Both the position numbers and the translations under genes were made by a program. The notes below the pieces were generated by a model. That model had not been told where the DNA came from. It saw only the letters and a list, made by a program, of their open reading frames with translations, and did no database searches. A DNA stretch of 64,000 nt from the NCBI RefSeq assembly GCF_003576345.1, contig NZ_QWGB01000014.1, positions 1-64,000 of the forward strand, in the 5' to 3' direction. Position 1 is the first letter of the stretch, and each line of letters begins with the position of its first letter. Of this stretch, positions 1-64,000 are shown in pieces. The stretch is from Henriciella barbarensis. GTDB lineage: Bacteria; Pseudomonadota; Alphaproteobacteria; Caulobacterales; Hyphomonadaceae.

Positions 1-26
1 TGACCCAGCCCCGTGATCCGGGCCGT

Positions 27-953
27 TCATTCGGAGAGTCTGTTCGCCTTTCTTTCTGTTGGTTGGTTTGAGGTCAAGGCCCGGCGAGCGGAGCCACCGC
101 GACGCTCAAGCGAGCCGGGCCGGTGTCTGCGGTGCTGAGCGGCATAGGTCAACGGAGCAAGTCCGCCGAGTGCGGTGTGCGGCCGTGTCGTGTTGTAATC
201 GATCCGCCAGGCTTCGATGATGCGCCGGGCGTCACCGAGACTGTCGAAGAGATGCTCGTTCAGGCACTCGTCGCGCAGCCGGCCGTTGAAGCTTTCGACG
301 AAGGCATTCTGTGTCGGCTTTCCCGGCGCGATGTAATGCCACTCGATGCCGACCTCGCGGACCCATTTCAGGATCGCATGACTGGTGAGCTCAGTGCCAT
401 TGTCGGAGACGATCATCTTCGGAGCGCCCCGCTGGGCGATGAGGCGGGACAGCTCCCTCGCGACCCGCACGCCGGACAAGGAGACATCGACGACCACAGC
501 CAGGGCTTCCCGGGAGAAGTCGTCGACAACACAGAGCGTGCGGAACCGGCGGCCATCGCTGAGGGCATCCGACACGAAGTCCAGGCTCCATCGCTCATTC
601 GCCTGTTCCGGCAGGAGCATGGGCGAACGCGTGCCTGTCGCCCGCTTTCGCCCGCGTCGTCGTTTCACGGCCAACCCCTCCTCGGCATAGATGCGGTAGA
701 TCTTCTTGTGATTGGCACTGAGGCCCTCGCGGTCCAGCAGGATGCCGAGCCTGCGATAGCCGAACCGGCGGCGTTCACCAGCCAGCTCCCGTAGCCTCTG
801 GCGCAGCTTCTCGTCACCGCCATCGCGTTTCTCATACTGGAAGGTGGACCGATCGAGATCGGCCAGCAGGCAGGCCCGACGCTCCGACAGGCCATGCGTT
901 TCCATCACGTGGTGCACGGCCTTCCGCTTCGCATCGGGCGTCAGAAGTTTTTT
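27..953 (-). CDS. IS3-family transposase OrfB (DDE integrase, made by -1 frameshift)
   Basis: This is the catalytic subunit of the element, with an HTH_21-like N-terminal part followed by an rve integrase core. The DDE triad is visible as D in [10 protein letters not shown] in [12 protein letters not shown] and E in [14 protein letters not shown]. The frame has no start of its own near the junction and is entered from OrfA at the A-AAA-AAC run at 947-953, giving an OrfAB fusion. The frame is intact to its TGA at 27-29, so the element may still be active. The C-terminal tail after [15 protein letters not shown] is basic and of unclear role. Confidence 0.9.
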
Positions 954-1207
954 GTCGCCAGGTCCTTCAGGGCGGCATTGTCCAGCATGGCATCGGCCAG
1001 GAGGCGCTTCAGCTTCGAGTTCTCCTCCTCCAGCGTCTTCAACCGCCGGGCGTCCGACACCGTCATGCCGCCGAACTTCGCCTTGTACTTGTAGAAGGTC
1101 GCATCCGAGATGCCGTACTTGCGGCAGATATCGGCCGTCTTCACACCAGCTTCGTGCTCCCGGATCATCCCAATGATCTGTTCTTCGGAAAATCGTGATT
1201 TGCGCAT
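941..1207 (-). CDS. IS3-family transposase OrfA
   Basis: This 88-residue DNA-binding subunit begins [21 protein letters not shown] and carries an HTH_Tnp_1 helix-turn-helix in roughly residues 5-45 ([20 protein letters not shown]). A leucine-zipper-like stretch follows ([21 protein letters not shown]). The frame stops at 941-943, just after the slippery run that lets ribosomes slide into the OrfB frame. This start gives the standard IS3 OrfA beginning; a longer upstream frame exists in the other register but is not a plausible protein. Confidence 0.92.
947..953 (-). promoter_or_regulatory. Programmed -1 frameshift heptamer A-AAA-AAC
   Basis: On the minus strand the OrfA codons ACA AAA AAC TTC TGA contain a canonical X-XXY-YYZ slippery heptamer eight bases before the OrfA stop codon. 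Slipping back one base gives AAA AAA CTT CTG ACG and continues into OrfB. This is the known IS3-family strategy for making the OrfAB transposase. Confidence 0.85.
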
Positions 1208-1267
1208 CTGTCATCCTCTTCGTGTCGAGGACTCTGCAAATTCATGGCCGGAAATTACGGGGCTGGG

Positions 1268-2014
1268 TCAGATCGCATCGAGCGAGGCGTAGATTTCTGC
1301 AAATGCGGCCCCCTTAGAACTAGGCAGACGATCCTTCTGCGGGTACTTGGTGTCAATTTCGCCTTTGATACGGCTCAGGATGATTGCCCAGTTGCGCTCC
1401 GCAGGTTTTACCGGATCGGGAATATTCAGCAGCTCCGAAAACTTCTGAATGCCCACTTCCAACATGCGCATGGCGTGAAAAACCGCTGCAGTAGAACGCT
1501 GCAATGCCAAGCATTTGGATGCTTCTGAAAGTTCTCGTGCCGCATCAGGGAAAATGCGCTCAATGTCCCAATCGACCAGCTTCGCGGCGGGCTGCAACAA
1601 ACCGTATTGAGCGCGGTCCAGTACCATAAACCCCATAAGGCCGACCTCGTCCGTAAGGCGAGTTTCAACGTCCTTAATAGCGACCCGCATGTCATCGACG
1701 CTCAATACGCTAGAGTTATTGTCCAATTCGTTTCGATATCTCTCGGCAGCCATATGGGCCAGCTCAGCGCCCACGAAACCAGTTGCCGCCGAAAGGTCCT
1801 TAAATTGGTTCGCCATAAAGGTACGAAACTCCGGGGTCAGCAATTCGCCCTTCGCCTCAATTGACCACTGCTCAATCTGTGCCCGAATGTTTGAAACGAG
1901 CGTCACAGTCTGGATGAAGCGTTGAGCGTTTAGATCCTTCATAAGTCTCGCAAAGCTCCAAATTTCTCCAGCCAGCGGGATGCGCCCGCAAGGCGATTCG
2001 ATCTCAAGTTTCAT
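1268..2014 (-). pseudogene. HEPN-like protein, 3' end cut off by the IS3 element
   Basis: 248 residues remain, from MKLEIESPCGR to ...AFAEIYASLDAI. The TGA that closes the frame (1268-1270) is the terminal TGA of the inserted IS, so the stop is not native. The STAAVFHAMRMLEVGIQKF helix and the ending SLDAI resemble a family of alpha-helical HEPN-like proteins in which an R-N-x-x-x-H segment follows soon after; if so, the insertion removed it. No Shine-Dalgarno is obvious. The palindrome GGATATATCC lies directly upstream (2016-2025). Function unknown; the HEPN assignment is from memory of the family and moderately sure. Confidence 0.6.
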
Positions 2015-2072
2015 AGGATATATCCAAACTCAAAGCGCTTGGGTACGCTTTGTATGATATTAGGAAAAATAT

Positions 2073-2099
2073 CCTAATTATATACTTGACAAAGCAGGC
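2073..2099 (+). repeat. Left terminal inverted repeat of the IS1595 element
   Basis: 27 bases, identical in inverted orientation to 4738-4764. It contains an inward-facing TTGACA (2086-2091) that forms the -35 box of the transposase promoter. The target duplication AAAAATAT lies immediately to the left at 2065-2072. Confidence 0.93.
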
Positions 2100-2113
2100 C
2101 CTTTGGCTACCTT
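2086..2113 (+). promoter_or_regulatory. Promoter of the IS1595 transposase
   Basis: TTGACA at 2086-2091, a 16-base spacer, then TACCTT at 2108-2113. The -35 box lies inside the terminal repeat and the -10 box inside the element. AAGGAG at 2121-2126 then serves the ATG at 2135. The same TTGACA occurs inward-facing in the right repeat but lacks a convincing -10. Confidence 0.65.
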
Positions 2114-2134
2114 AGCAGCCAAGGAGAACAGCCA

Positions 2135-3139
2135 ATGTCTATCGCTCTTACAGATCCGATCTTCACCGACGAGGACGCAGCGCGCGAGCATCTTGAGGCG
2201 CAGCGCTGGCCTGACGGCGCGGTGTGCCCACACTGCGGTTGCGTAGGCGAGGATCACGTAACTCCGATCAAGGGTGCCCGTGCGCGTCCATCCAAAGCCC
2301 ATCCAGAGGGCAAGGAGCGCAAGGGCCTCTATCAATGCAACGGCTGCCGCAAGCAGTTCACCGTCACCGTTAAAACCGTGTTCGAACGCTCCAAGGTACC
2401 GCTCAACAAATGGCTGGCCGCTACCTACCTTCTGGCGTCTTCAAAGAAGGGCATGTCAGCCCACCAGCTGCACCGTATGCTTGGCGTTACCTACAAGACC
2501 GCTTGGTTCATGTTTCACCGCATCCGCGAAGCCATGAAGGAAGACAACTCCACGTCTGGCCCGCTCGGTGGCGAGGGCAAGATTGTCGAAGCCGACGAAA
2601 CCTATATCGGCAAGCGTGACGTGCCTTACGTCTCCCCGCGCCGCATCAAGGAAGGTCGCCCGTTCCTCAAGTCGGGTGGCAACCAGAAGCGCCCTGTCGT
2701 CTCCCTCGTGGAGCGCGGTGGCCGTGTCCGTTCCTTCCATGTCCGTATCGCCAACAAGGCGCAGGTGCGTGACATTCTGGTCCGCAATGCAGACCGCAAG
2801 TCCCGCCTGTTCACTGACGAGTCGCGCCTCTACACCACGACCGGCCAAGAGTACGCAGACCACAAGACCGTCAATCACTCCGCCAAGGAGTATGCGCGCG
2901 GCGAGGTTCACACCAACACGATTGAGAACGTCTTTTCTGTCTTCAAGCGTGGCATGACTGGCGTGTACCAGCATTGCGGCGAAGCCCATCTTCACCGCTA
3001 CCTCTCAGAGTTTGACTTCCGCTATAACCGCCGTCAGGCGCTAGGCGTGAATGACGAGGACCGTCACAACCAGCTTCTCAAAGCCGTGGCAGGCAAGCGC
3101 CTGACCTATCGGCGGACTGGTGAAGCCGCGCTCGCCTAA
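2135..3139 (+). CDS. IS1595-family transposase (ISXO2-like DDE domain)
   Basis: This 334-residue transposase has an N-terminal zinc ribbon, with CPHC at about residues 31-34 and CNGC near residue 70, followed by a helical segment (KWLAATYLLASSKKGMSAHQLHRMLGVTYKTAWFMFHRIREAM). The ISXO2-like catalytic domain shows VEADETYIG, LFTDESRLY and NTIENVFSVFKRG. Its length is normal for the family and the frame is intact. AAGGAG lies 8 bases before the ATG. It is the only recognisable transposition gene in the element and should act on the 27-bp terminal repeats. Confidence 0.95.
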   Translation: MSIALTDPIFTDEDAAREHLEAQRWPDGAVCPHCGCVGEDHVTPIKGARARPSKAHPEGKERKGLYQCNGCRKQFTVTVKTVFERSKVPLNKWLAATYLLASSKKGMSAHQLHRMLGVTYKTAWFMFHRIREAMKEDNSTSGPLGGEGKIVEADETYIGKRDVPYVSPRRIKEGRPFLKSGGNQKRPVVSLVERGGRVRSFHVRIANKAQVRDILVRNADRKSRLFTDESRLYTTTGQEYADHKTVNHSAKEYARGEVHTNTIENVFSVFKRGMTGVYQHCGEAHLHRYLSEFDFRYNRRQALGVNDEDRHNQLLKAVAGKRLTYRRTGEAALA

Positions 3140-3230
3140 GCAGCTGGCGCGCGCCTTCAAGCGTCATCGAAAACGCAAAAAGACTCGACTTTGAAGAATC
3201 CTGTACGCCTAGTCCGCAGAGGAGGGGCGC

Positions 3231-3545
3231 ATGGAGATTTACTCAGCACGTGTTGTTGTCGGCAGCAACTTATGCCGCTGTGATGTCATCTATCACGACG
3301 ACGAGTATTGGCTTGTTGCAGAATGGCTCGACACCCCATCAGAAGGATGGTCATCCCCAGCGCGATTAGTTGGGCTGCGCGGGGTCGATCATAAGATTCT
3401 TCAGGGGAATGATCCCCGTATAGTGGTAAGCTACTCACTACCCACATTTCTTTTCGACACGCAGACCCCGTTACCGCAAGAACACGAGTACGAGGTTTGG
3501 GATCTCCCGCCAATCCGTATCCGCGATAAGAGGGGGATGAGCTAG
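3231..3545 (+). CDS. Hypothetical protein, IS1595 passenger
   Basis: 104 residues beginning MEIYSARVVVGSNLCRC. I recognise no family. It reads as a small soluble alpha/beta protein rich in aromatic residues (YHDDEYWLVAEWLD) with no signal peptide or membrane segment. A strong ribosome site, GAGGAGG, sits just upstream of the ATG, which supports expression. It lies 91 bases after the transposase in the same direction and ends right against the 3' end of the opposite-strand gene at 3546. Codon use is more AT-rich than in the flanking chromosome. Confidence 0.6.
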   Translation: MEIYSARVVVGSNLCRCDVIYHDDEYWLVAEWLDTPSEGWSSPARLVGLRGVDHKILQGNDPRIVVSYSLPTFLFDTQTPLPQEHEYEVWDLPPIRIRDKRGMS

Positions 3546-3719
3546 TCATTCGCCCTTGCGGCGACGCCTCAGCGGATCAATCGGCCCCATCTTGTGCCGT
3601 CGCTCGGACTCGCGCTTAGCTTTAGCCTCGTCCTTTACGTCACCCTGCGGCTTTGGCTTCTGATCCATCAGCCGCTTCAGGGTGTCATTGAATTTCTTTT
3701 CGTCTTTTGAGTCTGTCAT
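3546..3719 (-). CDS. Small charged hypothetical protein, IS1595 passenger
   Basis: 57 residues from MTDSKDEKKFNDTLKRLMDQ to a strongly basic tail DPLRRRRKGE. It is lysine/arginine rich with an acidic-basic helical N-terminus, which might suit nucleic-acid binding. The frame extends upstream, but MTDSKDE is the natural start. Its ATG lies at 3719-3717 and overlaps the ATG of the opposite-strand gene at 3718-3720 (shared CATG), so the two cannot have independent upstream regions. No strong Shine-Dalgarno is seen. Family not recognised; the protein-like composition is the main support. Confidence 0.5.
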   Translation of the reverse strand: MTDSKDEKKFNDTLKRLMDQKPKPQGDVKDEAKAKRESERRHKMGPIDPLRRRRKGE

Positions 3720-4554
3720 GCCTAAACGTAAGCCTAAAGTTCGCGTCGGGGTCAGGTGCGATGGATTCTTGCGCGAAATCCTCACAATACGAGAGTCGCC
3801 AAAAGGTGAGCTTCGCATTATGCCGCGCGTCGAGCGGTTTAGCACTAGCCACCCACTATCCGCGACCATCCTTACACCGCCGCCACGGATAACAGGAACG
3901 TACTTCTCAGTTCACAACTCACCGCGAAGCGACGGTGTTCTTTTCAAGTTTTCCCAGGAATTAGGCGACGGGCGCAGAAGCACCGTCGCTCAATTCGTAG
4001 AGGACGGGAAAACATCCGTGTGCAACGTTCTGTTCTCAAAAATCTGTCCCGAGCTTGACGAAACCTACACCCTTCGAGCGGGCAGACGAGATGAAACCGT
4101 AGAGCTAATGTCGTTCTCGTTGCGAGACCGAGCGTCTTTCGCTTTTTCTGTCGTCATAACCAACGCAGTTGATACCGCCGCCATTCCAGACGGGCACACC
4201 ATGACAGCGCTTCGCTTCAGAAATTGGTTTGTGTGCATCCACTATAGTCTTTGCACGCTACCGTCTCGCGCTTTTGGGTCGATGCAGGTGGTTGGCACCA
4301 GTCCCATGCAAATGAACGGCGTCCCCGTGAACGAAGATGAACCTCGAAAGGTGAGGGCCAAAAACAGAGGCCAGCTAATCTCCGACATACTTGGGTATGA
4401 ATCGGCCTGTGGTCGCCACCTACAGTTAGAGATTGCTAGCGCCATGTCTGAGCCACTCCGAAGCGCCTTTCTAGCTCAAGACTTTTACTTCCACACAAAC
4501 CCAGCCGCACTATTGAGACGGCGCATGCAGCGCGGCGACATAATATTCGAATAG
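3718..4554 (+). CDS. Hypothetical protein, IS1595 passenger
   Basis: About 278 residues beginning MPKRKPKVRVGVRCDGFLRE. An in-frame GTG at 3682 would add 12 residues, and neither start has a clear ribosome site. I recognise no family. The protein has mixed beta-rich composition and no membrane segment or signal peptide, and ends ...LLRRRMQRGDIIFE. Its 3' end overlaps by 45 bases the convergent gene at 4510-4695. Base composition is visibly lower in GC than the transposase and the chromosome, suggesting that the cargo has a different origin. Confidence 0.55.
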   Translation: MPKRKPKVRVGVRCDGFLREILTIRESPKGELRIMPRVERFSTSHPLSATILTPPPRITGTYFSVHNSPRSDGVLFKFSQELGDGRRSTVAQFVEDGKTSVCNVLFSKICPELDETYTLRAGRRDETVELMSFSLRDRASFAFSVVITNAVDTAAIPDGHTMTALRFRNWFVCIHYSLCTLPSRAFGSMQVVGTSPMQMNGVPVNEDEPRKVRAKNRGQLISDILGYESACGRHLQLEIASAMSEPLRSAFLAQDFYFHTNPAALLRRRMQRGDIIFE

Positions 4555-4695
4555 CTCCGCCGCTAGGTCGAATAGCGATGCGTCAGCAGTGTTTTCCCAT
4601 TGCGCGATTATCTCAGTCGCCTTGACCGCCATATCTGGTGTCATGCGGTCTGGAAGGCTGCGCCCCCACATCGCGTCTTCATTCCCATCCTTCAT
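4510..4695 (-). CDS. Small hypothetical protein, IS1595 passenger
   Basis: 61 residues, MKDGNEDAMWGRSLPDRMT...FEYYVAALHAPSQ, probably all-helical and acidic. The ATG at 4695 is preceded by GGAAGGA at good spacing, which makes translation credible. It reads inward from the right terminal repeat and its 3' end overlaps the gene at 3718-4554. Family not recognised. Confidence 0.5.
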   Translation of the reverse strand: MKDGNEDAMWGRSLPDRMTPDMAVKATEIIAQWENTADASLFDLAAELFEYYVAALHAPSQ

Positions 4696-4737
4696 AGGTA
4701 TCCTTCCAGATACTCAACAATGGCGGGCGAATCGGGA

Positions 4738-4764
4738 GCCTGCTTTGTCAAGTATATAATTAGG
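4738..4764 (-). repeat. Right terminal inverted repeat of the IS1595 element
   Basis: Exact inverted copy of 2073-2099. The second copy of the 8-bp target duplication AAAAATAT follows at 4765-4772. Confidence 0.93.
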
Positions 4765-4828
4765 AAAAATATCCTACACCTGTCTCGCGCACCTTAAGGT
4801 GGGACGCACGAGACAACAGGAGTAGGAA

Positions 4829-5215
4829 ATGAACTCTACCAAAAACAGGCTCCATGACGAGCACAGCGTCCGCCTCGCAGTCGGGCTGACAGGATATGCG
4901 CTGCAAATCCCTTCTGAGGCGATCCTGTCTTCATCCGCGCGCGACCATCAGGTGGTGCGGGCCCGTCAGGTTGCAATGTATCTCTCGCATGTCGGGCTGG
5001 GGATGAGCCTTGCGCGCGTCGCAACAGCGTTGGAGCGGGACCGCTCTACCGTCGCGCATGGTTGCCACAGGATCGAGGATATGCGCGACGACCCGGACAT
5101 CGATGCCTGGCTGGACCTGATGGAGAACAAGCTGCGCGAGGCTGCGGATGTCGGCCTATCTGGCGGCGGGCAGGGGTTTAGCCAGCGGCCGCTTCGGTGC
5201 CGGCGACCGACTTGA
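4829..5215 (+). CDS. DnaA domain-IV-like DNA-binding protein
   Basis: 128 residues with only the C-terminal DNA-binding part of DnaA. RQVAMYLSHVGLGMSLARVATALERDRSTVAHG aligns with the DnaA domain IV signature (helix-turn-helix plus basic loop, usually RDHSTVxHA). There is no AAA+ ATPase domain, so it cannot replace DnaA as initiator; it could bind DnaA-box-like sites as a repressor or regulator. GGAG lies about 10 bases before the ATG. The last 38 bases overlap the convergent sufE 3' end. It was originally divergent from the HEPN-like gene at 1268-2014, from which the IS1595 insertion now separates it by 2.7 kb. Confidence 0.75.
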   Translation: MNSTKNRLHDEHSVRLAVGLTGYALQIPSEAILSSSARDHQVVRARQVAMYLSHVGLGMSLARVATALERDRSTVAHGCHRIEDMRDDPDIDAWLDLMENKLREAADVGLSGGGQGFSQRPLRCRRPT

Positions 5216-5612
5216 TCCGTTCCAGCATGGAAGCAAGACCATTGGAGCGCTGCGCCGACAGCGCTTCGCTGACACCAATCTCATCGAAAAAGGACATCGC
5301 ATCGAAGGCTGAAATTTCCGACGCCTTTGCACCGGAATAGAGCCGGATGAGGATGGCAATCAGGCCCGACACAATGAGTGCATCGGACTCAGCGCGGATC
5401 TTCAGTTGATCGCTATTCTCTGGCTCAATCACCATCCATACTTGGGAGGCGCAGCCGCGAACCCGAGTGTCTTCGCTCCGTTCGCTGGAGTCGAGTGGCG
5501 GGTTCGCCTTGCCCATATCAATGATGTGGGCGTAGCGGGTCTCCCAATCGTCGAGAAACTCAAACTCTGCAGAAATGTCCTGGGCGCGTTCTGTAACTGT
5601 CATGCCGCTCAT
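5178..5612 (-). CDS. sufE: SufE family cysteine-desulfurase activator
   Basis: 144 residues with the SufE fold signature. The sulfur-accepting cysteine is in VRGCASQVW at about residue 54, and FLDDWETRYAHIIDMG is the usual N-terminal helix. SufE takes persulfide from SufS and stimulates iron-sulfur cluster assembly in the cytoplasm. No other suf genes are adjacent. MSGMTVTERA has two possible starts (5612 or 5603), and the shorter one agrees better with family members. It converges with the DnaA-like gene. Confidence 0.92.
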   Translation of the reverse strand: MSGMTVTERAQDISAEFEFLDDWETRYAHIIDMGKANPPLDSSERSEDTRVRGCASQVWMVIEPENSDQLKIRAESDALIVSGLIAILIRLYSGAKASEISAFDAMSFFDEIGVSEALSAQRSNGLASMLERIKSVAGTEAAAG

Positions 5613-5629
5613 TTGGGGCAGAAACAGGT

Positions 5630-5664
5630 AAAAGAAAACCCCGGCCCCCAGCTGAGGGTCGGGG
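5630..5664 (-). terminator. Rho-independent terminator of the gene at 5688-6737
   Basis: On the minus strand CCCCGACCC pairs with a GGGCCGGGG-type arm (about 9 bp with one wobble) and is followed by TTTTCTTTT. It lies directly after the minus-strand exported-protein gene. Confidence 0.8.
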
Positions 5665-5687
5665 CGAGAGATTGAATACGTGTGATC

Positions 5688-6737
5688 CTAGTTGCTGACC
5701 TTGGCGATGCAACTTCCAATCTCAGCAAGTGCATGCTCCCCAAGGCAGAATGGCACCTCGAAATGCTGGTGCGTCGCCGCGATGCACTGCTGAAGGTTGA
5801 GGTTGGCCATATTCATGCAGCCGGAGGTCTGACTTTCGGTCATAGCGCCCTGAATCGGTGCAGGGCCGGTCTGTTCACTGCCAAGCACGCGGTAGGCTGC
5901 AAGCGTGGCGATCTTGTCGGCGACCTGCTCACTGCCTGGGGCGACGCTGCGGCGGGTGCCGCCCGTAATGGTGCGTACATTTGCGACACGGACGCGATCC
6001 GAAGCACCGTTGATGTTGCGCCAGATCGATGGGGCACCGACCCGGCCGGCCGTCGAAAGGACATTGCCGATATCGGGCGCGCGGAAAGCGGTCGTCATGT
6101 CATTGCTGGCGGTACGGCCAATCAGCGATTCGGCGCGAAGGCGGGTCGCCAGTGCGCCGGAGTCGCCGAGCTTGCCCTTGGCCCAGCCATAGGACTGAAG
6201 GCTGTAGGCCTGCTGCTTGACCGTTTGCGCGGTAGCCTGGAGTCGCTGTGCATCAGCTGCGCCTGCATTGAGGGCTGCGCTGACAGCAGCAGAGCCGCCA
6301 TGAAGTGTGCGGGCATAGCGCACATCATTCTGCAGGCCACGAACGAGGAAGTCGCGGCCATAATAGGCTTCGCCATCGCGGACGGCGGCGCGGAATTCAG
6401 GGTCCTGCGAGGCGATCAGCGCCGAATAGGCGATCCAGCCACGAGAGAGTTGGTTATGGTTCTGGCTGCCTAGATCGTTGAGCGCCGACTGGATCGACGC
6501 GACGTCCTCGAACCTTTTCTGTTCAAGTCGGGTCACGTCATTCTGATAGGTGGCATATACCGCTGCGGCCGTCGCGAGCGGGTCTGGTGCGGGCGCGATG
6601 CTGTAGGGCTGAACTGTCGGAATGGCCGCCGTGGAGGCAGGCTCAGAGGCCTGTTCAGACGTGTTGTCCTGGGCCGTGGCGGTAAGTGCCAAAAGCGTGC
6701 CGGCGGTCACTGCTGCGTGAATTCTTCCGAGTTTCAT
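5688..6737 (-). CDS. Exported hypothetical protein
   Basis: 349 residues. The start MKLGRIHAAVTAGTLLALTATAQD at 6737 gives a clear Sec signal peptide cleaved near TATA-QD, with GGGGAAAC upstream; a longer frame to 6797 looks like leader DNA. The mature part is mainly helical and alanine/glutamine rich (ATAAAVYATYQNDVTRLEQKRF; LNAGAADAQRLQATAQTVKQQ). The C-terminal section has three cysteines (GCMNMANLNLQQC...PFCLGEHALAEIGSC). A terminator follows at 5630-5664. I recognise no named domain; probably periplasmic. Confidence 0.7.
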   Translation of the reverse strand: MKLGRIHAAVTAGTLLALTATAQDNTSEQASEPASTAAIPTVQPYSIAPAPDPLATAAAVYATYQNDVTRLEQKRFEDVASIQSALNDLGSQNHNQLSRGWIAYSALIASQDPEFRAAVRDGEAYYGRDFLVRGLQNDVRYARTLHGGSAAVSAALNAGAADAQRLQATAQTVKQQAYSLQSYGWAKGKLGDSGALATRLRAESLIGRTASNDMTTAFRAPDIGNVLSTAGRVGAPSIWRNINGASDRVRVANVRTITGGTRRSVAPGSEQVADKIATLAAYRVLGSEQTGPAPIQGAMTESQTSGCMNMANLNLQQCIAATHQHFEVPFCLGEHALAEIGSCIAKVSN

Positions 6738-6828
6738 TCTGTTTCCCCTGAGACGCGAAGGCATGCCTCGCTCTATCATTCTGGCGCAACTCGCCATAAT
6801 CTAGGGCATAATAGGCAACCGACTCAAC

Positions 6829-8511
6829 TTGAATTCTTCACCCGCAAGGATGCGTGGCATTTCTAACCGACAGATGAACAGCTCGTCTAAAATCGCGGTA
6901 ATATCTGCCTCCCTGATCTGGCTGGCGGGTGCCGTCGCTGCGGCTGTGCTGGCGGCGCGTGAGGGCATGCAGGGTTTGGTCGCGGTGGCGGTGTGTGCCT
7001 GCGCAGCGCTTCCAGCTGTTCTGACCATACTTGTCGCCTTGCGGGGGCGTCGTTGGCCGGTCGCACGAAAGTCCGTGCTCGCGATCCTGCCATGGATTGC
7101 GCTCGCATCCGGTCTCGTTTTCGTTACCGGTGGTTTCTACTCACCTGCGATTGCAACAGGCGCGCTTGCGCCGCTTCTCGTACTGGCCTTTGGCTGGCGC
7201 TCGCATGTGATCGAAGTCTGCGTGTTTGCGTTCCTCGGACTTGCAGGCAGCCTGGTGGCTGCAGCGTTTCTCAACGGCGCGCTGGATGACCCGGCGCTGA
7301 ATATGTTCAGCGGCGTACTGTCCCTTAATGCCATCCTCGCTGGCGCTCTGCTGCTGGTCGCCATTCTTCAGCGCCAGTCCGCCGATGTCGCCGCAGCAGC
7401 TGCGCTGGAGCCGGTCCGCGCCGGTCCGGAGATCGACGAGGACAAACCTGCACGAACAGGCCCCGTCATGATCGTCGATGTTGCCGATGATGGCCGCGTG
7501 CGCATGGTGTCGGGCGAGATCGATGCGCCGGTCAAACCGCGCCAGAAGGAGCCTTTCGTCGACGCGTTCGATACCCCGTATCGTCCAAGGATCGAAGCAG
7601 CCCTCTCATCCGACGGCACGCGTCTTGATGTCGATATCGGGCGTTCTCCGCTTGAGCTGATCTTTGACCCGCACGCCGCCGGCATGCGGGTCTTCATGAG
7701 CCTGATGGAGGAGGCTGACGCAGAAGAGGGGGAGGAGGGCGCGCCCGACGAAGCCCCGGTCGATCGGGCAAGTGCGGCCGAAGAAGCGCTTGCAGAACGG
7801 ACGGCCTTCTTTGCTAGCCTCGGTCATGAGCTCAAGACCCCGCTCAATGCCATCCTCGGCTTCTCCGACCTGATGCGCAATGAACTGCGCGGCGACCTGC
7901 CAGAAGCTTACCGCGAATATGTCGAGCTTATCCATGAAAGCGGCCAGGACCTGCTTCTTACGGTCGAGGACATTCTGGATTACGCCAAGGCTGAGTCCGG
8001 CCATATCCGGCTCGACCTGGAACCGGTTGATCTCGTCGCCAGCAGCGAGTCCGTCATTGCCCAGCTATCGGCCTTTGCTGATCGGGCAGGTGTATCCATC
8101 CGTCAGAAAGCGGGCAATGAAGTCTGGGCGCTGGCCGATGCGCGCGCAGTGCGCCAGATCTGGCAGAACCTTCTCTCCAATGCAATCAAGTACTCTCCTA
8201 GAGGGGCGATGGTCAGCATTGATGCGCGTGCGGGCTCTTCCACGGTCGCGCTTTCGGTTCGGGATATGGGCGCCGGAATGAGCGCCAGCGACCTTGAACA
8301 GGTTGCGCGTCCCTTCCAGCAGGGCAGTAATTCCAAGGGCAGGGCGGGCACTGGCCTCGGCCTTGCCGTCGTGAAGACGTTTGCGGACTTGATGCAGGGC
8401 AAGGTCATCATCGACACCGCGCCCGGAGAAGGCACGCGGGTTCGCGTCATTCTGCCGAAGGCGGAGCTTGAAGAGACTGAAGGCGCGATATTGGAAACGA
8501 CCAGCGTCTAA
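6829..8511 (+). CDS. Membrane sensor histidine kinase, DivJ/PleC-like
   Basis: Up to 560 residues. About six hydrophobic segments fill residues 20-185, then comes an acidic linker with a weak PAS-like region, then HisKA with phospho-acceptor His in FFASLGHELKTPLNAILGF (about residue 337). HATPase_c follows with N box QNLLSNAIKYSP, DMGAGMS and GTGLGLAVVK. The multi-spanning N-terminus and the GHELKTPLNAI H box resemble the cell-cycle kinases DivJ and PleC, which act on DivK. No response regulator is adjacent. The frame opens at a TTG (6829); ATGs at 6850 and 6874 are alternatives and none has a strong ribosome site. Confidence 0.85.
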   Translation: MNSSPARMRGISNRQMNSSSKIAVISASLIWLAGAVAAAVLAAREGMQGLVAVAVCACAALPAVLTILVALRGRRWPVARKSVLAILPWIALASGLVFVTGGFYSPAIATGALAPLLVLAFGWRSHVIEVCVFAFLGLAGSLVAAAFLNGALDDPALNMFSGVLSLNAILAGALLLVAILQRQSADVAAAAALEPVRAGPEIDEDKPARTGPVMIVDVADDGRVRMVSGEIDAPVKPRQKEPFVDAFDTPYRPRIEAALSSDGTRLDVDIGRSPLELIFDPHAAGMRVFMSLMEEADAEEGEEGAPDEAPVDRASAAEEALAERTAFFASLGHELKTPLNAILGFSDLMRNELRGDLPEAYREYVELIHESGQDLLLTVEDILDYAKAESGHIRLDLEPVDLVASSESVIAQLSAFADRAGVSIRQKAGNEVWALADARAVRQIWQNLLSNAIKYSPRGAMVSIDARAGSSTVALSVRDMGAGMSASDLEQVARPFQQGSNSKGRAGTGLGLAVVKTFADLMQGKVIIDTAPGEGTRVRVILPKAELEETEGAILETTSV

Positions 8512-8535
8512 TTTGGTGTTGAAAGCCGGATGCGA

Positions 8536-8772
8536 TCAGGATTTGAATTTGCGCCGCTCGATCCGAGTTTCGCGCAAGAGTAGCGCAAAGCCACTGACCA
8601 GCAGCGCGCCGATCATGACGATGACGACTTCGAGGGGCAGGACGGGCGAGCCGGTGACTTCGACAGCACGCGCAGACAGGAAATCCTTGCCGCCGAGCGA
8701 CAGGGCATTCACGCTGGACGCTTCAGTTGCAGCTTTGATGGCTGCGCCTGTTTGAATGATTGTGCTGAACAT
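8536..8772 (-). CDS. Small single-pass membrane protein
   Basis: 78 residues, MFSTIIQTGAAIKAATEASS..., with one hydrophobic segment near the C-terminus (LEVVIVMIGALLVSGFALLL) followed by a positive tail RETRIERRKFKS, which predicts a cytoplasmic C-terminus. It converges with the kinase gene at 24 bases and is divergent from the DUF1491 gene. Family not recognised. Confidence 0.5.
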   Translation of the reverse strand: MFSTIIQTGAAIKAATEASSVNALSLGGKDFLSARAVEVTGSPVLPLEVVIVMIGALLVSGFALLLRETRIERRKFKS

Positions 8773-8859
8773 GGCCCACTCCCTGACGGCGTATTAGTAA
8801 ACTGTTAACGCTTGCGCAACTTGCAAGCATTGTGCCGTGAGAGAGAGGAGCGTGCTGCC

Positions 8860-9213
8860 TTGTTTGATGAACGCCTGCCGAGCTGGGTCTGGGTCGATGC
8901 CCTGATGCGCCGCGTACAGATCGCCGGGGCAAGCTGTTTCGTCTTGCAGAAGGGCGACAGGGAGCGCGGCGATGTGATCGTGAAAGTCGCGGACCTTCAG
9001 GGTAGCGCGCGGGTCTATGTGCCGCGCACCAGTATGGAAGGTACGCGCATCTTCTCCGATGTCCGCTTGCAGGGCGTGGGCGAAAGCGAAAGAGAGGCTG
9101 ATGAGTATGTCAGCCGCGCCCGTAATCGCGACAGCGACCTTTGGGTGATCGAGATTGAAGATCGCGAGGCGCGCCACTTTCTGACAGAAGACATCGAAGC
9201 GCCTGCCGATTGA
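8860..9213 (+). CDS. DUF1491 family protein
   Basis: 117 residues from a TTG start at 8860 (LFDERLPSWVWVDALMRR). A purine-rich GAGAGAGGAG lies about 9 bases before it, and family members start at this point; a TTG at 8812 in frame would add 16 unlikely residues. The signature QIAGASCFVLQKGDRERGDVIVKVADL identifies DUF1491, a small soluble protein of unknown role common in Alphaproteobacteria. Confidence 0.82.
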   Translation: MFDERLPSWVWVDALMRRVQIAGASCFVLQKGDRERGDVIVKVADLQGSARVYVPRTSMEGTRIFSDVRLQGVGESEREADEYVSRARNRDSDLWVIEIEDREARHFLTEDIEAPAD

Positions 9214-9290
9214 GTGTCCGGCCGGCGACGGAATCAGGCCAAGCCATTCATCATTGGAAAGGCGGATCCTGACTGCGAAAGGGAGAGACC

Positions 9291-9881
9291 GTGGCGAAGC
9301 TCTATTTCACCTATTCGGCAATGAATGCCGGCAAATCGACGATCCTCCTGCAATCGGCGCACAACTACCGTGAGCGCGGCATGACCGTCATGCTCTGGAC
9401 ATCTCATTTCACCAGGGCCGATGACGCGGAGGATGCGCGTATATCTTCTCGCATTGGCCTCGCCTCCGATGCGCACCGGTTCAATGGCGACGTTGACCTC
9501 TTCTCCGCGATTGAGACAGCGAATGCAGGCACGCCGCTGAGCGCGGTCCTGCTGGACGAGGCGCAATTCCTCAGCCGCGGGCAGGTCTGGCAGCTGTCAC
9601 GGGTCGCAGACGAGCTGGGGATCCCCGTCCTCTGTTATGGCCTTCGCACAGACTTCCAGGGCAAGCTTTTCGAGGGCTCGGCAGAGCTGCTCGGGATTGC
9701 GGACAGCCTTCGCGAAATCCGCACCATCTGTCACTGTGGCAGGAAGGCGACGATGACAGCCCGGGTGGATGAGGCAGGCCAGCCTCAGACGGAAGGCCAG
9801 CAGGTCGACATCGACAAGGATCATTACCTTTCTCTCTGCCGCCAGCACTGGAAAGACGTTACTGGATTGCAAGCCGACTGA
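9291..9881 (+). CDS. tdk: Thymidine kinase
   Basis: 196 residues from a GTG start with GGGAGA upstream. It phosphorylates thymidine with ATP in the salvage pathway. Visible motifs are the P-loop SAMNAGKST (residues 9-17), the Walker-B/catalytic LLDEAQFL near residue 88, and the zinc lasso cysteines in ICHCGRKATM plus SLCRQHWK near the end, matching the E. coli type. Length is normal. It is followed by the PRC-barrel gene in the same direction. Confidence 0.95.
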   Translation: MAKLYFTYSAMNAGKSTILLQSAHNYRERGMTVMLWTSHFTRADDAEDARISSRIGLASDAHRFNGDVDLFSAIETANAGTPLSAVLLDEAQFLSRGQVWQLSRVADELGIPVLCYGLRTDFQGKLFEGSAELLGIADSLREIRTICHCGRKATMTARVDEAGQPQTEGQQVDIDKDHYLSLCRQHWKDVTGLQAD

Positions 9882-9960
9882 CCGGAACAAGTGGGCTGTC
9901 ATCTGGTTGATTGAGGCAGGAGCAGAACGCTCACAGCGCAAACCAGAAAGGATTTTGAAA

Positions 9961-10338
9961 ATGCCTACTCCAGACGGACACACGACAGCCATCCGAGCCT
10001 CCCGCGTCATCGGGACGGACGTCTATTCCACCAGCGGCGACAAGATCGGTGAGATCGAGGACGTCATGCTGAACAAGCTCGACAACCAGATCATGTTTGC
10101 TGTCGTCGGCTTTGGCGGGTTCCTGGGCTTCGGTGAGAAGTTTCACGCTATCCCATGGTCGTCTCTGGACTATGAGAAGGACAAGGGCGGCTACATTGTC
10201 CCGTTCAGCGAAGAGCAGCTAAAGCAGGCCCCTTCGCACACGCTGAAAGAGCTGACCAAGGATGACGGCGCTGCCGCGCGCGACGCGGCCTTCGACTACT
10301 ACAAGGTCGAGCGCTACTGGGTGGTCGGCGCGGACTAA
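9961..10338 (+). CDS. PRC-barrel domain protein
   Basis: 125 residues starting MPTPDGHTTAIRASRVIGTDVYS at 9961, with AGAAAGGA upstream. The PRC-barrel covers about residues 12-85 (GTDVYSTSGDKIGEIEDVML...FAVVGFGGFLGFGEKFHAIPWSSL). These small proteins are stress-related or RNA/photosystem associated in other bacteria; the exact role here is unknown. A rho-independent terminator follows at 10360. Confidence 0.88.
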   Translation: MPTPDGHTTAIRASRVIGTDVYSTSGDKIGEIEDVMLNKLDNQIMFAVVGFGGFLGFGEKFHAIPWSSLDYEKDKGGYIVPFSEEQLKQAPSHTLKELTKDDGAAARDAAFDYYKVERYWVVGAD

Positions 10339-10359
10339 ACGGCCCTACATTTCAGGAGA

Positions 10360-10389
10360 AGCGGCGCTGCGAATGTGGCGCCGCTTTTT
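10360..10389 (+). terminator. Rho-independent terminator
   Basis: AGCGGCGC (10360-10367) pairs with GCGCCGCT (10378-10385) around a ten-base loop, followed by TTTTC. It ends the PRC-barrel transcript. Confidence 0.85.
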
Positions 10390-10481
10390 CGTGAAACCTT
10401 CCTATCGCCCACACCCGACCCGATTGCGGCCCAATTCGCCGGCGAGTGTCCCTCCATCGCATCTGATGAGGAGGACAAGTC

Positions 10482-11015
10482 ATGGGCGTTCGCCGAAACA
10501 CAGAATTTGCGCTGACTGCGCTGCTTTTATTCGTCATTGCAGGCGTAAGTGTGAAAGCTGACGCGGAGACTTCTGGCTCGCCGCAGATTGATTATGCCGG
10601 CTTCATGCAGACAGGCGGGGACGTCATGGCGCTGCGCTCCACGCGCCTCGTCAGCCTCACCGACTTCAATGAAATGGCCAGCGAGCCCGATACCATCATC
10701 CTTGATGCGCGAAGCGCCGAGGCTTTCGCGATGGGGCACATCGATGGTGCCATCAATGTCAATTTCGCCGACTTCACAGATGAGAAGCTGGCCGACCTGA
10801 TCGCACATCGAGGCACGCGCATTCTCATCTATTGCAACAATAATTTCACTGACGATATCGCGCCAGTGATGCTGAAGCGGGCCCCGCTCGCGCTGAACAT
10901 CCCGACTTTCATCAACCTGCACGGCTATGGCTACACCAATGTCTATGAGCTGGGAGAGCTCGTCAGCACGGATGATCCGGATGTGAACTGGGTGAGTTCG
11001 CCGCAAATGCCCTGA
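10482..11015 (+). CDS. Exported rhodanese-like protein
   Basis: 177 residues with a signal peptide (RNTEFALTALLLFVIAGVSVKADA). The rhodanese fold is marked by TIILDARSAEAFAMGHIDGAINVNF, and the active-site loop cysteine is in ILIYCNNNFTDD (about residue 122). Likely periplasmic, handling sulfur or selenium transfer or redox signalling; the substrate is unknown. GAGGAGGAC precedes the ATG. A terminator follows at 11039-11080. Confidence 0.86.
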   Translation: MGVRRNTEFALTALLLFVIAGVSVKADAETSGSPQIDYAGFMQTGGDVMALRSTRLVSLTDFNEMASEPDTIILDARSAEAFAMGHIDGAINVNFADFTDEKLADLIAHRGTRILIYCNNNFTDDIAPVMLKRAPLALNIPTFINLHGYGYTNVYELGELVSTDDPDVNWVSSPQMP

Positions 11016-11038
11016 ACCTCACCTGCGTACCGCCGGCG

Positions 11039-11080
11039 AAAGGCAGGCCGGCTTCCCCTCGCCGTGCCTGCCTTTCCTTA
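11039..11080 (+). terminator. Terminator hairpin after the rhodanese gene
   Basis: AAAGGCAGG (11039-11047) pairs exactly with CCTGCCTTT (11067-11075), with an inner CGGC/GCCG stem, followed by a T-rich CCTTATTTAG. The symmetric A and T runs would let it work in both directions. Confidence 0.75.
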
Positions 11081-11172
11081 TTTAGTTCTGCTAATGCGAC
11101 CGTTACGCCGCTTGCACATCGGCGCTTTCGCCGTCATGTCACCCATCGACCATTGAATATTGGGACGACACC

Positions 11173-11988
11173 ATGACGACTGCCAGCCAGCAAACTGCCG
11201 CGCCACGCGTCAATCCGAACGCACCAACCGAAGAGACTGTCCTCTCGGTAGAACATTACACCGACCGGCTTTTCTCTTTCCGCATCAGCCGCCCGCAAAG
11301 CTTCCGCTTCCGCTCGGGCGAGTTCGTCATGATCGGCCTGCCGCGCGAGAACGGCAAACCGCTCCTGCGCGCCTATTCGGTGGCCTCGCCATCCTGGGAT
11401 GACTCGCTGGAATTCTATTCGATCAAGGTGCCGGACGGCCCGCTCACCTCGCGGCTTCAGAAGATCCAGCCGGGCGACAAGGTTCTGCTCGGCAAAAAAC
11501 CGACAGGTACGCTGGTGCTCGACGCGCTGACGCCGGGCAAGCGGCTCTACATGTTCTCCACAGGGACGGGCTTTGCGCCTTTCGCCAGCCTGGTGCGCGA
11601 CCCGGAGACCTATGAGAAGTTCGAGGACGTGATCGTCACTCATACCTGCCGCCAGAATGGGGAGCTGCAATACTCCACCAAACTGGTCGAGGACCTCGTC
11701 AATGATCCGCTCGTCGGTGAGATGGTGCACGGCAAGCTCAAGCTGTTCACCTCCTGCACGCAGGAGCAATCCGAGCGTATGGGGCGCCCGACAGACCTCA
11801 TCCGCTCTGGCGAACTCTTCAAGCAGCTGGACCTGCCACCGCTCGATCCGTCAACGGACCGCGTGATGATCTGCGGCTCCATGCCAATGACGCTGGAGAT
11901 GAAAGACCTCATGCAGGAAGCCGGTCTGACTGAGGGCTCGAATGCCGCCCCGGCCGAGTTTGTCATCGAGAAGGCGTTTGTGGGGTAG
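11173..11988 (+). CDS. fpr: Ferredoxin--NADP reductase
   Basis: 271 residues. This FAD enzyme exchanges electrons between NADPH and ferredoxin/flavodoxin, usually for oxidative stress and Fe-S repair. The FAD motif LLRAYSVAS is at residues 64-72, the NADP-binding GTGFAPFASLVRD is near 131, and the C-terminal end FVIEKAFVG is typical of the bacterial FPR subclass. Length fits. It stands alone; a composite palindromic repeat (12025-12098) lies downstream, before aroC on the other strand. Confidence 0.94.
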   Translation: MTTASQQTAAPRVNPNAPTEETVLSVEHYTDRLFSFRISRPQSFRFRSGEFVMIGLPRENGKPLLRAYSVASPSWDDSLEFYSIKVPDGPLTSRLQKIQPGDKVLLGKKPTGTLVLDALTPGKRLYMFSTGTGFAPFASLVRDPETYEKFEDVIVTHTCRQNGELQYSTKLVEDLVNDPLVGEMVHGKLKLFTSCTQEQSERMGRPTDLIRSGELFKQLDLPPLDPSTDRVMICGSMPMTLEMKDLMQEAGLTEGSNAAPAEFVIEKAFVG

Positions 11989-12024
11989 CCCCACCTCTTA
12001 GGTGAAGTGCTCGATTACCGTCTT

Positions 12025-12098
12025 CCCAGCGAAAGCTGGGACCCATGGCGGTTGATAGCTGACCACCCAGCCGCCATGGACCCTGACTTTCGTCAGGG
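12025..12098. repeat. Composite REP-like palindromic repeat
   Basis: Hairpin CCCAGC-gaaa-GCTGGG (12025-12040), then CCATGGCGG (12043-12051) inverted at 12071-12079 as CCGCCATGG, then a second hairpin CCCTGAC-tttc-GTCAGGG (12081-12098). The same architecture with different hairpin arms occurs at 23448-23521. It lies between the convergent fpr and aroC 3' ends, a usual site for REP/BIME-type elements. Confidence 0.75.
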
Positions 12099-12134
12099 AG
12101 GCGGCAATCCAGTTGTGGAGCGAATAGGTTGGGC

Positions 12135-13223
12135 TTAGCCCATCTGCCCGCGATGACGCAGCTTTGCGTCCGCCAGCACGCAGGCCATCATCGCTTCAGC
12201 GACAGGGACGGCGCGGATGCCGACGCAGGGGTCGTGGCGGCCTTTGGTACGCACATCGACTTCGTCACCGTCGCGGGTCACAGAGCGCGTTTGCGACAGA
12301 ATAGAAGAGGTCGGCTTGATCGCGACGCGGACCACAACGTCCTGACCCGTGGAAATACCGCCTGCGACGCCGCCATTGTTGTTCGACAGGAAGCGCACGC
12401 CTTCATTGCCCATGCGCATCTCGTCGGCATTCTCTTCGCCAGAGTAGGAGGCGGCGGCAAAACCCGCGCCAATCTCGACGCCCTTGGCGGCATTGATACT
12501 CATCATGGCGCTCGCAAGCTCGCTGTCGAGCTTGCCATAGATGGGCGCGCCCCATCCGGCAGGCACGCCTGAAGCGTGGACCTCGACAATGGCACCTGCG
12601 CTGGAGCCTGCCTTGCGGGTCTCGTCCAGAAAGTCTTCCCACTGCGCGGCGGTCTTGGCGTCCGGGCACCAGAATGGGTTGTTGCCGGTCTCGTCCCAGT
12701 CCCAGTTCTCCGGGTCGATCATGTGCGGGCCAATCTGGATGACGGCGCCGCGAATGGTGATGCCATCACCGAGAACACGGCGCGCCACGGCGCCTGCGGC
12801 AACCCGCATGGCGGTTTCGCGCGCAGAGCTGCGCCCCCCGCCGCGATAGTCGCGGATGCCGTATTTCTGGTCATAGGCATAGTCGGCATGTCCGGGGCGG
12901 TAACGGTCGCGGATCTCCGAATAGTCCTTGGAGCGCTGGTCGACATTCTCGATCATCATCGAGATAGGCGTGCCGGTGGTGACCTGGCCATCGGTGCGGT
13001 CGTCAGCGAAGACGCCGGAGAGGATGCGCACCTCGTCCGGCTCCTTGCGCTGGGTCACGAAGCGGCTTGTGCCGGGCTTTCTCTTGTCGAGGAAGCCCTG
13101 CACATAAGCCTCATCCAGCGGCAGGTTTGGCGGGCAGCCATCCACCACGCATCCGATGGCCGCCCCGTGGCTTTCGCCCCAAGTGGTCACGCGGAAGAGG
13201 TGGCCGAACGTATTATGCGACAT
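12135..13223 (-). CDS. aroC: Chorismate synthase
   Basis: 362 residues. It makes chorismate from 5-enolpyruvylshikimate-3-phosphate using reduced FMN, the last common step to aromatic amino acids and folate. Signatures are [20 protein letters not shown] at the N-terminus, [23 protein letters not shown] in the middle and [22 protein letters not shown] near residue 280. Length is normal and [12 protein letters not shown] is the standard start. It is followed on the same strand, 32 bases upstream, by mdh. Confidence 0.97.
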
Positions 13224-13255
13224 GGCTGCCCGTCTTTTTCAGTAAGCCTGCGGCC

Positions 13256-14236
13256 TTAGCTGAACAGATGCTCGACGGCGGCGCGCTCTTCGCGCAGCTC
13301 CGCATCGGTTGCATCCATCTTGCCGCGCGAGAACTCATTGATCTCGAGGCCCTGGACAATCTCATACTTGCCGTCCTTGCAGGTGCATGGATAGCCATAG
13401 ATGACGCCCGGCTCGATGCCGTAGGAGCCCTCTGACGGAATGCCCATCGAGACCCACTCACCCTCGGGCGTGCCGAGGGCCCAGCTGCGCATATGGTCGA
13501 TGGCGGCCGACGCAGCCGAAGCGGCAGAGGAAGCACCGCGCGCCTTGATTATCGCCGCGCCGCGTTGCTGCACGTCGGGGATGAAGGTGTCGGTGTACCA
13601 GGCGTCATCGACCTGCGGCTTGGCGTCTTTGCCTTTGACCGTCGCGTGGTGAATGTCCGGATACTGGGTCGCCGAGTGGTTGCCCCAGATGATGACGTTC
13701 TTGATGTCGGTATTGTGTGCGCCGGTCTTCTCGGCGAGCTGGCTCATCGCGCGATTATGGTCGAGACGGACCATGGCGGTGAAGCATTTCGGGTCGAGGT
13801 CCGGTGCGTTCTGCTGTGCGATGAGCGCGTTTGTGTTGGCCGGGTTGCCGACGACGAGGACTTTCACATCGCGCGAGGCGTGATCGTTGATCGCCTTTCC
13901 TTGCGGGCCAAAGATGCCGCCATTGGCTGACAGCAGGTCCTTGCGCTCCATGCCCTGCTTGCGCGGCATGGCGCCGACCAGAAGCGCATAGTCGCAATCC
14001 TTGAAGGCAACGTTCGGGTCGTCAGTCTGGACAATCTTGTTGAGCAGCGGGAAGGCGCAGTCATTGAGCTCCATCGTCACGCCTTCGAGCGCGCCGAGGG
14101 CCGGGGTGATTTCGAGCAGGTGAAGGTCGACGGGCTGGTCGGGGCCCAGCATGTCGCCAGCGGCGATACGGAAGAGCAGGGCGTAACCGATCTGACCAGC
14201 GGCACCTGTAACGGCAACTTTGACGGGCTTTTTCAT
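13256..14236 (-). CDS. mdh: Malate dehydrogenase (NAD-dependent, type 2)
   Basis: 326 residues from [21 protein letters not shown] at 14236; the frame runs further upstream but only this start gives the Rossmann glycine motif GAAGQIG near the N-terminus, and AAGGAAA precedes it. Catalytic residues lie in MVRLDHNRA (Asp/Arg) and [13 protein letters not shown] (His about 187). The [15 protein letters not shown] and [10 protein letters not shown] motifs place it in the longer, cytosolic-type MDH group rather than the LDH-like MDH found in many Alphaproteobacteria. Acts in the TCA cycle. Confidence 0.95.
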
Positions 14237-14416
14237 GGGAGGTTTCCTTCCAGCATTGGCGTTCTGTCTATTGCGCGCATCAATGGCGAATTTGGAGAGC
14301 AAGGGCAAGCGCCGGACATGACCGCAGCGCGCTCTCCTGCGCCAGTTTGCCATTTGCCGCCGCGCGCGAACGCAATACGCTCATGCCTGAAAAGAAAAGA
14401 CGAGGAGGATCAGACG

Positions 14417-15175
14417 ATGACTTATGACTTCAAAGGCAAGAATGCGGTTGTGACCGGTGCGAGCCGTGGCATAGGACGCGCAATTGCGAAGACGCTGGCA
14501 GAGGGCGGTGCGCGTCTCGCGCTTGTGGCGCGTAGCGTCGAAGCACTGGAAGAGCTTGCCAAAGAGCTCCCAGGCGAGCCAGTCGTCATTCATGCCGACC
14601 TTGGGTCTTCCGATGGCTGGAAGCCAACGGCTGAAGCTATCATGGAGCAGCTGGGGCCCGTCGATATTCTCGTGAATAATGCTGGCGTCAGTGTTCATGA
14701 GCCGGCTGGCCGCGTCACGGAAGAGGGGCTCGATAACACCCTTAACGTAAACGTCCGCAATCTGATCCTGCTCACCGACGCGCTGACCGACAGCCTGAAG
14801 TCGCGCAAGGGGAATGTCGTCAACATTTCGTCCGTTTCGGCCAGCACGGGCAGCATCGGGCAGATCGCCTATTCAGCCTCCAAGGGCGCGGTAAACTCCA
14901 TGACGCGTAACATGTCGATCGACCTTGGCCGGGCAGGCGTGCGCGTGAATGCCGTCGCCCCTGGCGTAATCGATGACGGCATGTGGACGACAGCCTTCGA
15001 GAGCGGGCGTGTCGACCGCGAGAAAACCATGGCCGGTATGGCCAAGGTCATTCCGCTGGAAGGGCGTTGGGGCAGCGCGCAGAATATTGCTGATGCTGTC
15101 GCATTCCTCGCCTCGGACAAGGCAGACTATATTACCGGCCAGGTGCTGCGCGTAGATGGCGGCATCCTCGCCTGA
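14417..15175 (+). CDS. SDR family oxidoreductase
   Basis: 252 residues from ATG 14417 with GAGGAGGA upstream. It is a classical short-chain dehydrogenase: TGASRGIGRAIA (cofactor binding), NNAG, catalytic Ser in NISSVSASTG, YSASKGAVN (Tyr and Lys), and the C-terminal DYITGQVLRVDGG. It resembles FabG-like 3-oxoacyl reductases, but the substrate is not determined. It is 21 bases before pdxH, so the two are probably cotranscribed. Confidence 0.9.
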   Translation: MTYDFKGKNAVVTGASRGIGRAIAKTLAEGGARLALVARSVEALEELAKELPGEPVVIHADLGSSDGWKPTAEAIMEQLGPVDILVNNAGVSVHEPAGRVTEEGLDNTLNVNVRNLILLTDALTDSLKSRKGNVVNISSVSASTGSIGQIAYSASKGAVNSMTRNMSIDLGRAGVRVNAVAPGVIDDGMWTTAFESGRVDREKTMAGMAKVIPLEGRWGSAQNIADAVAFLASDKADYITGQVLRVDGGILA

Positions 15176-15196
15176 TCAGGACCGAAAGAGTAGAAG

Positions 15197-15859
15197 ATGA
15201 GCGACAAGAGTGTCATCCCGCCAACGCCGACAGAGGCGGACTATAAGCGCGACAGCGAAGGCAATCCGCTGATCCCGGACGTGGCTGATCCGCTGGCCCT
15301 GTTCAGGGACTGGATGGCGATAGCGCGCGAGAAGGAGCTCAACGACTCCAACGCCATGTCGCTTGCGACTGTGGATGGTTATGGGCGCCCGGATGTGCGG
15401 GTGGTGCTTCTGAAGTCTGTCGGTGAGGAGGGCTTCACCTTCTACACCAACTTTGAGAGCGCCAAGGGCGAACAGCTGAAGGCGAGCCTCCAAGCAGCGC
15501 TTGGCTTTCACTGGAAGTCGCTACGCCGGCAGGTCCGCGTGCGCGGTAGCGTCATCTCTGTGCCGGACGCAGAAGCGGATGAGTATTTCGCCTCGCGCGC
15601 CAAGGCCAGCCGCATCAGTGCCATCGCTTCGGATCAGTCGCGGCCTCTGCCATCACGAGATGTGTTTGCTGAGCGTATCGAAGCCCTGCAGGACAAGTAT
15701 GCAGACCGGGACGATATTCCGCGTCCTGACAATTGGGGCGGTTATCGCGTCGTGCCGGAAAGCATCGAGTTCTGGCAGGACCAGGCTTTCCGCATGCATG
15801 ACCGGCTGAAATTCACCATGAAGAACGGCGTCTGGGCGCCCGAGCGGCTCTACCCCTAG
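15197..15859 (+). CDS. pdxH: Pyridoxamine 5'-phosphate oxidase
   Basis: 220 residues. This FMN enzyme oxidises pyridoxine/pyridoxamine 5'-phosphate to PLP. Diagnostic segments are PLALFRDWMAIAREKELNDSNAMSLAT, RPDVRVVLLKSV, the FMN site FYTNFESAKGEQL, ALGFHWKSLRRQVRVRG and the C-terminal EFWQDQAFRMHDR...WAPERLYP. Length is typical. Likely in an operon with the SDR gene just upstream. Confidence 0.97.
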   Translation: MSDKSVIPPTPTEADYKRDSEGNPLIPDVADPLALFRDWMAIAREKELNDSNAMSLATVDGYGRPDVRVVLLKSVGEEGFTFYTNFESAKGEQLKASLQAALGFHWKSLRRQVRVRGSVISVPDAEADEYFASRAKASRISAIASDQSRPLPSRDVFAERIEALQDKYADRDDIPRPDNWGGYRVVPESIEFWQDQAFRMHDRLKFTMKNGVWAPERLYP

Positions 15860-15882
15860 GGGTGGCCGCCCGGGCTACACGG

Positions 15883-16332
15883 TCAGACAAGTCCGGCGCT
15901 TTCGCGCTGAACGATGAGGTGCGGTACGCCATCGCTCGTCTTGTTCCACGAGATACCTTCCTCGGAAATCAACGCGCTTACGCGCTGCCGGATTCCTGAA
16001 AAGCTATCGAATTCAACAACATCCACCGGGTTATCAAAGTGGAGTATGATCTCGTACCCCATCCCGCCTGCGAGCTCTCGCACGCCATGGACGCGGCCTT
16101 CGAAAGGCTGCTTGAGGTAACGGCCGGACACGCGCTCACCGACCTGAATAGGGATGTCGGCCTGGTTCGACAGGCGTGCGGATGCTGTGTTCCAGTCGCG
16201 ATAGCCCAGCTCATGGGCAACCGTCTCCAGCGCGCGGGCATGGCTTAGGCTTTCGCCGCGCTGCGCCGCTTCGGCGCGTAATTCTCGCGCATGGGCTTTC
16301 GCCTGCGCTCTTGTCGTAATGTTGAGTGACAT
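15883..16332 (-). CDS. Glyoxalase-superfamily-associated small protein
   Basis: 149 residues from MSLNITTRAQAKAHARELRAEA. The N-terminal helical part ends in the signature LSHARALETVAHELGYRDWNTASARL, which I associate with the small domain annotated as a glyoxalase superfamily protein. The rest is beta-rich (VGERVSGRYLKQPFEGRVHGV...EIILHFDNPVDVVEFDSF). Its biochemical function is unknown. A frame extends upstream without a stop, but a strong promoter inside it (16510-16538) and this methionine argue for the shorter form with a long leader. Confidence 0.75.
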   Translation of the reverse strand: MSLNITTRAQAKAHARELRAEAAQRGESLSHARALETVAHELGYRDWNTASARLSNQADIPIQVGERVSGRYLKQPFEGRVHGVRELAGGMGYEIILHFDNPVDVVEFDSFSGIRQRVSALISEEGISWNKTSDGVPHLIVQRESAGLV

Positions 16333-16538
16333 CTTCCGTTCGTCTTTCACATCGATAGACCGGGCGCATGATGCGGGTGTTCGCCTTGCCGCTGGACCGG
16401 TCCCCTGATGGGAAGGACAGTTCCGGGAGGACGAGGCTTTCGCCCCGGAGATCTTCACCATCGGACTTTTCGTCCGGCGAACGGCAGGCGTCTCTCACCT
16501 TGGGGCGGGCAGATACGCCTGATCGCGGAAAACGTCAA
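16333..16538 (-). promoter_or_regulatory. Promoter and long structured 5' leader of the gene at 15883-16332
   Basis: On the minus strand TTGACG (16538-16533), a 17-base spacer and TATCTG (16515-16510) predict a start near 16503, about 170 bases before the ATG. The leader can form several hairpins: an outer GCCCC/GGGGC closure, an inner GGAC-gaaaa-GTCC, and a GTCC/GGGGAC arm further down. I do not recognise a known riboswitch in it. Confidence 0.5.
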
Positions 16539-16568
16539 CTCTACCGCTTTGAAACGAGGTAGGGGCGC

Positions 16569-17426
16569 CTACAGCTCATCCACCCGTGCGCCGCGCGCTT
16601 CAAGAACGGGCTTCATCTCCCAGTAGGCTTTTGGCGTTCGGTAGAGCGGAATACGCGGATGAAGATGATGGATCACATGATACTGCATGCCCATCGATCC
16701 GATATTGCCGAGAATGGAGCGGAAGCTGCGTGTGTTGCGGTAGCGGCCCTGCTCGGTGGCAGGATGATGCGGCGCCCAGCTGAGATAATACTGGATATAG
16801 GTGAGCGCGATGTGACGTGGCAGCCACCAGAGCAACGCTGCCTCCAGCGCAAAACCAGTCCAGGCAAGTGTGAACAGCGTTCCGTAGAAGATCAGTTCAT
16901 AGGCAATGAAATCGAGCGCGACATCTGCCCGGCCAATGCGGACAAGCGTGTCGCCATACGCATTTTTCTGACCCGGCTGCCGGTTCTGGATGCTTTTCCA
17001 GATTGCATAGAGCGGGCTGCGGGCGCTGGTGCCGTGGTCGGGGTCCAGCGCAGGATCATTGGCATGCTTGTGATGCTCAAGATGGGTCAGTTTCGCGACC
17101 CGGTAAGGCAATACAAGCGGTATCGTCGACAGATGGCCGACCAGTTCATTCAGCCAGCGCAGCCGCGCGCCGGGGAGGGCGATTATATCATGCTGGGCCT
17201 CATGCGAAGGCAGATAGCTGAGCATCACGTTCAGCGTCGCGACGACAAAGCCCGTCCAGAGGGGCATGATTCCTGACAATACCAGCGGCCAGAGGCTGAG
17301 CCAGACCGCAAGGTTCGTCAGGGCCCATGTGACCGCGAGCCAGGGGAATTTGCCGATGTGTCTGCGTGCGATGTCGCGCTCGATCCGCATCAGCTCAGCG
17401 TGGCTTTTCGAAGCGAGCTCACTCAT
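16569..17426 (-). CDS. Membrane fatty-acid desaturase/hydroxylase-like protein (copy A)
   Basis: 285 residues, with several hydrophobic segments and the three histidine clusters of di-iron membrane desaturases: HEAQHD (near 78), HLEHHKH (near 115) and YHVIHHLHPRIP (near 254), plus SWAPHHPA. It resembles the CrtR/desaturase superfamily; whether it acts on acyl chains or carotenoids cannot be told. Its ATG overlaps the stop of the small membrane gene upstream by ATGA, implying translational coupling. A paralogous pair lies immediately upstream (17686-18755), making a tandem duplication. Confidence 0.87.
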   Translation of the reverse strand: MSELASKSHAELMRIERDIARRHIGKFPWLAVTWALTNLAVWLSLWPLVLSGIMPLWTGFVVATLNVMLSYLPSHEAQHDIIALPGARLRWLNELVGHLSTIPLVLPYRVAKLTHLEHHKHANDPALDPDHGTSARSPLYAIWKSIQNRQPGQKNAYGDTLVRIGRADVALDFIAYELIFYGTLFTLAWTGFALEAALLWWLPRHIALTYIQYYLSWAPHHPATEQGRYRNTRSFRSILGNIGSMGMQYHVIHHLHPRIPLYRTPKAYWEMKPVLEARGARVDEL

Positions 17427-17617
17427 ACCCAGCGCCCCCTCACTTGCGCGGCCAACCCCAGCAGACCGGCAAGAACGAGCCCGACTGCCAGCGGACCGAG
17501 ACCAAATGGAGGTGTAACTTCAAACGCTTGAATGATTTGCGCGATCAGCGGCGCCAGGAACCCAAAGGCAAAAATGAGCGGTCCGAACCTGAACAGGGTG
17601 CGTAATGCGGTTGCCAT
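17423..17617 (-). CDS. Small two-helix membrane protein paired with desaturase A
   Basis: 64 residues from ATG 17617 with GGAGGAAAC upstream. Two hydrophobic segments (FGPLIFAFGFLAPLIAQII and LAVGLVLAGLLGLAA) enclose a short PPFGLGPL turn, and it ends RGRWV. It shares the order and key residues FGFLxPLxAQI...PPFG and the ending GRWV with the protein at 18558-18755, each directly before a desaturase. It may be a subunit or assembly partner; this is inference from the conserved pairing. Confidence 0.75.
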   Translation of the reverse strand: MATALRTLFRFGPLIFAFGFLAPLIAQIIQAFEVTPPFGLGPLAVGLVLAGLLGLAAQVRGRWV

Positions 17618-17685
17618 ATGTTTCCTCCGAAGAGGAAAATGACACATGCGTCAACTTTTGGCAATGAGGCAGCTTTGACGTGAGT

Positions 17686-18558
17686 TCAGAGGTCTTCGAC
17701 CCGCGCGCCTTGCGCCTCAAGCACAGGCTTCATTTCCCAATAGGCTTGCGGCGTACGCAGGAAGGGAATGCGTGGGTGCAGGTGGTGCACAACATGATAC
17801 TGCATGCCGAGTGAGCCGATATTGCCCAGGGCGGCGCGGAAGCTGCGCGTATTGCGATAGCGGGCCGTTTCTTTGGCCGGATGGTGCGGCGCCCAGCTCA
17901 GATAATACTGGATGTAGACATAGCCGACATGGTGCGGCAGCCACCAGAGCGCTGCGGCTTCGATTGCGTGCCCGGTCCAGGCCATGGTGAACAGGGTCAG
18001 AAACCATGTCACCCGATAGAGCGCAGCGCCTTTCAGGACATCTTTTCGGCCAAGCCGTAGCAGCGTGCGGCTATAGGCGTTGTGACCGCCCTTCGACCTT
18101 GGCTGAATGTTCTGTATCGCTTTCCAGATCGCCTTCAGAGGCCCTGCGGCGCTAGAGCCATAGTCCGGGTCCAGCTCCGGGTGGTTTGTATGGAGGTGGT
18201 GCTCTCTATGTGTCGCCCGCGCGAGATCGAAGGGAAGGGCGAGCGGCACCGTAGAAACATGTCCGACCACTTCGTTTAGCCACCTTAGCCGGGAGCCGGG
18301 CCGGGCGATAATGTCGTGCTGGGCCTCATGCGAAGGAAGGTAGCCGATGATTGCCAGCACGGTTGCGGCAACAAACCCTGCCCAGACCGGGATGACATCC
18401 ATGAATACGAGCGGCCAGAGGGCCAGCCAGCAAAGAAAGACACCGATGCCGGCCGTCACCGACAGCCATGGAAACTTTCCGATATGTTTGCGGGCGATAT
18501 CGCGCTCGATCCGCGCCAGCTCTTTCGGTGTCAGCATGGAAAGGTCACGGTTCGACAT
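17686..18558 (-). CDS. Membrane fatty-acid desaturase/hydroxylase-like protein (copy B)
   Basis: 290 residues from MSNRDLSMLTPKELARIERDI; this ATG overlaps the upstream stop as TGATG. The His clusters HEAQHD, HREHHLHTNH and YHVVHHLHPRIPF are complete. It is clearly homologous to copy A throughout (ERDIARKHIGKFPWL, GYLPSHEAQHDIIA, YIQYYLSWAPHHPA, YWEMKPVLEAQGARVEDL) but diverged enough that the duplication is old or the two have different substrates. Probably cotranscribed with copy A across a 68-base gap. Confidence 0.87.
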   Translation of the reverse strand: MSNRDLSMLTPKELARIERDIARKHIGKFPWLSVTAGIGVFLCWLALWPLVFMDVIPVWAGFVAATVLAIIGYLPSHEAQHDIIARPGSRLRWLNEVVGHVSTVPLALPFDLARATHREHHLHTNHPELDPDYGSSAAGPLKAIWKAIQNIQPRSKGGHNAYSRTLLRLGRKDVLKGAALYRVTWFLTLFTMAWTGHAIEAAALWWLPHHVGYVYIQYYLSWAPHHPAKETARYRNTRSFRAALGNIGSLGMQYHVVHHLHPRIPFLRTPQAYWEMKPVLEAQGARVEDL

Positions 18559-18755
18559 CAGACCCAACGTCCCCGTAGCTGCGCTGGAATGGTGAACGCC
18601 ATGGCGATCAGCAAACCAGCAAGAAGCGGCGGCATGCCAAACGGCAACGTGACTTTAGACGACTGCAGGATCTGTGCAGCCAGCGGCGTCAGGAAGCCGA
18701 GGCCGAAAATCATCGGACTAAGCTTGTATAATCGACGTAGCACGACTTTCTGCAT
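18558..18755 (-). CDS. Small two-helix membrane protein paired with desaturase B
   Basis: 65 residues from MQKVVLRRLYKLSPMIF at 18755; a TTG six codons upstream is an alternative. Two hydrophobic segments, the FGLGFLTPLAAQI and PFGMPPLLAGL motifs and the ending LRGRWV match the small gene before desaturase A. First gene of the four-gene cluster. An 18-bp perfect palindrome lies about 108 bases upstream. Confidence 0.72.
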   Translation of the reverse strand: MQKVVLRRLYKLSPMIFGLGFLTPLAAQILQSSKVTLPFGMPPLLAGLLIAMAFTIPAQLRGRWV

Positions 18756-18862
18756 GGTCGGATTGTCCCCCAATTTGCGGAACTCTGACGGGCGCCAGGA
18801 AATGCGTTCCCAGCGGCCAGCCGGTTCTTCTACTGAGGATTAATCGCCGAAAATGGTGAATA

Positions 18863-18880
18863 TTATCTTTCTAAAGATAA
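18863..18880. promoter_or_regulatory. 18-bp perfect palindrome upstream of the desaturase cluster
   Basis: TTATCTTTCTAAAGATAA is self-complementary throughout and lies in an AT-rich stretch between the desaturase cluster and the 3' end of the GDPD gene. Position and symmetry suit an operator for a dimeric regulator of the cluster; no regulator gene is adjacent. Confidence 0.5.
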
Positions 18881-18931
18881 AATTTTGAGGCTTTCTGGCA
18901 AGATTCTTCGCGGCTAGAAGCCAATTCATGC

Positions 18932-19924
18932 CTAGCGCAAACAGGTTTCAGTCGCGTGAATGAAACGCGCTGGAAGGCCGCTCTCGCTCACGAGCCGGTA
19001 AGGCGTGTCCGTCGCGAGGAGAACAAGCCCGTTTTCTATCAGTGATACGTACTCGGACGGGTCACCATCAGCCCAGTATTGATCGTCAAGCCGCTCGCCC
19101 GGACGGCCAAGCGTGCCAAAGGCGCTCTCTATATCCTTGCTGGCAAGCCCGCGCCATTTGCCGAAGCTTGGCTCTCGTGTGCCGGTCCAGGCGACGAGCT
19201 TGTCAGGATCGACACCGCCTTCGAGAAGGGCGGCTTCATGGTCGCGGTTGCCGACACCGGCGGTCATCATCAGGTCTGGCGCAATCTCTGCGACCTGCCA
19301 GGCCTGTTCGTCTGAATAGGTGATGATAATGACATTATTTTCGGCGCCGGCCGCACGAACCTCTCCGATGATATTACGGAAGCTCGTTGTTTCCTTGCGG
19401 TCCAGTTCGAGAATCGCACCCGTCTCAACCGCCCAGTCCAGCGCTTCTGCAAGTGTTGGCGGATTGAACGCTGTGACCCGTCCTTCACTGTCGACCAGGC
19501 GCAGCCGCGAGATGTTCTGCCAGGCTGTGTCGGCGACTGCGCCTCTGCCAGTCGTCGTGCGGGTGAGGGAGCGGTCGTGCATGAGGAAGAGAACGCCGTC
19601 GCGGCTTTCGGCCACGTCGATCTCCATCATGGGGATGCCGGCATCGAGTGCATGCTGAAATGTCTCGACGGCATTTTCAGGAAAGCCCGGGGCAGGCCCG
19701 CCGCGATGAGCCGCGATCAGCACACCGCCTTCCTCGCGCACACAATCAAATAGTCGGGGCAGGTCGCGATCAGTTGGGACCTCGGCGACAGCCTGTTCCT
19801 GCTCGACAGGTGATTCTGTTGCCGCAGCATCAGAGGTCTCCGCCGGTGCTGTCGCCGCCTCATTGCAGCCGGTCAGAACTGCGCCCAGCAACAGGGCGCC
19901 TGCCAGAAAATGGGTCTGGGACAT
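18932..19924 (-). CDS. Glycerophosphodiester phosphodiesterase lipoprotein
   Basis: 330 residues from MSQTHFLAGALLLGAVLTGC at 19924, a lipoprotein signal with lipobox LTGC (Cys20). An acidic linker follows, then a GDPD domain: AAHRGG (about 70), FPENAVETFQHALDAG, MEIDV and the catalytic LMHDRSLTRTTTG. It hydrolyses glycerophosphodiesters to glycerol-3-phosphate and an alcohol at the membrane surface. The divergent acyl-CoA ligase starts 97 bases away and may share the control region. Confidence 0.9.
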   Translation of the reverse strand: MSQTHFLAGALLLGAVLTGCNEAATAPAETSDAAATESPVEQEQAVAEVPTDRDLPRLFDCVREEGGVLIAAHRGGPAPGFPENAVETFQHALDAGIPMMEIDVAESRDGVLFLMHDRSLTRTTTGRGAVADTAWQNISRLRLVDSEGRVTAFNPPTLAEALDWAVETGAILELDRKETTSFRNIIGEVRAAGAENNVIIITYSDEQAWQVAEIAPDLMMTAGVGNRDHEAALLEGGVDPDKLVAWTGTREPSFGKWRGLASKDIESAFGTLGRPGERLDDQYWADGDPSEYVSLIENGLVLLATDTPYRLVSESGLPARFIHATETCLR

Positions 19925-20021
19925 ATGACCTCGCTCGCCATCGCTTGCCGTAGAAGTAGCTGGGACATAGAAGAAACCGAACGCCACGGAAACCCGTGAA
20001 AACAATTCTGGAGGAAAGAAC

Positions 20022-21644
20022 ATGCACGGCTTGATGCAAAACTGGCAGCTGACCGTCGACAAGGTGCTCGACCACGCCGCCCACAATCATGGCGACCGCG
20101 AGATCGTTACACGCGAAGTCGAAGGCAACGTCACCCGTACGACTTACAAGGCCCTGCATGAGCGCGCCAAGATGGTCTCCTCCGCGCTGAAGGAAGAAGG
20201 CATCAAACTTGGCGACCGCGTCGCAACGCTGGCCTGGAATACGGCCCGCCACATGGAGGCCTGGTATGGCACAATGGGGATTGGCGCGGTGCTGCACACA
20301 ATCAATCCGCGCCTTCACCCGGACCAGGTTGCCTGGATCGCCAACCACGCCGAAGACCGCATCCTGCTCTTTGATACGACCTTCCTGCCAATCGTTGAAG
20401 CGGCCAAGAGCCAGTTCAAAACGATCGAGAAGTTCGTCGTCCTGACATCGCCAGACAACATGCCGGACAATTCTCTTGGTGCGGTATCCTATGAAGACTG
20501 GATCAAGGGCAAATCGACCGATGTGGTCTGGGGTGATTTCGACGAGCAGACCGCCTGCGGCCTCTGTTACACGTCGGGCACGACCGGCAATCCGAAGGGC
20601 GTGCTCTATTCTCACCGCTCCAATGTGCTGCACACCTACACGACGATGGGCGTCGATACGCTTGGCATGGGCGCCGCTGACGTCGTTCTTCCCGTCGTCC
20701 CTATGTTCCACGCCAATGCCTGGGGGCTTGCCTTCGCCTGCCCAGCCACCGGCGCAAAGCTGGTCATGCCGGGCGCCGATATGTCCGGCCAGGCCATCTA
20801 TGAGCTGCTCGACAAGGAGAAAGTGACGATCACCGCCGCTGTGCCGACGGTCTGGCTGCTGCTGCTCACTTATCTTGAAGAGAACAATCTGAAGCTGCCT
20901 CATCTGCGCAAGGTCATTATCGGTGGCTCTGCCGTGCCGGAGCGGATCCTGCGCGCCTTCGAAGAGAATTATGACGTTCAGGTCTTCCACGCCTGGGGCA
21001 TGACAGAGCTTTCGCCAATGGGCACGCTCGGCGCGCTTCCGGCTGCGCTCATCGATGCGCCGCATGAAGAGCAGATCGCTTTCAAGCTGAAGCAGGGCCG
21101 TCCGCCATTTGGTGTCGAGCTCAAGATTGTCGATGATGAAGGCAATGAGCTCCCACGAGACGGCGAAACATCCGGCCGCCTGATGTGCCGCGGGCCTGCT
21201 ATCTCCAAATCCTACTTCAAGGCTGAAGAGCTGGCAGTGGACGAAGATGGCTGGTTCGATACAGGCGACGTCGCCACGCTGGACCGTCATTCGACCATGC
21301 AGATCACCGACCGTGCCAAGGATGTCATCAAGTCCGGCGGTGAGTGGATCAGCTCCATCGACATCGAAAACTTCGCTGTCGGCCATCCAAAGGTCGCGAA
21401 CGCCGCCGCCATTGGCATCTATCACCCGAAATGGGATGAGCGCCCGCTGCTCGTCGTACAGCCAGCGCCCGGCGAAACGCCAAGCAAGGAAGACGTGCTG
21501 AAACAGCTCGAAGGCAAGATCGCCAAATGGTGGACGCCGGATGATGTCCAATTCGTCGATGAAATTCCACTGGGCGCGACCGGCAAGATCAACAAGCTCA
21601 GACTCCGCGAGATGTTCTCGGACTACAAGCTGCCGACGGCCTGA
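20022..21644 (+). CDS. Long-chain fatty acid--CoA ligase
   Basis: 540 residues with CTGGAGGAAAG before the ATG. This adenylate-forming enzyme activates fatty acids with ATP and CoA. Signatures are the P-loop [16 protein letters not shown] (near 188), [12 protein letters not shown] (near 325), WFDTGDVA and [15 protein letters not shown] (near 430) with the C-terminal lysine region [10 protein letters not shown]. It resembles the medium/long-chain AlkK-type ligases. The SDR gene follows after four bases, so they form an operon. Confidence 0.92.
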
Positions 21645-21648
21645 TCTG

Positions 21649-22422
21649 ATGGATCTGAACCTGAAGGATAAAGTGGTCTTTGTCGCGGGCGCGAGCCGCG
21701 GCATCGGGCTCGGTATTGTTGAGACGCTTCTGGAAGAAGGTGCCCGTGTTGCCATCGCGGCACGCGGCGCCGAGAAGCTTGAGGAAGAACGCGCCCGCCT
21801 CGCCAGCCAGTATGGCGAGGACCGCCTCTGGGCGCGTGCTGGCGACCTGCGTGAGACGAAAACGCTCGAAGAGATGGTCCAGGCCATCGAGAGCGAGTTT
21901 GGTCCGCTATGGGGCGCGGTCGCTAATGTCGGTCTTCATCCATGTCCACCGGGCTTCGATGTCGATGACGACACCTGGACGGCCGGCATGCAGCAGAACC
22001 TCGACAGCGCTTTCCGCCTTGCCCGCACCTGCCTGCGCAAGATGGAGCCTCGCGGCGAAGGGTCGATTGTTGCGATTTCCTCCATCGCGGGCATGGGCGC
22101 GCTTGGCACGCCGCTTACCTATGGCACCGCCAAGGCGGCGATGAACCATATGGTCAAGGAACTGGCACGGATCACAGGCCCGTCCGGCGTTCGCATCAAC
22201 GCGATCTCGCCTGGCAACATCATCTTCCCGGGCGGCGCCTGGGAAGAACGTAGCGAAGGGGAACGGGGCGACGCCTGGAAGAAGTGGATCCGGCGTGAAG
22301 TCCCGCTGCAACGTTTTGGCAAGCCGGAAGAGATCGGGTCGACGGCCGCCTATCTGCTCAGTGAGCGGGCGAGTTTCGTCACCGGGGCTATCGTCCCGGT
22401 CGATGGCGGCCAGACGCGATAG
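21649..22422 (+). CDS. SDR family oxidoreductase in operon with the acyl-CoA ligase
   Basis: 257 residues from ATG 21649. It has the glycine motif GASRGIGLGIVETL, catalytic Ser in AISSIAGMG, YGTAKAAMNH (Tyr/Lys), and the ending FVTGAIVPVDGGQTR. The usual NNAG is replaced by ANVGLHPCPPGF, which is unusual for the family. It starts four bases after the ligase stop. It may reduce or oxidise an acyl-CoA intermediate; the substrate is unknown. Confidence 0.88.
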   Translation: MDLNLKDKVVFVAGASRGIGLGIVETLLEEGARVAIAARGAEKLEEERARLASQYGEDRLWARAGDLRETKTLEEMVQAIESEFGPLWGAVANVGLHPCPPGFDVDDDTWTAGMQQNLDSAFRLARTCLRKMEPRGEGSIVAISSIAGMGALGTPLTYGTAKAAMNHMVKELARITGPSGVRINAISPGNIIFPGGAWEERSEGERGDAWKKWIRREVPLQRFGKPEEIGSTAAYLLSERASFVTGAIVPVDGGQTR

Positions 22423-22512
22423 CCGCCGCTTCCTCAAGGGGAAGGTTTGTCAAAGCAGGTTGCCGGGATAGATCTCGGCGCAATCTAACAGGTTACAGTC
22501 GGGGAGGCTGAA

Positions 22513-23409
22513 ATGAGCGATACGACGAAAAAGGCTGGATGGCGTCTGACCGTGGCGGGTGTCGCGCTCGGCGTGTCGATCTTCACCGTGCTCTGGTTTG
22601 CAGCAGCCGCACTCGGTTCGAAGTTTGGGCTCTGGGGCTGGCAGTTCGGTCTTGGCACCATGATTCTCGGCTGGGGGCCGGGCCTTACTTTCTTCGCGCT
22701 CGGCCTCGCTGTGATCGCGATTATCATTGCTCTGATAAAGGCGCCACGTTTCCAACCTACACTGCTTGCACTCGCCGCACTTCTCATCGCGCTCATGGTG
22801 TTCTTCCGAATTGCAGGGTTTGGCGCACAGGCCGCTTCACTGCCGCCGATCCATGATGTTCAGACTGATTGGTCAGAGCCGATTGCATTGTCGGAGTCGC
22901 TTATCGCCCAACGCCGCAGCGATGGTGCGCTTAATGAGGTCCAGGACGACCCGACGATTACAGAAGGCGCGGACGGCCGCTGGCCGGGCATGGGTGGCCG
23001 CCGCGTTGCCGAAGTTCAGGAAGAGGCTGAGCGCGAACGCACTGTGGACGGTGAGACGGTAGAGCCTGCCTATGACCGCCCGATTGAACCGGTCTATTTC
23101 GACCAGTCGCCGGGTGAGATTGCGTCCTACGCACTCCAGATTGCAGAGGATCGCGGCTGGGACATCTTCTCGCGCCCCGAAACCGGTCAGGATGTCGAGC
23201 GCACTGTGCTGGAAGCGACCGAAACCTCGACCTGGTTCGGCTTCAAGGATGACGTGGCCATCCGCATCCGCGCCGTGGAAGGCGCAACCCGCGTCGACAT
23301 GCGCTCCATCAGCCGCGTCGGTCTTTCGGACCTCGGCATGAATGCGCGGCGTGTCTCTTCCTTCATGGACGAACTCGAAGCCCGCGCAAACGGCCGCCGC
23401 CAGCCTTAA
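22513..23409 (+). CDS. DUF1499 family membrane protein
   Basis: 298 residues. Three hydrophobic segments occupy about residues 10-110, followed by a soluble domain with the DUF1499 pattern (RPIEPVYFDQSPGEIASYALQIAEDRGWDI...VLEATETSTWFGFKDDVAIRIR...VDMRSISRVGLSDLGMNARRV). Function unknown; members are membrane or exported proteins. GGGAGG lies about 8 bases before the ATG. A repeat-rich gap follows. Confidence 0.88.
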   Translation: MSDTTKKAGWRLTVAGVALGVSIFTVLWFAAAALGSKFGLWGWQFGLGTMILGWGPGLTFFALGLAVIAIIIALIKAPRFQPTLLALAALLIALMVFFRIAGFGAQAASLPPIHDVQTDWSEPIALSESLIAQRRSDGALNEVQDDPTITEGADGRWPGMGGRRVAEVQEEAERERTVDGETVEPAYDRPIEPVYFDQSPGEIASYALQIAEDRGWDIFSRPETGQDVERTVLEATETSTWFGFKDDVAIRIRAVEGATRVDMRSISRVGLSDLGMNARRVSSFMDELEARANGRRQP

Positions 23410-23447
23410 ATTTGAGAGTTCTAGCTCAGCCCTAAAGACTACCGCCG

Positions 23448-23521
23448 CCCCACCGAAAGGTGGGGTCCATGGCGGCTGGGCCGTCGCCTTTCAACCGCCA
23501 TGGGTCCCAGCTTTTGCTGGG
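23448..23521. repeat. Composite REP-like palindromic repeat, second copy
   Basis: CCCCACC-gaaa-GGTGGGG (23448-23465), CCATGGCGG (23467-23475) inverted as CCGCCATGG (23495-23503), then CCCAGC-tttt-GCTGGG (23506-23521). It has the same order and spacing as 12025-12098, but the hairpin arms differ by compensated changes, as expected for a repeat kept as a structure. Confidence 0.75.
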
Positions 23522-23581
23522 AGGGCGGGGGAAGGTAGGTTTGCGTTTCGCCTTCAATGCATGAGAACGCCCCCTCCGCCC

Positions 23582-23710
23582 CTCACCCTGAGCCTGTCGA
23601 AGGACCCAGCACCTCCCCCGTGCACGGGGGAGGATGGCACTAGGCGGCTGGTTGTCTTTCTTCCCCCGCCTGCGGGGGAAGTGGCTCGCGAATGCGAGTC
23701 GAAGGGGGCA
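23582..23710. repeat. Cluster of three dispersed intergenic repeats
   Basis: Three units lie side by side in the 445-base gap before the DJ-1/PfpI gene. They are the CACCCTGAGCCTGTCGAAGG motif at 23584-23603 (a repeat seen in many proteobacterial genomes), a 22-bp perfect palindrome at 23612-23633, and a CTTCCCCCGC/GCGGGGGAAG hairpin at 23660-23681 followed by a CTCGCGAATGCGAG hairpin. I see no gene in 23410-23854. Confidence 0.65.
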
Positions 23711-23854
23711 TCTTCACCAATCGACGATGACGTAAAACCACTATATCCTGGTCAAGCCGCGTGACTGGCGCTTGGGTGGTTCACCACCGGGGAGCGCGGT
23801 GCTGACACGCCGTGCGCCTGGGCATGAACCTCACCTTTCAAAGGAGGGCTGCCC

Positions 23855-24550
23855 ATGCCTGAGCTTTCACCAATCTCTGTTGCGTTTCTCGTCTTTCCGA
23901 ACGTCACCCAGCTTGACCTGACAGGCCCGGCGCAGGTGCTCTCGCGGCTCGGCAACACAACCGTCGATCTACTCTGGAAGACCAAAGCCCCTGTGCCGAC
24001 GGATGCGGGTTTTTCATTGCTGCCGACGAAAACATTCGCCGATATTGAAAGCGCCGACATTCTTTGCGTGCCGGGCGGCTTTGGCACCATGGATGTTATC
24101 CAGGACGAGGAGGCGCTGGGCTGGGTACGGAAGGCGGGCGCTGAAGCAAGTTGGGTTACCAGCGTCTGTACCGGCTCCATCGTGCTCGGCGCAGCAGGCC
24201 TCCTCAAAGGCTACCGCGCCACGACGCACTGGGCGTCGCATGAGCAGCTTGAATTCTTCGGCGCCGCACCGGTGAAGCAGCGTGTCGTCTCCGACCGAAA
24301 CCGTGTGACCGGCGGCGGGGTAACGGCTGGCATTGGCTTCGGTCTCGCGCTCGCGGCAAAGATCAGAGGCGAAGACCACGCCAAATTCATCCAGCTGTCC
24401 ATCGAGTATGACCCGCAGCCGCCTTTCGACAGCGGCTCACCGGCCAAGGCTGATGCGGTGGCCCCGGAGCGTTATTGGGGGCTGATGAACAAGTCTGCAC
24501 CCGGACGTGCCGCCAAAGTGAAAGCGATAGCGAAAGGGCTTGGTTTCTAG
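23855..24550 (+). CDS. DJ-1/PfpI family protein (isonitrile hydratase-like)
   Basis: 231 residues with AAGGAGGG upstream. It is a DJ-1/PfpI fold: VAFLVFPNVTQLDLTGPAQVL at the N-terminus, the glutamate-region VPGGFGTMDV and the nucleophile elbow SVCTGSIVLGAAGLL with Cys near 109, then ATTHWASHEQL. This arrangement is that of isonitrile hydratases and related glutamine-amidotransferase-like enzymes. Cytosolic. The exact substrate is not determined. Confidence 0.88.
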   Translation: MPELSPISVAFLVFPNVTQLDLTGPAQVLSRLGNTTVDLLWKTKAPVPTDAGFSLLPTKTFADIESADILCVPGGFGTMDVIQDEEALGWVRKAGAEASWVTSVCTGSIVLGAAGLLKGYRATTHWASHEQLEFFGAAPVKQRVVSDRNRVTGGGVTAGIGFGLALAAKIRGEDHAKFIQLSIEYDPQPPFDSGSPAKADAVAPERYWGLMNKSAPGRAAKVKAIAKGLGF

Positions 24551-24608
24551 CCCCTCTTTCCGCCGAGGTCTCTCCATAGTGCACAGGAAGGGGGCCCTGG
24601 CGGTCAGT

Positions 24609-24899
24609 TTAATCCTCTGTCTTCATGACGTGTGGGTAGTATTCCTCGTCCCACTCGTCCGGGCGCAGAAGCACTTTGCCGTGCTTGAAGACCTTGTCTT
24701 CTTCGCCATAGGGGACGACCGAGAGCGGAACATCGGTGGCGAACTCAATTGCGGGATCGCCGAAATTATCAAGGTGGAAATGTTCCCATTTCCTGTCCAG
24801 CTTCTGTAGCTCAGCCACCAGCAGATCACGGCCGCTCTCGTTCAGATATAGCTCGAACTGGCCGTCCCGATTTATACTAACAGTCACTCTAGGTTTCAT
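24609..24899 (-). CDS. Small hypothetical protein, possibly Imm32-like
   Basis: 96 residues from MKPRVTVSINRDGQFELYLNES; an ATG seven codons upstream is also possible. The pattern ELYLNESGRDLLVAELQKLD...EHFHLDNFG resembles Immunity-protein-32-type domains, recalled only loosely. No toxin gene is adjacent. It ends YYPHVMKTED. It lies 34 bases after the metallo-hydrolase gene on the same strand. Confidence 0.55.
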   Translation of the reverse strand: MKPRVTVSINRDGQFELYLNESGRDLLVAELQKLDRKWEHFHLDNFGDPAIEFATDVPLSVVPYGEEDKVFKHGKVLLRPDEWDEEYYPHVMKTED

Positions 24900-24932
24900 G
24901 CCTAGAGTTAAGCCACGCATGAAATTCCATGT

Positions 24933-25844
24933 CTACGACGTCTGCTGCGGCGCCTTCCAGCGGAACTCTGACCGCACCGTCGGATTAGCGTCGGCGGTCT
25001 CGACGTGGCCTTCCTCGACGAGCTTCAGCATGTGGCCGAGGACGGACAGGGCGGCGGCCGGATGCAGGCGCTTGTCGACGTCGGCATACATGGTCTCGAC
25101 CATTTTCGGGATGTTGGTCTCACCCGCTTCGAGATGCTTGATTATAGCCGATTCCCGATCCAGCCGGTGATTGCGATAGGACTGGATGAAGCCGTTCACA
25201 TCTTCGCGGATCGGTGAGCCGTGCGTCGGCCATAGGATGTCGAAATAGCGTTCCTCGATCTTGTCGAGCGAGCGCATATAGTCGCCCATATTGCCATCCG
25301 GCGGGGCAACGATCGTCGTGGACCAGCCCATGATATGATCGCCGGTCAGGCAGGCATTCTCTTCGCGCAGGCCAAAGCAGAGGTGGTTGCAGGTGTGACC
25401 GGGCGTCTCAATGACGTCGAGCGTCCAGCCGGGCCCGGAGATGACGTCGCCATCACCGATCTGAACGTCTGGCATGAAGCCGAGGTCGTCGGCGGAGCCG
25501 AGCTCGCCTTTTGCCGTCGGCACGCCGGAATTCTTCGCATAGGTCGCGCAGCCTGCCCAGTTTGCGAGCGGTTGTGCCAGCGGGGAGTGGTCCGAGTGAC
25601 CATGCGTGACGAGGACGTGCGTAATTGTCTCGTTCTTCAGGATTTCTTTCAGCGCGTCGAAGTGCTCTGACAGTTCAGGGCCGGGGTCGATCACGGCAAC
25701 CTTGCCATGACCGATGATATAGACGCCGGTGCCCACAAAGGTGAACGGGCCGGGATTGTTCGCAACCACCCGGCGGATGAGCGGGGAGACCTGCTCAACC
25801 TTGCCATATTCGAAATCGATTTCTTTGATGTATGGAATTCCCAA
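24933..25844 (-). CDS. MBL-fold metallo-hydrolase
   Basis: 303 residues. The metallo-beta-lactamase motif THGHSDHSPLA (near 81) and later metal ligands in ETPGHTCNHLCFG, LTGDHIMGW and WPTHGSPI are present. A C-terminal winged-helix-like extension follows (RLDRESAIIKHLEAGETNIPKMVETMYADVDKRLHPAAALSVLGHMLKL), as in LACTB2/glyoxalase-II-like hydrolases. Two zinc ions are expected. Substrate unknown. Confidence 0.9.
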   Translation of the reverse strand: MGIPYIKEIDFEYGKVEQVSPLIRRVVANNPGPFTFVGTGVYIIGHGKVAVIDPGPELSEHFDALKEILKNETITHVLVTHGHSDHSPLAQPLANWAGCATYAKNSGVPTAKGELGSADDLGFMPDVQIGDGDVISGPGWTLDVIETPGHTCNHLCFGLREENACLTGDHIMGWSTTIVAPPDGNMGDYMRSLDKIEERYFDILWPTHGSPIREDVNGFIQSYRNHRLDRESAIIKHLEAGETNIPKMVETMYADVDKRLHPAAALSVLGHMLKLVEEGHVETADANPTVRSEFRWKAPQQTS

Positions 25845-25888
25845 GTGAACTCCCTCACCCTGGATTGTGAAACTCTGGATTATCTGCC

Positions 25889-26824
25889 CTAGGCACTGCG
25901 CTTTGGCGCGAAGGCGCGGACAAAGGCCCGGGCCATGCGACGTGTCGCCTTCAGCTTGTCACCAAGATTCAGGGCTACAGGCGGCCCCATATCTGTCTTG
26001 TTGGCATCGACGATGAAGATCTTGCCGGATTTGCGGTCGCGCAGAACATCCACGCCGCCCCACTCAAGACCGATCTCCTTGGCGAAAGCCGAAATGACGT
26101 CGATTTCCTCCGCTGAGTAGCACTTGCGCGGCTCGTCCAGGATGACGTCGACATTCTCATTGAGAAAGCGGCGCGCAATCGGACGGCGCTTGCGGAAAAC
26201 AACAGTTGGCGTGCCGCCCACGATACAGCAGCGCAGGTCTTCAACCAGGCCGCCTTCGATCTCATTGTCGATCAGGCGCTGATAGGTCTTGTTCTCGAGC
26301 GGCTCGATGGGGCCTTCGATGATACGCCCATCATGGCACGCATTCTTTTCGGACTTCTCGACCATCGGCCCTTCATAGCTGAGCGGATCGACCTTCAGGC
26401 TGTAGCCTGCCGCGCGTCCAAAGCTCTCCGCGACGCAGGTCTTCGAGATATCATTGCAACCGAAATTGACGAGACGAGCGCCCGGCTTCGTCTTCGGCGT
26501 GCTGGAATCGACATGGGTTGAGTCGTCGAACTGGAAGACGATATCGGCCTGTGAGACGTCGGAAATCAGCTTGGACCCCGACGCGTGCATCACGGGCCAG
26601 ATGAAATACCAGGGGCGCGGCTTGTCGGGATGGAACGCGATGGTCGGGCGTTTGTGCCCGGTAATACGGCGCCAGGTGCGCCAGGATTGCGCCATCGTGT
26701 AAAAGGTCAGCCAGGTGAAGATATCGTTGGCCAGCTGGCGGTTCGCAGGCACCCGGTGACCCGTTTTCTTCACGAGCCAGGCACCGTCTTCGTATTTGAA
26801 ATCTGCCAGCCAGTTTCTGGACAT
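25889..26824 (-). CDS. ATP-grasp-like protein
   Basis: 311 residues. The C-terminal part DVLRDRKSGKIFIVDANKTDMGPPVAL resembles the metal- and ATP-binding end of ATP-grasp enzymes, with CCIVGGTPTVVFRKRRPIARRF upstream of it. The N-terminal 100 residues (WLVKKTGHRVPANRQLANDIFTW) are not recognised. It may ligate a carboxylate to an amine or thiol. It lies 44 bases upstream of the metallo-hydrolase on the same strand, so probably in one operon. Confidence 0.65.
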   Translation of the reverse strand: MSRNWLADFKYEDGAWLVKKTGHRVPANRQLANDIFTWLTFYTMAQSWRTWRRITGHKRPTIAFHPDKPRPWYFIWPVMHASGSKLISDVSQADIVFQFDDSTHVDSSTPKTKPGARLVNFGCNDISKTCVAESFGRAAGYSLKVDPLSYEGPMVEKSEKNACHDGRIIEGPIEPLENKTYQRLIDNEIEGGLVEDLRCCIVGGTPTVVFRKRRPIARRFLNENVDVILDEPRKCYSAEEIDVISAFAKEIGLEWGGVDVLRDRKSGKIFIVDANKTDMGPPVALNLGDKLKATRRMARAFVRAFAPKRSA

Positions 26825-26962
26825 TCAGTATCCCCTGCGTGCGGGCGGTGGTGAACGAATTACCGGCGCCGGAATCGCACGTCTTCCTCAAGGCTTCAAT
26901 TCATAAAGCCCTGAAGTTTCGTGATCAAACTTTTACTGCCGCTGCGCTGAAACGCGCGAGAC

Positions 26963-27373
26963 CTAGAGCAGAGGCTTCAGGCCGGAGAGATCATAGCCCG
27001 CTGCAGCGCCAGCTTCGATGATCTCGTCCGACTGCCCCTGGCCGCCATGGCTGAGTGCCCAAGCGGTGATGGAGCGCGTACCCGTCCGGCAATAGGCCAG
27101 CGCAGGGGCGGGGGCTTCGGCAAGGATCGAGTTCATGCGCTCGATGATTTCAGGGGTAGGCGCACCGGAAAAGGGCAGGGCGACAAAGGTCAGGCCAAGC
27201 TCTTCGGTACGGGCCCGGATCGAACCCATGCGCGGCTGGTCAACGCCGCCTTCACCATCTGGCCGGTTGGCGATGATGGTCTTGAAACCGGCCTTGGCGA
27301 TGGCGTCGACATCGTCTTCGGAAATTTGTGGCGCAACAGAAAAACTGTCTGTTACGGTTCGGATATCTGCCAT
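26963..27373 (-). CDS. TIGR01244-type sulfur transferase / phosphatase-like protein
   Basis: 136 residues from MADIRTVTDSFSVAPQISEDDV at 27373, with ACTGAGG upstream. It has a dual-specificity-phosphatase-like fold: FKTIIANRPDGEGGVDQP near the N-terminus and the active-site loop YCRTGTRSITAWALS (C-x5-R) near 95. This is the DUF442 / beta-lactamase-hydrolase-like group, often linked to sulfide or persulfide metabolism. Divergent from the permease genes. Confidence 0.88.
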   Translation of the reverse strand: MADIRTVTDSFSVAPQISEDDVDAIAKAGFKTIIANRPDGEGGVDQPRMGSIRARTEELGLTFVALPFSGAPTPEIIERMNSILAEAPAPALAYCRTGTRSITAWALSHGGQGQSDEIIEAGAAAGYDLSGLKPLL

Positions 27374-27495
27374 CTGGTACCTCAGTGTCATGTAGCGTTG
27401 ACAAGCATTCGTCTGGCGTGAACCTAGGAAGCCAGCAGCGGGCTGCCAAGTCCGCCTTTCGCCTATACTTGAAGATCGCCTGAGAGTTTCCCTAC

Positions 27496-28467
27496 GTGTC
27501 AGCGCTGCAGCGAAGTCTTTCCCGCATCCCATGGGCCTACGTAATCCGGCGGCTGCTTTTCGCGATCCCGACACTTCTGGTCATCATCGCCGTCGCATTC
27601 TTCATGATGCGGCTCGCGCCCGGCGGCCCGTTTGACGGCGAGCGCAAGTTGAATGCAGCAACCGAGGCGGCCATCGCGGCAAAGTTCGGCATGGACCAGC
27701 CGCTCTGGAAACAGTTCGTCGACTATGTGCTCGGCGTCTTGCAGGGCGATTTTGGTCCATCGATGAAAACGCTCGGCAAGAGCGTGAACGACCTGATCGC
27801 TGACGGCCTTCCGGTCAGCCTGGCAATTGGCTCACTCGCCATGCTCGTCGCGCTGATTGTCGGCACGAGCCTTGGTATTTTCGCGGGCCTTCGCCAGAAC
27901 ACGACCGGTGACTATACCGTCATGGGTTTCGCCATGGCGGGTATTTCGATCCCGACCTTTGTGACAGGCCCGCTCCTGATCCTCGCCTTTGCGCTTGGTG
28001 CAGGCTGGTTCGCCGTTGGCGGGCTGGGTGAGTATCCGAACATCGGCATGACATTCAACAACATGACCCTGCCGGTCCTGACGCTTGCCTTGCCGCAGAT
28101 CGCCATCATCTCACGCCTCATGCGCGCCTCCACGATTGAGACGATGCGCTCACCGCATGTGCGTACGGCGCGTGCCAAGGGCCTGCCAGAGCGCACGGTC
28201 ATCATGCGGCACGTCCTGCCATCGGCGATCCTGCCGCTGGTCTCCTATGCCGGGCCGGCCATGGCCCGCGTGATGACGGGCTCACTCGTCATCGAACGGA
28301 TCTTCGGCCTGCCAGGGATGGGGTCCTACTTCGTCGATGGCGCGATCAACCGTGACTATACCCTCGTGATGGGCGCGCTGATCATCTACGCAACGCTGAT
28401 CGTGCTGTTCAACCTGATCGCCGACATCCTCTACGCCTTGCTCGACCCGAAAGTGAAGTACGACTGA
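27496..28467 (+). CDS. ABC transporter permease, OppB/DppB type
   Basis: 323 residues from a GTG start. It has six hydrophobic segments and the binding-protein-dependent transport (EAA) loop RLMRASTIETMRSPHVRTARAKGLPERTVIMRHVLP near 215-250. The N-terminus YVIRRLLFAIPTLLVIIAVAFFMMRLAPGGPFDGER is typical for oligopeptide/dipeptide permeases. Its stop overlaps the start of the OppC-type gene (TGATG). No binding protein or ATPase gene lies nearby. Confidence 0.92.
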   Translation: MSALQRSLSRIPWAYVIRRLLFAIPTLLVIIAVAFFMMRLAPGGPFDGERKLNAATEAAIAAKFGMDQPLWKQFVDYVLGVLQGDFGPSMKTLGKSVNDLIADGLPVSLAIGSLAMLVALIVGTSLGIFAGLRQNTTGDYTVMGFAMAGISIPTFVTGPLLILAFALGAGWFAVGGLGEYPNIGMTFNNMTLPVLTLALPQIAIISRLMRASTIETMRSPHVRTARAKGLPERTVIMRHVLPSAILPLVSYAGPAMARVMTGSLVIERIFGLPGMGSYFVDGAINRDYTLVMGALIIYATLIVLFNLIADILYALLDPKVKYD

Positions 28468-29369
28468 TGGTTGATACGCTGGACATGACAGGCCGGAAGG
28501 ATCCGGTCGAACAGGCTCTCGCTGGCGGCCGCTCGCTCTGGGACGATGCCAAGCGGCGCCTGTTTAACAACAAGGCGGCCGTGATCTCCATGTGGGTGCT
28601 CGGTGTGATGATCTTCCTCGCCGCTTTCGGACCGTTCCTCTGGGTACATGACTACAGCCAGATCTCTGCACAGACGGAGCTCGCGCCAACCTTCGACAAC
28701 TGGCACCTGTTGGGCACGGATGAGCAGGGCCGCGACCTCGTCGCGCGCAACCTGCTCGGGCTTCGCATTTCGCTGGCTGTCGGCATGGTGGCGACGCTTG
28801 TCTCGCTTGTCATCGGCGTCACATGGGGTGCGATCGCAGGCTATGTCGGCGGGCGCACAGACAATTTCATGATGCGGTTCGTGGACGTGCTCTACGCCAT
28901 GCCGTTCATCTTTTTCGTAATCCTGCTGCTGACCGTTTTCGGCCGCAACATCATCCTGATCTTCGCCGCCATTGGCGCGGTCGAGTGGCTGACCATGAGC
29001 CGGATCGTGCGTGGCCAGACCCTTGCCATCAAAGGCAAGGAATTCATTGAGGCCGCCCGCGCCGCGGGCGTATCCGGCCCGGCCATTATCCGCCGTCACA
29101 TCCTGCCCAACGTGGTCGGCCCGGTGGCCGTCTACGTTACACTCACGATCCCGGTCGTTATCATGGCGGAAAGCTTCCTCTCCTTCCTGGGGCTCGGCGT
29201 GAATGAGCCGCTGACCTCGCTCGGCGTGCTGATTTCAAACGGTGCGAAGGAAATGCAGGACAAGCCGTGGCTACTTATGGCGCCGGCGATCCTGATGGCG
29301 GTGACGCTGCTCTGCCTCAACTTCATCGGCGATGGCCTGCGCGACGCGCTCGACCCGAAAGAGCGCTAG
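28467..29369 (+). CDS. ABC transporter permease, OppC/DppC type
   Basis: 300 residues. The OppC_N segment (AVISMWVLGVMIFLAAFGPFLW) is followed by LGTDEQGRDLVARNLLGLRISL and the EAA loop GKEFIEAARAAGVSGPAIIRRHILPN near 190. It forms the second half of the heterodimeric peptide permease with the preceding gene. The gene after it is a thioesterase, not an ATPase, so the remaining subunits must be encoded elsewhere. Confidence 0.93.
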   Translation: MVDTLDMTGRKDPVEQALAGGRSLWDDAKRRLFNNKAAVISMWVLGVMIFLAAFGPFLWVHDYSQISAQTELAPTFDNWHLLGTDEQGRDLVARNLLGLRISLAVGMVATLVSLVIGVTWGAIAGYVGGRTDNFMMRFVDVLYAMPFIFFVILLLTVFGRNIILIFAAIGAVEWLTMSRIVRGQTLAIKGKEFIEAARAAGVSGPAIIRRHILPNVVGPVAVYVTLTIPVVIMAESFLSFLGLGVNEPLTSLGVLISNGAKEMQDKPWLLMAPAILMAVTLLCLNFIGDGLRDALDPKER

Positions 29370-29398
29370 ACGCTGCGTCACGTTCAAGGCGGCTTTTC

Positions 29399-30277
29399 AT
29401 GGCCGCAAATTTTACGCTAAAGCCCAACGCCATGACAGACGCGCCCTTCATCGACCTGAAATCGACCCATAATCCCTATCGCTGGTACCTGCCGGTAGAG
29501 GAACGCTATTGCGTTGGCCCGCCGGGCAAGAAATTCCTGTTTGGCGGCGTCGGCCTTGGCACGGCGATTACAGCGCTGGAGCGTACGACAGGCCGGCCCT
29601 GCATCTGGGCCACGGCGCAATATCTTTCCTTTGCCAATCCGCCGGATGTGCTGGACGTCGATGTCCGTTCACCCGTTGTCGGCAAGAATATCACCCAGGC
29701 GCGCGTCCTTGGCCATATCAAGGACCGCGAGATCTTCACGGTGAATGCGGCTGTCGGCGAGCGCGAGTCCGAACACTCGAAGCAATGGCAGACAAAACCG
29801 GATGTCGCGCGGCCAGAGGATTGCCCGCCCATGCCGCGCTTCGACAAGCACAATGTCGACCTGCACCACTATCTCGACATGCGTGTCGCGCAGGGGCGCT
29901 ATTCGCCAGACCGCGCGATCGAGGGCGGCAGCAGCAAGGATGGTCGCGTCGTGCTTTGGGGGCGGTCCAAGACAGGCCACCCGATCGATTCGGCCATGCT
30001 CGCCATCATCAATGACTTCGTGCCGTCGGGAACCAGCCATGCGCTCGGCCTGCCGGCCGGCGCAAACTCGCTCGATAATACGCTGCGCATCCATAATATC
30101 GTCGAGACTGAGTGGGTCTGTTGCGATATCCAGATCGAAGGCGTTCATAATGGCTTCGTGCATGGCCGTGTCGCCATGTTCGCAGATGACGGGACGCTGA
30201 TGGCCACGGGCAGCCAGTCCGGCATCATCCGCTTCTTCGACCCGGAAGCGTTCAAGGCGCGGTTCGAAAAGTCCTGA
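29399..30277 (+). CDS. Acyl-CoA thioesterase family protein (double hotdog, TesB-like)
   Basis: 292 residues from ATG 29399, or 281 from MTDAPFIDLKSTHN at 29432; neither start has a strong ribosome site. The protein reads as two hotdog halves: GGVGLGTAITALERTTGRPCIWATAQYLSF with the substrate helix, then VLWGRSKTGHPIDSAMLAIINDFVPSG and IQIEGVHNGFVHGRVAMFADDGTLMATGSQSGIIRF. It would hydrolyse acyl-CoA. It follows the OppBC genes by 29 bases, perhaps in the same transcript. Confidence 0.82.
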   Translation: MAANFTLKPNAMTDAPFIDLKSTHNPYRWYLPVEERYCVGPPGKKFLFGGVGLGTAITALERTTGRPCIWATAQYLSFANPPDVLDVDVRSPVVGKNITQARVLGHIKDREIFTVNAAVGERESEHSKQWQTKPDVARPEDCPPMPRFDKHNVDLHHYLDMRVAQGRYSPDRAIEGGSSKDGRVVLWGRSKTGHPIDSAMLAIINDFVPSGTSHALGLPAGANSLDNTLRIHNIVETEWVCCDIQIEGVHNGFVHGRVAMFADDGTLMATGSQSGIIRFFDPEAFKARFEKS

Positions 30278-30392
30278 TTTTTCGGAGAAGAGGCGCCGCC
30301 AGAACGCGCCGCAAAAGTGCCGGGGTGCATTCTGTCACCATGTCCGGCTTTTTGGGGACGCAGCCATTCTGGCCGTGCGGGGGATAGGACAG

Positions 30393-30415
30393 GCTGCAGG
30401 CTTTCTGCCTGCAGC
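30393..30415. repeat. Intergenic hairpin
   Basis: GCTGCAGGC-ttTCT-GCCTGCAGC is a perfect 9-bp stem in the 256-base gap between the thioesterase and the next gene. It has no T-run, so it is not a typical intrinsic terminator. Nothing else was recognised in 30278-30533. Confidence 0.5.
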
Positions 30416-30533
30416 TGATCTGTCATTGGATGGCCATTCTGGCTTCCTGACCTAGACTATGCGTGAGCGGCCCGGACCGTTCCCATGTTTCTGCAGAAAA
30501 ACGTAATGTGCCAGATTGGGGCAACTGCAATGG

Positions 30534-31010
30534 CTATTGCAGGGCGGCGTGCGTCGCGTCTGAATTGGCTGCGCAGCTGTTCTGCGCGCCATGAACTTCT
30601 ATGGGACGGCGTTTGTCGGCCGATAGCGCAGCGGCCGCAGCAATGGCCTCAGCGTCCGAAAACATGGTCGCGAGACGCTTCAGGCTTTCTTCGCGCGCAG
30701 CCGGTGTTTCGGCGCTCTCCAGCGCCATGAGCTGTGTTTCGCCTTCTTCAGCCATGCCTCGAAAGATGCACCCAAGATCTGACGGCCCGCCTGAGCCATC
30801 AATCCAGCTGCCAAGCCGGCCGGCGGTCAGCGCAAAGCGGCCGATCTCGGTCTCATAGCTGGCCGGGATGCTGGCATCGCTTTCCAGAAGATCGATTGTG
30901 TCCTCATAAAGCGCGCTTGCTTTCGTCCCCCAGTCGCGGGCGAGGTCCGGCGACGCTGCCGCTGAGAAGGGCAGGACGACGAAGACAAGAGAGGCGATCA
31001 GACGTTTCAT
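30534..31010 (-). CDS. Exported hypothetical protein
   Basis: 158 residues from MKRLIASLVFVVLPFSAAASPDL at 31010, a clean signal peptide cleaved near AAA-SP. The mature protein is helical and acidic, with a possible disulfide pair (GCIFRG and NSCAAN). Not recognised. It is divergent from the histidine operon, whose promoter begins 85 bases away. Confidence 0.6.
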   Translation of the reverse strand: MKRLIASLVFVVLPFSAAASPDLARDWGTKASALYEDTIDLLESDASIPASYETEIGRFALTAGRLGSWIDGSGGPSDLGCIFRGMAEEGETQLMALESAETPAAREESLKRLATMFSDAEAIAAAAALSADKRRPIEVHGAQNSCAANSDATHAALQ

Positions 31011-31094
31011 CAGGACACAACTTTCATAATTCTCCTGAGACGCGAAGCAAGCCAGATGCCAGTCGCCTGAGGGGAGGCGTGGGCCGGCCTCGCC

Positions 31095-31123
31095 TTGACT
31101 TCCCACAACGCGCTCCATATCCA
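31095..31123 (+). promoter_or_regulatory. Promoter of the histidine operon
   Basis: TTGACT (31095-31100), a 17-base spacer and TATCCA (31118-31123). A start 7-9 bases later falls at about 31130-31132, right at the ATG of the leader peptide, so the transcript should be leaderless or nearly so. Confidence 0.65.
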
Positions 31124-31131
31124 CCCCGGTA

Positions 31132-31170
31132 ATGAACACAGAGCTGCATCACCATCATCACCACGCGTGA
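31132..31170 (+). CDS. hisL: His-rich leader peptide
   Basis: Twelve residues, MNTELHHHHHHA, with six consecutive histidine codons at 31147-31164 and a TGA at 31168-31170. There is no Shine-Dalgarno (upstream is CCACCCCGGTA) and the predicted transcription start is at or next to the ATG, so it is probably read as a leaderless ORF, as known for the trp leader peptide of rhizobia. Alternative hairpins follow directly, and then hisS-hisZ-hisG. This is the arrangement of a histidine-sensing attenuator. Confidence 0.85.
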   Translation: MNTELHHHHHHA

Positions 31171-31249
31171 CGCGCCGCATGAGGCGCGACCCAGTCCGGC
31201 TGCGCCTCTCTTTCAAGTGTTCATACCATCTTTTTGAACCGCCAGAGGC
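31171..31249 (+). promoter_or_regulatory. Alternative hairpins of the his attenuator
   Basis: Three overlapping pairings are possible. CGCGCC (31171-31176) pairs with GGCGCG (31183-31188). GAGGCGC (31181-31187) pairs with GCGCCTC (31202-31208), followed by TCTTTC. GCCTCT (31204-31209) plus TTCAA pairs with TTGAA plus AGAGGC (31244-31249). Each excludes its neighbour. None ends in a long U-run, so the terminating form is uncertain. About 100 bases of unassigned leader remain before hisS. Confidence 0.6.
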
Positions 31250-31352
31250 CAAAGCCGCGACAATGGGTTTCGCGTCTTGTCCAGCGTGTCTGCTTCACAC
31301 CTTTCCCGGCTTCGTCTAAGCGAAGCGCGACTGACCAGACAGGACCTCCAAT

Positions 31353-32843
31353 ATGGCCAAGAAGAAACAGGACCCGGACGCCCCGAAAAGTGGCAAGGAC
31401 CTCGCGCGAAAGCCGCGCGGCTTTCCAGATCGCCGCGAAGCGCTGATCCATGCCCAGGCCGAGATGATCGACCGGGTCACCTCCGTCTACCGCCGTTGGG
31501 GTTTTGAGGCACTTGATACCGGCGCCTGGGAATATGCAGACGCGCTCGGAAAGTTCTTGCCAGACGATGACCGCCCGAATGCCGGTGTCTTCTCCATGCA
31601 GGATGATGACGAGCAGTGGGTATCGCTGCGCTATGACCTGACAGCGCCGCTCGCCCGTTTCGCAGCCGAGAACTGGCAAACCCTGCCAAAGCCCTTCCGC
31701 CGCTATGCCGCCGGGCCTGTCTGGCGCAATGAAAAGCCGGGCCCGGGCCGTTTCCGTGAATTCCTGCAATGTGACGCTGATACGGTCGGCGCGGCGGGCG
31801 CGCATGCCGATGCCGAAATGGTCGCCATGGCCGCCGAAGCCATGCGGGCCGCCGGCGCTGGAGATGGAGAGTTTGCCGTCCGCGTGAATACGCGCCGCCT
31901 GCTCAACGCAGTGCTTGAAGGCGTAGGGGCGAATAGTGACACCGCGCGCCTAACAATCCTCCGTGCGCTCGACAAGCTGGACCGGCTTGGCGAAGAAGGC
32001 GTCAAACTCCTGCTCGGCCCGGGCCGAGAAGATGAAAGCGGCGACTTCACCAAGGGAGCAGGGCTCGGAACGTCAGAGATTGACCGCGTGATGGCGTTCG
32101 CGAAAGCGGGCCGACCGACACGCGGCGAAACGCTTGAGGCGCTCGGCCGCGCGGTCGGCACAGGTGAAGAGGCTGAGGCTGGCCTTGCCGAACTCACTGC
32201 CATCGCGCGCGGCCTCGAAGCCTTCAATTGTCCGGACACGGACGTTCTGTTCGACCCGTCCGTTGTGCGTGGGCTTGAATACTATACCGGCCCTGTCTTT
32301 GAGGCTGAGCTACTGCGTGAGACGGTCGACGAGGATGGCAACACCGTCCGCATCGGCTCTGTTGGTGGCGGCGGGCGTTATGATGATCTCGTCGCCCGCT
32401 TCACAGGCGAGAAAGTCCCCGCGACCGGCTTCTCTGTCGGTATTTCCCGATTGGCGACGGCTTTCGCCATATCCGGTGATATCGAGACGCTGAACGGCCC
32501 GGTCGTCATTCTCAACATGAACCGCGATGACCCGACCGAAGCGCTCAAACTCGCGACTGAACTTCGCGCCGCTGGTATCCGCGCCGAGGCCTATATGGGC
32601 AGCTCCGGCATGCGCCCTCAGATGAAGTATGCAGACCGGCGCGGCGCGCCCGTCGCTGTCATGGTCGGTGAGGATGAGATCGCCAAAGGCGTTGTCACCA
32701 TCAAGGATCTGAAAGAGGGCGCCAAGCAGGCAGCCGCAATCAAGTCCAATGAGGAGTACCGTGAAGCCCGCCCCGGCCAGTTCGAAGCTCCGCGCAGCGA
32801 AATGGTGGCCCGCATCCGCGAAATCGTGGAGGCGTCGGAATGA
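31353..32843 (+). CDS. hisS: Histidyl-tRNA synthetase
   Basis: 496 residues of class II synthetase. Motif 2 is in FRRYAAGPVWRNEKPGPGRFREFLQ (about 113-137), the histidine-specific motif is VVRGLEYYTGPVFEAEL (near 307), and motif 3 contains GGGGRYDDL; the anticodon-binding domain follows from about 385 (GPVVILNMNRDD...). It charges tRNA-His. It is the first structural gene behind the His leader, so its expression is likely coupled to charged tRNA-His. Stop and hisZ start overlap as ATGA. Confidence 0.97.
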   Translation: MAKKKQDPDAPKSGKDLARKPRGFPDRREALIHAQAEMIDRVTSVYRRWGFEALDTGAWEYADALGKFLPDDDRPNAGVFSMQDDDEQWVSLRYDLTAPLARFAAENWQTLPKPFRRYAAGPVWRNEKPGPGRFREFLQCDADTVGAAGAHADAEMVAMAAEAMRAAGAGDGEFAVRVNTRRLLNAVLEGVGANSDTARLTILRALDKLDRLGEEGVKLLLGPGREDESGDFTKGAGLGTSEIDRVMAFAKAGRPTRGETLEALGRAVGTGEEAEAGLAELTAIARGLEAFNCPDTDVLFDPSVVRGLEYYTGPVFEAELLRETVDEDGNTVRIGSVGGGGRYDDLVARFTGEKVPATGFSVGISRLATAFAISGDIETLNGPVVILNMNRDDPTEALKLATELRAAGIRAEAYMGSSGMRPQMKYADRRGAPVAVMVGEDEIAKGVVTIKDLKEGAKQAAAIKSNEEYREARPGQFEAPRSEMVARIREIVEASE

Positions 32844-33940
32844 GCACACCAGCTGACATCTTCTCCCGCCTTGGTGGCGACATCGTCGATCCGCCAATCG
32901 TCATGCCCGCCAGCCAGCCGCTGGAGCTTTCGGGCGAAGCCGTCCGCGCACGCCTCTGCGTTTTCGTGAATGAACTCGGCGAGGAATGCGCGCTCCGCCC
33001 CGACCTCACCCTGCCTGTCGCATTGGCGCAAGCCGAAGAGGGCATCAACGGCGAGACAGTGAAACGCTATGCCGCTCGCGCGTTCCGCCTGCCCGTCGTG
33101 TCTGGCGATGCGCTTGAATTTACGCAGGTCGGTTTCGAACGCTACGGTGCGCCATCCAATGCGGAAACCGATGCCGAAACCTTCGCGCTCGTTTGTGAAG
33201 CAGCTGGCACCGCTGGCGTCGCTGATTGCGAAGCGCGGATGGGTGACCTTGCCGTCTTCCCGGCCTTCGTGGATGCACTCGGTCTCGCGCCGGGGCTCGC
33301 CGATGCGCTGAAGCGGGCCTTCCGTCAGGCAGGCGGTGTCTCTGCGCTGCTTAACTCCGGCGGCTCTGAGCCCGTCCACGGCCTTGCCGCCCGCCTCAAG
33401 GGCGCGCGCCCGGAGGAGGCGAAGGCTATCGTCGCTGACATCTTTGCACTTGCCGGTATCCAGCCACAGGGTCACCGCACCCTCGACGAGATTGTCGAAG
33501 GCCTTCTGGCGCAGGCTGCCGACGCCGAACATGGCGCCGCGCCCGATACCGCGCGCCAGACGCTTGAAGCTGTCATGGCCGTGAACTGCCCGCCCGCGCA
33601 GGCGGCTGACAAGCTGCTCGCCACCTCCCGTCAGGCAGGCCTTGAAGGCCTCGACCCGGTCCTGGACCGGCTTCAGACCCGTACCGACCGTATGACAGAG
33701 CTCGCGCCCGCCTTCATGACCGATGCGCGCTTCGGCACGCCATTCGGTCGCCGCTTCAACTATTATGATGGCTTCCTGTTTGAGCTGTTTAACCCCGGCG
33801 AAGCCGACGGCCGCCGCCCATTCGGGGCAGGCGGGCGCTATGACACGCTTCTGGCACGTCTCTCCGGCGGCAAGGTCGAAGCGACCGGCATCGGCGGCGT
33901 CGTCCGCCCTGACCGTCTGACAAAAGGAGCCACCGCATGA
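32840..33940 (+). CDS. hisZ: ATP phosphoribosyltransferase regulatory subunit HisZ
   Basis: 366 residues, a catalytically dead HisRS paralogue. It keeps the class II fold (LCVFVNELGEECALRPDLTLPVALAQ; GRRFNYYDGFLFELFNP; PFGAGGRYDTLLARLSGG) but lacks the anticodon domain. It partners HisG and confers histidine feedback. It overlaps hisS by 4 bases and hisG by 4 bases, in keeping with fixed subunit ratios. Confidence 0.95.
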   Translation: MSTPADIFSRLGGDIVDPPIVMPASQPLELSGEAVRARLCVFVNELGEECALRPDLTLPVALAQAEEGINGETVKRYAARAFRLPVVSGDALEFTQVGFERYGAPSNAETDAETFALVCEAAGTAGVADCEARMGDLAVFPAFVDALGLAPGLADALKRAFRQAGGVSALLNSGGSEPVHGLAARLKGARPEEAKAIVADIFALAGIQPQGHRTLDEIVEGLLAQAADAEHGAAPDTARQTLEAVMAVNCPPAQAADKLLATSRQAGLEGLDPVLDRLQTRTDRMTELAPAFMTDARFGTPFGRRFNYYDGFLFELFNPGEADGRRPFGAGGRYDTLLARLSGGKVEATGIGGVVRPDRLTKGATA

Positions 33941-34881
33941 CCCGGCTCAAACTCGCCATCCCGTCCAAGGGTCGCCTGAAAGACAATGCAGAGAACTGGC
34001 TCGCCCGCGCTGGCTTCAAACTGCGCCAGTCCGGCGGTGACCGCGGCTATACCGCAGAGCTGAAAGGCCTGCCGGATGCCGATGTGCTGCTCCTCTCCGC
34101 ACGAGAGATTGCGCAGGGCCTGATCGACGGTGCATTCCATATCGGCGTGACCGGTGAGGACCTTCTCAACGACCTTTCGGCAGACCTTGCCCGCGACGCA
34201 TCCGTCATCAAGCGGCTGGAATTTGGCGGGGCCGATGTGGTCGTCGCCGTGCCTGCGGCCTGGCTCGACGTGAACACGATGGCTGACCTTGAAGCTGCCG
34301 GGGCGGGCTTCCGCCAGCGCCATGGCCGGCGCATGAAAGTCGCCACGAAATACCTCCGTCTCACCCGTAACTATTTCTCTGAAAAGTCTGTGGGTGAGTA
34401 CCGTCTCGTCGAAAGCGCCGGCGCGACAGAGGCGGCTCCGGCCTCCGGTCAAGCTGAAGTCATTGTCGATATCACCTCGACCGGTACGACACTGCGCGCC
34501 AACAGCCTCAAGGTTCTCGATGACGGCGTGATCCTGAAAAGCCGCGCCGCCCTGGCGGGGTCGCTCCGTGCCGACTGGTCGGGCGGGGCGAAAGACGTGC
34601 TCCAGAAACTCCTCGCCTCGATCGAAGCCGTGGAATCGGCGGATGCGACCAGCCTTCTGGTCGTTGGCGGGAAGGTCGAGGAATCACTTCGCGATTCGCT
34701 TGGCCTTGCCAAAGTCTCCGCCAATTCCTTCCTCAGCCCATCCGGGAAAGCGGTGGAAAATGCCCGAAAACTTACTGAATCTGGAGTGAATTCGGTCTCT
34801 ATCCTCAAATCGGACTTCATTTTCTCCCAGGCGACGCCCTCCTATGAGGCATTCATTGCCCAATTTTCGACACGTGCTTGA
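33937..34881 (+). CDS. hisG: ATP phosphoribosyltransferase catalytic subunit
   Basis: 314 residues. It makes phosphoribosyl-ATP from ATP and PRPP, the first step of histidine synthesis. The N-terminus LKLAIPSKGRLKDNAENWLARAG and the PRPP-binding EVIVDITSTGTTLRANSLKVL (about 173-193) are clear. It is longer than the roughly 230-residue HisG that usually accompanies HisZ; the C-terminal 80 residues do not look like a standard feedback domain. A terminator follows at 34951-34978. Confidence 0.95.
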   Translation: MTRLKLAIPSKGRLKDNAENWLARAGFKLRQSGGDRGYTAELKGLPDADVLLLSAREIAQGLIDGAFHIGVTGEDLLNDLSADLARDASVIKRLEFGGADVVVAVPAAWLDVNTMADLEAAGAGFRQRHGRRMKVATKYLRLTRNYFSEKSVGEYRLVESAGATEAAPASGQAEVIVDITSTGTTLRANSLKVLDDGVILKSRAALAGSLRADWSGGAKDVLQKLLASIEAVESADATSLLVVGGKVEESLRDSLGLAKVSANSFLSPSGKAVENARKLTESGVNSVSILKSDFIFSQATPSYEAFIAQFSTRA

Positions 34882-34950
34882 CTCTGTGACAGAAAATTAG
34901 CATTCAGATAAGGCAAGTTTCTGGGAGGAAACGCTGCAATACTTTTTACG

Positions 34951-34978
34951 GGCGCGGCCACAAGCCGCGCCTTTTTTT
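34951..34978 (+). terminator. Rho-independent terminator of the his operon
   Basis: GGCGCGGC (34951-34958) pairs with GCCGCGCC (34964-34971) over a CACAA loop and is followed by seven T's. Confidence 0.92.
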
Positions 34979-35020
34979 ATGCGCCGTTCAAGTGTCGCTG
35001 CACTCCCCTGTTAACTCCCG

Positions 35021-35136
35021 AAAGAAAAAGGCCCCGGTGGGGCCTTTATAAGTCACTTCCGATTTTTGAAGGGCCCGGCTGGCGGCTCAGGGTCAGGGCG
35101 TCAGGGTTTGCTACCAGCCGGGTTTAGTTATTATTG
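35021..35136 (-). ncRNA. Putative small RNA (about 115 nt)
   Basis: On the minus strand TTGACG (35169-35164) and an AT-rich -10 around 35148-35141 predict a start near 35136. The transcript would open with a CCCGGCTGG/CCAGCCGGG stem (35122-35114 with 35082-35074) whose loop holds three CCCTGA repeats. It ends in AAAGGCCCC-acc-GGGGCCTTT followed by TTTTTCTTT (35047-35021), a strong intrinsic terminator. No ORF fits. The structure suggests a trans-acting sRNA; no Rfam family is recognised. The same terminator stem could also work for the plus strand. Confidence 0.5.
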
Positions 35137-35289
35137 TTTTTCAATATATGACTTATCGATAAACGTCAAGCGCTTATCGAAAAACATAATGAAATATTCG
35201 TAATCCAGCCCATTCGGAGAGCGGAAGCGGCGCATTTAATGGGGCGCGCCTTGATTGACCACAGCGCAAGCGACATGGCTTGCATGCAG

Positions 35290-35305
35290 AGTTGCAATTG
35301 CAACT
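35290..35305. promoter_or_regulatory. 16-bp perfect palindrome upstream of argD
   Basis: AGTTGCAATTGCAACT is fully self-complementary and lies 124 bases before the argD start in the otherwise unassigned stretch 35170-35428. It is a candidate operator for a dimeric regulator. Confidence 0.45.
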
Positions 35306-35428
35306 TTCTGTGTTCGCCAGCTTCAGGCTCGCCTTCAGCGCCGCAAAGGCCCATGTGTTGACTTTGAAATCAGCGCCAGCCATCCCCAAGACTAACGCAG
35401 TCCTGAACCCTCTAGGAGCTTGAGAAAA

Positions 35429-36619
35429 ATGTCAGATCCGCGCGCCCACATCATGCCCGTCTACGCCCCGCCATCGGAGGTGTTCGTGCGAGGCGAGGGT
35501 GTGAACCTCATCACAGAGGAAGGTGACAGCTATCTTGACTTCGTGGCCGGTATCGCGGTCAGCTCGCTCGGCCACTCGCACCCACAGCTGGTCGAAGTCC
35601 TTCAGGAACAGGCCGGAAATCTCTGGCACCTCTCCAACATGTTCCGCGTCCGCGCGGGCGAGGAGCTGGCCGACAAGATGTGCGCCCGCACCTTTGCGGA
35701 TCGTGTCTTCTTCACCAATTCCGGCACCGAAGCGGTTGAGTGCGCGCTGAAAGCCGCCCGCAAGTATCACTGGTCGAAGGGTAATGAGGACCGCATCGAG
35801 TTCATCACCTTCACCGGCGCTTTCCATGGCCGCTCGCTAGGCGCGATCAATGCTGGCGGTAACCCGAAATACCTCGAAGGCTTCGGCCCGGAAATTCCCG
35901 GCTTCCGCCAGCTTGAGTGGGGCGATCATGACGCCCTGAACGAAGCGGTGACAGACAAGACCTGCGCGGTCTTCGTTGAGCCTGTGCAGGGCGAAGGCGG
36001 CGTGCGCGCCATGCCAGAAGAATGCCTGACCGGCCTTCGCAAGCTCTGCGACGAGACCGGCACGCTGCTTATCTATGACGAAGTCCAATGCGGCATGGGC
36101 CGGACGGGCAAGCTCTTCGCGCATGAATGGGCCGAGCACGCTGAACCGGACATCATGTGCGTCGCAAAGGGTGTCGGCGGCGGCTTCCCGTTCGGCGCCT
36201 GCCTGATGACCGAAGAGGTTGGCCTACCCATGCAGCCCGGCTCCCACGGCTCGACCTATGGCGGCAACCCGCTTGCCATGGCCGTCGGCAATGCTGTCTG
36301 GGACATTATTTCGGACGAGGAGTTCCTCGCCGAAGTGCGCCGGGTCGCTGGTACGGTTGCCCAAGGCCTCAAATCCCTCGCAGACAGTCATGCCGACAAG
36401 GTCGAAGGCGTCACGGGCAAGGGCCTCCTGACCGGCCTCAAGCTGAAATCAGCGCCAAAGCCTGTCCAGAATGCCTGCCGCGAAAAGGGCCTTCTTGTCG
36501 GCGTCGCCGGTAATAATGTCCTGCGCCTCGCGCCGCCGCTCATCATCAAGGACGAAGACGTCCGCAAAGCCGTCAGCGTTATGGATGAGGCGCTGAGCGA
36601 GTGGGAAATGGAGGGGTGA
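35429..36619 (+). CDS. argD: Acetylornithine aminotransferase (class III)
   Basis: 396 residues from MSDPRAHIMPVYAPPSEVFVRGEGVNL, with TAGGAGC upstream; a TTG three codons earlier is less likely. PLP enzyme of arginine synthesis that transaminates N-acetylglutamate semialdehyde, and may also serve lysine synthesis. Signatures are VFFTNSGTEAVECALKAARKYH, TFTGAFHGRSLGAI, IYDEVQCGMGRTGKLFAHEW and the PLP lysine in VAKGVGGGFPFGA (about 247). argF lies 13 kb away, so the arginine genes are dispersed. Stop overlaps the next start as GTGA. Confidence 0.93.
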   Translation: MSDPRAHIMPVYAPPSEVFVRGEGVNLITEEGDSYLDFVAGIAVSSLGHSHPQLVEVLQEQAGNLWHLSNMFRVRAGEELADKMCARTFADRVFFTNSGTEAVECALKAARKYHWSKGNEDRIEFITFTGAFHGRSLGAINAGGNPKYLEGFGPEIPGFRQLEWGDHDALNEAVTDKTCAVFVEPVQGEGGVRAMPEECLTGLRKLCDETGTLLIYDEVQCGMGRTGKLFAHEWAEHAEPDIMCVAKGVGGGFPFGACLMTEEVGLPMQPGSHGSTYGGNPLAMAVGNAVWDIISDEEFLAEVRRVAGTVAQGLKSLADSHADKVEGVTGKGLLTGLKLKSAPKPVQNACREKGLLVGVAGNNVLRLAPPLIIKDEDVRKAVSVMDEALSEWEMEG

Positions 36620-36834
36620 GCTGGTTCGAGAATTACACGACGGCGCGCAAATTCGTCGTGATCTGGAACCTACTACTTTTGCCCTTTGTCGGTCTCTTTA
36701 TCGCGCTGAACTGGCGAATGCTTCTTGAGGACCTCGGCGTTCTCCTGCTCATTCCGTTGGGCGCCGCCGTGATTGTTTTCCCGTTTATCTGGTATCTGAC
36801 ACGACGCGGCGGTCCCATAGACTTCGAACTGTAA
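36616..36834 (+). CDS. Small membrane protein behind argD
   Basis: 72 residues from GTG 36616 (MSWFENYTTARKFVVIWNLLLL), with GGAGG directly upstream inside the argD end. Two hydrophobic segments (FVVIWNLLLLPFVGLFIAL and LGVLLLIPLGAAVIVFPFIWYL) are joined by a short acidic turn. It overlaps argD by 4 bases and is therefore probably translationally coupled. Not recognised. Confidence 0.65.
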   Translation: MSWFENYTTARKFVVIWNLLLLPFVGLFIALNWRMLLEDLGVLLLIPLGAAVIVFPFIWYLTRRGGPIDFEL

Positions 36835-36865
36835 ACGCAGCCAGCCAGGTTCTTCGCACTGAATT

Positions 36866-36896
36866 AAAAAAGCCGGCCCCGAAAGGCCGGCTTTCT
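36866..36896. terminator. Bidirectional terminator between convergent genes
   Basis: AAAGCCGGCC (36869-36878) pairs with GGCCGGCTTT (36885-36894) over CCGAAA, with an A-run on the left and a T-rich stretch on the right. It can end both the argD transcript and the opposing acyl-CoA dehydrogenase transcript. Confidence 0.88.
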
Positions 36897-36918
36897 CATG
36901 TCTGGCTAAAGCCAAGAC

Positions 36919-38202
36919 CTACTTCTTGGTCATGCCCTTCATGCCCATGCGGCCGATCTCGTTGCGGCCGACGACCATGTGGTGCACTTCGTCCGGGCCG
37001 TCCGCGAGGCGCAGCGTACGCTGGCTGGTGTACATGTCGGCCAGCGGCGTCCACTGGGATACGCCGGTTGCGCCGTGCATCTGGATGGCATCGTCGATGA
37101 TCTTGCAGACCTTCTCCGGCACCATCGCCTTCACCATGGAAATCCAGACGCGGGCTTCCTTGTTGCCGAGGACGTCCATCGCCTTGGCAGCTTTCAGCAC
37201 CATCAGGCGGCAAGCCTCGATCTCGATGCGGGCGCGGGAGACTTTCTCCTGATTGCCGCCGAGCTTGATGAGTGGCTGACCGAAGGCATCACGGCTCATG
37301 CCGCGTTCCAGCATCAGGTCGAGCGCCTTTTCTGCCGCGCCGATGGAGCGCATGCAGTGGTGGATGCGGCCTGGGCCGAGGCGCAGCTGGGAGATCTCGA
37401 AGCCGCGACCAACGCCGAGCAGGATGTTCTCTTCCGGCACTTTCACATCCGTGAAGCGGATATGCATGTGGCCGTGCGGCGCGTCATCCTTGCCGAAGAC
37501 ATGCATCGGGCCGAGAACTTCGACGCCTGGCGTGTCAATCGGGACGAGGATCTGCGACTGCTGCTCGTGGCTCTGGCCGTCAGGATCGGTCTGCACCATG
37601 ACGATCATGATCTTGCAGCGCGGGTCGCCGGCACCAGAGGCATAGTACTTCTCGCCATTGATGACCCACTCGCCATTTTTCAGGACGGCTTCCGTGCGGA
37701 CATTACGCGCGTCCGAACAGGCCGTGTGGGGCTCTGTCATTGCGAAGGCAGAGCGGATTTCGCCGGCGAGCAGAGGCTTCAGCCACTGTTCCTTCTGTGC
37801 CTTCGTGCCGACGCGTTCGAGCACTTCCATATTGCCGGTGTCAGGCGCAGCGCAGTTCATGCACTCTGATGCGAGTGAGTTCTTGCCAAGCTCGGCGGCG
37901 ATATACGCATAGTCGAGGTTTGGCAGGCCTTCGCCGGTTTCAGCGTCCGGCAGGAAGAAGTTCCAGAGGCCCTGATCCTTGGCTTTCTGCTTGACCGCGT
38001 CGAGCAGCTCAAGCTGGCCGGGAACATAGGAAAAGCGGTCTGCGCGGCCTTCGCCAAGTTCGTGGAACTTGACGCTCATCGGCTCGACTTCTTCCTTGAT
38101 GAAGCGTTTGACGTGCTCATAGAGCGGCACCGACTTTTCAGACATGCGCAGGTCATTGAGATCGTCGCGTACATTTACTGTACCGAGTGTTGCGGTATCC
38201 AT
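36919..38202 (-). CDS. Acyl-CoA dehydrogenase family protein
   Basis: 427 residues from MDTATLGTVNVRDDLNDLRM at 38202. FAD-dependent: AFAMTEPHTACSDARNVRT and INGEKYYASGAGDPRCKIMIVMVQT are the FAD/substrate-binding strands, and QMHGATGVSQWTPLADMYTSQRTLRLADGPDEVHH holds the usual C-terminal elements. It resembles the ACAD10/11-like group, known for long-chain or hydroxylated acyl-CoAs. Divergent from a MarR regulator 118 bases away, which probably controls it. Confidence 0.92.
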   Translation of the reverse strand: MDTATLGTVNVRDDLNDLRMSEKSVPLYEHVKRFIKEEVEPMSVKFHELGEGRADRFSYVPGQLELLDAVKQKAKDQGLWNFFLPDAETGEGLPNLDYAYIAAELGKNSLASECMNCAAPDTGNMEVLERVGTKAQKEQWLKPLLAGEIRSAFAMTEPHTACSDARNVRTEAVLKNGEWVINGEKYYASGAGDPRCKIMIVMVQTDPDGQSHEQQSQILVPIDTPGVEVLGPMHVFGKDDAPHGHMHIRFTDVKVPEENILLGVGRGFEISQLRLGPGRIHHCMRSIGAAEKALDLMLERGMSRDAFGQPLIKLGGNQEKVSRARIEIEACRLMVLKAAKAMDVLGNKEARVWISMVKAMVPEKVCKIIDDAIQMHGATGVSQWTPLADMYTSQRTLRLADGPDEVHHMVVGRNEIGRMGMKGMTKK

Positions 38203-38263
38203 TTGGTGATCCTCCCGAAGATCGCGTGTTGGTGGTGGCTGGCTGCCCGGCTGGCCCGAACAG

Positions 38264-38290
38264 TTGATTGTTTCACTAGTGAAGTATATC
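38264..38290 (+). promoter_or_regulatory. Candidate MarR operator and promoter
   Basis: TTGATT (38264-38269) and TATATC (38285-38290) flank the perfect palindrome TTCACTAGTGAA (38272-38283) in the divergent gap between the acyl-CoA dehydrogenase and marR genes. A dimer bound here would block the marR promoter and could also affect the opposite gene. Confidence 0.6.
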
Positions 38291-38320
38291 CTCCAGGACG
38301 AGGACTCGCAAGGGGCAGGA

Positions 38321-38779
38321 ATGACGCACGACACACGAAACCCGCGAATCTACTCGCGCCTTCAGATTGCTGCCCAGCTCTATCGCAAGGTCGCAGATCG
38401 CCAGTTGGTCGAGACGGCAGGCCTGACCGCGCCGCAACTTGGCGTGCTGACGCGGGTCGCCTCGGCAAAGGCGCTCAACCAGACGAGCCTCGCGCGCGAT
38501 CTCCGCCTGAATGACTCCGCCATTACGGCCATGGTACGCCGTCTTATCGGTATGGGAATGCTGGAAAAGACGCGAAGCGAGAGCGACAGCCGCGCCTTCG
38601 TCCTGAAGCTGACCGAGCAGGGTCAGGCGGCGATCGACCGCGCGGTCAACCAGCCCATCGCCATCAATCGCCGCATCGAAGAGGAATTCGGCGCAGAGGC
38701 GCTACTGCAATTCACCGAAAAGCTGAACCGCATCATCGCCCTCTGCGACGAGGAATCCATGGTCGAGGCTGAAGGGTAG
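38321..38779 (+). CDS. MarR family transcriptional regulator
   Basis: 152 residues from MTHDTRNPRIYSRLQIAAQLYRK with AGGGGCAGGA upstream. A winged helix covers about 35-115 (GLTAPQLGVLTRVASAKALNQTSLARDLRLNDSAITAMVRRLIGMGMLEKTRSESDSRAFVLKLTEQG written here as its overall span), with the wing around SESDSRA. It is divergent from the acyl-CoA dehydrogenase gene, so it may sense an acyl-CoA-type or aromatic ligand. Autoregulation is likely from the palindrome in its promoter. Confidence 0.9.
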   Translation: MTHDTRNPRIYSRLQIAAQLYRKVADRQLVETAGLTAPQLGVLTRVASAKALNQTSLARDLRLNDSAITAMVRRLIGMGMLEKTRSESDSRAFVLKLTEQGQAAIDRAVNQPIAINRRIEEEFGAEALLQFTEKLNRIIALCDEESMVEAEG

Positions 38780-38807
38780 AAGTAGGTCAGAGCCGACTCT
38801 TCGGATT

Positions 38808-38850
38808 GGCGTCACCCTGGATGGCGCAGCCATCTGGGGGGCATCTCCTG
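38808..38850 (+). repeat. Diverged copy (R1) of the GIY-YIG-flanking palindrome
   Basis: GGCGTCACCCTGGATGGCGC... to GCATCTCCTG follows the same frame as R3 at 39317-39361 (shared GGCGTCACCCT at the start and CATCTCCTG at the end), but the hairpin arms differ (ATGGC-gca-GCCAT). Same orientation as R3, opposite to R2. Confidence 0.75.
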
Positions 38851-38947
38851 TCTCTGAGTTCGGCCGCACAGGTCGAAGGGTGTCCAATTCTCCGAGAATT
38901 GGAGGCCCAACTACCGTTGCGATCATATAGAGGCGTCAGAAGCTGGA

Positions 38948-38981
38948 CCCTCAGACCGCTAGCGCGGTCGAGGGTGACGCC
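38948..38981 (-). repeat. Inner inverted repeat arm (R2) beside the GIY-YIG gene
   Basis: 34 bases, identical in inverted orientation to 39317-39350. The arm is itself palindromic: CCCTC/GAGGG and ACCGC/GCGGT pair around GCTA. It ends 11 bases from the stop of the nuclease gene. Confidence 0.9.
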
Positions 38982-38992
38982 AGATAGGCAGG

Positions 38993-39295
38993 TCAACGCA
39001 CCAGCTCGAACCAGAGATCACGCCAGTCAGGGTTCTGTGCTTCAATCAGATTGATCTTGTTTTGTCGTCGGTAGGACTTGATAGATTTCTCACGATAGAT
39101 GGCCTGCGAGACGAGGTCGTGGACCTCGTACCAGACGAGGTGCTTGCAACCATATCGCTTCGTAAATCCCGGAATGTGACCCTCGCGGTGTTCGCCCACG
39201 CGTCTTACTAGATCCGATGTGACGCCGGTATAAAGCGTACCATTGCGACGATTGGCCAGCATGTAGACGGCGGTCACCTTATCCCAGCTTGCCAT
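38993..39295 (-). CDS. GIY-YIG endonuclease domain protein
   Basis: 100 residues from MASWDKVTAVYMLANRR. A single GIY-YIG (URI) nuclease domain: VYML at 10-13 and LYTG at 21-24 replace GIY and YIG, catalytic Arg in DLVRRVGEH (31-36), TKRYGCKHLVWYE and the glutamate in IYREKSIKSYRR. It has no extra DNA-binding domain. Such genes are common in Alphaproteobacteria and have no settled function. The gene fills almost all the space between the two arms of a perfect 34-bp inverted repeat, so a nuclease acting on those palindromes is an attractive inference. Confidence 0.92.
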   Translation of the reverse strand: MASWDKVTAVYMLANRRNGTLYTGVTSDLVRRVGEHREGHIPGFTKRYGCKHLVWYEVHDLVSQAIYREKSIKSYRRQNKINLIEAQNPDWRDLWFELVR

Positions 39296-39316
39296 CTTTG
39301 CCTGCCATCAGTGTTA

Positions 39317-39361
39317 GGCGTCACCCTCGACCGCGCTAGCGGTCTGAGGGCCCATCTCCTG
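39317..39361 (+). repeat. Outer inverted repeat arm (R3) beside the GIY-YIG gene
   Basis: 39317-39350 is the exact inverse of R2, and similarity to R1 continues to 39361 (CCCATCTCCTG). It lies 21 bases upstream of the nuclease start codon. R2-gene-R3 together span 403 bases, like a miniature mobile unit. Confidence 0.88.
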
Positions 39362-39422
39362 CCTTCGCCATGATCGCCACGTGGAAGTTCAGTAGATGGT
39401 CTTCCAGATGGGCTTCGCGGCC

Positions 39423-40034
39423 TTAAGCCGCCGCGCTTTCGCGCTTCGCAACGCGGTCGAACCAGGCAGCGATATTCTTGAAGTCGCGGTTCAGCGGTTG
39501 GCCGACTTGTTCACCGAAAGCGAGGAAGCAGAACAGCAGGATGTCGGCGAGGGTGAACTTGTCACCGGCGACATAGTCGCGGTTCGCCATCTGCTTGTCG
39601 AGAAACGCGACATTGTCCTGCGTGAAGGCTTTCAGACCATCGGCCGCTTCTGGCAGGCAGCGCACACGGTCCTTGAACATTGGCAGGCCCTCGGCCCCGC
39701 GAAAGGCGGTCGTCATGGGCTCGACGATCTTGAGGTCGACCCAGCGGGTCCAGCGGCGGGTCTGGGCGCGCTCTTCCGGCGTCGCGCCGATCAGGCTGTC
39801 GCCGGGGCTGGTTTCGTCCAGATACTCGCAGATCGCCGTGATTTCGGTAATGAGCGCGCCGTCATCGAGCACCAGCGCTGGTGACTGACCGTGCGGGTTC
39901 TTTTCCAGATAGTCGGGTTGCCGGTTCGCGCCGGCCATGATGTCGATCTCTTCTTTTGGAATATCGACCCCGCGCTCTGCCATGAACATGCGTACGACGT
40001 GCGGGTTTGGTCCGACGGAATTATAGAGTTTCAT
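39423..40034 (-). CDS. Glutathione S-transferase family protein
   Basis: 203 residues. The thioredoxin-like N-terminal domain has MKLYNSVGPNPHVVRMFMAERGVDI, the GSH-binding NPHGQSPALVLDDGALITEITAICEYLDE with a Gln-Ser-Pro turn and Glu-Ile-Thr segment; the helical C-terminal domain contains FTLADILLFCFLAFG. It conjugates or reduces electrophiles with glutathione. The catalytic N-terminal residue is likely Ser6. Confidence 0.9.
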   Translation of the reverse strand: MKLYNSVGPNPHVVRMFMAERGVDIPKEEIDIMAGANRQPDYLEKNPHGQSPALVLDDGALITEITAICEYLDETSPGDSLIGATPEERAQTRRWTRWVDLKIVEPMTTAFRGAEGLPMFKDRVRCLPEAADGLKAFTQDNVAFLDKQMANRDYVAGDKFTLADILLFCFLAFGEQVGQPLNRDFKNIAAWFDRVAKRESAAA

Positions 40035-40117
40035 GGCGCGTCTCCTCAGGCGTGTTTGTCTTCTCAGACACCCGAGACTATCGGCGCTAACCAGTGCGGC
40101 AAGCCATGACGCAGGGT

Positions 40118-41089
40118 TCAGCGAGACTTCTTCGAACGCTCGAAACGCTTCGACTTATCTGTTTTTTCGGCCTTCTGCCTGGCCGTTCTGGTCGTCAGGC
40201 CGCGCTCGCGACGGCTGATGACGCCATTTACTTCAGCGCCAGCGCAGATCGCAAATGATGAGAGCCAGAGCCACATGAGAAGCGCTGCAACGGCGCCCAG
40301 GGACCCGAACGTCTCATTATAATCGGCGAAGGCGCTGAGATAGAAAGAGAAGGCGACCGAGGCGAGCAGCCAGATGACGCCAGCAACAATTGCGCCCGGC
40401 AGAATTGGCCGCGAGCGGCTTTCATGTGAACGCACGGTGTGCGGACGGGCTGTTCGCATGAAGGCATAGATGCCAAGCAGGAACAGGCTGACCAGGCCGA
40501 GCCAGCGAATGATGCGCAGCAGGGCATCTACGAAAGCGCCAAGCTGAAGCGCTTTGATGATCGGTGGCACCGCGCCAATCGCCGCGAGCGATATAATCGC
40601 AAACACAATAGCGCCAGCGGTAAATCCGAGGGCCAGAAGGTTCTGTTTAAGGAAACCACGCTTGGCGGGCCGGTCATAAGTCACCGCGATCGCAAGGAGG
40701 AGGGCATTCGCGCCGCGCGATGCCGACCAGAGGGCGATGATGAGTGAGAGAAGCGCGCCCCATGACAGGCCTGACGACTGCGACTCTGCGATGCGGATCA
40801 TCTGCGCAGTGATGAGCCTGTACGCCTCTTCAGGCAGAAAGGTCTGCATGATCTCAAAATAGTCGCGAAGGTCGGCGGAGCTTGTGAACAGGCCCCAGAC
40901 CATCAGCGCACAAGCAACGGCCGGGAAAACTGACAGGAAGGCGTAAAAGGCCACGCCGCCAGACACCAGGGCCACATCATCGTCGCCAATGCGCCCGAAT
41001 GTGCGCGTCACAACGTTCACAACAGGATAGCCCCACCGTTTGTAGAGCGGGGCGTTCCTGATCTTGTAGAGTATTTCCGAACCAATCAT
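40118..41089 (-). CDS. YihY/BrkB family membrane protein
   Basis: 323 residues from MIGSEILYKIRNAPLYKRWGY at 41089; the longer open frame upstream overlaps lapA antisense and is rejected. Six hydrophobic segments, with family motifs VSGGVAFYAFLSVFPAVACALMVWGLF and LPGAIVAGVIWLLASVAFSFYLS...YNETFGSLGAVAALLMWLWLSSFAICAGAEVN. The tail is strongly basic (RTARQKAEKTDKSKRFERSKKSR region). Older annotation as ribonuclease BN is not supported; function unknown. Confidence 0.88.
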   Translation of the reverse strand: MIGSEILYKIRNAPLYKRWGYPVVNVVTRTFGRIGDDDVALVSGGVAFYAFLSVFPAVACALMVWGLFTSSADLRDYFEIMQTFLPEEAYRLITAQMIRIAESQSSGLSWGALLSLIIALWSASRGANALLLAIAVTYDRPAKRGFLKQNLLALGFTAGAIVFAIISLAAIGAVPPIIKALQLGAFVDALLRIIRWLGLVSLFLLGIYAFMRTARPHTVRSHESRSRPILPGAIVAGVIWLLASVAFSFYLSAFADYNETFGSLGAVAALLMWLWLSSFAICAGAEVNGVISRRERGLTTRTARQKAEKTDKSKRFERSKKSR

Positions 41090-41191
41090 CAGCCTAACAA
41101 CTCCGGCGACAAAGGCCCGTTCCGGCGTCCCCTTGACGCAGGACGCCCCAGCGTCAGTATCGGATGAAGCTGAATTCTGGAGGGACGTGAC

Positions 41192-41386
41192 ATGCTGAAG
41201 AACCCGAAAAACTGGCTCGCCATTATTCTGGTCGCGCTGATCATCATCTTCGCGCTTCAGAACATGGAGCTCATTAGCGTCAACTTTCTGGGCTTTGGTT
41301 TCGAGACGCGCCGGGTGCTTCTGATCTTCTTCTGCGTCGTGATAGGTTTTGTGCTGGGCAAGAGCATCCGCTTCAAACGCAGTTGA
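41192..41386 (+). CDS. LapA-domain (DUF1049) small membrane protein
   Basis: 64 residues with two hydrophobic segments (WLAIILVALIIIFALQNMELISVNFLGF and RVLLIFFCVVIGFVLG) and the ALQNMELISVNFLG signature. LapA-domain proteins help lipopolysaccharide assembly at the inner membrane in E. coli; the role here is by family only. TGGAGGG precedes the ATG. It lies 23 bases before the S41 peptidase. Confidence 0.85.
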   Translation: MLKNPKNWLAIILVALIIIFALQNMELISVNFLGFGFETRRVLLIFFCVVIGFVLGKSIRFKRS

Positions 41387-41409
41387 GCTGATAGAGGGGT
41401 GCAGCCAGT

Positions 41410-42702
41410 TTGCGCCAGAACGGACAGGTGAGGAATTTCGCAGGTATTTTTCGAGCCGCTCTGATGGCCTGCCTATGCACCGTGGCTGCACCGTCAGTGC
41501 ACCATGGATACGCTCAATCTTCTGCAGGACAGGTGCAAGACTTTCCGACGGTAGAGAGAAGCGACGCTGAACGCGATGTCGACGCGCTCTGCGCGCTCGT
41601 GCGTGAGCACTATGTCTATTTCGCGCCGCGCGAGGATGTCTGGGACGCGACGTGCGAAAGCGCGAAACAGGAGGCCCGAACCGAAGCTGCCGCCACCCCT
41701 GCGGGTCACCTCAAACTGCTCGAACACATGCTCGACCAGCTCTGGGACAACCACGTATCGCTCAACGTCAACTCGCCGACCTCACCGCGGCTGGTGCCGT
41801 CCGGAAGCGACTACTGGATTGATTTTACAGGTGGAAATGCCGTCGTGACCGCGGTGCGGCCAAGCTCTGGCGCGGCCAAAGCGGGTCTGAAGGTGGGTGA
41901 CCGCGTGGTCGCGATGAATGGCATGCCTGTGTTGAGCGCGGCCAGCGACCGCATCAGACATGGCCGAAACGCCGTCAGCGAAGCGCGGCTTGTCTGGGCC
42001 CTGAATGCGCAGGCGGCTGGATATCGCGGCCAGATGCGCGGTGTGACCGTCGAACGAGGCGGGACGGAGCTGGACCTCTTTCTCGATGAGCCGATGCCTG
42101 AGCCGTCTGGCGAACTGGTCACCTATCAGCGCCTTAAAGGCAATATTGGCTATATCAGGATCGATGACTCGCTTGGCGATGACGCTGCGGTGGCCGCGTT
42201 TGATGCGGCGCTTGAAAAGCTGGAAGGCGCTTCAGGCTGGGTGATCGACCTTCGAAATACGCCGGGCGGCGGCAATACTAGCGTGGCCGAACCCATGCTC
42301 GGCCGCTTCATTCGCGGCGTAAAGCCCTATCAGAAGGCGGGTCCCCGCTGGGAAGGCGAAGCCGTCCGACATGTTGCGTCGAGGGGGCCTTGGCGTGTCA
42401 AAGGCCGGGTGGCCGTGCTCGCCGGGCGTTGGACAGGCAGTATGGGCGAGGGGCTGGCGATCGGTTTTGACGGGCTTCGCCGGGCACGGGTCTTCGGGTC
42501 ACCGATGGCGGCACTGGCAGGCGGAGTTGAAGGTTTTGAACTACCTGCCAGCGGCTGGTCGGTGCGCCTGCCGAGCTATAACCTCTATCATATGAAGGGC
42601 ATGGAGCGGCATGTCTGGCACCCGCCATACGCTGTGATTGCAGACAATGGCGCAGGTCCGGACGTCGCGCTGCAGGCCGCAAAGGACTGGCTCAACCGCT
42701 AG
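41410..42702 (+). CDS. S41 family peptidase-like exported protein
   Basis: 430 residues from a TTG at 41410 with AGAGGGG upstream, giving a signal peptide that ends near HHGYAQ-S. A PDZ-like region (VTAVRPSSGAAKAGLKVGDRVVAMNGMPVLS) precedes the S41 core (GNIGYIRIDDSL; GWVIDLRNTPGGG). The nucleophile is probably Ser in GRWTGSMGEGLAIGFDGL. The usual downstream lysine of CtpA is not obvious, so activity or subclass is uncertain. Its TAG overlaps the opposing mscS-type stop in CTAG. Confidence 0.83.
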   Translation: MRQNGQVRNFAGIFRAALMACLCTVAAPSVHHGYAQSSAGQVQDFPTVERSDAERDVDALCALVREHYVYFAPREDVWDATCESAKQEARTEAAATPAGHLKLLEHMLDQLWDNHVSLNVNSPTSPRLVPSGSDYWIDFTGGNAVVTAVRPSSGAAKAGLKVGDRVVAMNGMPVLSAASDRIRHGRNAVSEARLVWALNAQAAGYRGQMRGVTVERGGTELDLFLDEPMPEPSGELVTYQRLKGNIGYIRIDDSLGDDAAVAAFDAALEKLEGASGWVIDLRNTPGGGNTSVAEPMLGRFIRGVKPYQKAGPRWEGEAVRHVASRGPWRVKGRVAVLAGRWTGSMGEGLAIGFDGLRRARVFGSPMAALAGGVEGFELPASGWSVRLPSYNLYHMKGMERHVWHPPYAVIADNGAGPDVALQAAKDWLNR

Positions 42703-44264
42703 TCGCCAGCATCCCCATCACCATCGTCGCTGTCTGACAGGGAAGACGAGCCACCCGTCTGTTCTTCCTTGGTTGGAGACGCAGGGCTCGCCGATGCCGG
42801 GGCAGGTTTAGGCCCGCTGTCGGAGACCTTTGCGCCGTCCTTGAGCAAGGCAAACTCACCGACATTGCGGAAATTGATATCGCGCTGCGGGAAGGGGATC
42901 TCGATCTCGTATTTGTAGAGGGCTGTGTGCAGCTCCCAATTATAGTCGGCTTTCACGCGGGACGGCTTCTTCACCGCCTCTTCGGTGAGCCAGACGACGA
43001 GCTCGAAATCGAGGCTGGAATCGCCAAAACCGACAAGCCAGACCTGCGGCTCGCGGCCCGGGATGCCGCTGAACGTCCATGGCACGGCTTCGGCAGCTTC
43101 GAGCGCTGCTGTCTTTACCAGTTCCTTGTCGGTGCCATAAGCGACACCGAAACCGATCCGCATACGCCGGCGCGCATCGCGCAGGGTCCAGTTGATGACC
43201 TGCGCCTTGATGAACTCTTCATTGGGGACGAGGATATCGACATTGTCATTCGTCGTGACGAGTGTCGAGCGGATGTTGATCTCCTTGACGAGGCCCGTCA
43301 CGCCGGACTGCAGCTCAATAAAATCGCCAACCTTAACAGAGCGCTCGAAGAGGATGATGATGCCGGAGATGAAGTTCGAAAAAATCGACTGAAGGCCAAA
43401 ACCGATACCAACACCGAGAGCACCGCCAAAGACGGTCAGTGCGGTCAGATTGATGCCCAGCGTCGACATGGCGACGATGATCGCCGCAGCCATGAAGCCC
43501 ACTTTCAGGACCTGCCCGAGAAGTCCGGCCATCGATGGGTTGAGCGACTTGTTGGATTTCAGCTGAGACTGCGCGGCATCGCCAGCGATGCGTCCAAGCC
43601 AGAGCGCGACAACCGCAATGAAAATACTCGTTATGACGCGCAGCAAGGTCACCTTGACGCCGGCTACGGTGAAGGCAGCTGCGTTCAGCGCATCCACGAC
43701 GGGGTCGAGGAGGTGGAGGATATAGAGCGCGGCGACAGTCCAGGCGATGACGGCAATGGCGGTCTGCCAGAAGCCAGGCTGCATATTGGCCGTAACAAAG
43801 CGAACCACGATCCAGGCATTCATCAGGCTGGCCGCAACGCGCAGCCCTTCGTTGGGAAAGCCTAGAGACTCAAAAACGGCCGTCGCGATCCAGAGGCCGA
43901 CGACGGTGAAGGCAGGCCAGACAATCTTGGCGACCGAGTTGGCGAGACGCGTCAGGACATCACGGGTTTCACGTTCGTCGGCCCAGGCGCGAAGCCGTCT
44001 GGCGGGATAGCGGGAGCCCACATAGCCGAGCCCCAGTGCTGCCAGCACGGCCAGAAGCTGCCAGAGCGAGCCCATTGAGATGAAGCTGTCCTGAAAAGAC
44101 TTGAAGGTCGACATGGCGCCTTCGCTTATCTCTTCCCATTCGATATTGGCTTCAACGAAGCTGTTGCTTTCTTCGCCGGCCTGATCGCCGGAACCATCCT
44201 GCGCGGACTGTGCACCCGGCATAGCCTGTCGAGCGAGGAACGAGGCAATCGTCATCAGAGCCAT
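42699..44264 (-). CDS. MscS-family mechanosensitive channel
   Basis: 521 residues. Several N-terminal hydrophobic segments precede the MscS core: the pore helix LTALTVFGGALGVGIGFGLQSIFSNFISGIIILFERSVKVGD (about 268-309 region) and the beta domain VTGLVKEINIRSTLVTTNDNVDILVPNEEF. The C-terminal tail is a low-complexity Pro/Ser/Asp region ending DGDGDAGD. It releases solutes on hypo-osmotic shock. It starts inside the last codons of zntB (10-base overlap), so the two are coupled. Confidence 0.92.
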   Translation of the reverse strand: MALMTIASFLARQAMPGAQSAQDGSGDQAGEESNSFVEANIEWEEISEGAMSTFKSFQDSFISMGSLWQLLAVLAALGLGYVGSRYPARRLRAWADERETRDVLTRLANSVAKIVWPAFTVVGLWIATAVFESLGFPNEGLRVAASLMNAWIVVRFVTANMQPGFWQTAIAVIAWTVAALYILHLLDPVVDALNAAAFTVAGVKVTLLRVITSIFIAVVALWLGRIAGDAAQSQLKSNKSLNPSMAGLLGQVLKVGFMAAAIIVAMSTLGINLTALTVFGGALGVGIGFGLQSIFSNFISGIIILFERSVKVGDFIELQSGVTGLVKEINIRSTLVTTNDNVDILVPNEEFIKAQVINWTLRDARRRMRIGFGVAYGTDKELVKTAALEAAEAVPWTFSGIPGREPQVWLVGFGDSSLDFELVVWLTEEAVKKPSRVKADYNWELHTALYKYEIEIPFPQRDINFRNVGEFALLKDGAKVSDSGPKPAPASASPASPTKEEQTGGSSSLSDSDDGDGDAGD

Positions 44265-45277
44265 TTGAGTTTCCTGAAAATGAAGAACTGAAAGCCCATA
44301 AGGATGACCAGCGCACTGCAGGTGATCCAGAAGGCATTGGTAGAATCGACGCCGGGCATGCCGCCCACATTGATGCCGAGGAGGCCGGTCAGAAAGCCGA
44401 GCGGCAGGAAAATCGCCGCAACGATGGACAGCATGTACATCGTCTGGTTCATTTTGGCCTGTGCGCGGTTGTTAAGATCATCCTGCAGCACGATGGCGCT
44501 TTCCTTTGAAACATCAAGGTCTTCTAGATACCGTTTGAGGCGTTCGCCGCTCTCCCTGATATCTGTAAGACTGTCTTCCGATAGCCAGGGCGGCGGCGAT
44601 TTCTGGATCGCCAGCATCGCCTCATGTTGCGGTGACATATAGCGTTTCAGCGCGAGGCAGTTACGCCGGATGGTCGCGATCTCCGAGAGAAGTTCCTCGA
44701 CATCGGTGTCTTCATCTTCCTCCATCTCATCGATACGATCATTCATATCGACGATGGAGTAATTCATCTTGATGACGAGCTGTTCGGCAAGCGTCGTAAA
44801 AAGATCGCCAGCCGAGCAGGGTCCGCGACCAGCGAGCAATTCCTGATGGACATCGCGCGGGGTCTGAAGGCGCCTGCGTCGCAGCGTGATCAGCCGCTGG
44901 CCATCACTCCAGATCTGCATGGCGATCATGTCTTCAGGTTCTGCGCCCGGATTGAAATTGATGCCGCGCAGAACAGCGATGAGATTGTCTCTTTCCCGGA
45001 AGGCGCGTGGGCGAGTTTCGTTCGAGAGGAGAAGCTCGGCCGTCGCTTCGCACAGGTTAAGGGACTTAATCAGCCAGTCGTCGAGATCCTCATACATCCG
45101 GTCGAGGTGAAGCCAGAGGACCTCACCAGACCTTGATGGCGCCCAGTTTCGGGCAGTCTGCCAGTCGATTTCTGTTGCGCCGCCCCGGCCATCCAGAATG
45201 CAGCCGATAAGCATGGGCCCATCAGCGGGCTTGTCGGGCAGTACCGGCGCATCTGTTGGAACGAGTGCAGTTGTCAT
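44255..45277 (-). CDS. zntB: CorA-family zinc transporter ZntB
   Basis: 340 residues. Long soluble N-terminal part (VLWLHLDRMYEDLDDWL, LSNETRPRAFRERDNLIAVLRGINFNPG), then stalk helices and two C-terminal membrane helices. The signature GINVGGMPG in the GLLGINVGGMPGVDS loop is that of ZntB rather than CorA. Transports zinc, probably as a pentamer. Last 10 bases overlap the MscS start. Confidence 0.92.
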   Translation of the reverse strand: MTTALVPTDAPVLPDKPADGPMLIGCILDGRGGATEIDWQTARNWAPSRSGEVLWLHLDRMYEDLDDWLIKSLNLCEATAELLLSNETRPRAFRERDNLIAVLRGINFNPGAEPEDMIAMQIWSDGQRLITLRRRRLQTPRDVHQELLAGRGPCSAGDLFTTLAEQLVIKMNYSIVDMNDRIDEMEEDEDTDVEELLSEIATIRRNCLALKRYMSPQHEAMLAIQKSPPPWLSEDSLTDIRESGERLKRYLEDLDVSKESAIVLQDDLNNRAQAKMNQTMYMLSIVAAIFLPLGFLTGLLGINVGGMPGVDSTNAFWITCSALVILMGFQFFIFRKLKWL

Positions 45278-45328
45278 CGTTCAGACTGTACGTCTGGCAC
45301 GCCCAAAGGCAAGAATGCGCAATCCAGC

Positions 45329-47905
45329 TCAGTCTTTCGAAAGAGCTGTGCTCATAGCCTGCAGCAGGTCTGCCTGATTGTATGGTTTCTTGAGCACTGG
45401 AACGTTTGGGAACTTAGACGAGAGCACGCTGGAGTCGCCATAGCCGGTCGCAAATATGAACGGCGTGCCAGCTTCTTGAAGATCATGCGCCACCGGTTCG
45501 CTGGTCTCATTCCCGAGATTGACGTCCAGAAGCGCAATCCGGAACTCTGTCGTTGCCATGGCCTGACGCGCTTCACGCACGGACGAGCAGACGGCAACAT
45601 TGTCGGCGCCAGCTTCCATGAGAATGTCTTCGGCGTCGAGCGCAATGATCATATTGTCCTCGACCAGAAGGACCGGCCCGTCGAGCCCGGATTGCGGGTC
45701 CTGCCGGGCGGCTGACAGAGGCATGCTCATCGTCGAAGCGTAAGCTGCGTCGACAAATTCCGAAACGTGCTTTGCGGGAATGACGAAGTCAGCCTCGAGA
45801 CCCGTGAAAGCGTAGCGGACATCGGCGGTGCCACCGAGCTCATGCGGAATCGACCGGGTGATGATTGTCGTGCCAAAGCCCTGACGGGTCGGTGCCTGAA
45901 CCGCCGGCCCGCCGCGCTCGCGCCACTCAAGAACAAGTTCGTTCTCGGCGCCGGGCTTTACTTCCATGATGATTTCGCCTTCGGAATCGGCCAGTGCGCC
46001 ATACTTGGCCGAATTCGTCGTAAGTTCGTGCAGGACGAGGGACATTGTGCTGAAGGCGTTCGGCATGAGGAGGACGTCGGGACCTTTGACACGAACGCGA
46101 GAGGCCTTGTTTCCAAGATAGGCTTCCGTTTCCGTGCGGATCAGCCCCTGCAGGGAAGCGGGCCCCCAATTGTCTTCGGTGAGCTGGTCGTGGGCACGCG
46201 CGAGTGCATGCACGCGATTGCCAATAATGTTGCTCAGTTCTTCGACAGAGCCTGCTTCACGCGAACTCTGGCCAACGAGGCCGCGGATCAGGTTCAGGAT
46301 ATTGCGGACACGGTGATTGAGCTCTGCAATGAGGAGTTCCTGGCGCTCGTTCGCGCGCATGCGTTCCTGATTGGCTTCATCAGACATGCGTAGGACAACT
46401 TCGAGCAGGGTCACGCGCAGCTGCTCGGCCGCCGCGATCTCAGACTTCAGCCAGGGCATGGATTGGCCCGTGACGGTCTGCTGCCAGGTCTCAAAACTCT
46501 TTCGCGGCGTCAGGCGCGCGCCATTCGGACCAAGCGTTACAGGCTTTTCCGGGTTGCCGGCCCAGTTCACCTTGCGAGTAAACTCCTGCCGGAAGAGGAC
46601 GACGTAATCGCGCGGGCGGCGTGATACGGGCACCGCGAGCAGGCCCGCGGCGCGTGCGACATAGTCCTGCGCGGGTGGATGAACTGCGCCAAGCTCATCG
46701 GTGGCATAGGCGCGCCCGCCAGCCGTCGTGTTCAGGAAGCGGATAATACCCATGACTTCGTCGCGTGTGGGCGTGGTGCCAAGCGTGACGAACTCCCCAT
46801 CGACATAGGCCGCCACGCCGTCATTCGGAATGACAGAACTCAATGCTTCGGCAATCGTCTGAAAGTGCTCGCGCACCGACTGGCCACCGGCAAGCTGGGC
46901 CATAAGCCTGTCGTGAAGCACCTGCACACGGCGTGTGTGTTCACTCGCTTCGTCTGCAAGAAGTTGGCCCAGTACGAAGCTGAAGAGCTGGGCGAACAGC
47001 TCTGCAGCCGATCGGATTTCGTAGGAGAGGACGCGCGGCTCATAGTGGTGGCACGCAAAGAGGCCCCAGAGGTTTTCGCGGTGCAGGATCGACACTGACA
47101 GGGACGCGTCCACGCCCATATTCTTCAGATACTCGATATGGATCGGCGAAACCGCCCGCAGGCCGCTCATGGACAGGTCGAGCGGCTGGCCTTCAGGACT
47201 GCGCTCGGGAATGATTGGCGAGACGCTTTCGCGCACATTCGAGATGATGCGAAGCAAATTGCGGCGATAGAGCTCGCGAGCCTGCTGGGGGATGTCGGTG
47301 GCCGGGTAATGAAGGCCGAGGAAGGAATCGACATTCGGGCTGACGGCTTCTGCGATGACCTCGCCGGACTGGTCAGCGCCAAAGCGGTACACCATCACAC
47401 GGTCAAAGCCGGTCAGCGCCTTCATCTGGCGCGCCGCAATCTTGCAAAGCTCACGCACCGTCTTCGCCTTGCGCACGCGGTCGACCATCGGGCGCACATA
47501 GGAGGTGTAGTCCGAGGTTATCTCGGCGCGCTGGGGTTCGATCTCGATCAGGACTGATTGTCCTGAAATATGGACCGCCGCGTTGAACTTCTCATCCGAC
47601 CCGGTCAGCAGGTTGAGGCCAAACAGGCGCTCCACGGCGTCATCGCCTTCGAGGCGCTGCACGCGGCTGCGTATATCCTGCAGGGCAGCGGGGGCGATTA
47701 TGTCTTTCAGCGGCTCACCGATGAGCGCCTCGGGGTCTTTCGACAGAAAGTCGGCGACGTTCAGAGAGACATGCTGGATCAGCCAGTCAGAATTGACGGC
47801 AATCAGGCAGCCGAATTGCTGCACGTGGCCCAGAATATGGATAGGCTCACGATCGCAATTGGTGAGGTCAATCTTCGTGTCGGGCGACACGGTATTCTTA
47901 GTCAT
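45329..47905 (-). CDS. Bacteriophytochrome with HWE kinase and receiver domain
   Basis: 858 residues: PAS_2 (residues about 13-115) with the biliverdin cysteine in DLTNCDREPIHILGH (Cys17), GAF with PATDIPQQARELYRRN and the CHHYEPR histidine, PHY, then an HWE histidine kinase (ELNHRVRNILNLIRGLVGQSS; HELTTNSAKYGAL), and a C-terminal REC domain with Asp in IALLDVNLGN. It should sense red/far-red light. It overlaps the heme oxygenase gene by 4 bases (ATGA), so chromophore synthesis and apoprotein are coupled. The REC domain lies after the kinase, making it a hybrid. Confidence 0.94.
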   Translation of the reverse strand: MTKNTVSPDTKIDLTNCDREPIHILGHVQQFGCLIAVNSDWLIQHVSLNVADFLSKDPEALIGEPLKDIIAPAALQDIRSRVQRLEGDDAVERLFGLNLLTGSDEKFNAAVHISGQSVLIEIEPQRAEITSDYTSYVRPMVDRVRKAKTVRELCKIAARQMKALTGFDRVMVYRFGADQSGEVIAEAVSPNVDSFLGLHYPATDIPQQARELYRRNLLRIISNVRESVSPIIPERSPEGQPLDLSMSGLRAVSPIHIEYLKNMGVDASLSVSILHRENLWGLFACHHYEPRVLSYEIRSAAELFAQLFSFVLGQLLADEASEHTRRVQVLHDRLMAQLAGGQSVREHFQTIAEALSSVIPNDGVAAYVDGEFVTLGTTPTRDEVMGIIRFLNTTAGGRAYATDELGAVHPPAQDYVARAAGLLAVPVSRRPRDYVVLFRQEFTRKVNWAGNPEKPVTLGPNGARLTPRKSFETWQQTVTGQSMPWLKSEIAAAEQLRVTLLEVVLRMSDEANQERMRANERQELLIAELNHRVRNILNLIRGLVGQSSREAGSVEELSNIIGNRVHALARAHDQLTEDNWGPASLQGLIRTETEAYLGNKASRVRVKGPDVLLMPNAFSTMSLVLHELTTNSAKYGALADSEGEIIMEVKPGAENELVLEWRERGGPAVQAPTRQGFGTTIITRSIPHELGGTADVRYAFTGLEADFVIPAKHVSEFVDAAYASTMSMPLSAARQDPQSGLDGPVLLVEDNMIIALDAEDILMEAGADNVAVCSSVREARQAMATTEFRIALLDVNLGNETSEPVAHDLQEAGTPFIFATGYGDSSVLSSKFPNVPVLKKPYNQADLLQAMSTALSKD

Positions 47906-48501
47906 GCGGGAATACGGGCTTTCTGAACTGAACGATGCGCTGTCTCAAACCACAGGAAAGCCGTTTGAGCCGAAGCGATTATCTTGTTTTCTTCATCTTC
48001 GCTGCCTGTCCACAGCTTGAGCGTCGTGCTGACGTTCTTCCACATCTCGTCACTCTCGGGGCAGGAAAAATAGCGGGTCGCGAAGACGACAACTGGATCG
48101 CTGGATGCCTTTATATCGGAGAGGAGTATTCGGGCACCAAGGCGTGAACCTGCAATTACATACATCAGCCCGAGTGGGTGAATGTCATTGTCATTCACCT
48201 CTACCTGATCGACGCTTGGCGCAGCAACTCCAAGGGTCGCGAGGTCAGCTTCAATCGCGGCGAGCATCACACGCAATGTGCGTTCATGACTGAATGTCTG
48301 GCAGCTGGGCAGTGCGGCGAGGCTGCGGCGCAAGGCGACCGCGTGGGCCTGAAGGGTGATGGACAGGCCTTCGCGGGTCGCGATTTCATGCTGTCCGAAC
48401 AGGGCGTCGACGGACATATGAGCATCGCGGGTTTGTTCTCGAAGGCGTCGCCTCAAGCTCATCATCTGTCCGCTGGCCCCCTGTCCCAGTCGTCGCGGCA
48501 T
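47902..48501 (-). CDS. bphO: Biliverdin-producing heme oxygenase (BphO)
   Basis: 199 residues, or 186 from MSLRRRLREQTRDAHM at 48462, the conserved beginning. The proximal heme ligand is His in EQTRDAHMSVDALF, and the distal helix LGLMYVIAGSRLGARIL carries the glycine-rich heme oxygenase motif. It cleaves heme to biliverdin, the chromophore for the phytochrome encoded immediately downstream. Neither start has a strong ribosome site. Confidence 0.88.
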   Translation of the reverse strand: MPRRLGQGASGQMMSLRRRLREQTRDAHMSVDALFGQHEIATREGLSITLQAHAVALRRSLAALPSCQTFSHERTLRVMLAAIEADLATLGVAAPSVDQVEVNDNDIHPLGLMYVIAGSRLGARILLSDIKASSDPVVVFATRYFSCPESDEMWKNVSTTLKLWTGSEDEENKIIASAQTAFLWFETAHRSVQKARIPA

Positions 48502-48697
48502 TCCGGCACATATTCAATGTATCACTACGTCACAAGCCAGAAGTGTGCGGCGCCAAACGTATGAAATCGTCTGGTGTGCGAATTCGTTCCAGAAGACGAG
48601 CTGAAAAATGGTAGTTTTTGCATCCCGTGCTGTTTTGCTCTACAGCGCGCGCTTCGAATTTAGGCGCATCAGGCGCAAAGTGGAAGGCAGACAGGCC

Positions 48698-49624
48698 ATG
48701 GCGATCAGGCATTTCCTCGATATCTGGCAGCTTGAAGCCAGCGAGCTTCGCGAGATACTTAATCTGGCGCATTCGATGAAGGCGGCCCGTAAAGGCTGGC
48801 CGAAAGGCCGTGTCGACGAAGGTGCCCCGCTGGATGGCCACATCCTGGCGATGATCTTCGAAAAGTCCTCCACCCGTACACGCACCAGCTTTGATGTGGG
48901 CATTCGCCAACTTGGTGGCACGTCCATCGTTGTGAACTCAGCCGACATGCAGCTCGGCCGCGGTGAGAGCATTGGCGACACGGCCCGCGTCCTGTCACGC
49001 TATGTCGACATGGTGATGATCCGCGCAAATGATCATGGCGATGTCGAAGACTTCGCGGATGCCGCCAGTGTGCCAGTCATCAACGGGCTGACCAACCGCT
49101 CGCACCCCTGTCAGATCATGGCGGACCTGCTGACACTCGAGGAGAATGGGCTGGACCTGAAGGGCGCGCGTCTTGCCTGGGTGGGTGATGGCAATAATGT
49201 CTGCTCATCCTTTATCCATGCCGCGCCGAAGTTTGGCTTTACCCTCGCTGTTGGTACGCCGGACCGCTATGTGCCGGATGACGATGATATCGAGCTCGCG
49301 CGAGAAATGCAGGGCCGGGTGGAGCTTTACAGCAATGCCGAAGATGCCGTCGCTGGCGCTGACGTCGTGATTGCCGACACCTTCGTTTCCATGGGCGACA
49401 CCGATGCCGATGAGCGTCTCGAAGAGCTCGAGCCGTTTGCCGTCACTGAGGAGCTTATGGATTTGGCCCAGCCGGGCGCGAAGTTCCTGCACTGTCTGCC
49501 TGCGCATCGCGGCGAAGAGGTCGACAGCGAAGTGATCGACGGGCCGAACTCGCTGGTCTTCGAGGAGGCCGAAAACCGCCTGCACGCGCAAAAGGCGATC
49601 ATGCGGTGGTGTCTGGACAAATAG
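48698..49624 (+). CDS. argF: Ornithine carbamoyltransferase
   Basis: 308 residues from [21 protein letters not shown] at 48698; an in-frame ATG at 48608 would add residues not seen in the family. Carbamoyl-phosphate site [13 protein letters not shown] (about 49-61), [11 protein letters not shown] (near 132), ornithine loop FVSMGD and [12 protein letters not shown] (near 263). Makes citrulline in arginine synthesis. It stands alone, divergent from the bphO-phytochrome operon. Confidence 0.95.
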
Positions 49625-49675
49625 GTTCGCGCCGTCAGAGTGCTGCCCGGTGAATCGACGCCGGGAGGATGAGGC

Positions 49676-50932
49676 ATGCTGACGAAACGCGATCTGTTGA
49701 AGAGAGGCGGCGCGGCCGGACTGATTCTGGCGGCGGGCAGTGGTGCAGCCCGCGCGCAGGCCCCGGCGGACGATGCGCTCCAAAGCATGGCTGACGGCGC
49801 AGAGCCGATCGGTAAGGCAGAACACGAAGCCCGCATCGACAAAGTCCAAGCTCTCATGCAGGCGCAGGACATCAAGGCGCTGGTCATCGAGGCTGGGTCG
49901 GGGCTGGTCTACTTCACGGGGCTGCAATGGTGGCGCTCGGAGCGCTTTACCGGCGTTGTCATTCCGCAAGAAGGCATGCCGGTCGTCATCACGCCTTACT
50001 TCGAAGAGCCGTCCGTCCGCGAGACGGTGAAGGCCGACGTCGAGGTGCGGACCTGGCACGAGAATGAGAACCCGTTCGCGCTGGTTGCGGCGACGCTTGG
50101 CGATTGGGGTTATGAGGATGGCAAGGTCGCGATTGAGGAAACGGTCCGGCACTTTGTCTCGAACGGCATCGCTGAGGCCGCGCCTGCATTTGACCTCGTG
50201 TCCGGCATGAGCGTCACGCGCGGTGTGCGCATGTACAAATCCTCTGCCGAGATCGCCCTGATGCAGACCGCGAACGACATCACGCTGGCTGCCTATAAGT
50301 ACATCTATCCGCGCGTTGAGCTCGGTATGAGCCAGGGCGACATCTCCGCCATGATGAGCGAGGCCACGCGCCAGCTCGGCGGTGCAGTCGAGTTTTCCAT
50401 GGTGCTGCTGAACGAGGCGAGCGCCTATCCGCACGGTACACGCAGTCCGCAGACCGTGCGTGAGGGCACTGTCATCCTGATGGATTGCGGCTGCGGAGTG
50501 CATGACTACGAGTCCGATATTTCGCGCACCTGGGTGTTCGGTGAGCCGACCGCGAAGCAGCGCGAAGTCTGGAACACGGTGAAGGAAGGGCAGGAGCTGG
50601 CGCTGGAAACCGCGCAGCTCGGCGTGCGGGCAGGCCTCGTAGATGAGACGGTACGGGCCTTTTATGAGCAGAAGGGGTACGGACCTCGCTACAGAACGCC
50701 GGGCCTTTCTCACAGGCTGGGTCACGGCATCGGCCTTGATGGGCACGAGCCGGTGAATTTCGTCGAAGGCGAAGACACCCCGCTCGCCCCCGGCATGTGC
50801 TTTTCCAACGAGCCGGGCATCTATATTTTCGGAGAGTTTGGCGTGCGTCTGGAGGATTGCCTCTACATGACGGACGACGGGCCAAAGCTGTTCAGCCCGT
50901 TCTCGAAGTCGATCGACGCCCCATTCGCCTGA
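49676..50932 (+). CDS. M24 family (Xaa-Pro-type) metallopeptidase, exported
   Basis: 418 residues. The N-terminus MLTKRDLLKRGGAAGLILAAGSGAARAQ looks like a Tat-type signal with Lys-Arg in place of the twin arginine. A creatinase/prolidase N-terminal domain is followed by the pita-bread fold. All five metal ligands are visible: Asp in LMDCGCG, Asp in YESDISRTW, His in SHRLGHGIGLDGH, Glu in FSNEPGIY and Glu in VRLEDCLYMT. It would cleave Xaa-Pro peptides in the periplasm. GGGAGGA precedes the ATG. Confidence 0.9.
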   Translation: MLTKRDLLKRGGAAGLILAAGSGAARAQAPADDALQSMADGAEPIGKAEHEARIDKVQALMQAQDIKALVIEAGSGLVYFTGLQWWRSERFTGVVIPQEGMPVVITPYFEEPSVRETVKADVEVRTWHENENPFALVAATLGDWGYEDGKVAIEETVRHFVSNGIAEAAPAFDLVSGMSVTRGVRMYKSSAEIALMQTANDITLAAYKYIYPRVELGMSQGDISAMMSEATRQLGGAVEFSMVLLNEASAYPHGTRSPQTVREGTVILMDCGCGVHDYESDISRTWVFGEPTAKQREVWNTVKEGQELALETAQLGVRAGLVDETVRAFYEQKGYGPRYRTPGLSHRLGHGIGLDGHEPVNFVEGEDTPLAPGMCFSNEPGIYIFGEFGVRLEDCLYMTDDGPKLFSPFSKSIDAPFA

Positions 50933-51019
50933 GCCGACAAATCGCTAAATCGCCGCGAAGAATCCTCTGGCGAGCCACTTTGCTTTATGCAAACCCTGTT
51001 GGCGTTCAGAGGGGGACAT

Positions 51020-51646
51020 CCAATGCGTCAGACTATTCCTGCACTCGCAATCTTCGCGCTCGCCGCGCCAGCTTTCGGTCAGGAGGCGGCGAATTTCAGC
51101 CAGCCATACTGGATCGAGAGCCCGGTCATCGAGGCCATCGGGCGCGCAGAGCTTCAGGTCGATCCCAACCGATCCAATTTCTCTGTCGGCTTCAAGAATA
51201 CGGCCCGCACCTCAGCCGAAGCAACTCGGCTTGCAACGGCGCGGGCCAAGCGCGCCTATGACGCAATGCTGGGCGTTGCGGGCGATGACTTGACGATTGA
51301 GAGCCGCGTCAGCGTTTCGGCCATCTACAATCAGGTCGAAGATGATGAGGGCAATCTGGTCACCGATTATTCGGCCGACAATATCCGCGGCTATGAGGCG
51401 AGCGTTCTTTATTCCGTCGGGGTGAAAGACCTCTCCAAGGCGAGCCGGACGCGCGCGGCGGCGCTAGCTGTCGGGCCGGAAACCTCCAGCTATTTCAGCA
51501 ATAGCCTTCAGCGCGATACCGACATCCTTCAGGCCGCCTATCGGGCCGCAATTGTCGATGCGCGAGAGCGCGCGCAGCTGCCGAACACGCCGGACCGGAT
51601 GGGCGTCAGCGCCGAAGCCTGCCTCGTCTACGAGATCCGCCAGTAG
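51020..51646 (+). CDS. SIMPL-domain (DUF541) exported protein
   Basis: 208 residues from MRQTIPALAIFALAAPAFGQEA at 51020 with AGAGGGGG upstream; clear signal peptide. The SIMPL/DUF541 pattern is seen in IEAIGRAELQVDPNRSNFSVGFKNTARTSAEATR (the span about 35-70), with AKRAYDAMLGVAGDDLTIESRVSVSAIY and the helix DILQAAYRAAIVDARERAQL. Periplasmic; related to the oxidative-stress-linked YggE. Function inferred by family only. Confidence 0.85.
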   Translation, partial: PMRQTIPALAIFALAAPAFGQEAANFSQPYWIESPVIEAIGRAELQVDPNRSNFSVGFKNTARTSAEATRLATARAKRAYDAMLGVAGDDLTIESRVSVSAIYNQVEDDEGNLVTDYSADNIRGYEASVLYSVGVKDLSKASRTRAAALAVGPETSSYFSNSLQRDTDILQAAYRAAIVDARERAQLPNTPDRMGVSAEACLVYEIRQ

Positions 51647-51658
51647 GTGGTAGCGGCG

Positions 51659-54010
51659 TCAGTTGATCTGGAATTTCCGACGGGCTGCTAGGCCCGCGAG
51701 GAAGATCAGGATAATCGCTGAGATCGACTGAAACGTGGTGAGTGCTTTGAGGGCGAGGGGTGTGCCGCCCACAAAATCGCGGTCCACCCGGCCCTCGACC
51801 TGGCCGCAGGGAGCCTCCAGCCCGACGCCATCGGCTGCCAGCATCTGGCCGATCATGGAGCATTGATCGGGATCACCCCAGCCGCCGAACGGAAAGACCC
51901 TGCTGAAGGAATAAGACAGCGTTTCGCCCCAGTCGACCGCGCTATAGGGCGCGAAGAGGTCGTGTCCGAAATGGGCAGGTCCCGTGGTACCCATCAGCGT
52001 GTAGACACCCGCCAGTACAAAGCTACCCACGAGCAACCAGCCAATGGGCAAGAGGACCGAATTGCCATAATCGGCGCTCCACCCATAAAGATGGGACAAC
52101 CATTGCTCTGAGATGTTGATGGCGGGGCGGCGCCGCTTGCGGCGGGCGCGCAGTTCCAACTTGTGGAACCGGCCTTCCTCATGGCGATCCCGGCGATCTT
52201 CCATGAGGTGTTTCAGTGTGCGGTAGCAGTCTTCCAGTTTGCCGAAGTATTTCGCGCGTTCGGACTTTCCGACGTCGCCCTCAGATTTCAGCTTGCAGAA
52301 CTCGTCCTCGTCTGCTTGTCGCTTTTCGTTGAAGACCTCCAGCCAGGTTCCATACTCAATTTCGTTTTCGCCTTTTGCTCGCCTCGCACTGTTCTCGGCA
52401 TTGAACAGGCGGTTCAGCCCTTCATTCCATGTCCTCTTATATTTCGTAGGCACAACCTTCACCATCTTGTCGCGCGTGAGCCCATCTTGAAACCACGTGT
52501 TTCGGAATGTGATTCCGCGATGCAGCTTGCTGTCGTGGAAAGCGGCAGGACGCAGAAATACGCTGTTTTCGAAAGACGTTTGCGAATGAAAATCGCGATT
52601 GGCGAAATTAGCGTCTCCTAGAAACAGGGTGCATGCGAAACTAGCATCCGGAAAGGACCGCTGTGCGACCCAAGTCGCATGCTGAGGGATATCGAGATTG
52701 AGTCTGCCAAAGTCAGAATCCGATGTCAGCGTACCAGCGATGCTATCCGTTGCAACGCTTGCCCCTTTACCGGTGAACACGGCTCTATCGGCGAATACGG
52801 TTTTGTCGAAGCTGGCGAAGATCGCAAAGGAGGCTTTGCTGAAAATTGCCGAGGCAGCAAAGGCAGTTTCATCGAACCAAGCAGTACCGGCGAATACGGC
52901 ACCAGGGAAGAGCGCATAGCCGGCAAAAAAGACATTGTGAAACCGAGAGGAACCGGCAAAGGTGGCGCAGCTGAAATTGGCTTGCCCCGCGAAGTTAGAA
53001 CCATTGAACCGAGCGTCGCCGTCGAACTTGGCATCAATGAAGCTAACATTTTCTAGAAAAATAGCGCCTGTGAAACGAGCATCTCCGGCGAAATTGGCAT
53101 CCCTAAAGTCTGAGCCACGCGTAAAGACGGCGTTCGCAAAATTAGCTCCGCTCGCAAACCGTGTCTGCCCAAATAAGCTTTTTCCACGGAATGAGACTCC
53201 ATCGAAGCTAACGGAGCCGGAAAAGAGCGCCTCCTCGAAGGACGTATAACCGTTGAAAGTCGTTTGATGAAAAGAAGTAATCTGATGAAAGGTAGACATC
53301 TTGAACAGCGCGTCTTTGCTAAATGAGGCCTGCTCAAAAATAGCTCCTCCGTTAAACGAAGTCTCGTAGAACCCGGTATCGTTGGCAAAAGCGGCGTCTC
53401 GAAACTCGACGTCCCTAGCAAAGGTTGAAAAGGCAAACCTAGTATACCCGGTAAAGCAACAGCTCCTAAAACTAACTGCTAGCTGTTTGCCTTCCTCTGC
53501 CTCCGGAAGAAGGCGTGGCGTAAAACGATCAATCGAAAAGTCAGCGAAGATAACGCCTTGAAATTGAGCTCGCCAATCAACTTCAGATCGATGAGTTTCT
53601 TCGAAAGCGCGCTCATTGACTTGATTGAGGCGCGTTTCGATCAAATGATTTAATGCGTCTGAAGACCAGTCGAGCTTTGGTGTCCGCGATCCATCGGGCC
53701 AGTGAAGAGGCAGATGAAGCCGTGTGAACAGGTATGTATGGCCTTCTGCATCCGACCAATTGATAAGATGATCAGCTTGATCGCGCCAGTAGTCCTGCAG
53801 GGTGGCTTTCCGCGCTTCGGGTCCGAAACGCGTTATTGCATCGGGGTGCCCCGTGCGCCGATCATATTCCTCATCCGGCACCGGCTCCGCGCCCGGTTTC
53901 GGCACGACCCAACCCTCCCAAGGCTTCTTCGCCAGCCCCTCCCAGGACCAGTCTTCTTTCCACCAGCGGTCCCACCATTCCTGGCTGATACCGTCTACGC
54001 CGCCTGCCAT
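51659..54010 (-). CDS. Large pentapeptide-repeat membrane protein
   Basis: 783 residues. After about 180 residues rich in Trp and acidic residues, residues about 180-490 form a long run of pentapeptide-type repeats (repeating A-x-F units such as FAGDARFTGAIF and FDGDARFNGSNF), expected to fold as a right-handed quadrilateral beta helix. Then comes a charged helical region (FNAENSARRAKGENE...RRKRRRP) and a C-terminal part with three hydrophobic segments (VLLPIGWLLVGSFVLAGVYTLM; ISAIILIFLAGLAA) and an ion-channel-like loop. The repeat region is visibly more AT-rich than its neighbours. Function unknown. Confidence 0.83.
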   Translation of the reverse strand: MAGGVDGISQEWWDRWWKEDWSWEGLAKKPWEGWVVPKPGAEPVPDEEYDRRTGHPDAITRFGPEARKATLQDYWRDQADHLINWSDAEGHTYLFTRLHLPLHWPDGSRTPKLDWSSDALNHLIETRLNQVNERAFEETHRSEVDWRAQFQGVIFADFSIDRFTPRLLPEAEEGKQLAVSFRSCCFTGYTRFAFSTFARDVEFRDAAFANDTGFYETSFNGGAIFEQASFSKDALFKMSTFHQITSFHQTTFNGYTSFEEALFSGSVSFDGVSFRGKSLFGQTRFASGANFANAVFTRGSDFRDANFAGDARFTGAIFLENVSFIDAKFDGDARFNGSNFAGQANFSCATFAGSSRFHNVFFAGYALFPGAVFAGTAWFDETAFAASAIFSKASFAIFASFDKTVFADRAVFTGKGASVATDSIAGTLTSDSDFGRLNLDIPQHATWVAQRSFPDASFACTLFLGDANFANRDFHSQTSFENSVFLRPAAFHDSKLHRGITFRNTWFQDGLTRDKMVKVVPTKYKRTWNEGLNRLFNAENSARRAKGENEIEYGTWLEVFNEKRQADEDEFCKLKSEGDVGKSERAKYFGKLEDCYRTLKHLMEDRRDRHEEGRFHKLELRARRKRRRPAINISEQWLSHLYGWSADYGNSVLLPIGWLLVGSFVLAGVYTLMGTTGPAHFGHDLFAPYSAVDWGETLSYSFSRVFPFGGWGDPDQCSMIGQMLAADGVGLEAPCGQVEGRVDRDFVGGTPLALKALTTFQSISAIILIFLAGLAARRKFQIN

Positions 54011-54175
54011 GATGTGTTCCCCGCTGCCGAACCCGCCATCCGCACCTTAGCCCAGCTTGCGTGCAGGTTGAAAGGTGCTTTCCCTTGCGGTGCCCCTTTG
54101 CAGTCCAAGACGTCTGGGCCACTCTCCAGCTTGAAGAGGCTGCGCCAAAGCAGCCCGCAAACAGGAGGAAACCCC

Positions 54176-55276
54176 ATGAAAGCTGCCGTACTGCGCGAGC
54201 CGAACAAGCCGCTGTCGATTGAAGAGGTCTCGATTTCCAAGCCGGGGCCCCGTGAGGTGCTGGTGCGCCTGAAGGCGGTTGGTGTCTGCCATTCCGACGT
54301 GCACTTCTGGGATGGGGCTTTCCCGCATGAGCTGCCGACGATCCTTGGTCATGAGAGCGCGGGCGTCGTCGAGCAGGTGGGCAGCATGGTGTCGGCGGTG
54401 AAGCCGGGCGATCATGTGGTCTCGATCCTCTCACCATTTTGCGGAACGTGCGAGTTCTGCCTGACTGGGCATATGTCGGTCTGCCACACGGTGAACCGGC
54501 CGCTGTTCAACCGCGCGCCTGATGATGCGCCGCGGCTTTATGCAGGCAAGGAAACGCTCAACCAGTTCCTGAACCTTTCCTCCTTTGCTGAACAGATCCT
54601 GGTGCATGAGAACACGCTGTGCGCCATCGATCCGGAAATGCCGATGGCGCAGGCGGCCTTGATCGGCTGCGGTGTCATTACCGGTGTCGGGTCGGTGTTT
54701 CACGCGGCGAAAGTCGAGCCAGGCTCGACTGTGGCGGTTGTCGGCTGCGGCGGGGTTGGTCTGTCGGCGATCAATGGCGCGGCGATTGCTGGCGCTTCGC
54801 GGATCATCGCGGTCGACCTTTCTGACGAAAAGCTGGAGATGGCGAAAAAGTTCGGCGCGACAGATTTCGTCAATCCCAAGAATGGCGATCCGGTCGAGCA
54901 GGTCAAAGAGCTGACCGGCGGCGGCGTGCATTACTCGTTCGAGTGTATTGGCCTGAAGCTGACGGCCGAGCAGTCCTATCTGATGCTGCGACCGCGCGGC
55001 GTCTCGACGATTATCGGCATGATCCCGCCCGGCGTGAATATCGAGGTGCCGGGCATCGAGCTTCTGGTGACCGAGAAGCGGCTGCAGGGCGCTGTCATGG
55101 GCTCGAACCGGTTCCGGGTCGATTTCCCGCGCCTGATCGAGCTCTATAAGCAGGGCAGGCTCCATCTTGATGATCTCGTGTCTGACCGGATTGGCCTCGA
55201 TGGGATCACCGGGGCGCTACAGAACCTCAAGGACAATAAGGGCACGGTTGCCCGCCAGGTCGTGACGTTCGACTAG
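54176..55276 (+). CDS. Zinc-dependent alcohol dehydrogenase
   Basis: 366 residues from MKAAVLREPNKPLSIEEVSI at 54176, with AGGAGGA upstream. Catalytic zinc ligands are Cys in GVCHSDVHFWDG and His in GHESAGVVEQVG; the structural zinc cysteines lie in CGTCEFCLTGHMSVC. The NAD site is VAVVGCGGVGLSAINGA with an Asp after the second strand (IIAVDLSDEKL). It belongs to the class III-like medium-chain dehydrogenases. Substrate undetermined. Confidence 0.93.
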   Translation: MKAAVLREPNKPLSIEEVSISKPGPREVLVRLKAVGVCHSDVHFWDGAFPHELPTILGHESAGVVEQVGSMVSAVKPGDHVVSILSPFCGTCEFCLTGHMSVCHTVNRPLFNRAPDDAPRLYAGKETLNQFLNLSSFAEQILVHENTLCAIDPEMPMAQAALIGCGVITGVGSVFHAAKVEPGSTVAVVGCGGVGLSAINGAAIAGASRIIAVDLSDEKLEMAKKFGATDFVNPKNGDPVEQVKELTGGGVHYSFECIGLKLTAEQSYLMLRPRGVSTIIGMIPPGVNIEVPGIELLVTEKRLQGAVMGSNRFRVDFPRLIELYKQGRLHLDDLVSDRIGLDGITGALQNLKDNKGTVARQVVTFD

Positions 55277-55402
55277 CTGATTTCTGACTTTCGCCGGCTG
55301 AGACGATGGCGGGTCCAACGCCTTGTTTGCGCTCATCCGGCGCGAGATAGAGAGAAACTCACGCGCTGTGGAGATGGCGACTGTGCGCCAGAGCGGCGGG
55401 CA

Positions 55403-56146
55403 TCAGAAGCTTTTGGTGATCCAGAAGCGAATATCGTGATCAGGAGCACGGTCGGTCACACCGAAAAGCGCGCCAAGCGTCCAGCCCACGCCATTCCCGA
55501 AACTGCCATCGACCGCAGGCCCAAGCTGATGCCCTCGACCATTGGCGCCGAAGTCATCTGTGTTGCCAAGGTCGGTGAAGCTCAGCAGTGACAGGCTGTA
55601 TTGATCGCTGGCTTTCCAGATGAGGCTCGAGCGGAGTTCAAAGTCGATCGTTTCGCCGGCATTGCTTCCGATTTCACGCGTTGCGATAAACTGGGCGCGG
55701 GCACGAAGGCGTGCCGGAAACTTCCACTGGTTCAGCCAGTTCAGACCCAGCCTGTCAGGATTGGGGCCATCGGAGAGCCTGCCATCAAAACGAATGCCTG
55801 TTTGCCAGAAGGGCGCATCCTCGGGCGAAAGCTCGATCAGGTATTCGGCATTGAGATTGCCGAAGCTGAAATCGCCGCCGGGATTGTCATCGAAATTGGC
55901 GAAGATCTTGATGGCAGTTCGCTCACTGAGTGAGAGTCCAAGATCAAACCGATGGCGAAAATCATCGTCGCGGCCGTCAGTGCCCGGCACCCAACCAAGG
56001 CGATATTCGGCTTCCCTTTCGCCGGCTGACACGGTTGGGCCTGATACAGAGGAGGTGTTCTGCGCTTCAGCAACCTGCTGCGCGCAGATCAGGAGCGATG
56101 CCAAAGCAAGCAGTGATCGGATATTGGCGTTCAGGGCGACACTCAT
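55403..56146 (-). CDS. Putative outer-membrane beta-barrel protein
   Basis: 247 residues from MSVALNANIRSLLALASLLICAQQ at 56146, with a signal peptide ending AEA-QN. The mature part alternates polar and aromatic residues (HRFDLGLSLSERTAIKIFANF, TGIRFDGRLSD, IDFELRSSLIWK) and ends with a terminal phenylalanine, WITKSF, as in outer-membrane barrels. Family not recognised. The frame extends 14 codons upstream. Confidence 0.68.
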   Translation of the reverse strand: MSVALNANIRSLLALASLLICAQQVAEAQNTSSVSGPTVSAGEREAEYRLGWVPGTDGRDDDFRHRFDLGLSLSERTAIKIFANFDDNPGGDFSFGNLNAEYLIELSPEDAPFWQTGIRFDGRLSDGPNPDRLGLNWLNQWKFPARLRARAQFIATREIGSNAGETIDFELRSSLIWKASDQYSLSLLSFTDLGNTDDFGANGRGHQLGPAVDGSFGNGVGWTLGALFGVTDRAPDHDIRFWITKSF

Positions 56147-56395
56147 TTGAGGATCCATACAGAGAAGACGTGTGGAGAATTTCAGCATGACACTTCTGTG
56201 TCAGCTTGGGTAGTCCGAGGCATGGCAGGAAGGGTGCGAGAAAGGTACGGTGCAAAAACATCCGTGGTCCATGTCTTTACGCAGTGATCTGGCGAGCGCG
56301 CTCAGCTAGCGCCGGGAACGCTCCCCGCATTAGCCCGTTATCGACCTGAGCTCCTGGCGCCTCTGCCTGGAGAAGGGCAATTCGGGTAGGGCGAT

Positions 56396-57637
56396 TTGAA
56401 AAGCGGTATTCTGTCAGGCAAGGTCGAACCGGCCACACACTGGGCGATTATTGGACTGTTTGTTCTGATGTCGGTCGGCGCGCTTTCTTTCGCTCAGTCG
56501 TTCTTTATTCCCGTTGTCTTTGCTGTCTTCCTCGCGCTGATTTTCAGCCCTGTCCGCCGTTGGCTGGGCAGGGCCGGAATTGGCCCCGCATTGGCGGGCG
56601 CCATCATCATGACGGTCTTCTGTCTTGCTGCTTTCATAACGCTTTATGTCATTTCCAACTCACTCGCGACGATCCTGAGCGATGAGCCCCAGATCATGAA
56701 CCGGATACAGGAGCGCCTGCAGGAGATTTCAGGCGTGCTTGAGCCTGTCCGTGAGGCTGGCAAGCAGATCGAAGAGATGCAGGCGAACAATGAAGGCCCG
56801 GAACGCGTTGTCGTGCGAGAGGAAGGGATATTCAGCCTCTGGGCAGAGACGACGCCTTACGTGTTAGGGCAAGCCGCGCTGGCTATTGTTCTTGCCACTT
56901 TCCTGATCGGGTCAGGCGACATGTTCTACGAGAAGCTTGTGCGCGTCATGCCGACCGCATCGCGCAAGCGCACATCCGTGGGTATCGCCCGCGAGGTGGA
57001 AAACCAGCTCTCCACCTATTTCCTGACCATTTTTGCGATCAACCTGATCCTTGGCGTCGTCGTTGCCCTGGCAATGTGGGCGCTGGGAATGCCCGACCCC
57101 GTTTTCTTCGGCGTGATCGCTTTCGCGCTGAACTTCATTCCCTATGTCGGCTCGCTCGCCGGGATCGGCTTTGCGTTCGTCATGGCGCTGGTGACCTTTG
57201 ACAGCCTGTTCATGACGCTCGCGCCGCCCTTTGTTTACTGGTTGATCAATACGGCTGAAGGTCAGTTCATCACACCAGTCGCCGTCGGACGCCGCCTCAA
57301 GCTGAACGCGGTGGCCGTTTTCCTGTCGCTCGCCTTCTGGGCCTGGCTCTGGTCTTTCGTCGGCATGTTCCTGTCCACGCCGATGCTCATCGCGCTGAAA
57401 GCCTTCACCGAGCGCACGCCAGAGCTGTCCTGGCTTGATACCTTCCTGCAGGGCCGTACCGAGTGCGACCCGGAAGACAATGCTATCGTAAGTGAGGCAC
57501 TGGACGATGAGGGCGCGGATGTCTGCGACGCGCCGGACGCCATTCCACAGGATGAGCTGGCCGATAATGAAGAGCAGTCTGGCGACGATGTGCCGGATGA
57601 TGATGAGGATGACCGGCTGGCCCCTGCCATTACCTAG
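56396..57637 (+). CDS. AI-2E family transporter
   Basis: 413 residues from a TTG with GGGTAGGG upstream. It has about seven to eight hydrophobic segments and the family segments HWAIIGLFVLMSVGALSFAQSFFIPVVFAVFLALIFSPVRRWL (span 16-58), LSTYFLTIFAINLILGVVVALAMWALGMP and VAVFLSLAFWAWLWSFVGMFLSTPML. The C-terminal 60 residues are acidic. The name is historical; several members are Na+/H+ antiporters. Stop overlaps the opposing MFS stop in CTAG. Confidence 0.9.
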   Translation: MKSGILSGKVEPATHWAIIGLFVLMSVGALSFAQSFFIPVVFAVFLALIFSPVRRWLGRAGIGPALAGAIIMTVFCLAAFITLYVISNSLATILSDEPQIMNRIQERLQEISGVLEPVREAGKQIEEMQANNEGPERVVVREEGIFSLWAETTPYVLGQAALAIVLATFLIGSGDMFYEKLVRVMPTASRKRTSVGIAREVENQLSTYFLTIFAINLILGVVVALAMWALGMPDPVFFGVIAFALNFIPYVGSLAGIGFAFVMALVTFDSLFMTLAPPFVYWLINTAEGQFITPVAVGRRLKLNAVAVFLSLAFWAWLWSFVGMFLSTPMLIALKAFTERTPELSWLDTFLQGRTECDPEDNAIVSEALDDEGADVCDAPDAIPQDELADNEEQSGDDVPDDDEDDRLAPAIT

Positions 57638-58944
57638 TCTTCGCTTTCCTGCACTTCCTTGAGACCGAGACTGGCCAGAACGGAAAGTGCGCTCATCGCG
57701 GCCAGCACGCCGATGACGACGGGGACGCCAGCATACTCTGCGATCAGGCTGAATGCGCCGCCAGCGGCAAGTAACAGGCCGATGATCGTATTTGACAGCG
57801 CTGTGTAGGCTGCGCGCGTGTCCTGTGTCGCCATATCAACGAGATGGGTGGAGCGGCCGAGACGTACGCCTTGATACGCAAGCATCAGGGCAAAGATGAC
57901 CGCGGGCAGGCCCCAAATAGCACTCAGAAGTCCAGCCGCGTTCAGGCTGAGCGTTGCGACCAGGGCGATCGTCGCTGCGACTGCAGAGAAGATCAGAACC
58001 TTCCGGCTGGAGCGGTCTGCAAGGCGTCCCCAGACATAGGAGCTCAGGAGCGAGGCACCCGCTGACGCGATGACGAGCAGGCCGAGCCCGCCGAATGCGT
58101 TTTCGGTGTCGCCTTCAGAGCCGAGCGCCACCATGAAGGGCGGCGCAAGCGCGGTGGATATGAGAAGGCCTCGCGCAGCGATGAAGCGGCGTAGCTGCGC
58201 GTCCTTTGCCAGCAGCCCAAAGTTTTCAAGGGCTGCGTTCAGAGGATTCGCGCCGCCCTCGGTCGCGCCTGCTTCTTCCTGCAGCGTAGAGAAAAGTATG
58301 GCGGCGAGAAGCCAGAGTCCGGCGGCCACCAACAGCCCAGCAAGAACGACCGGCATTCGCGGCACGGCGCCCGTAGCGAGGAGGGCGCCGAAGATGATGA
58401 CGAAGACGGCCGCCAGCGAGCTTGCCGTGCCCGTCGCCGTGCCGCGCCTTGCCTTGGAAACGGTCTTTCCCAGCACGTCCTTATAGGTCACCGAACAGAC
58501 ACTCCGCGCGAGTGCGAGGACCCCTAGCGCGCAAACGATGGCGAGACCTGCTGCGGACCCTTTGAGAAATATGGCAGCGAGCGCGATGGACGCGGCGCTC
58601 AGCCCCTGCACGGCACTGCCGACACTCCACGCCCATTTGCGTTTTGAAAGCCGCCGCAAGCTGGCCGCGGTGAGAAGCTGGGGCAGGAGCGCGCCGGACT
58701 CGCGAACTGGCACAAGCAGGCCGATAAAGACGGCAGGCGCGCCAAGCTGGGTCAGCAGCCATGACAGGACGAGTTTCGGGTCGATCAGGCCGTCGGCTGT
58801 CTTCGTAGCGCCGAGTGACGCAATATGGGTGACAAAGTTGCGTGGTTGGTCGTTGCAGGCGCTTTCGGGGATGTCCTTACAGACCCGTCCCTCATCTTCT
58901 GACGTCAGCATTCGGTATGCCTTGTCGAGTGTCGTGTCGGACAT
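57634..58944 (-). CDS. MFS transporter
   Basis: 436 residues with an N-terminal cytosolic stretch of about 60 residues (MSDTTLDKAYRMLTSEDEG...), then 12 hydrophobic segments. The typical inter-helix motifs are weak, but SSYVWGRLADRSSRKVLIFSA (near 305) matches the cytoplasmic loop between helices 8 and 9. Substrate unknown. It starts MSDTTLDK with GGAGGGAT upstream. Confidence 0.87.
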   Translation of the reverse strand: MSDTTLDKAYRMLTSEDEGRVCKDIPESACNDQPRNFVTHIASLGATKTADGLIDPKLVLSWLLTQLGAPAVFIGLLVPVRESGALLPQLLTAASLRRLSKRKWAWSVGSAVQGLSAASIALAAIFLKGSAAGLAIVCALGVLALARSVCSVTYKDVLGKTVSKARRGTATGTASSLAAVFVIIFGALLATGAVPRMPVVLAGLLVAAGLWLLAAILFSTLQEEAGATEGGANPLNAALENFGLLAKDAQLRRFIAARGLLISTALAPPFMVALGSEGDTENAFGGLGLLVIASAGASLLSSYVWGRLADRSSRKVLIFSAVAATIALVATLSLNAAGLLSAIWGLPAVIFALMLAYQGVRLGRSTHLVDMATQDTRAAYTALSNTIIGLLLAAGGAFSLIAEYAGVPVVIGVLAAMSALSVLASLGLKEVQESED

Positions 58945-59082
58945 CCCTTCAGATCCCTCCTGCCGCCCCGGGCTTCAGCGCAATTAGGGCAAGGTCATCG
59001 CGCGTCAATAAGGGGGCATCGGCGGGGTGCGGGTTTACCGGCGAATGAGGGAACATCGCGGTCGCCCTATCGTTTGCGATGC

Positions 59083-59688
59083 ATGACGGAGACCCTGACA
59101 GAGCAGCCCGACCAATCAGTACGAGCCAGAATTGTGTCCTGGGCCAAGGGGCCGCTCTTTTATCCCATCGCCGTGCTGGTGGGCTTTCTGGAAGGCAGCT
59201 TTGTCGTCGTCCCGATGGAGCCCGTCTTTATTCCAATGATGGTGATGAGGCGAAAACAGGCCTGGCTGGTCGCGCTGGCGCTACTGCTTGGCAATGTGAT
59301 CGGCGGCCTCGTGATCTACTGGCTGGGCGCGGTGCTGGCGGATGACCTGTTGCAGCCCATGATTTCCATGTTTGGAGCGCAGGAAACCTATGATGCCACG
59401 CTGCAGAAGCTAAGAGATGATGGCTTCACCACGCTGTTCATGATCGGCGTGACGCCGTTCCCGTTTCAGCTAGGTGTGGCGGCAGCGGGGGCAGCTGGCT
59501 TTTCCGTGCTCCTTTTTGTCGTTGCGGTCGCGACATCACGCTCAATCCGGTTTCTGGTCATAGCAATCCTTGTGATGATTGTCGGCCAGAGCGCCGAGAA
59601 GCTTCTGAAGAAGTATGATGTCGAAATCTTCATCGGCGGTCTTTTGCTCTTTGTCGGCTTTGCAACCTATCTCCTCTTCTTCAGCTGA
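59083..59688 (+). CDS. DedA/YqaA-like membrane protein
   Basis: 201 residues from MTETLTEQPDQSVRARIV at 59083; an in-frame ATG three codons upstream is also possible. Segments PIAVLVGFLEGSFVVVPMEPVFIPMMVMRRKQAWLVALALLLGNVIGGLVIYWLG (span 30-85) and FTTLFMIGVTPFPFQLGVAAAGAAGF are of the VTT/SNARE-associated type. Members act as lipid scramblase-like or drug-resistance membrane proteins; role here by family only. Confidence 0.8.
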   Translation: MTETLTEQPDQSVRARIVSWAKGPLFYPIAVLVGFLEGSFVVVPMEPVFIPMMVMRRKQAWLVALALLLGNVIGGLVIYWLGAVLADDLLQPMISMFGAQETYDATLQKLRDDGFTTLFMIGVTPFPFQLGVAAAGAAGFSVLLFVVAVATSRSIRFLVIAILVMIVGQSAEKLLKKYDVEIFIGGLLLFVGFATYLLFFS

Positions 59689-59772
59689 CGCTGGGTCAGA
59701 AATCTCTTGGCTTGATATCGCAAGAACGCTCGGCTCTTATCCGCGTCAAAAGACGAGGGAGAAGAAAGCATC

Positions 59773-60975
59773 ATGTCAGATCAGGTCCACGGACATTGCG
59801 ATCCGAAGTTCGCTGAAGTCCGCGAAGAGTTTGAGCGCAATTTTGCTGAACGCGGTGAGCAAGGCGCGTCGGTGTGCCTTAGCGTTGGCGGCGAGACACT
59901 GGTCGACCTCTGGGGCGGTGTTGCCGATGTGAAGACGGGCGACGCCTGGCGCGAAGATACCGTCTCCATTGTTTTCTCCTGCACCAAGGCGGCGACGGCG
60001 ATCTGCGCGCACATCCTGATCGACCGTGGCGAACTGGAGTTGCAGGCGCCCGTATCCAAGTACTGGCCGGAGTTTGCAAAGGCCGGGAAGGAAAAGACTA
60101 CCGTTCAGATGATGCTGAACCATGAGAGCGCCATCCCAGCACTGCGTGAGCCCGTGAAGGAGAAGGGGTTCCTCGACTGGGACTATATGATCAAGCGCAT
60201 GGAAGACGAGCCAGCCTGGTGGGAACCGGGCACACGGAACGGCTATCACATGGTCAACTTTGGCTGGACAGTTGGCGAGCTGGTGCGCCGCGTGTCCGGC
60301 AAGTCTCTGGGGCAGTTTTTTGCCGATGAGGTGGCCGGGCCGACCGGCGCCAAGTTCTGGATCGGCCTGCCTGATGGCGTCGATCCACACATGGCAGACA
60401 TTCTGCCTTACATTCCGCAAAAGGGAGATCCCGTATCCGATTTCGCTGGGTTACTGATGGGGGACCCGACATCGATCCAGGCGCTGTCCTTCATGAACAA
60501 TGGCGGTTGGGGCGCCAATGACAAGGATGCGCACAAGGCAGAAATCGGCGGCGCGGGCGGTATCTCCAATGCGCGCGGACAGGTTGCGATGTACACACCG
60601 CTGGCGGTGAATGACGGCTCGCTTGTGTCGAAGGATCGTCTCTCGGCGATGTCGATGGTGTCGACGGCGACGCAGCGGGACGCGACGCTTTTGGTACCGA
60701 CACGCTTTGCGTCCGGCTTCATGAAGTCGATGGACAATCGCGCCCTGCCGGGGGCGCAGGCACAGTCTGCGATTATCGGCAAGGAAGCATTCGGTCATGT
60801 CGGCGCGGGCGGTCATATCGGTTTTGCCGACCCGGAATGCGGCCTCGCCTTCAGCTATACGATGTCACAGATGGGCCTCGGCCTTCTGATGAACGATCGC
60901 GGTCAGTCCCTGATTGACGCGGCGTATCGTGCCTTGGGCTATCGGTCGAATGCGCCCGGTGCCTGGGTTAGATAG
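59773..60975 (+). CDS. Serine hydrolase, beta-lactamase family (class C fold)
   Basis: 400 residues. The SxxK nucleophile is SCTK in IVFSCTKAATAI (about residue 70), the Tyr motif is YHMVNFGWT near 158, and the third box is HVGAGGHIGF near 340. This is the EstB/beta-lactamase-related esterase group rather than a true beta-lactamase. No signal peptide, so probably cytosolic. GGGAGAAG precedes the ATG. Confidence 0.9.
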   Translation: MSDQVHGHCDPKFAEVREEFERNFAERGEQGASVCLSVGGETLVDLWGGVADVKTGDAWREDTVSIVFSCTKAATAICAHILIDRGELELQAPVSKYWPEFAKAGKEKTTVQMMLNHESAIPALREPVKEKGFLDWDYMIKRMEDEPAWWEPGTRNGYHMVNFGWTVGELVRRVSGKSLGQFFADEVAGPTGAKFWIGLPDGVDPHMADILPYIPQKGDPVSDFAGLLMGDPTSIQALSFMNNGGWGANDKDAHKAEIGGAGGISNARGQVAMYTPLAVNDGSLVSKDRLSAMSMVSTATQRDATLLVPTRFASGFMKSMDNRALPGAQAQSAIIGKEAFGHVGAGGHIGFADPECGLAFSYTMSQMGLGLLMNDRGQSLIDAAYRALGYRSNAPGAWVR

Positions 60976-60976
60976 A

Positions 60977-62944
60977 TCAGCTGGCGAGCGACATGAGCTG
61001 ATCGTGAAACTCGATCTGCAGGACCATGTGAGTGTCGCCGCCAGATAGCGGTTTAGAGTAATAGAAACCCTGTATCTGGCCGGCGCCGAGGTCGCTGATC
61101 AGGTCGAATTGTTCCTGGGTTTCCACGCCTTCAACGACGCAGGAAAGGCTCATGTTTTCGCACAGGTCGAGGATTGAGCGCAGGACGTTCGCGCTCTTCT
61201 CATTATGGACCACGTCCCTGACGAAGCTGCGGTCGACTTTCAGCGCGTCAATTGGCAGGCGATGGACATAGGCGAGGCTGGAAAATCCGGTGCCGAAATC
61301 GTCGATGGCAATGCGGGCACCCGCAGTCTTGATTTCTTCCAGAACCTCGAGCGCTGTTTCGAAGTCCTTGAGAACCGCAGATTCCGTGATCTCGAAAACC
61401 AGCCGGGACAAGGGAAAGCCGGCTCTCCGGGCGATTGAGAGAAGGCGTGAGACGGCCCCCGGCGTGTTGAGGCTGACGGCGGAGAGGTTGAAGCTGAGCG
61501 TCAGCTTCCCCGGCCACTGGCAGGCTTCGGTGACCGCCTTGCGGAACAGGACTTCGCTCAGCCGGCCAATGATGCCAGTGTTTTCGGCGATCTGGATAAA
61601 ACGATCCGGACGCACATTGCCGAGCGTTGGCGAGTACCAGCGCGCGAGGGCTTCGAGCCCGGAAGTGTGACCCGCGTGCAGGTCGAGGACAGGCTGGAAC
61701 TCAACCGACATTTCCTTTTCCAGGTCCGCATGGCGCAGCCCCTGCTCAATGGCGCTGTTCTCGAAGACGAGGCGCTCATGTTCCTGGGAGAAGAAAACCG
61801 GTTCAGACTTGTTGTGATGTTTGGCGAAGTAAAGCGCATAATCGGCCCGGTCGAAGAGATGGCTACGCGTCTCGGCGCTGTGTGGGAAGCGCGCCAGGCC
61901 AACCGTAGCTGACAGGTTTGCCGAGCCGTCTCCAAAATCGAAGGGGTGCCGAAGCGCTTCGCACGCCTGGCGTGCAATCTCGGTCACTTCGTCATCGCTC
62001 AATTTGCTGCGGATGAGCAGGCCGAATTCGTCGCCAGCCAGTCGGGCAACTGTCGCGTTATAGTCGGCAAAGACCGTGCTGAGCCGTTTTGCGGTTTCGA
62101 TAAGCACGGCGTCGCCGGCGGGGTGCCCGAAGACATCGTTGACGGCCTTGAAGCCATCAAGGTCGAGCAGCGCGACGACGAAGGTGCAGTCTTTGCCCTG
62201 GCAGGCCTCAACAAGTTCATCGATCTCATAGAGGAACTGGCGGCGGTTTGGCAGCGAGGTGAGACTGTCGGTATTGGCGAGGCGATAGTTTTCTTCGGAG
62301 AGCGTCTGTAGCTTCGTGTTCTGGCGGCCATGCTCGATCTCCTGCTCAACCATCTGAACGAAGTCGCGCTCAAGATTGATCAGCATATAGCCGAGCACGA
62401 TCGAGACCAGGAGCAGGTTGAAGGCCACTGACGAATAGGCGAACGAGCCCTGAGAGAAGAGGAGGATACATGTCAGCGGCGTGACCGTTGCCAGCACGAG
62501 GACCGACGCCTGGCGAAGGTGCACGAGGCAGAAGGCGCAGGCGGAAACGGAGACAGCGTTGAAGAAGATCGCCTGGGCATTCTGGCCAGTGTCACCATAG
62601 GGCAGAAAGAAAATGCCCCAGACGCCAAAAATCGCACCGATCGGAACGACGAGAAGGTTGGTGTTGCGGAGGCTGGCGAAAATCTGGGCGTCCGTCAGCG
62701 ACTTGTCTCGATTGCGCAGGTATTTGATGGTTCGCAGCACCATGAAGCTGAGCATCACAGCAGGCAGGTAGATCGTCATGAAACTCGGCGCGGCGCCAAT
62801 ATGGGTCAGCGACAGGCCAAGCAGGTTGATACCAAGGATGGAATACATCAGCGGTATCTGTTTGCTGAGAGCCACATACCGGGCGCGGTTGACTTCGACG
62901 TCTTCTGGATCAAGTGTTAGAAATGAACGCAGGTTCAAAAGCAC
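60977..62944 (-). CDS. Membrane GGDEF-EAL protein
   Basis: 655 residues. About six hydrophobic segments in residues 30-195, a short coiled coil, then GGDEF (about 225-385) with AGDEF in place of GGDEF in VARLAGDEFGLLI, and EAL (about 400-645) with GLEALARWYSP, DDFGTGFSSLAYVHRLP and LKVDRSFVRD. The EAL site is complete, so phosphodiesterase activity on c-di-GMP is likely; AGDEF variants can still be active cyclases. It converges with the hydrolase gene at one base. Confidence 0.92.
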   Translation of the reverse strand: MLLNLRSFLTLDPEDVEVNRARYVALSKQIPLMYSILGINLLGLSLTHIGAAPSFMTIYLPAVMLSFMVLRTIKYLRNRDKSLTDAQIFASLRNTNLLVVPIGAIFGVWGIFFLPYGDTGQNAQAIFFNAVSVSACAFCLVHLRQASVLVLATVTPLTCILLFSQGSFAYSSVAFNLLLVSIVLGYMLINLERDFVQMVEQEIEHGRQNTKLQTLSEENYRLANTDSLTSLPNRRQFLYEIDELVEACQGKDCTFVVALLDLDGFKAVNDVFGHPAGDAVLIETAKRLSTVFADYNATVARLAGDEFGLLIRSKLSDDEVTEIARQACEALRHPFDFGDGSANLSATVGLARFPHSAETRSHLFDRADYALYFAKHHNKSEPVFFSQEHERLVFENSAIEQGLRHADLEKEMSVEFQPVLDLHAGHTSGLEALARWYSPTLGNVRPDRFIQIAENTGIIGRLSEVLFRKAVTEACQWPGKLTLSFNLSAVSLNTPGAVSRLLSIARRAGFPLSRLVFEITESAVLKDFETALEVLEEIKTAGARIAIDDFGTGFSSLAYVHRLPIDALKVDRSFVRDVVHNEKSANVLRSILDLCENMSLSCVVEGVETQEQFDLISDLGAGQIQGFYYSKPLSGGDTHMVLQIEFHDQLMSLAS

Positions 62945-63144
62945 AGCGACGTCCTCTTTGATCTACTGGGACTCCTGCTTAGGTAATTGAGCCTAATTTG
63001 CGCTTTCAGGCTTATGTTCGATTTCAACTAATTCGGTAAGATGCAGGCATTCGGCCAGTTTCCAAGGCCTGCAACCGCCTTCTTGTCTGTGGACACGCCT
63101 GCCGCCACATAGCGCGCGAAGACGAGAAAGAGCGAGGACTGAAA

Positions 63145-64000
63145 TTGAGCTCAGTATCACCAGCGCAAGACGATTTCGTGGCGGCATTCACCTCCGAGAC
63201 ACTACCTATTTCGGGGCGTGTCGTACGGATGGGGCCGCGGTCGCTGTCGCCAATACTACAGCGCCACGCCTATCCAGACCATCTGGGTGAAATCCTTGGT
63301 GAAGCCGTTTTGCTGTCCACGCTGATCGGGTCGGCGATGAAGTTTCAGGGCCGTATTCTGGCGCAGGCAGAAGGCGACGGGCCTGTCTCCATGCTGGTCG
63401 GCGAGTACAATACAGATGGCAGTGTGCGGGCCTATTCGCGCTATGAGGCCGAACGCTGGGCCTATCTGGAAAAGGTAAACCGCGGAGAGAAACCGCACAT
63501 GCCCCAGCTCTTCGGCCCACAAGGTGCGCTTGCGCTTATCATTATTCAGGATGATCGCAATGTTCAGCCCTATCAGGGTATCGTTCCGCTTGTAAAAGGG
63601 TCGTTGGCAGACTGTGCGGAAGACTATTTCCATCAGTCACAGCAGGTACAGACCTGCCTGGCGCTCTCCGTAAAACGCGATGCGGCCGGTGAGTGGCATG
63701 CCGGCGGTATGATGATCCAGAAGATGGCCGGCGACGATGCACGCGGCGACACCGATGAGGGCTGGCGCGAAGCGATGGCGTTGTTCAACACGCTGGACCC
63801 CGAGGAGCTGTGCTCTGAAGAACTGCCCGCGCAGGATCTGCTCTACCGCCTTTTCCATGAGGGCGGCGTGCGGATGCAGTCGCCAGAACCGCTGGACGAC
63901 AATTGTACCTGTAATGAGGAAAGACTTCGCCACACGCTTGCCGGTATGCCGGACGAGTCACTGCGCGAAATGGCTGAAGACGATGGCATGCTTGGCGTCG
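63145..64000 (+). CDS. hslO: Hsp33 redox-regulated chaperone, 3' part beyond the window
   Basis: 285 codons are present from a TTG at 63145 (MSSVSPAQDDFVAAFTSETLPISGRVV), with GAGCGAGGA upstream, and the frame is open to the last base. Family segments are GEAVLLSTLIGSAMKFQGRILAQAEGDGPV, GEKPHMPQLFGPQGALALIII and YFHQSQQVQTCLALS. The first half of the zinc/redox centre is visible as CTC in DDNCTCNEERLRHTL; the second cysteine pair lies outside. It holds unfolded proteins under oxidative stress. Confidence 0.93.
   Translation, partial: MSSVSPAQDDFVAAFTSETLPISGRVVRMGPRSLSPILQRHAYPDHLGEILGEAVLLSTLIGSAMKFQGRILAQAEGDGPVSMLVGEYNTDGSVRAYSRYEAERWAYLEKVNRGEKPHMPQLFGPQGALALIIIQDDRNVQPYQGIVPLVKGSLADCAEDYFHQSQQVQTCLALSVKRDAAGEWHAGGMMIQKMAGDDARGDTDEGWREAMALFNTLDPEELCSEELPAQDLLYRLFHEGGVRMQSPEPLDDNCTCNEERLRHTLAGMPDESLREMAEDDGMLGV

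Follow-up and report, generated by a model that had tools for sequence, protein, structure and literature searches.

A family of small GIY-YIG nucleases is a strong candidate for the partner enzyme of CGTC REPs, a class of short repeats that has been described as having none. The case starts from a 100-codon gene of Henriciella barbarensis, situated in the 64,000 nucleotides of contig NZ_QWGB01000014.1 that were analysed (the window), and set there between two pairs of tagged hairpins. Similar flanking recurs throughout the nuclease family and, on sequence comparison, the repeats that flank each gene follow the subfamily of the nuclease. Such a link, family-wide and subfamily-specific, makes the origin and persistence of CGTC REPs directly testable with pairs of enzyme and hairpin.

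A gene between two repeat dimers

The components of the locus are as follows, G016 being a close relative of the same genus.

38808 to 38850, forward strand: R1, a diverged REP, outer partner of R2, 85% identical to R3 over the first 20 nt.
38937 to 38981 (core 38948-38981), reverse strand: R2, a CGTC-tagged REP hairpin downstream of the nuclease gene; fold as single-stranded DNA, z -4.2.
38993 to 39295, reverse strand: intact gene for a GIY-YIG nuclease of 100 aa (PF01541, E 8.3e-15).
39317 to 39361 (core 39317-39350), forward strand: R3, a CGTC-tagged REP hairpin upstream of the nuclease gene, exact inverse of R2 over 34 bp; fold as single-stranded DNA, z -3.4.
39390 to 39422, reverse strand: R4, a decayed REP, outer partner of R3, aligned to the fuller R4 of G016.

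R2 and R3 are exact reverse complements, forming a perfect 34-bp inverted repeat whose match runs on to 45 nt at 93% (38937-38981 with 39317-39361), and they stand 11 and 21 nt from the ends of the gene; in these respects, and in the assignment of the nuclease, the preliminary description was borne out. Each arm reads CGTC - ACCCTC - GACCGC - loop - GCGGTC - T - GAGGGT/C - CCA. When folded as single strands, R3 and R2 each give a stem of 11-12 bp, interrupted by one bulged T and closed by a loop of 4, at -13.0 kcal/mol (z -3.4 against shuffles) and -13.8 kcal/mol (z -4.2) respectively. The CGTC superfamily of REPs is characterized, in the available text of its description, by a palindrome that carries an unpaired tag, CGTC (or TGTC/CCTC), on one of its ends (PMC3733652). 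Both arms read CGTC and then the stem, and both end in a short tail of the kind that is mostly CCA, R2 in GAGGGTCCA and R3 in GAGGGCCCA; the canonical R2 form used for genome-wide matching has the tail TCCA. R2 and R3 are REP hairpins of the CGTC-tagged kind, with a CCA tail and a stem from which one T bulges. A chance origin of the arms was considered and rejected on the perfect inverse pair of 34 bp, the two z-scores and the family-wide controls given below.

R1, also present in G016, is a diverged direct copy of R3 with an inner stem that has changed yet is still paired, as had been claimed for it; the wider claim that the arms are hairpins stands for R2 and R3, whereas the fold of R1 is unremarkable (z -1.25 against shuffles). 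R4 had been missed, along with the CGTC tag and CCA tail and five more copies of the arm elsewhere in the same genome. Its fold is no longer unusually good (z -1.13 for 39383-39425), and it is recognisable because it is fuller in G016; from that comparison follows the plan of the locus, which is dimer R1-R2, gene, dimer R3-R4, each dimer having its CGTC tags at the outer ends. Between R1 and R2, the spacer (38865-38921) carries an inverted repeat of its own, with 28-nt arms at 75% around AATTCTCCGAGAATT, and so recalls the structured spacers reported for some CGTC dimers.

The protein, by its domain and its conserved positions, belongs to the GIY-YIG nuclease superfamily. Among 16 aligned sequences, window included, Y11, R32, H36 and E69 do not vary and Y22 hardly does, and these five we take to be the GIY-YIG catalytic positions; N88 is invariant among seven, again with the window included. 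The gene is under strong purifying selection, dN/dS with the G016 copy being 0.043. In the same comparison the dS of the nuclease is 0.98 against 0.40 for the neighbouring GST gene, and therefore the two nuclease genes may not be simple vertical descendants.

Flanking repeats across the nuclease family

How general is this arrangement? Set 1 consists of 120 regions around the best homologues from 101 genomes, the window's own genome among them. It covers the top 122 homologues among the matches listed, counting the window's own and leaving weaker matches aside, from which locus L148 (no gene hit) and gene L114 (too little flank) were dropped. When the 300 bp upstream was compared with the 300 bp downstream, inverted repeats scoring at least 32 were found for 61 of the 120 homologous genes versus 7 of 538 control genes from these regions, the controls being simply chosen open reading frames with some false genes among them (Fisher 5e-44, a value overstated in that genes are not independent); mismatched pairs of flanks reached the threshold in 4.7% of 2000 cases. 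On counting direct as well as inverted repeats the figures are 79/120 and 11/538, so that the eventuality raised in the preliminary description, of most homologues being without flanking palindromes, did not cleanly occur among the homologues examined; of the 59 genomes represented, 49 contain one or more repeat-flanked nuclease genes.

Set 2, from named genomes, was the best 80 of 493 relatives from a scan and is biased to closer relatives; the scan used a narrower alignment, the broad alignment A1 being too diverse, and removal of five loci already in set 1 and of one short-flank gene left 74. Inverted repeats flank 42 of these 74 versus 2 of 127 controls, and inverted or direct repeats 52 versus 3, the taxa including alphaproteobacteria, Methylococcaceae, desulfobacteria and a Thermodesulfovibrionales bin. 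The remainder, 41 of the 120 genes of set 1 and 22 of the 74 of set 2, fell short of the threshold for repeated flanks.

CGTC-type hairpins were scored in the same flanks. They stand on both sides of 30/120 nuclease genes versus 7/531 controls in set 1, and of 48/73 versus 4/126 in set 2; on at least one side the counts are 62/120 versus 92/531 and 68/73 versus 31/126. A lone hairpin is frequent beside other genes as well, and therefore what distinguishes the nuclease is the pair. Whole dimers with their spacer also occur in direct orientation on both sides of the gene, some of them more than 90% identical (L302, L274, L263, L300). The association of nuclease and repeat is family-wide, and neither chance nor neighbouring genes account for the flanking.

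One control open reading frame, in locus L154, scored 34 on account of its place inside a REP array; it has no Pfam match. The array (L154:2100-3000, contig C11 of the window's genome at about 846400-847300) has a dimer of the window's own arm type, designated type A, mixed with other CGTC-type hairpins, and is about 1.9 kb from a different GIY-YIG gene (C11:848490). It suggests that REP families accumulate in shared places.

Correspondence of hairpin and enzyme

Arm similarity rises with protein identity among the 61 flanked genes (1830 pairs; Spearman 0.35, equalled in 0 of 1000 permutations, a test that in common with our Fisher tests ignores shared ancestry), and the covariation of arm with nuclease subfamily that had been put forward as a check is thereby seen. 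Arms are common to 1% of pairs at 40-50% protein identity, to 34% at 60-70% and to 75% at 70-90%. Paralogues within one genome share arms in 2 of 22 pairs and have different arms in the other 20.

Type-A arms, searched in the 101 genomes with a strict pattern, are present in 17, the reversed pattern giving 0 in all 101. They occur in seven of the nine genomes with a clade-A gene versus 10 of the 92 without (Fisher 3e-5), clade A comprising the genomes with a best match below E 1e-40 (nine genomes, the next at 5e-37), a border that was set after the arms had been seen and is less clear by identity alone. The preliminary description had asked whether the arm might be found equally often far from any GIY-YIG gene and without a phylogenetic link to it: the clade link holds, whereas ten of the 17 arm-bearing genomes are without a clade-A gene. 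Nine of those ten are of the window's genus, and therefore shared ancestry contributes to the link of gene and arm.

By the strict pattern, copy number is low, from 1 to 14 per genome. The inner stem of type A varies and is fully paired in 32 of 36 distinct copies versus a shuffled mean of 11.3 and maximum of 18, with G-U counted as paired and two of the six pairs fixed by the search pattern in data and shuffles alike. Pairs with tags outside comprise 10 of 14 copies in G036, 4 of 9 in G047 and none in the window's genus, by a pattern that misses diverged partners such as R1 and R4. Contigs C17, C20 and C24 of G036 have type-A REPs at their very ends (positions 55-209), so the draft assembly seems to break at these REPs and their number there is probably underestimated.

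That the arms are bidirectional terminators or mRNA-stabilising hairpins, alike on the two sides by coincidence, is very improbable. REPs often sit after genes and many are plausibly transcribed, according to the available text of PMC3733652, but there is no T run after the window's arms, the collected hairpins have a conserved tag and tail beyond the stem (features for which they were chosen), and the match of arms to enzyme subfamily is sequence-specific.

Hairpin number and nuclease also go together, to a degree. CGTC hairpins were counted with a covariance model whose source hairpins had been picked for exact pairing, tag and tail; those features are therefore no independent evidence, and the model served for counting only; 73 candidates were scored per genome under strict filters, and high counts are lower bounds. 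At least 10 are present in 15 of the 101 genomes, of which 14 have a homologous nuclease versus 55 of the other 86 (p 0.03), and the rank correlation is 0.44. Exceptions are G088, with at least 24 CGTC REPs and no GIY-YIG homologue, and G073, with at least 63 and only a weak GIY-YIG relative (E 5.7e-5).

Occupied, empty and inverted sites

In G047, of a related genus, copies of a dimer are scattered, among the matches listed, as a unit of about 120 nt whose edges are sharp. Empty sites had also been sought, and one syntenic site holds the dimer in G047 and G106 and lacks it in G126; it is the one clear case, with which gain and loss are both compatible. Neither a target-site duplication nor an excision product of the gene-bearing unit was found. 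The preliminary description had envisaged a 403-bp unit as a self-propagating repeat or part of a nuclease-maintained palindrome family: the association has stood, and the unit that looks mobile would instead be the dimer, some 120 nt long, one of which stands on either side of the gene.

Two further observations deserve mention. At the site that is filled in G047 and G106, G130 has (L226, contig C4, next to 226585) what looks like a fused remnant, CGTCACCCTCGATGC-GAGGGTGACG, as though the dimer had collapsed by deletion between its two hairpins. In G047 a stretch of about 500 bp (C1 near 1098300-1098809; L182 / L217, query about 730-1237) adjoins the dimer and, among the matches listed, is repeated three more times elsewhere in that genome at 91-93% identity; it is perhaps an insertion sequence or a paralogous segment that begins directly behind the dimer.

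At the window's own site, synteny could be followed in nine of 18 fetched GST loci, those with a MarR-like gene within reach. Of the nine, only the window's genome and G016 have the nuclease gene. G004, G009 and G002, where the gene is absent, have one similar REP at the R3 position; G012 has two REPs and no nuclease gene, and G017, G018 and G005 have no REP. The R3-like REP is thus kept at more of these sites than the gene, and so the gene cassette may have landed beside an older REP. Seven further clade-A loci have no neighbouring genes in common with the window or with each other, two of the seven nuclease genes being hidden by the simple gene choice.

Could REPs then be hot spots in or beside which the gene lands, its enzyme having no specific relation to them? 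A similar REP does occupy the R3 position in five other genomes (G016, G004, G009, G012, G002), four of them without the gene, and ISPpu9 is reported, in the available text of PMC8450116, to insert into REPs. Nevertheless such an explanation is improbable: few control genes in these loci have flanking repeats, the type of arm goes with the subfamily of the enzyme, and 20 of the 22 same-genome paralogue pairs differ in their arms.

The window's genome and G016 are collinear outside the arms but have the segment enclosed by them in opposite orientations, and the 34-nt arm cores are identical within each genome and different between the two. Recombination between the arms explains both the inversion and the identity of the cores within a genome. 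A break made by the enzyme would favour such recombination, though ordinary recombination, or a choice made in assembly at a short repeat, could also be responsible.

Might a RAYT or IS200-type transposase move the unit, with the nuclease as passenger? Y1 transposases are present in 21 of the 101 genomes searched, but there is no Y1/RAYT match (PF01797) at E 0.001 in the window's own genome, whereby a RAYT supplied by that genome was rejected. Moreover, CGTC-type hairpins stand on both sides in one (L168) of eight fetched Y1 loci, L164 of the eight not being properly measurable, and the 2013 survey, in its available text, has no tyrosine transposase gene flanked by CGTC repeats (PMC3733652); a transposase-driven unit is scarcely credible. 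Two Y1 transposase genes in relatives (L165 and L166) are flanked by long inverted repeats that were not scored as CGTC-tagged hairpins, the L165 arm beginning with GCGTCACTCCGTGACGC, and they resemble the TIRtrons of that paper (PMC3733652, available text).

What might the enzyme do?

Architecture, generality of the flanking, match of arms to subfamily, presence or absence of dimers at matching sites, purifying selection and inversion of the gene between its arms are all matters of observation. The reading that we favour, and think reasonably probable, is that an Ssn-like nuclease with a REP family of its own would constitute a REPtron-like unit, a GIY-YIG enzyme taking the place of the HUH transposase, with spread driven by nicking and repair. 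'Ssn' GIY-YIG nucleases are said to have been shown in a 2025 study to cut single-stranded DNA at cognate repeats, the Neisseria meningitidis enzyme reportedly doing so with NTS repeats, and homologues having different cognate sequences.

The small nuclease would recognise, in single-stranded and folded form, the CGTC-tagged hairpin that belongs to its family. Such strands may be exposed at replication forks or during DNA uptake, and the enzyme would then nick the single-stranded REP DNA, most likely at the unpaired tag or tail. Host repair of the nicks might occasionally copy, move, homogenise or invert repeats. The gene with its two dimers, R1-R2 and R3-R4, would be a gene-bearing copy of the REP family, and gene-less copies would be those scattered in the same and related genomes. 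Hairpin binding, single-strand cleavage and spread by cleavage and repair are what we infer here, the nicking and repair because of the fold, the need for tag and bulge in E. coli TnpA-REP, and the reported Ssn work. Specific recognition would be the safer part of the scheme and self-propagation the less certain part.

A nuclease may also be imagined that acts on REPs without spreading them, whether by modulating DNA uptake in the manner of Ssn or by restricting single-stranded DNA, its flanking repeats marking or regulating its own gene and REPs spreading in some other way. In favour are the modulation of natural transformation reported for Neisseria Ssn, the small number of cognate REPs in Henriciella, the 10 of 17 genomes in which type-A REPs persist although a clade-A gene is absent, and the strong purifying selection on the gene. 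Several genes, however, have almost the same complete dimer on either side, the two arms of a genome have changed in concert, and clade-A genes sit at unrelated positions, all of which is more element-like, and we judge a purely non-spreading role unlikely, if worth keeping in mind.

The REPtron-like reading has a bolder extension, which we advance tentatively and hold to be slightly less likely than not. Small GIY-YIG nucleases might be the missing partners of the whole CGTC superfamily, each subfamily reading its own hairpin, and gene and dimers might disperse themselves via nicking and host repair and not via strand transfer by a transposase. This would be a second, HUH-independent origin of REPtron-like units in Proteobacteria and beyond. 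The subfamily-specific link itself would make many new pairs of enzyme and recognition site available as tools for single-stranded DNA.

Relation to known systems

The Ssn family would be the nearest relative in function: reportedly it too combines a small stand-alone GIY-YIG nuclease with a dispersed cognate repeat, as found here. The window differs from it in host lineage and in a repeat with a long stem and a bulged T. Documented for the window's family are the dimer-gene-dimer layout, subfamily matching, inversion and an empty site, and part of the layout may already be described in the Ssn paper. No link between GIY-YIG nucleases and REP sequences came up among the papers listed by a search that covered mainly open-access journal articles. 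UPF0213 GIY-YIG proteins (PDB 1zg2 and 1ywl) have the same domain by sequence and are distant from the window's nuclease (E 8e-4 and 0.51).

CGTC REPs, in the available text of Di Nocera et al. 2013 (PMC3733652), are a mostly alphaproteobacterial superfamily with mostly CCA tails and a predominance of tag-outside dimers, comprising four published families, CGTC-1 to CGTC-4, with stems of 8-9 bp and loops of 4-5 nt. The window's repeats are like them in the CGTC/TGTC tag, the CCA tail and, for R1-R2 and R3-R4, the tag-outside layout, while the type-A stem is of 11-12 bp with its bulged T; type A fits the superfamily by tag and tail and fits none of the four families. The same text describes CGTC REPs as without a dedicated transposase and reports none associated with them (PMC3733652), whereas here they are gene-linked.

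Like RAYT/TnpA-REP REPtrons and REPINs, the window's unit has an enzyme gene between its own REP hairpins and gene-less copies dispersed. E. coli REPs also carry a bulge in the stem, as the window's arms do, and in the available text of PMC8266576 that bulge is needed for TnpA-REP cleavage, the tag being required too. The enzyme, however, is a GIY-YIG nuclease instead of an HUH/Y1 transposase, and the tag is CGTC, not GTAG. The parallel with RAYTs and REPs for a nuclease of different fold, drawn in the preliminary description from a single locus, stands up well, the association being family-wide, following subfamily and exceeding the neighbour controls. Such a link would mean that enzymes of two unrelated folds had arrived by convergence at one layout, in which tagged hairpins surround the enzyme's own gene.
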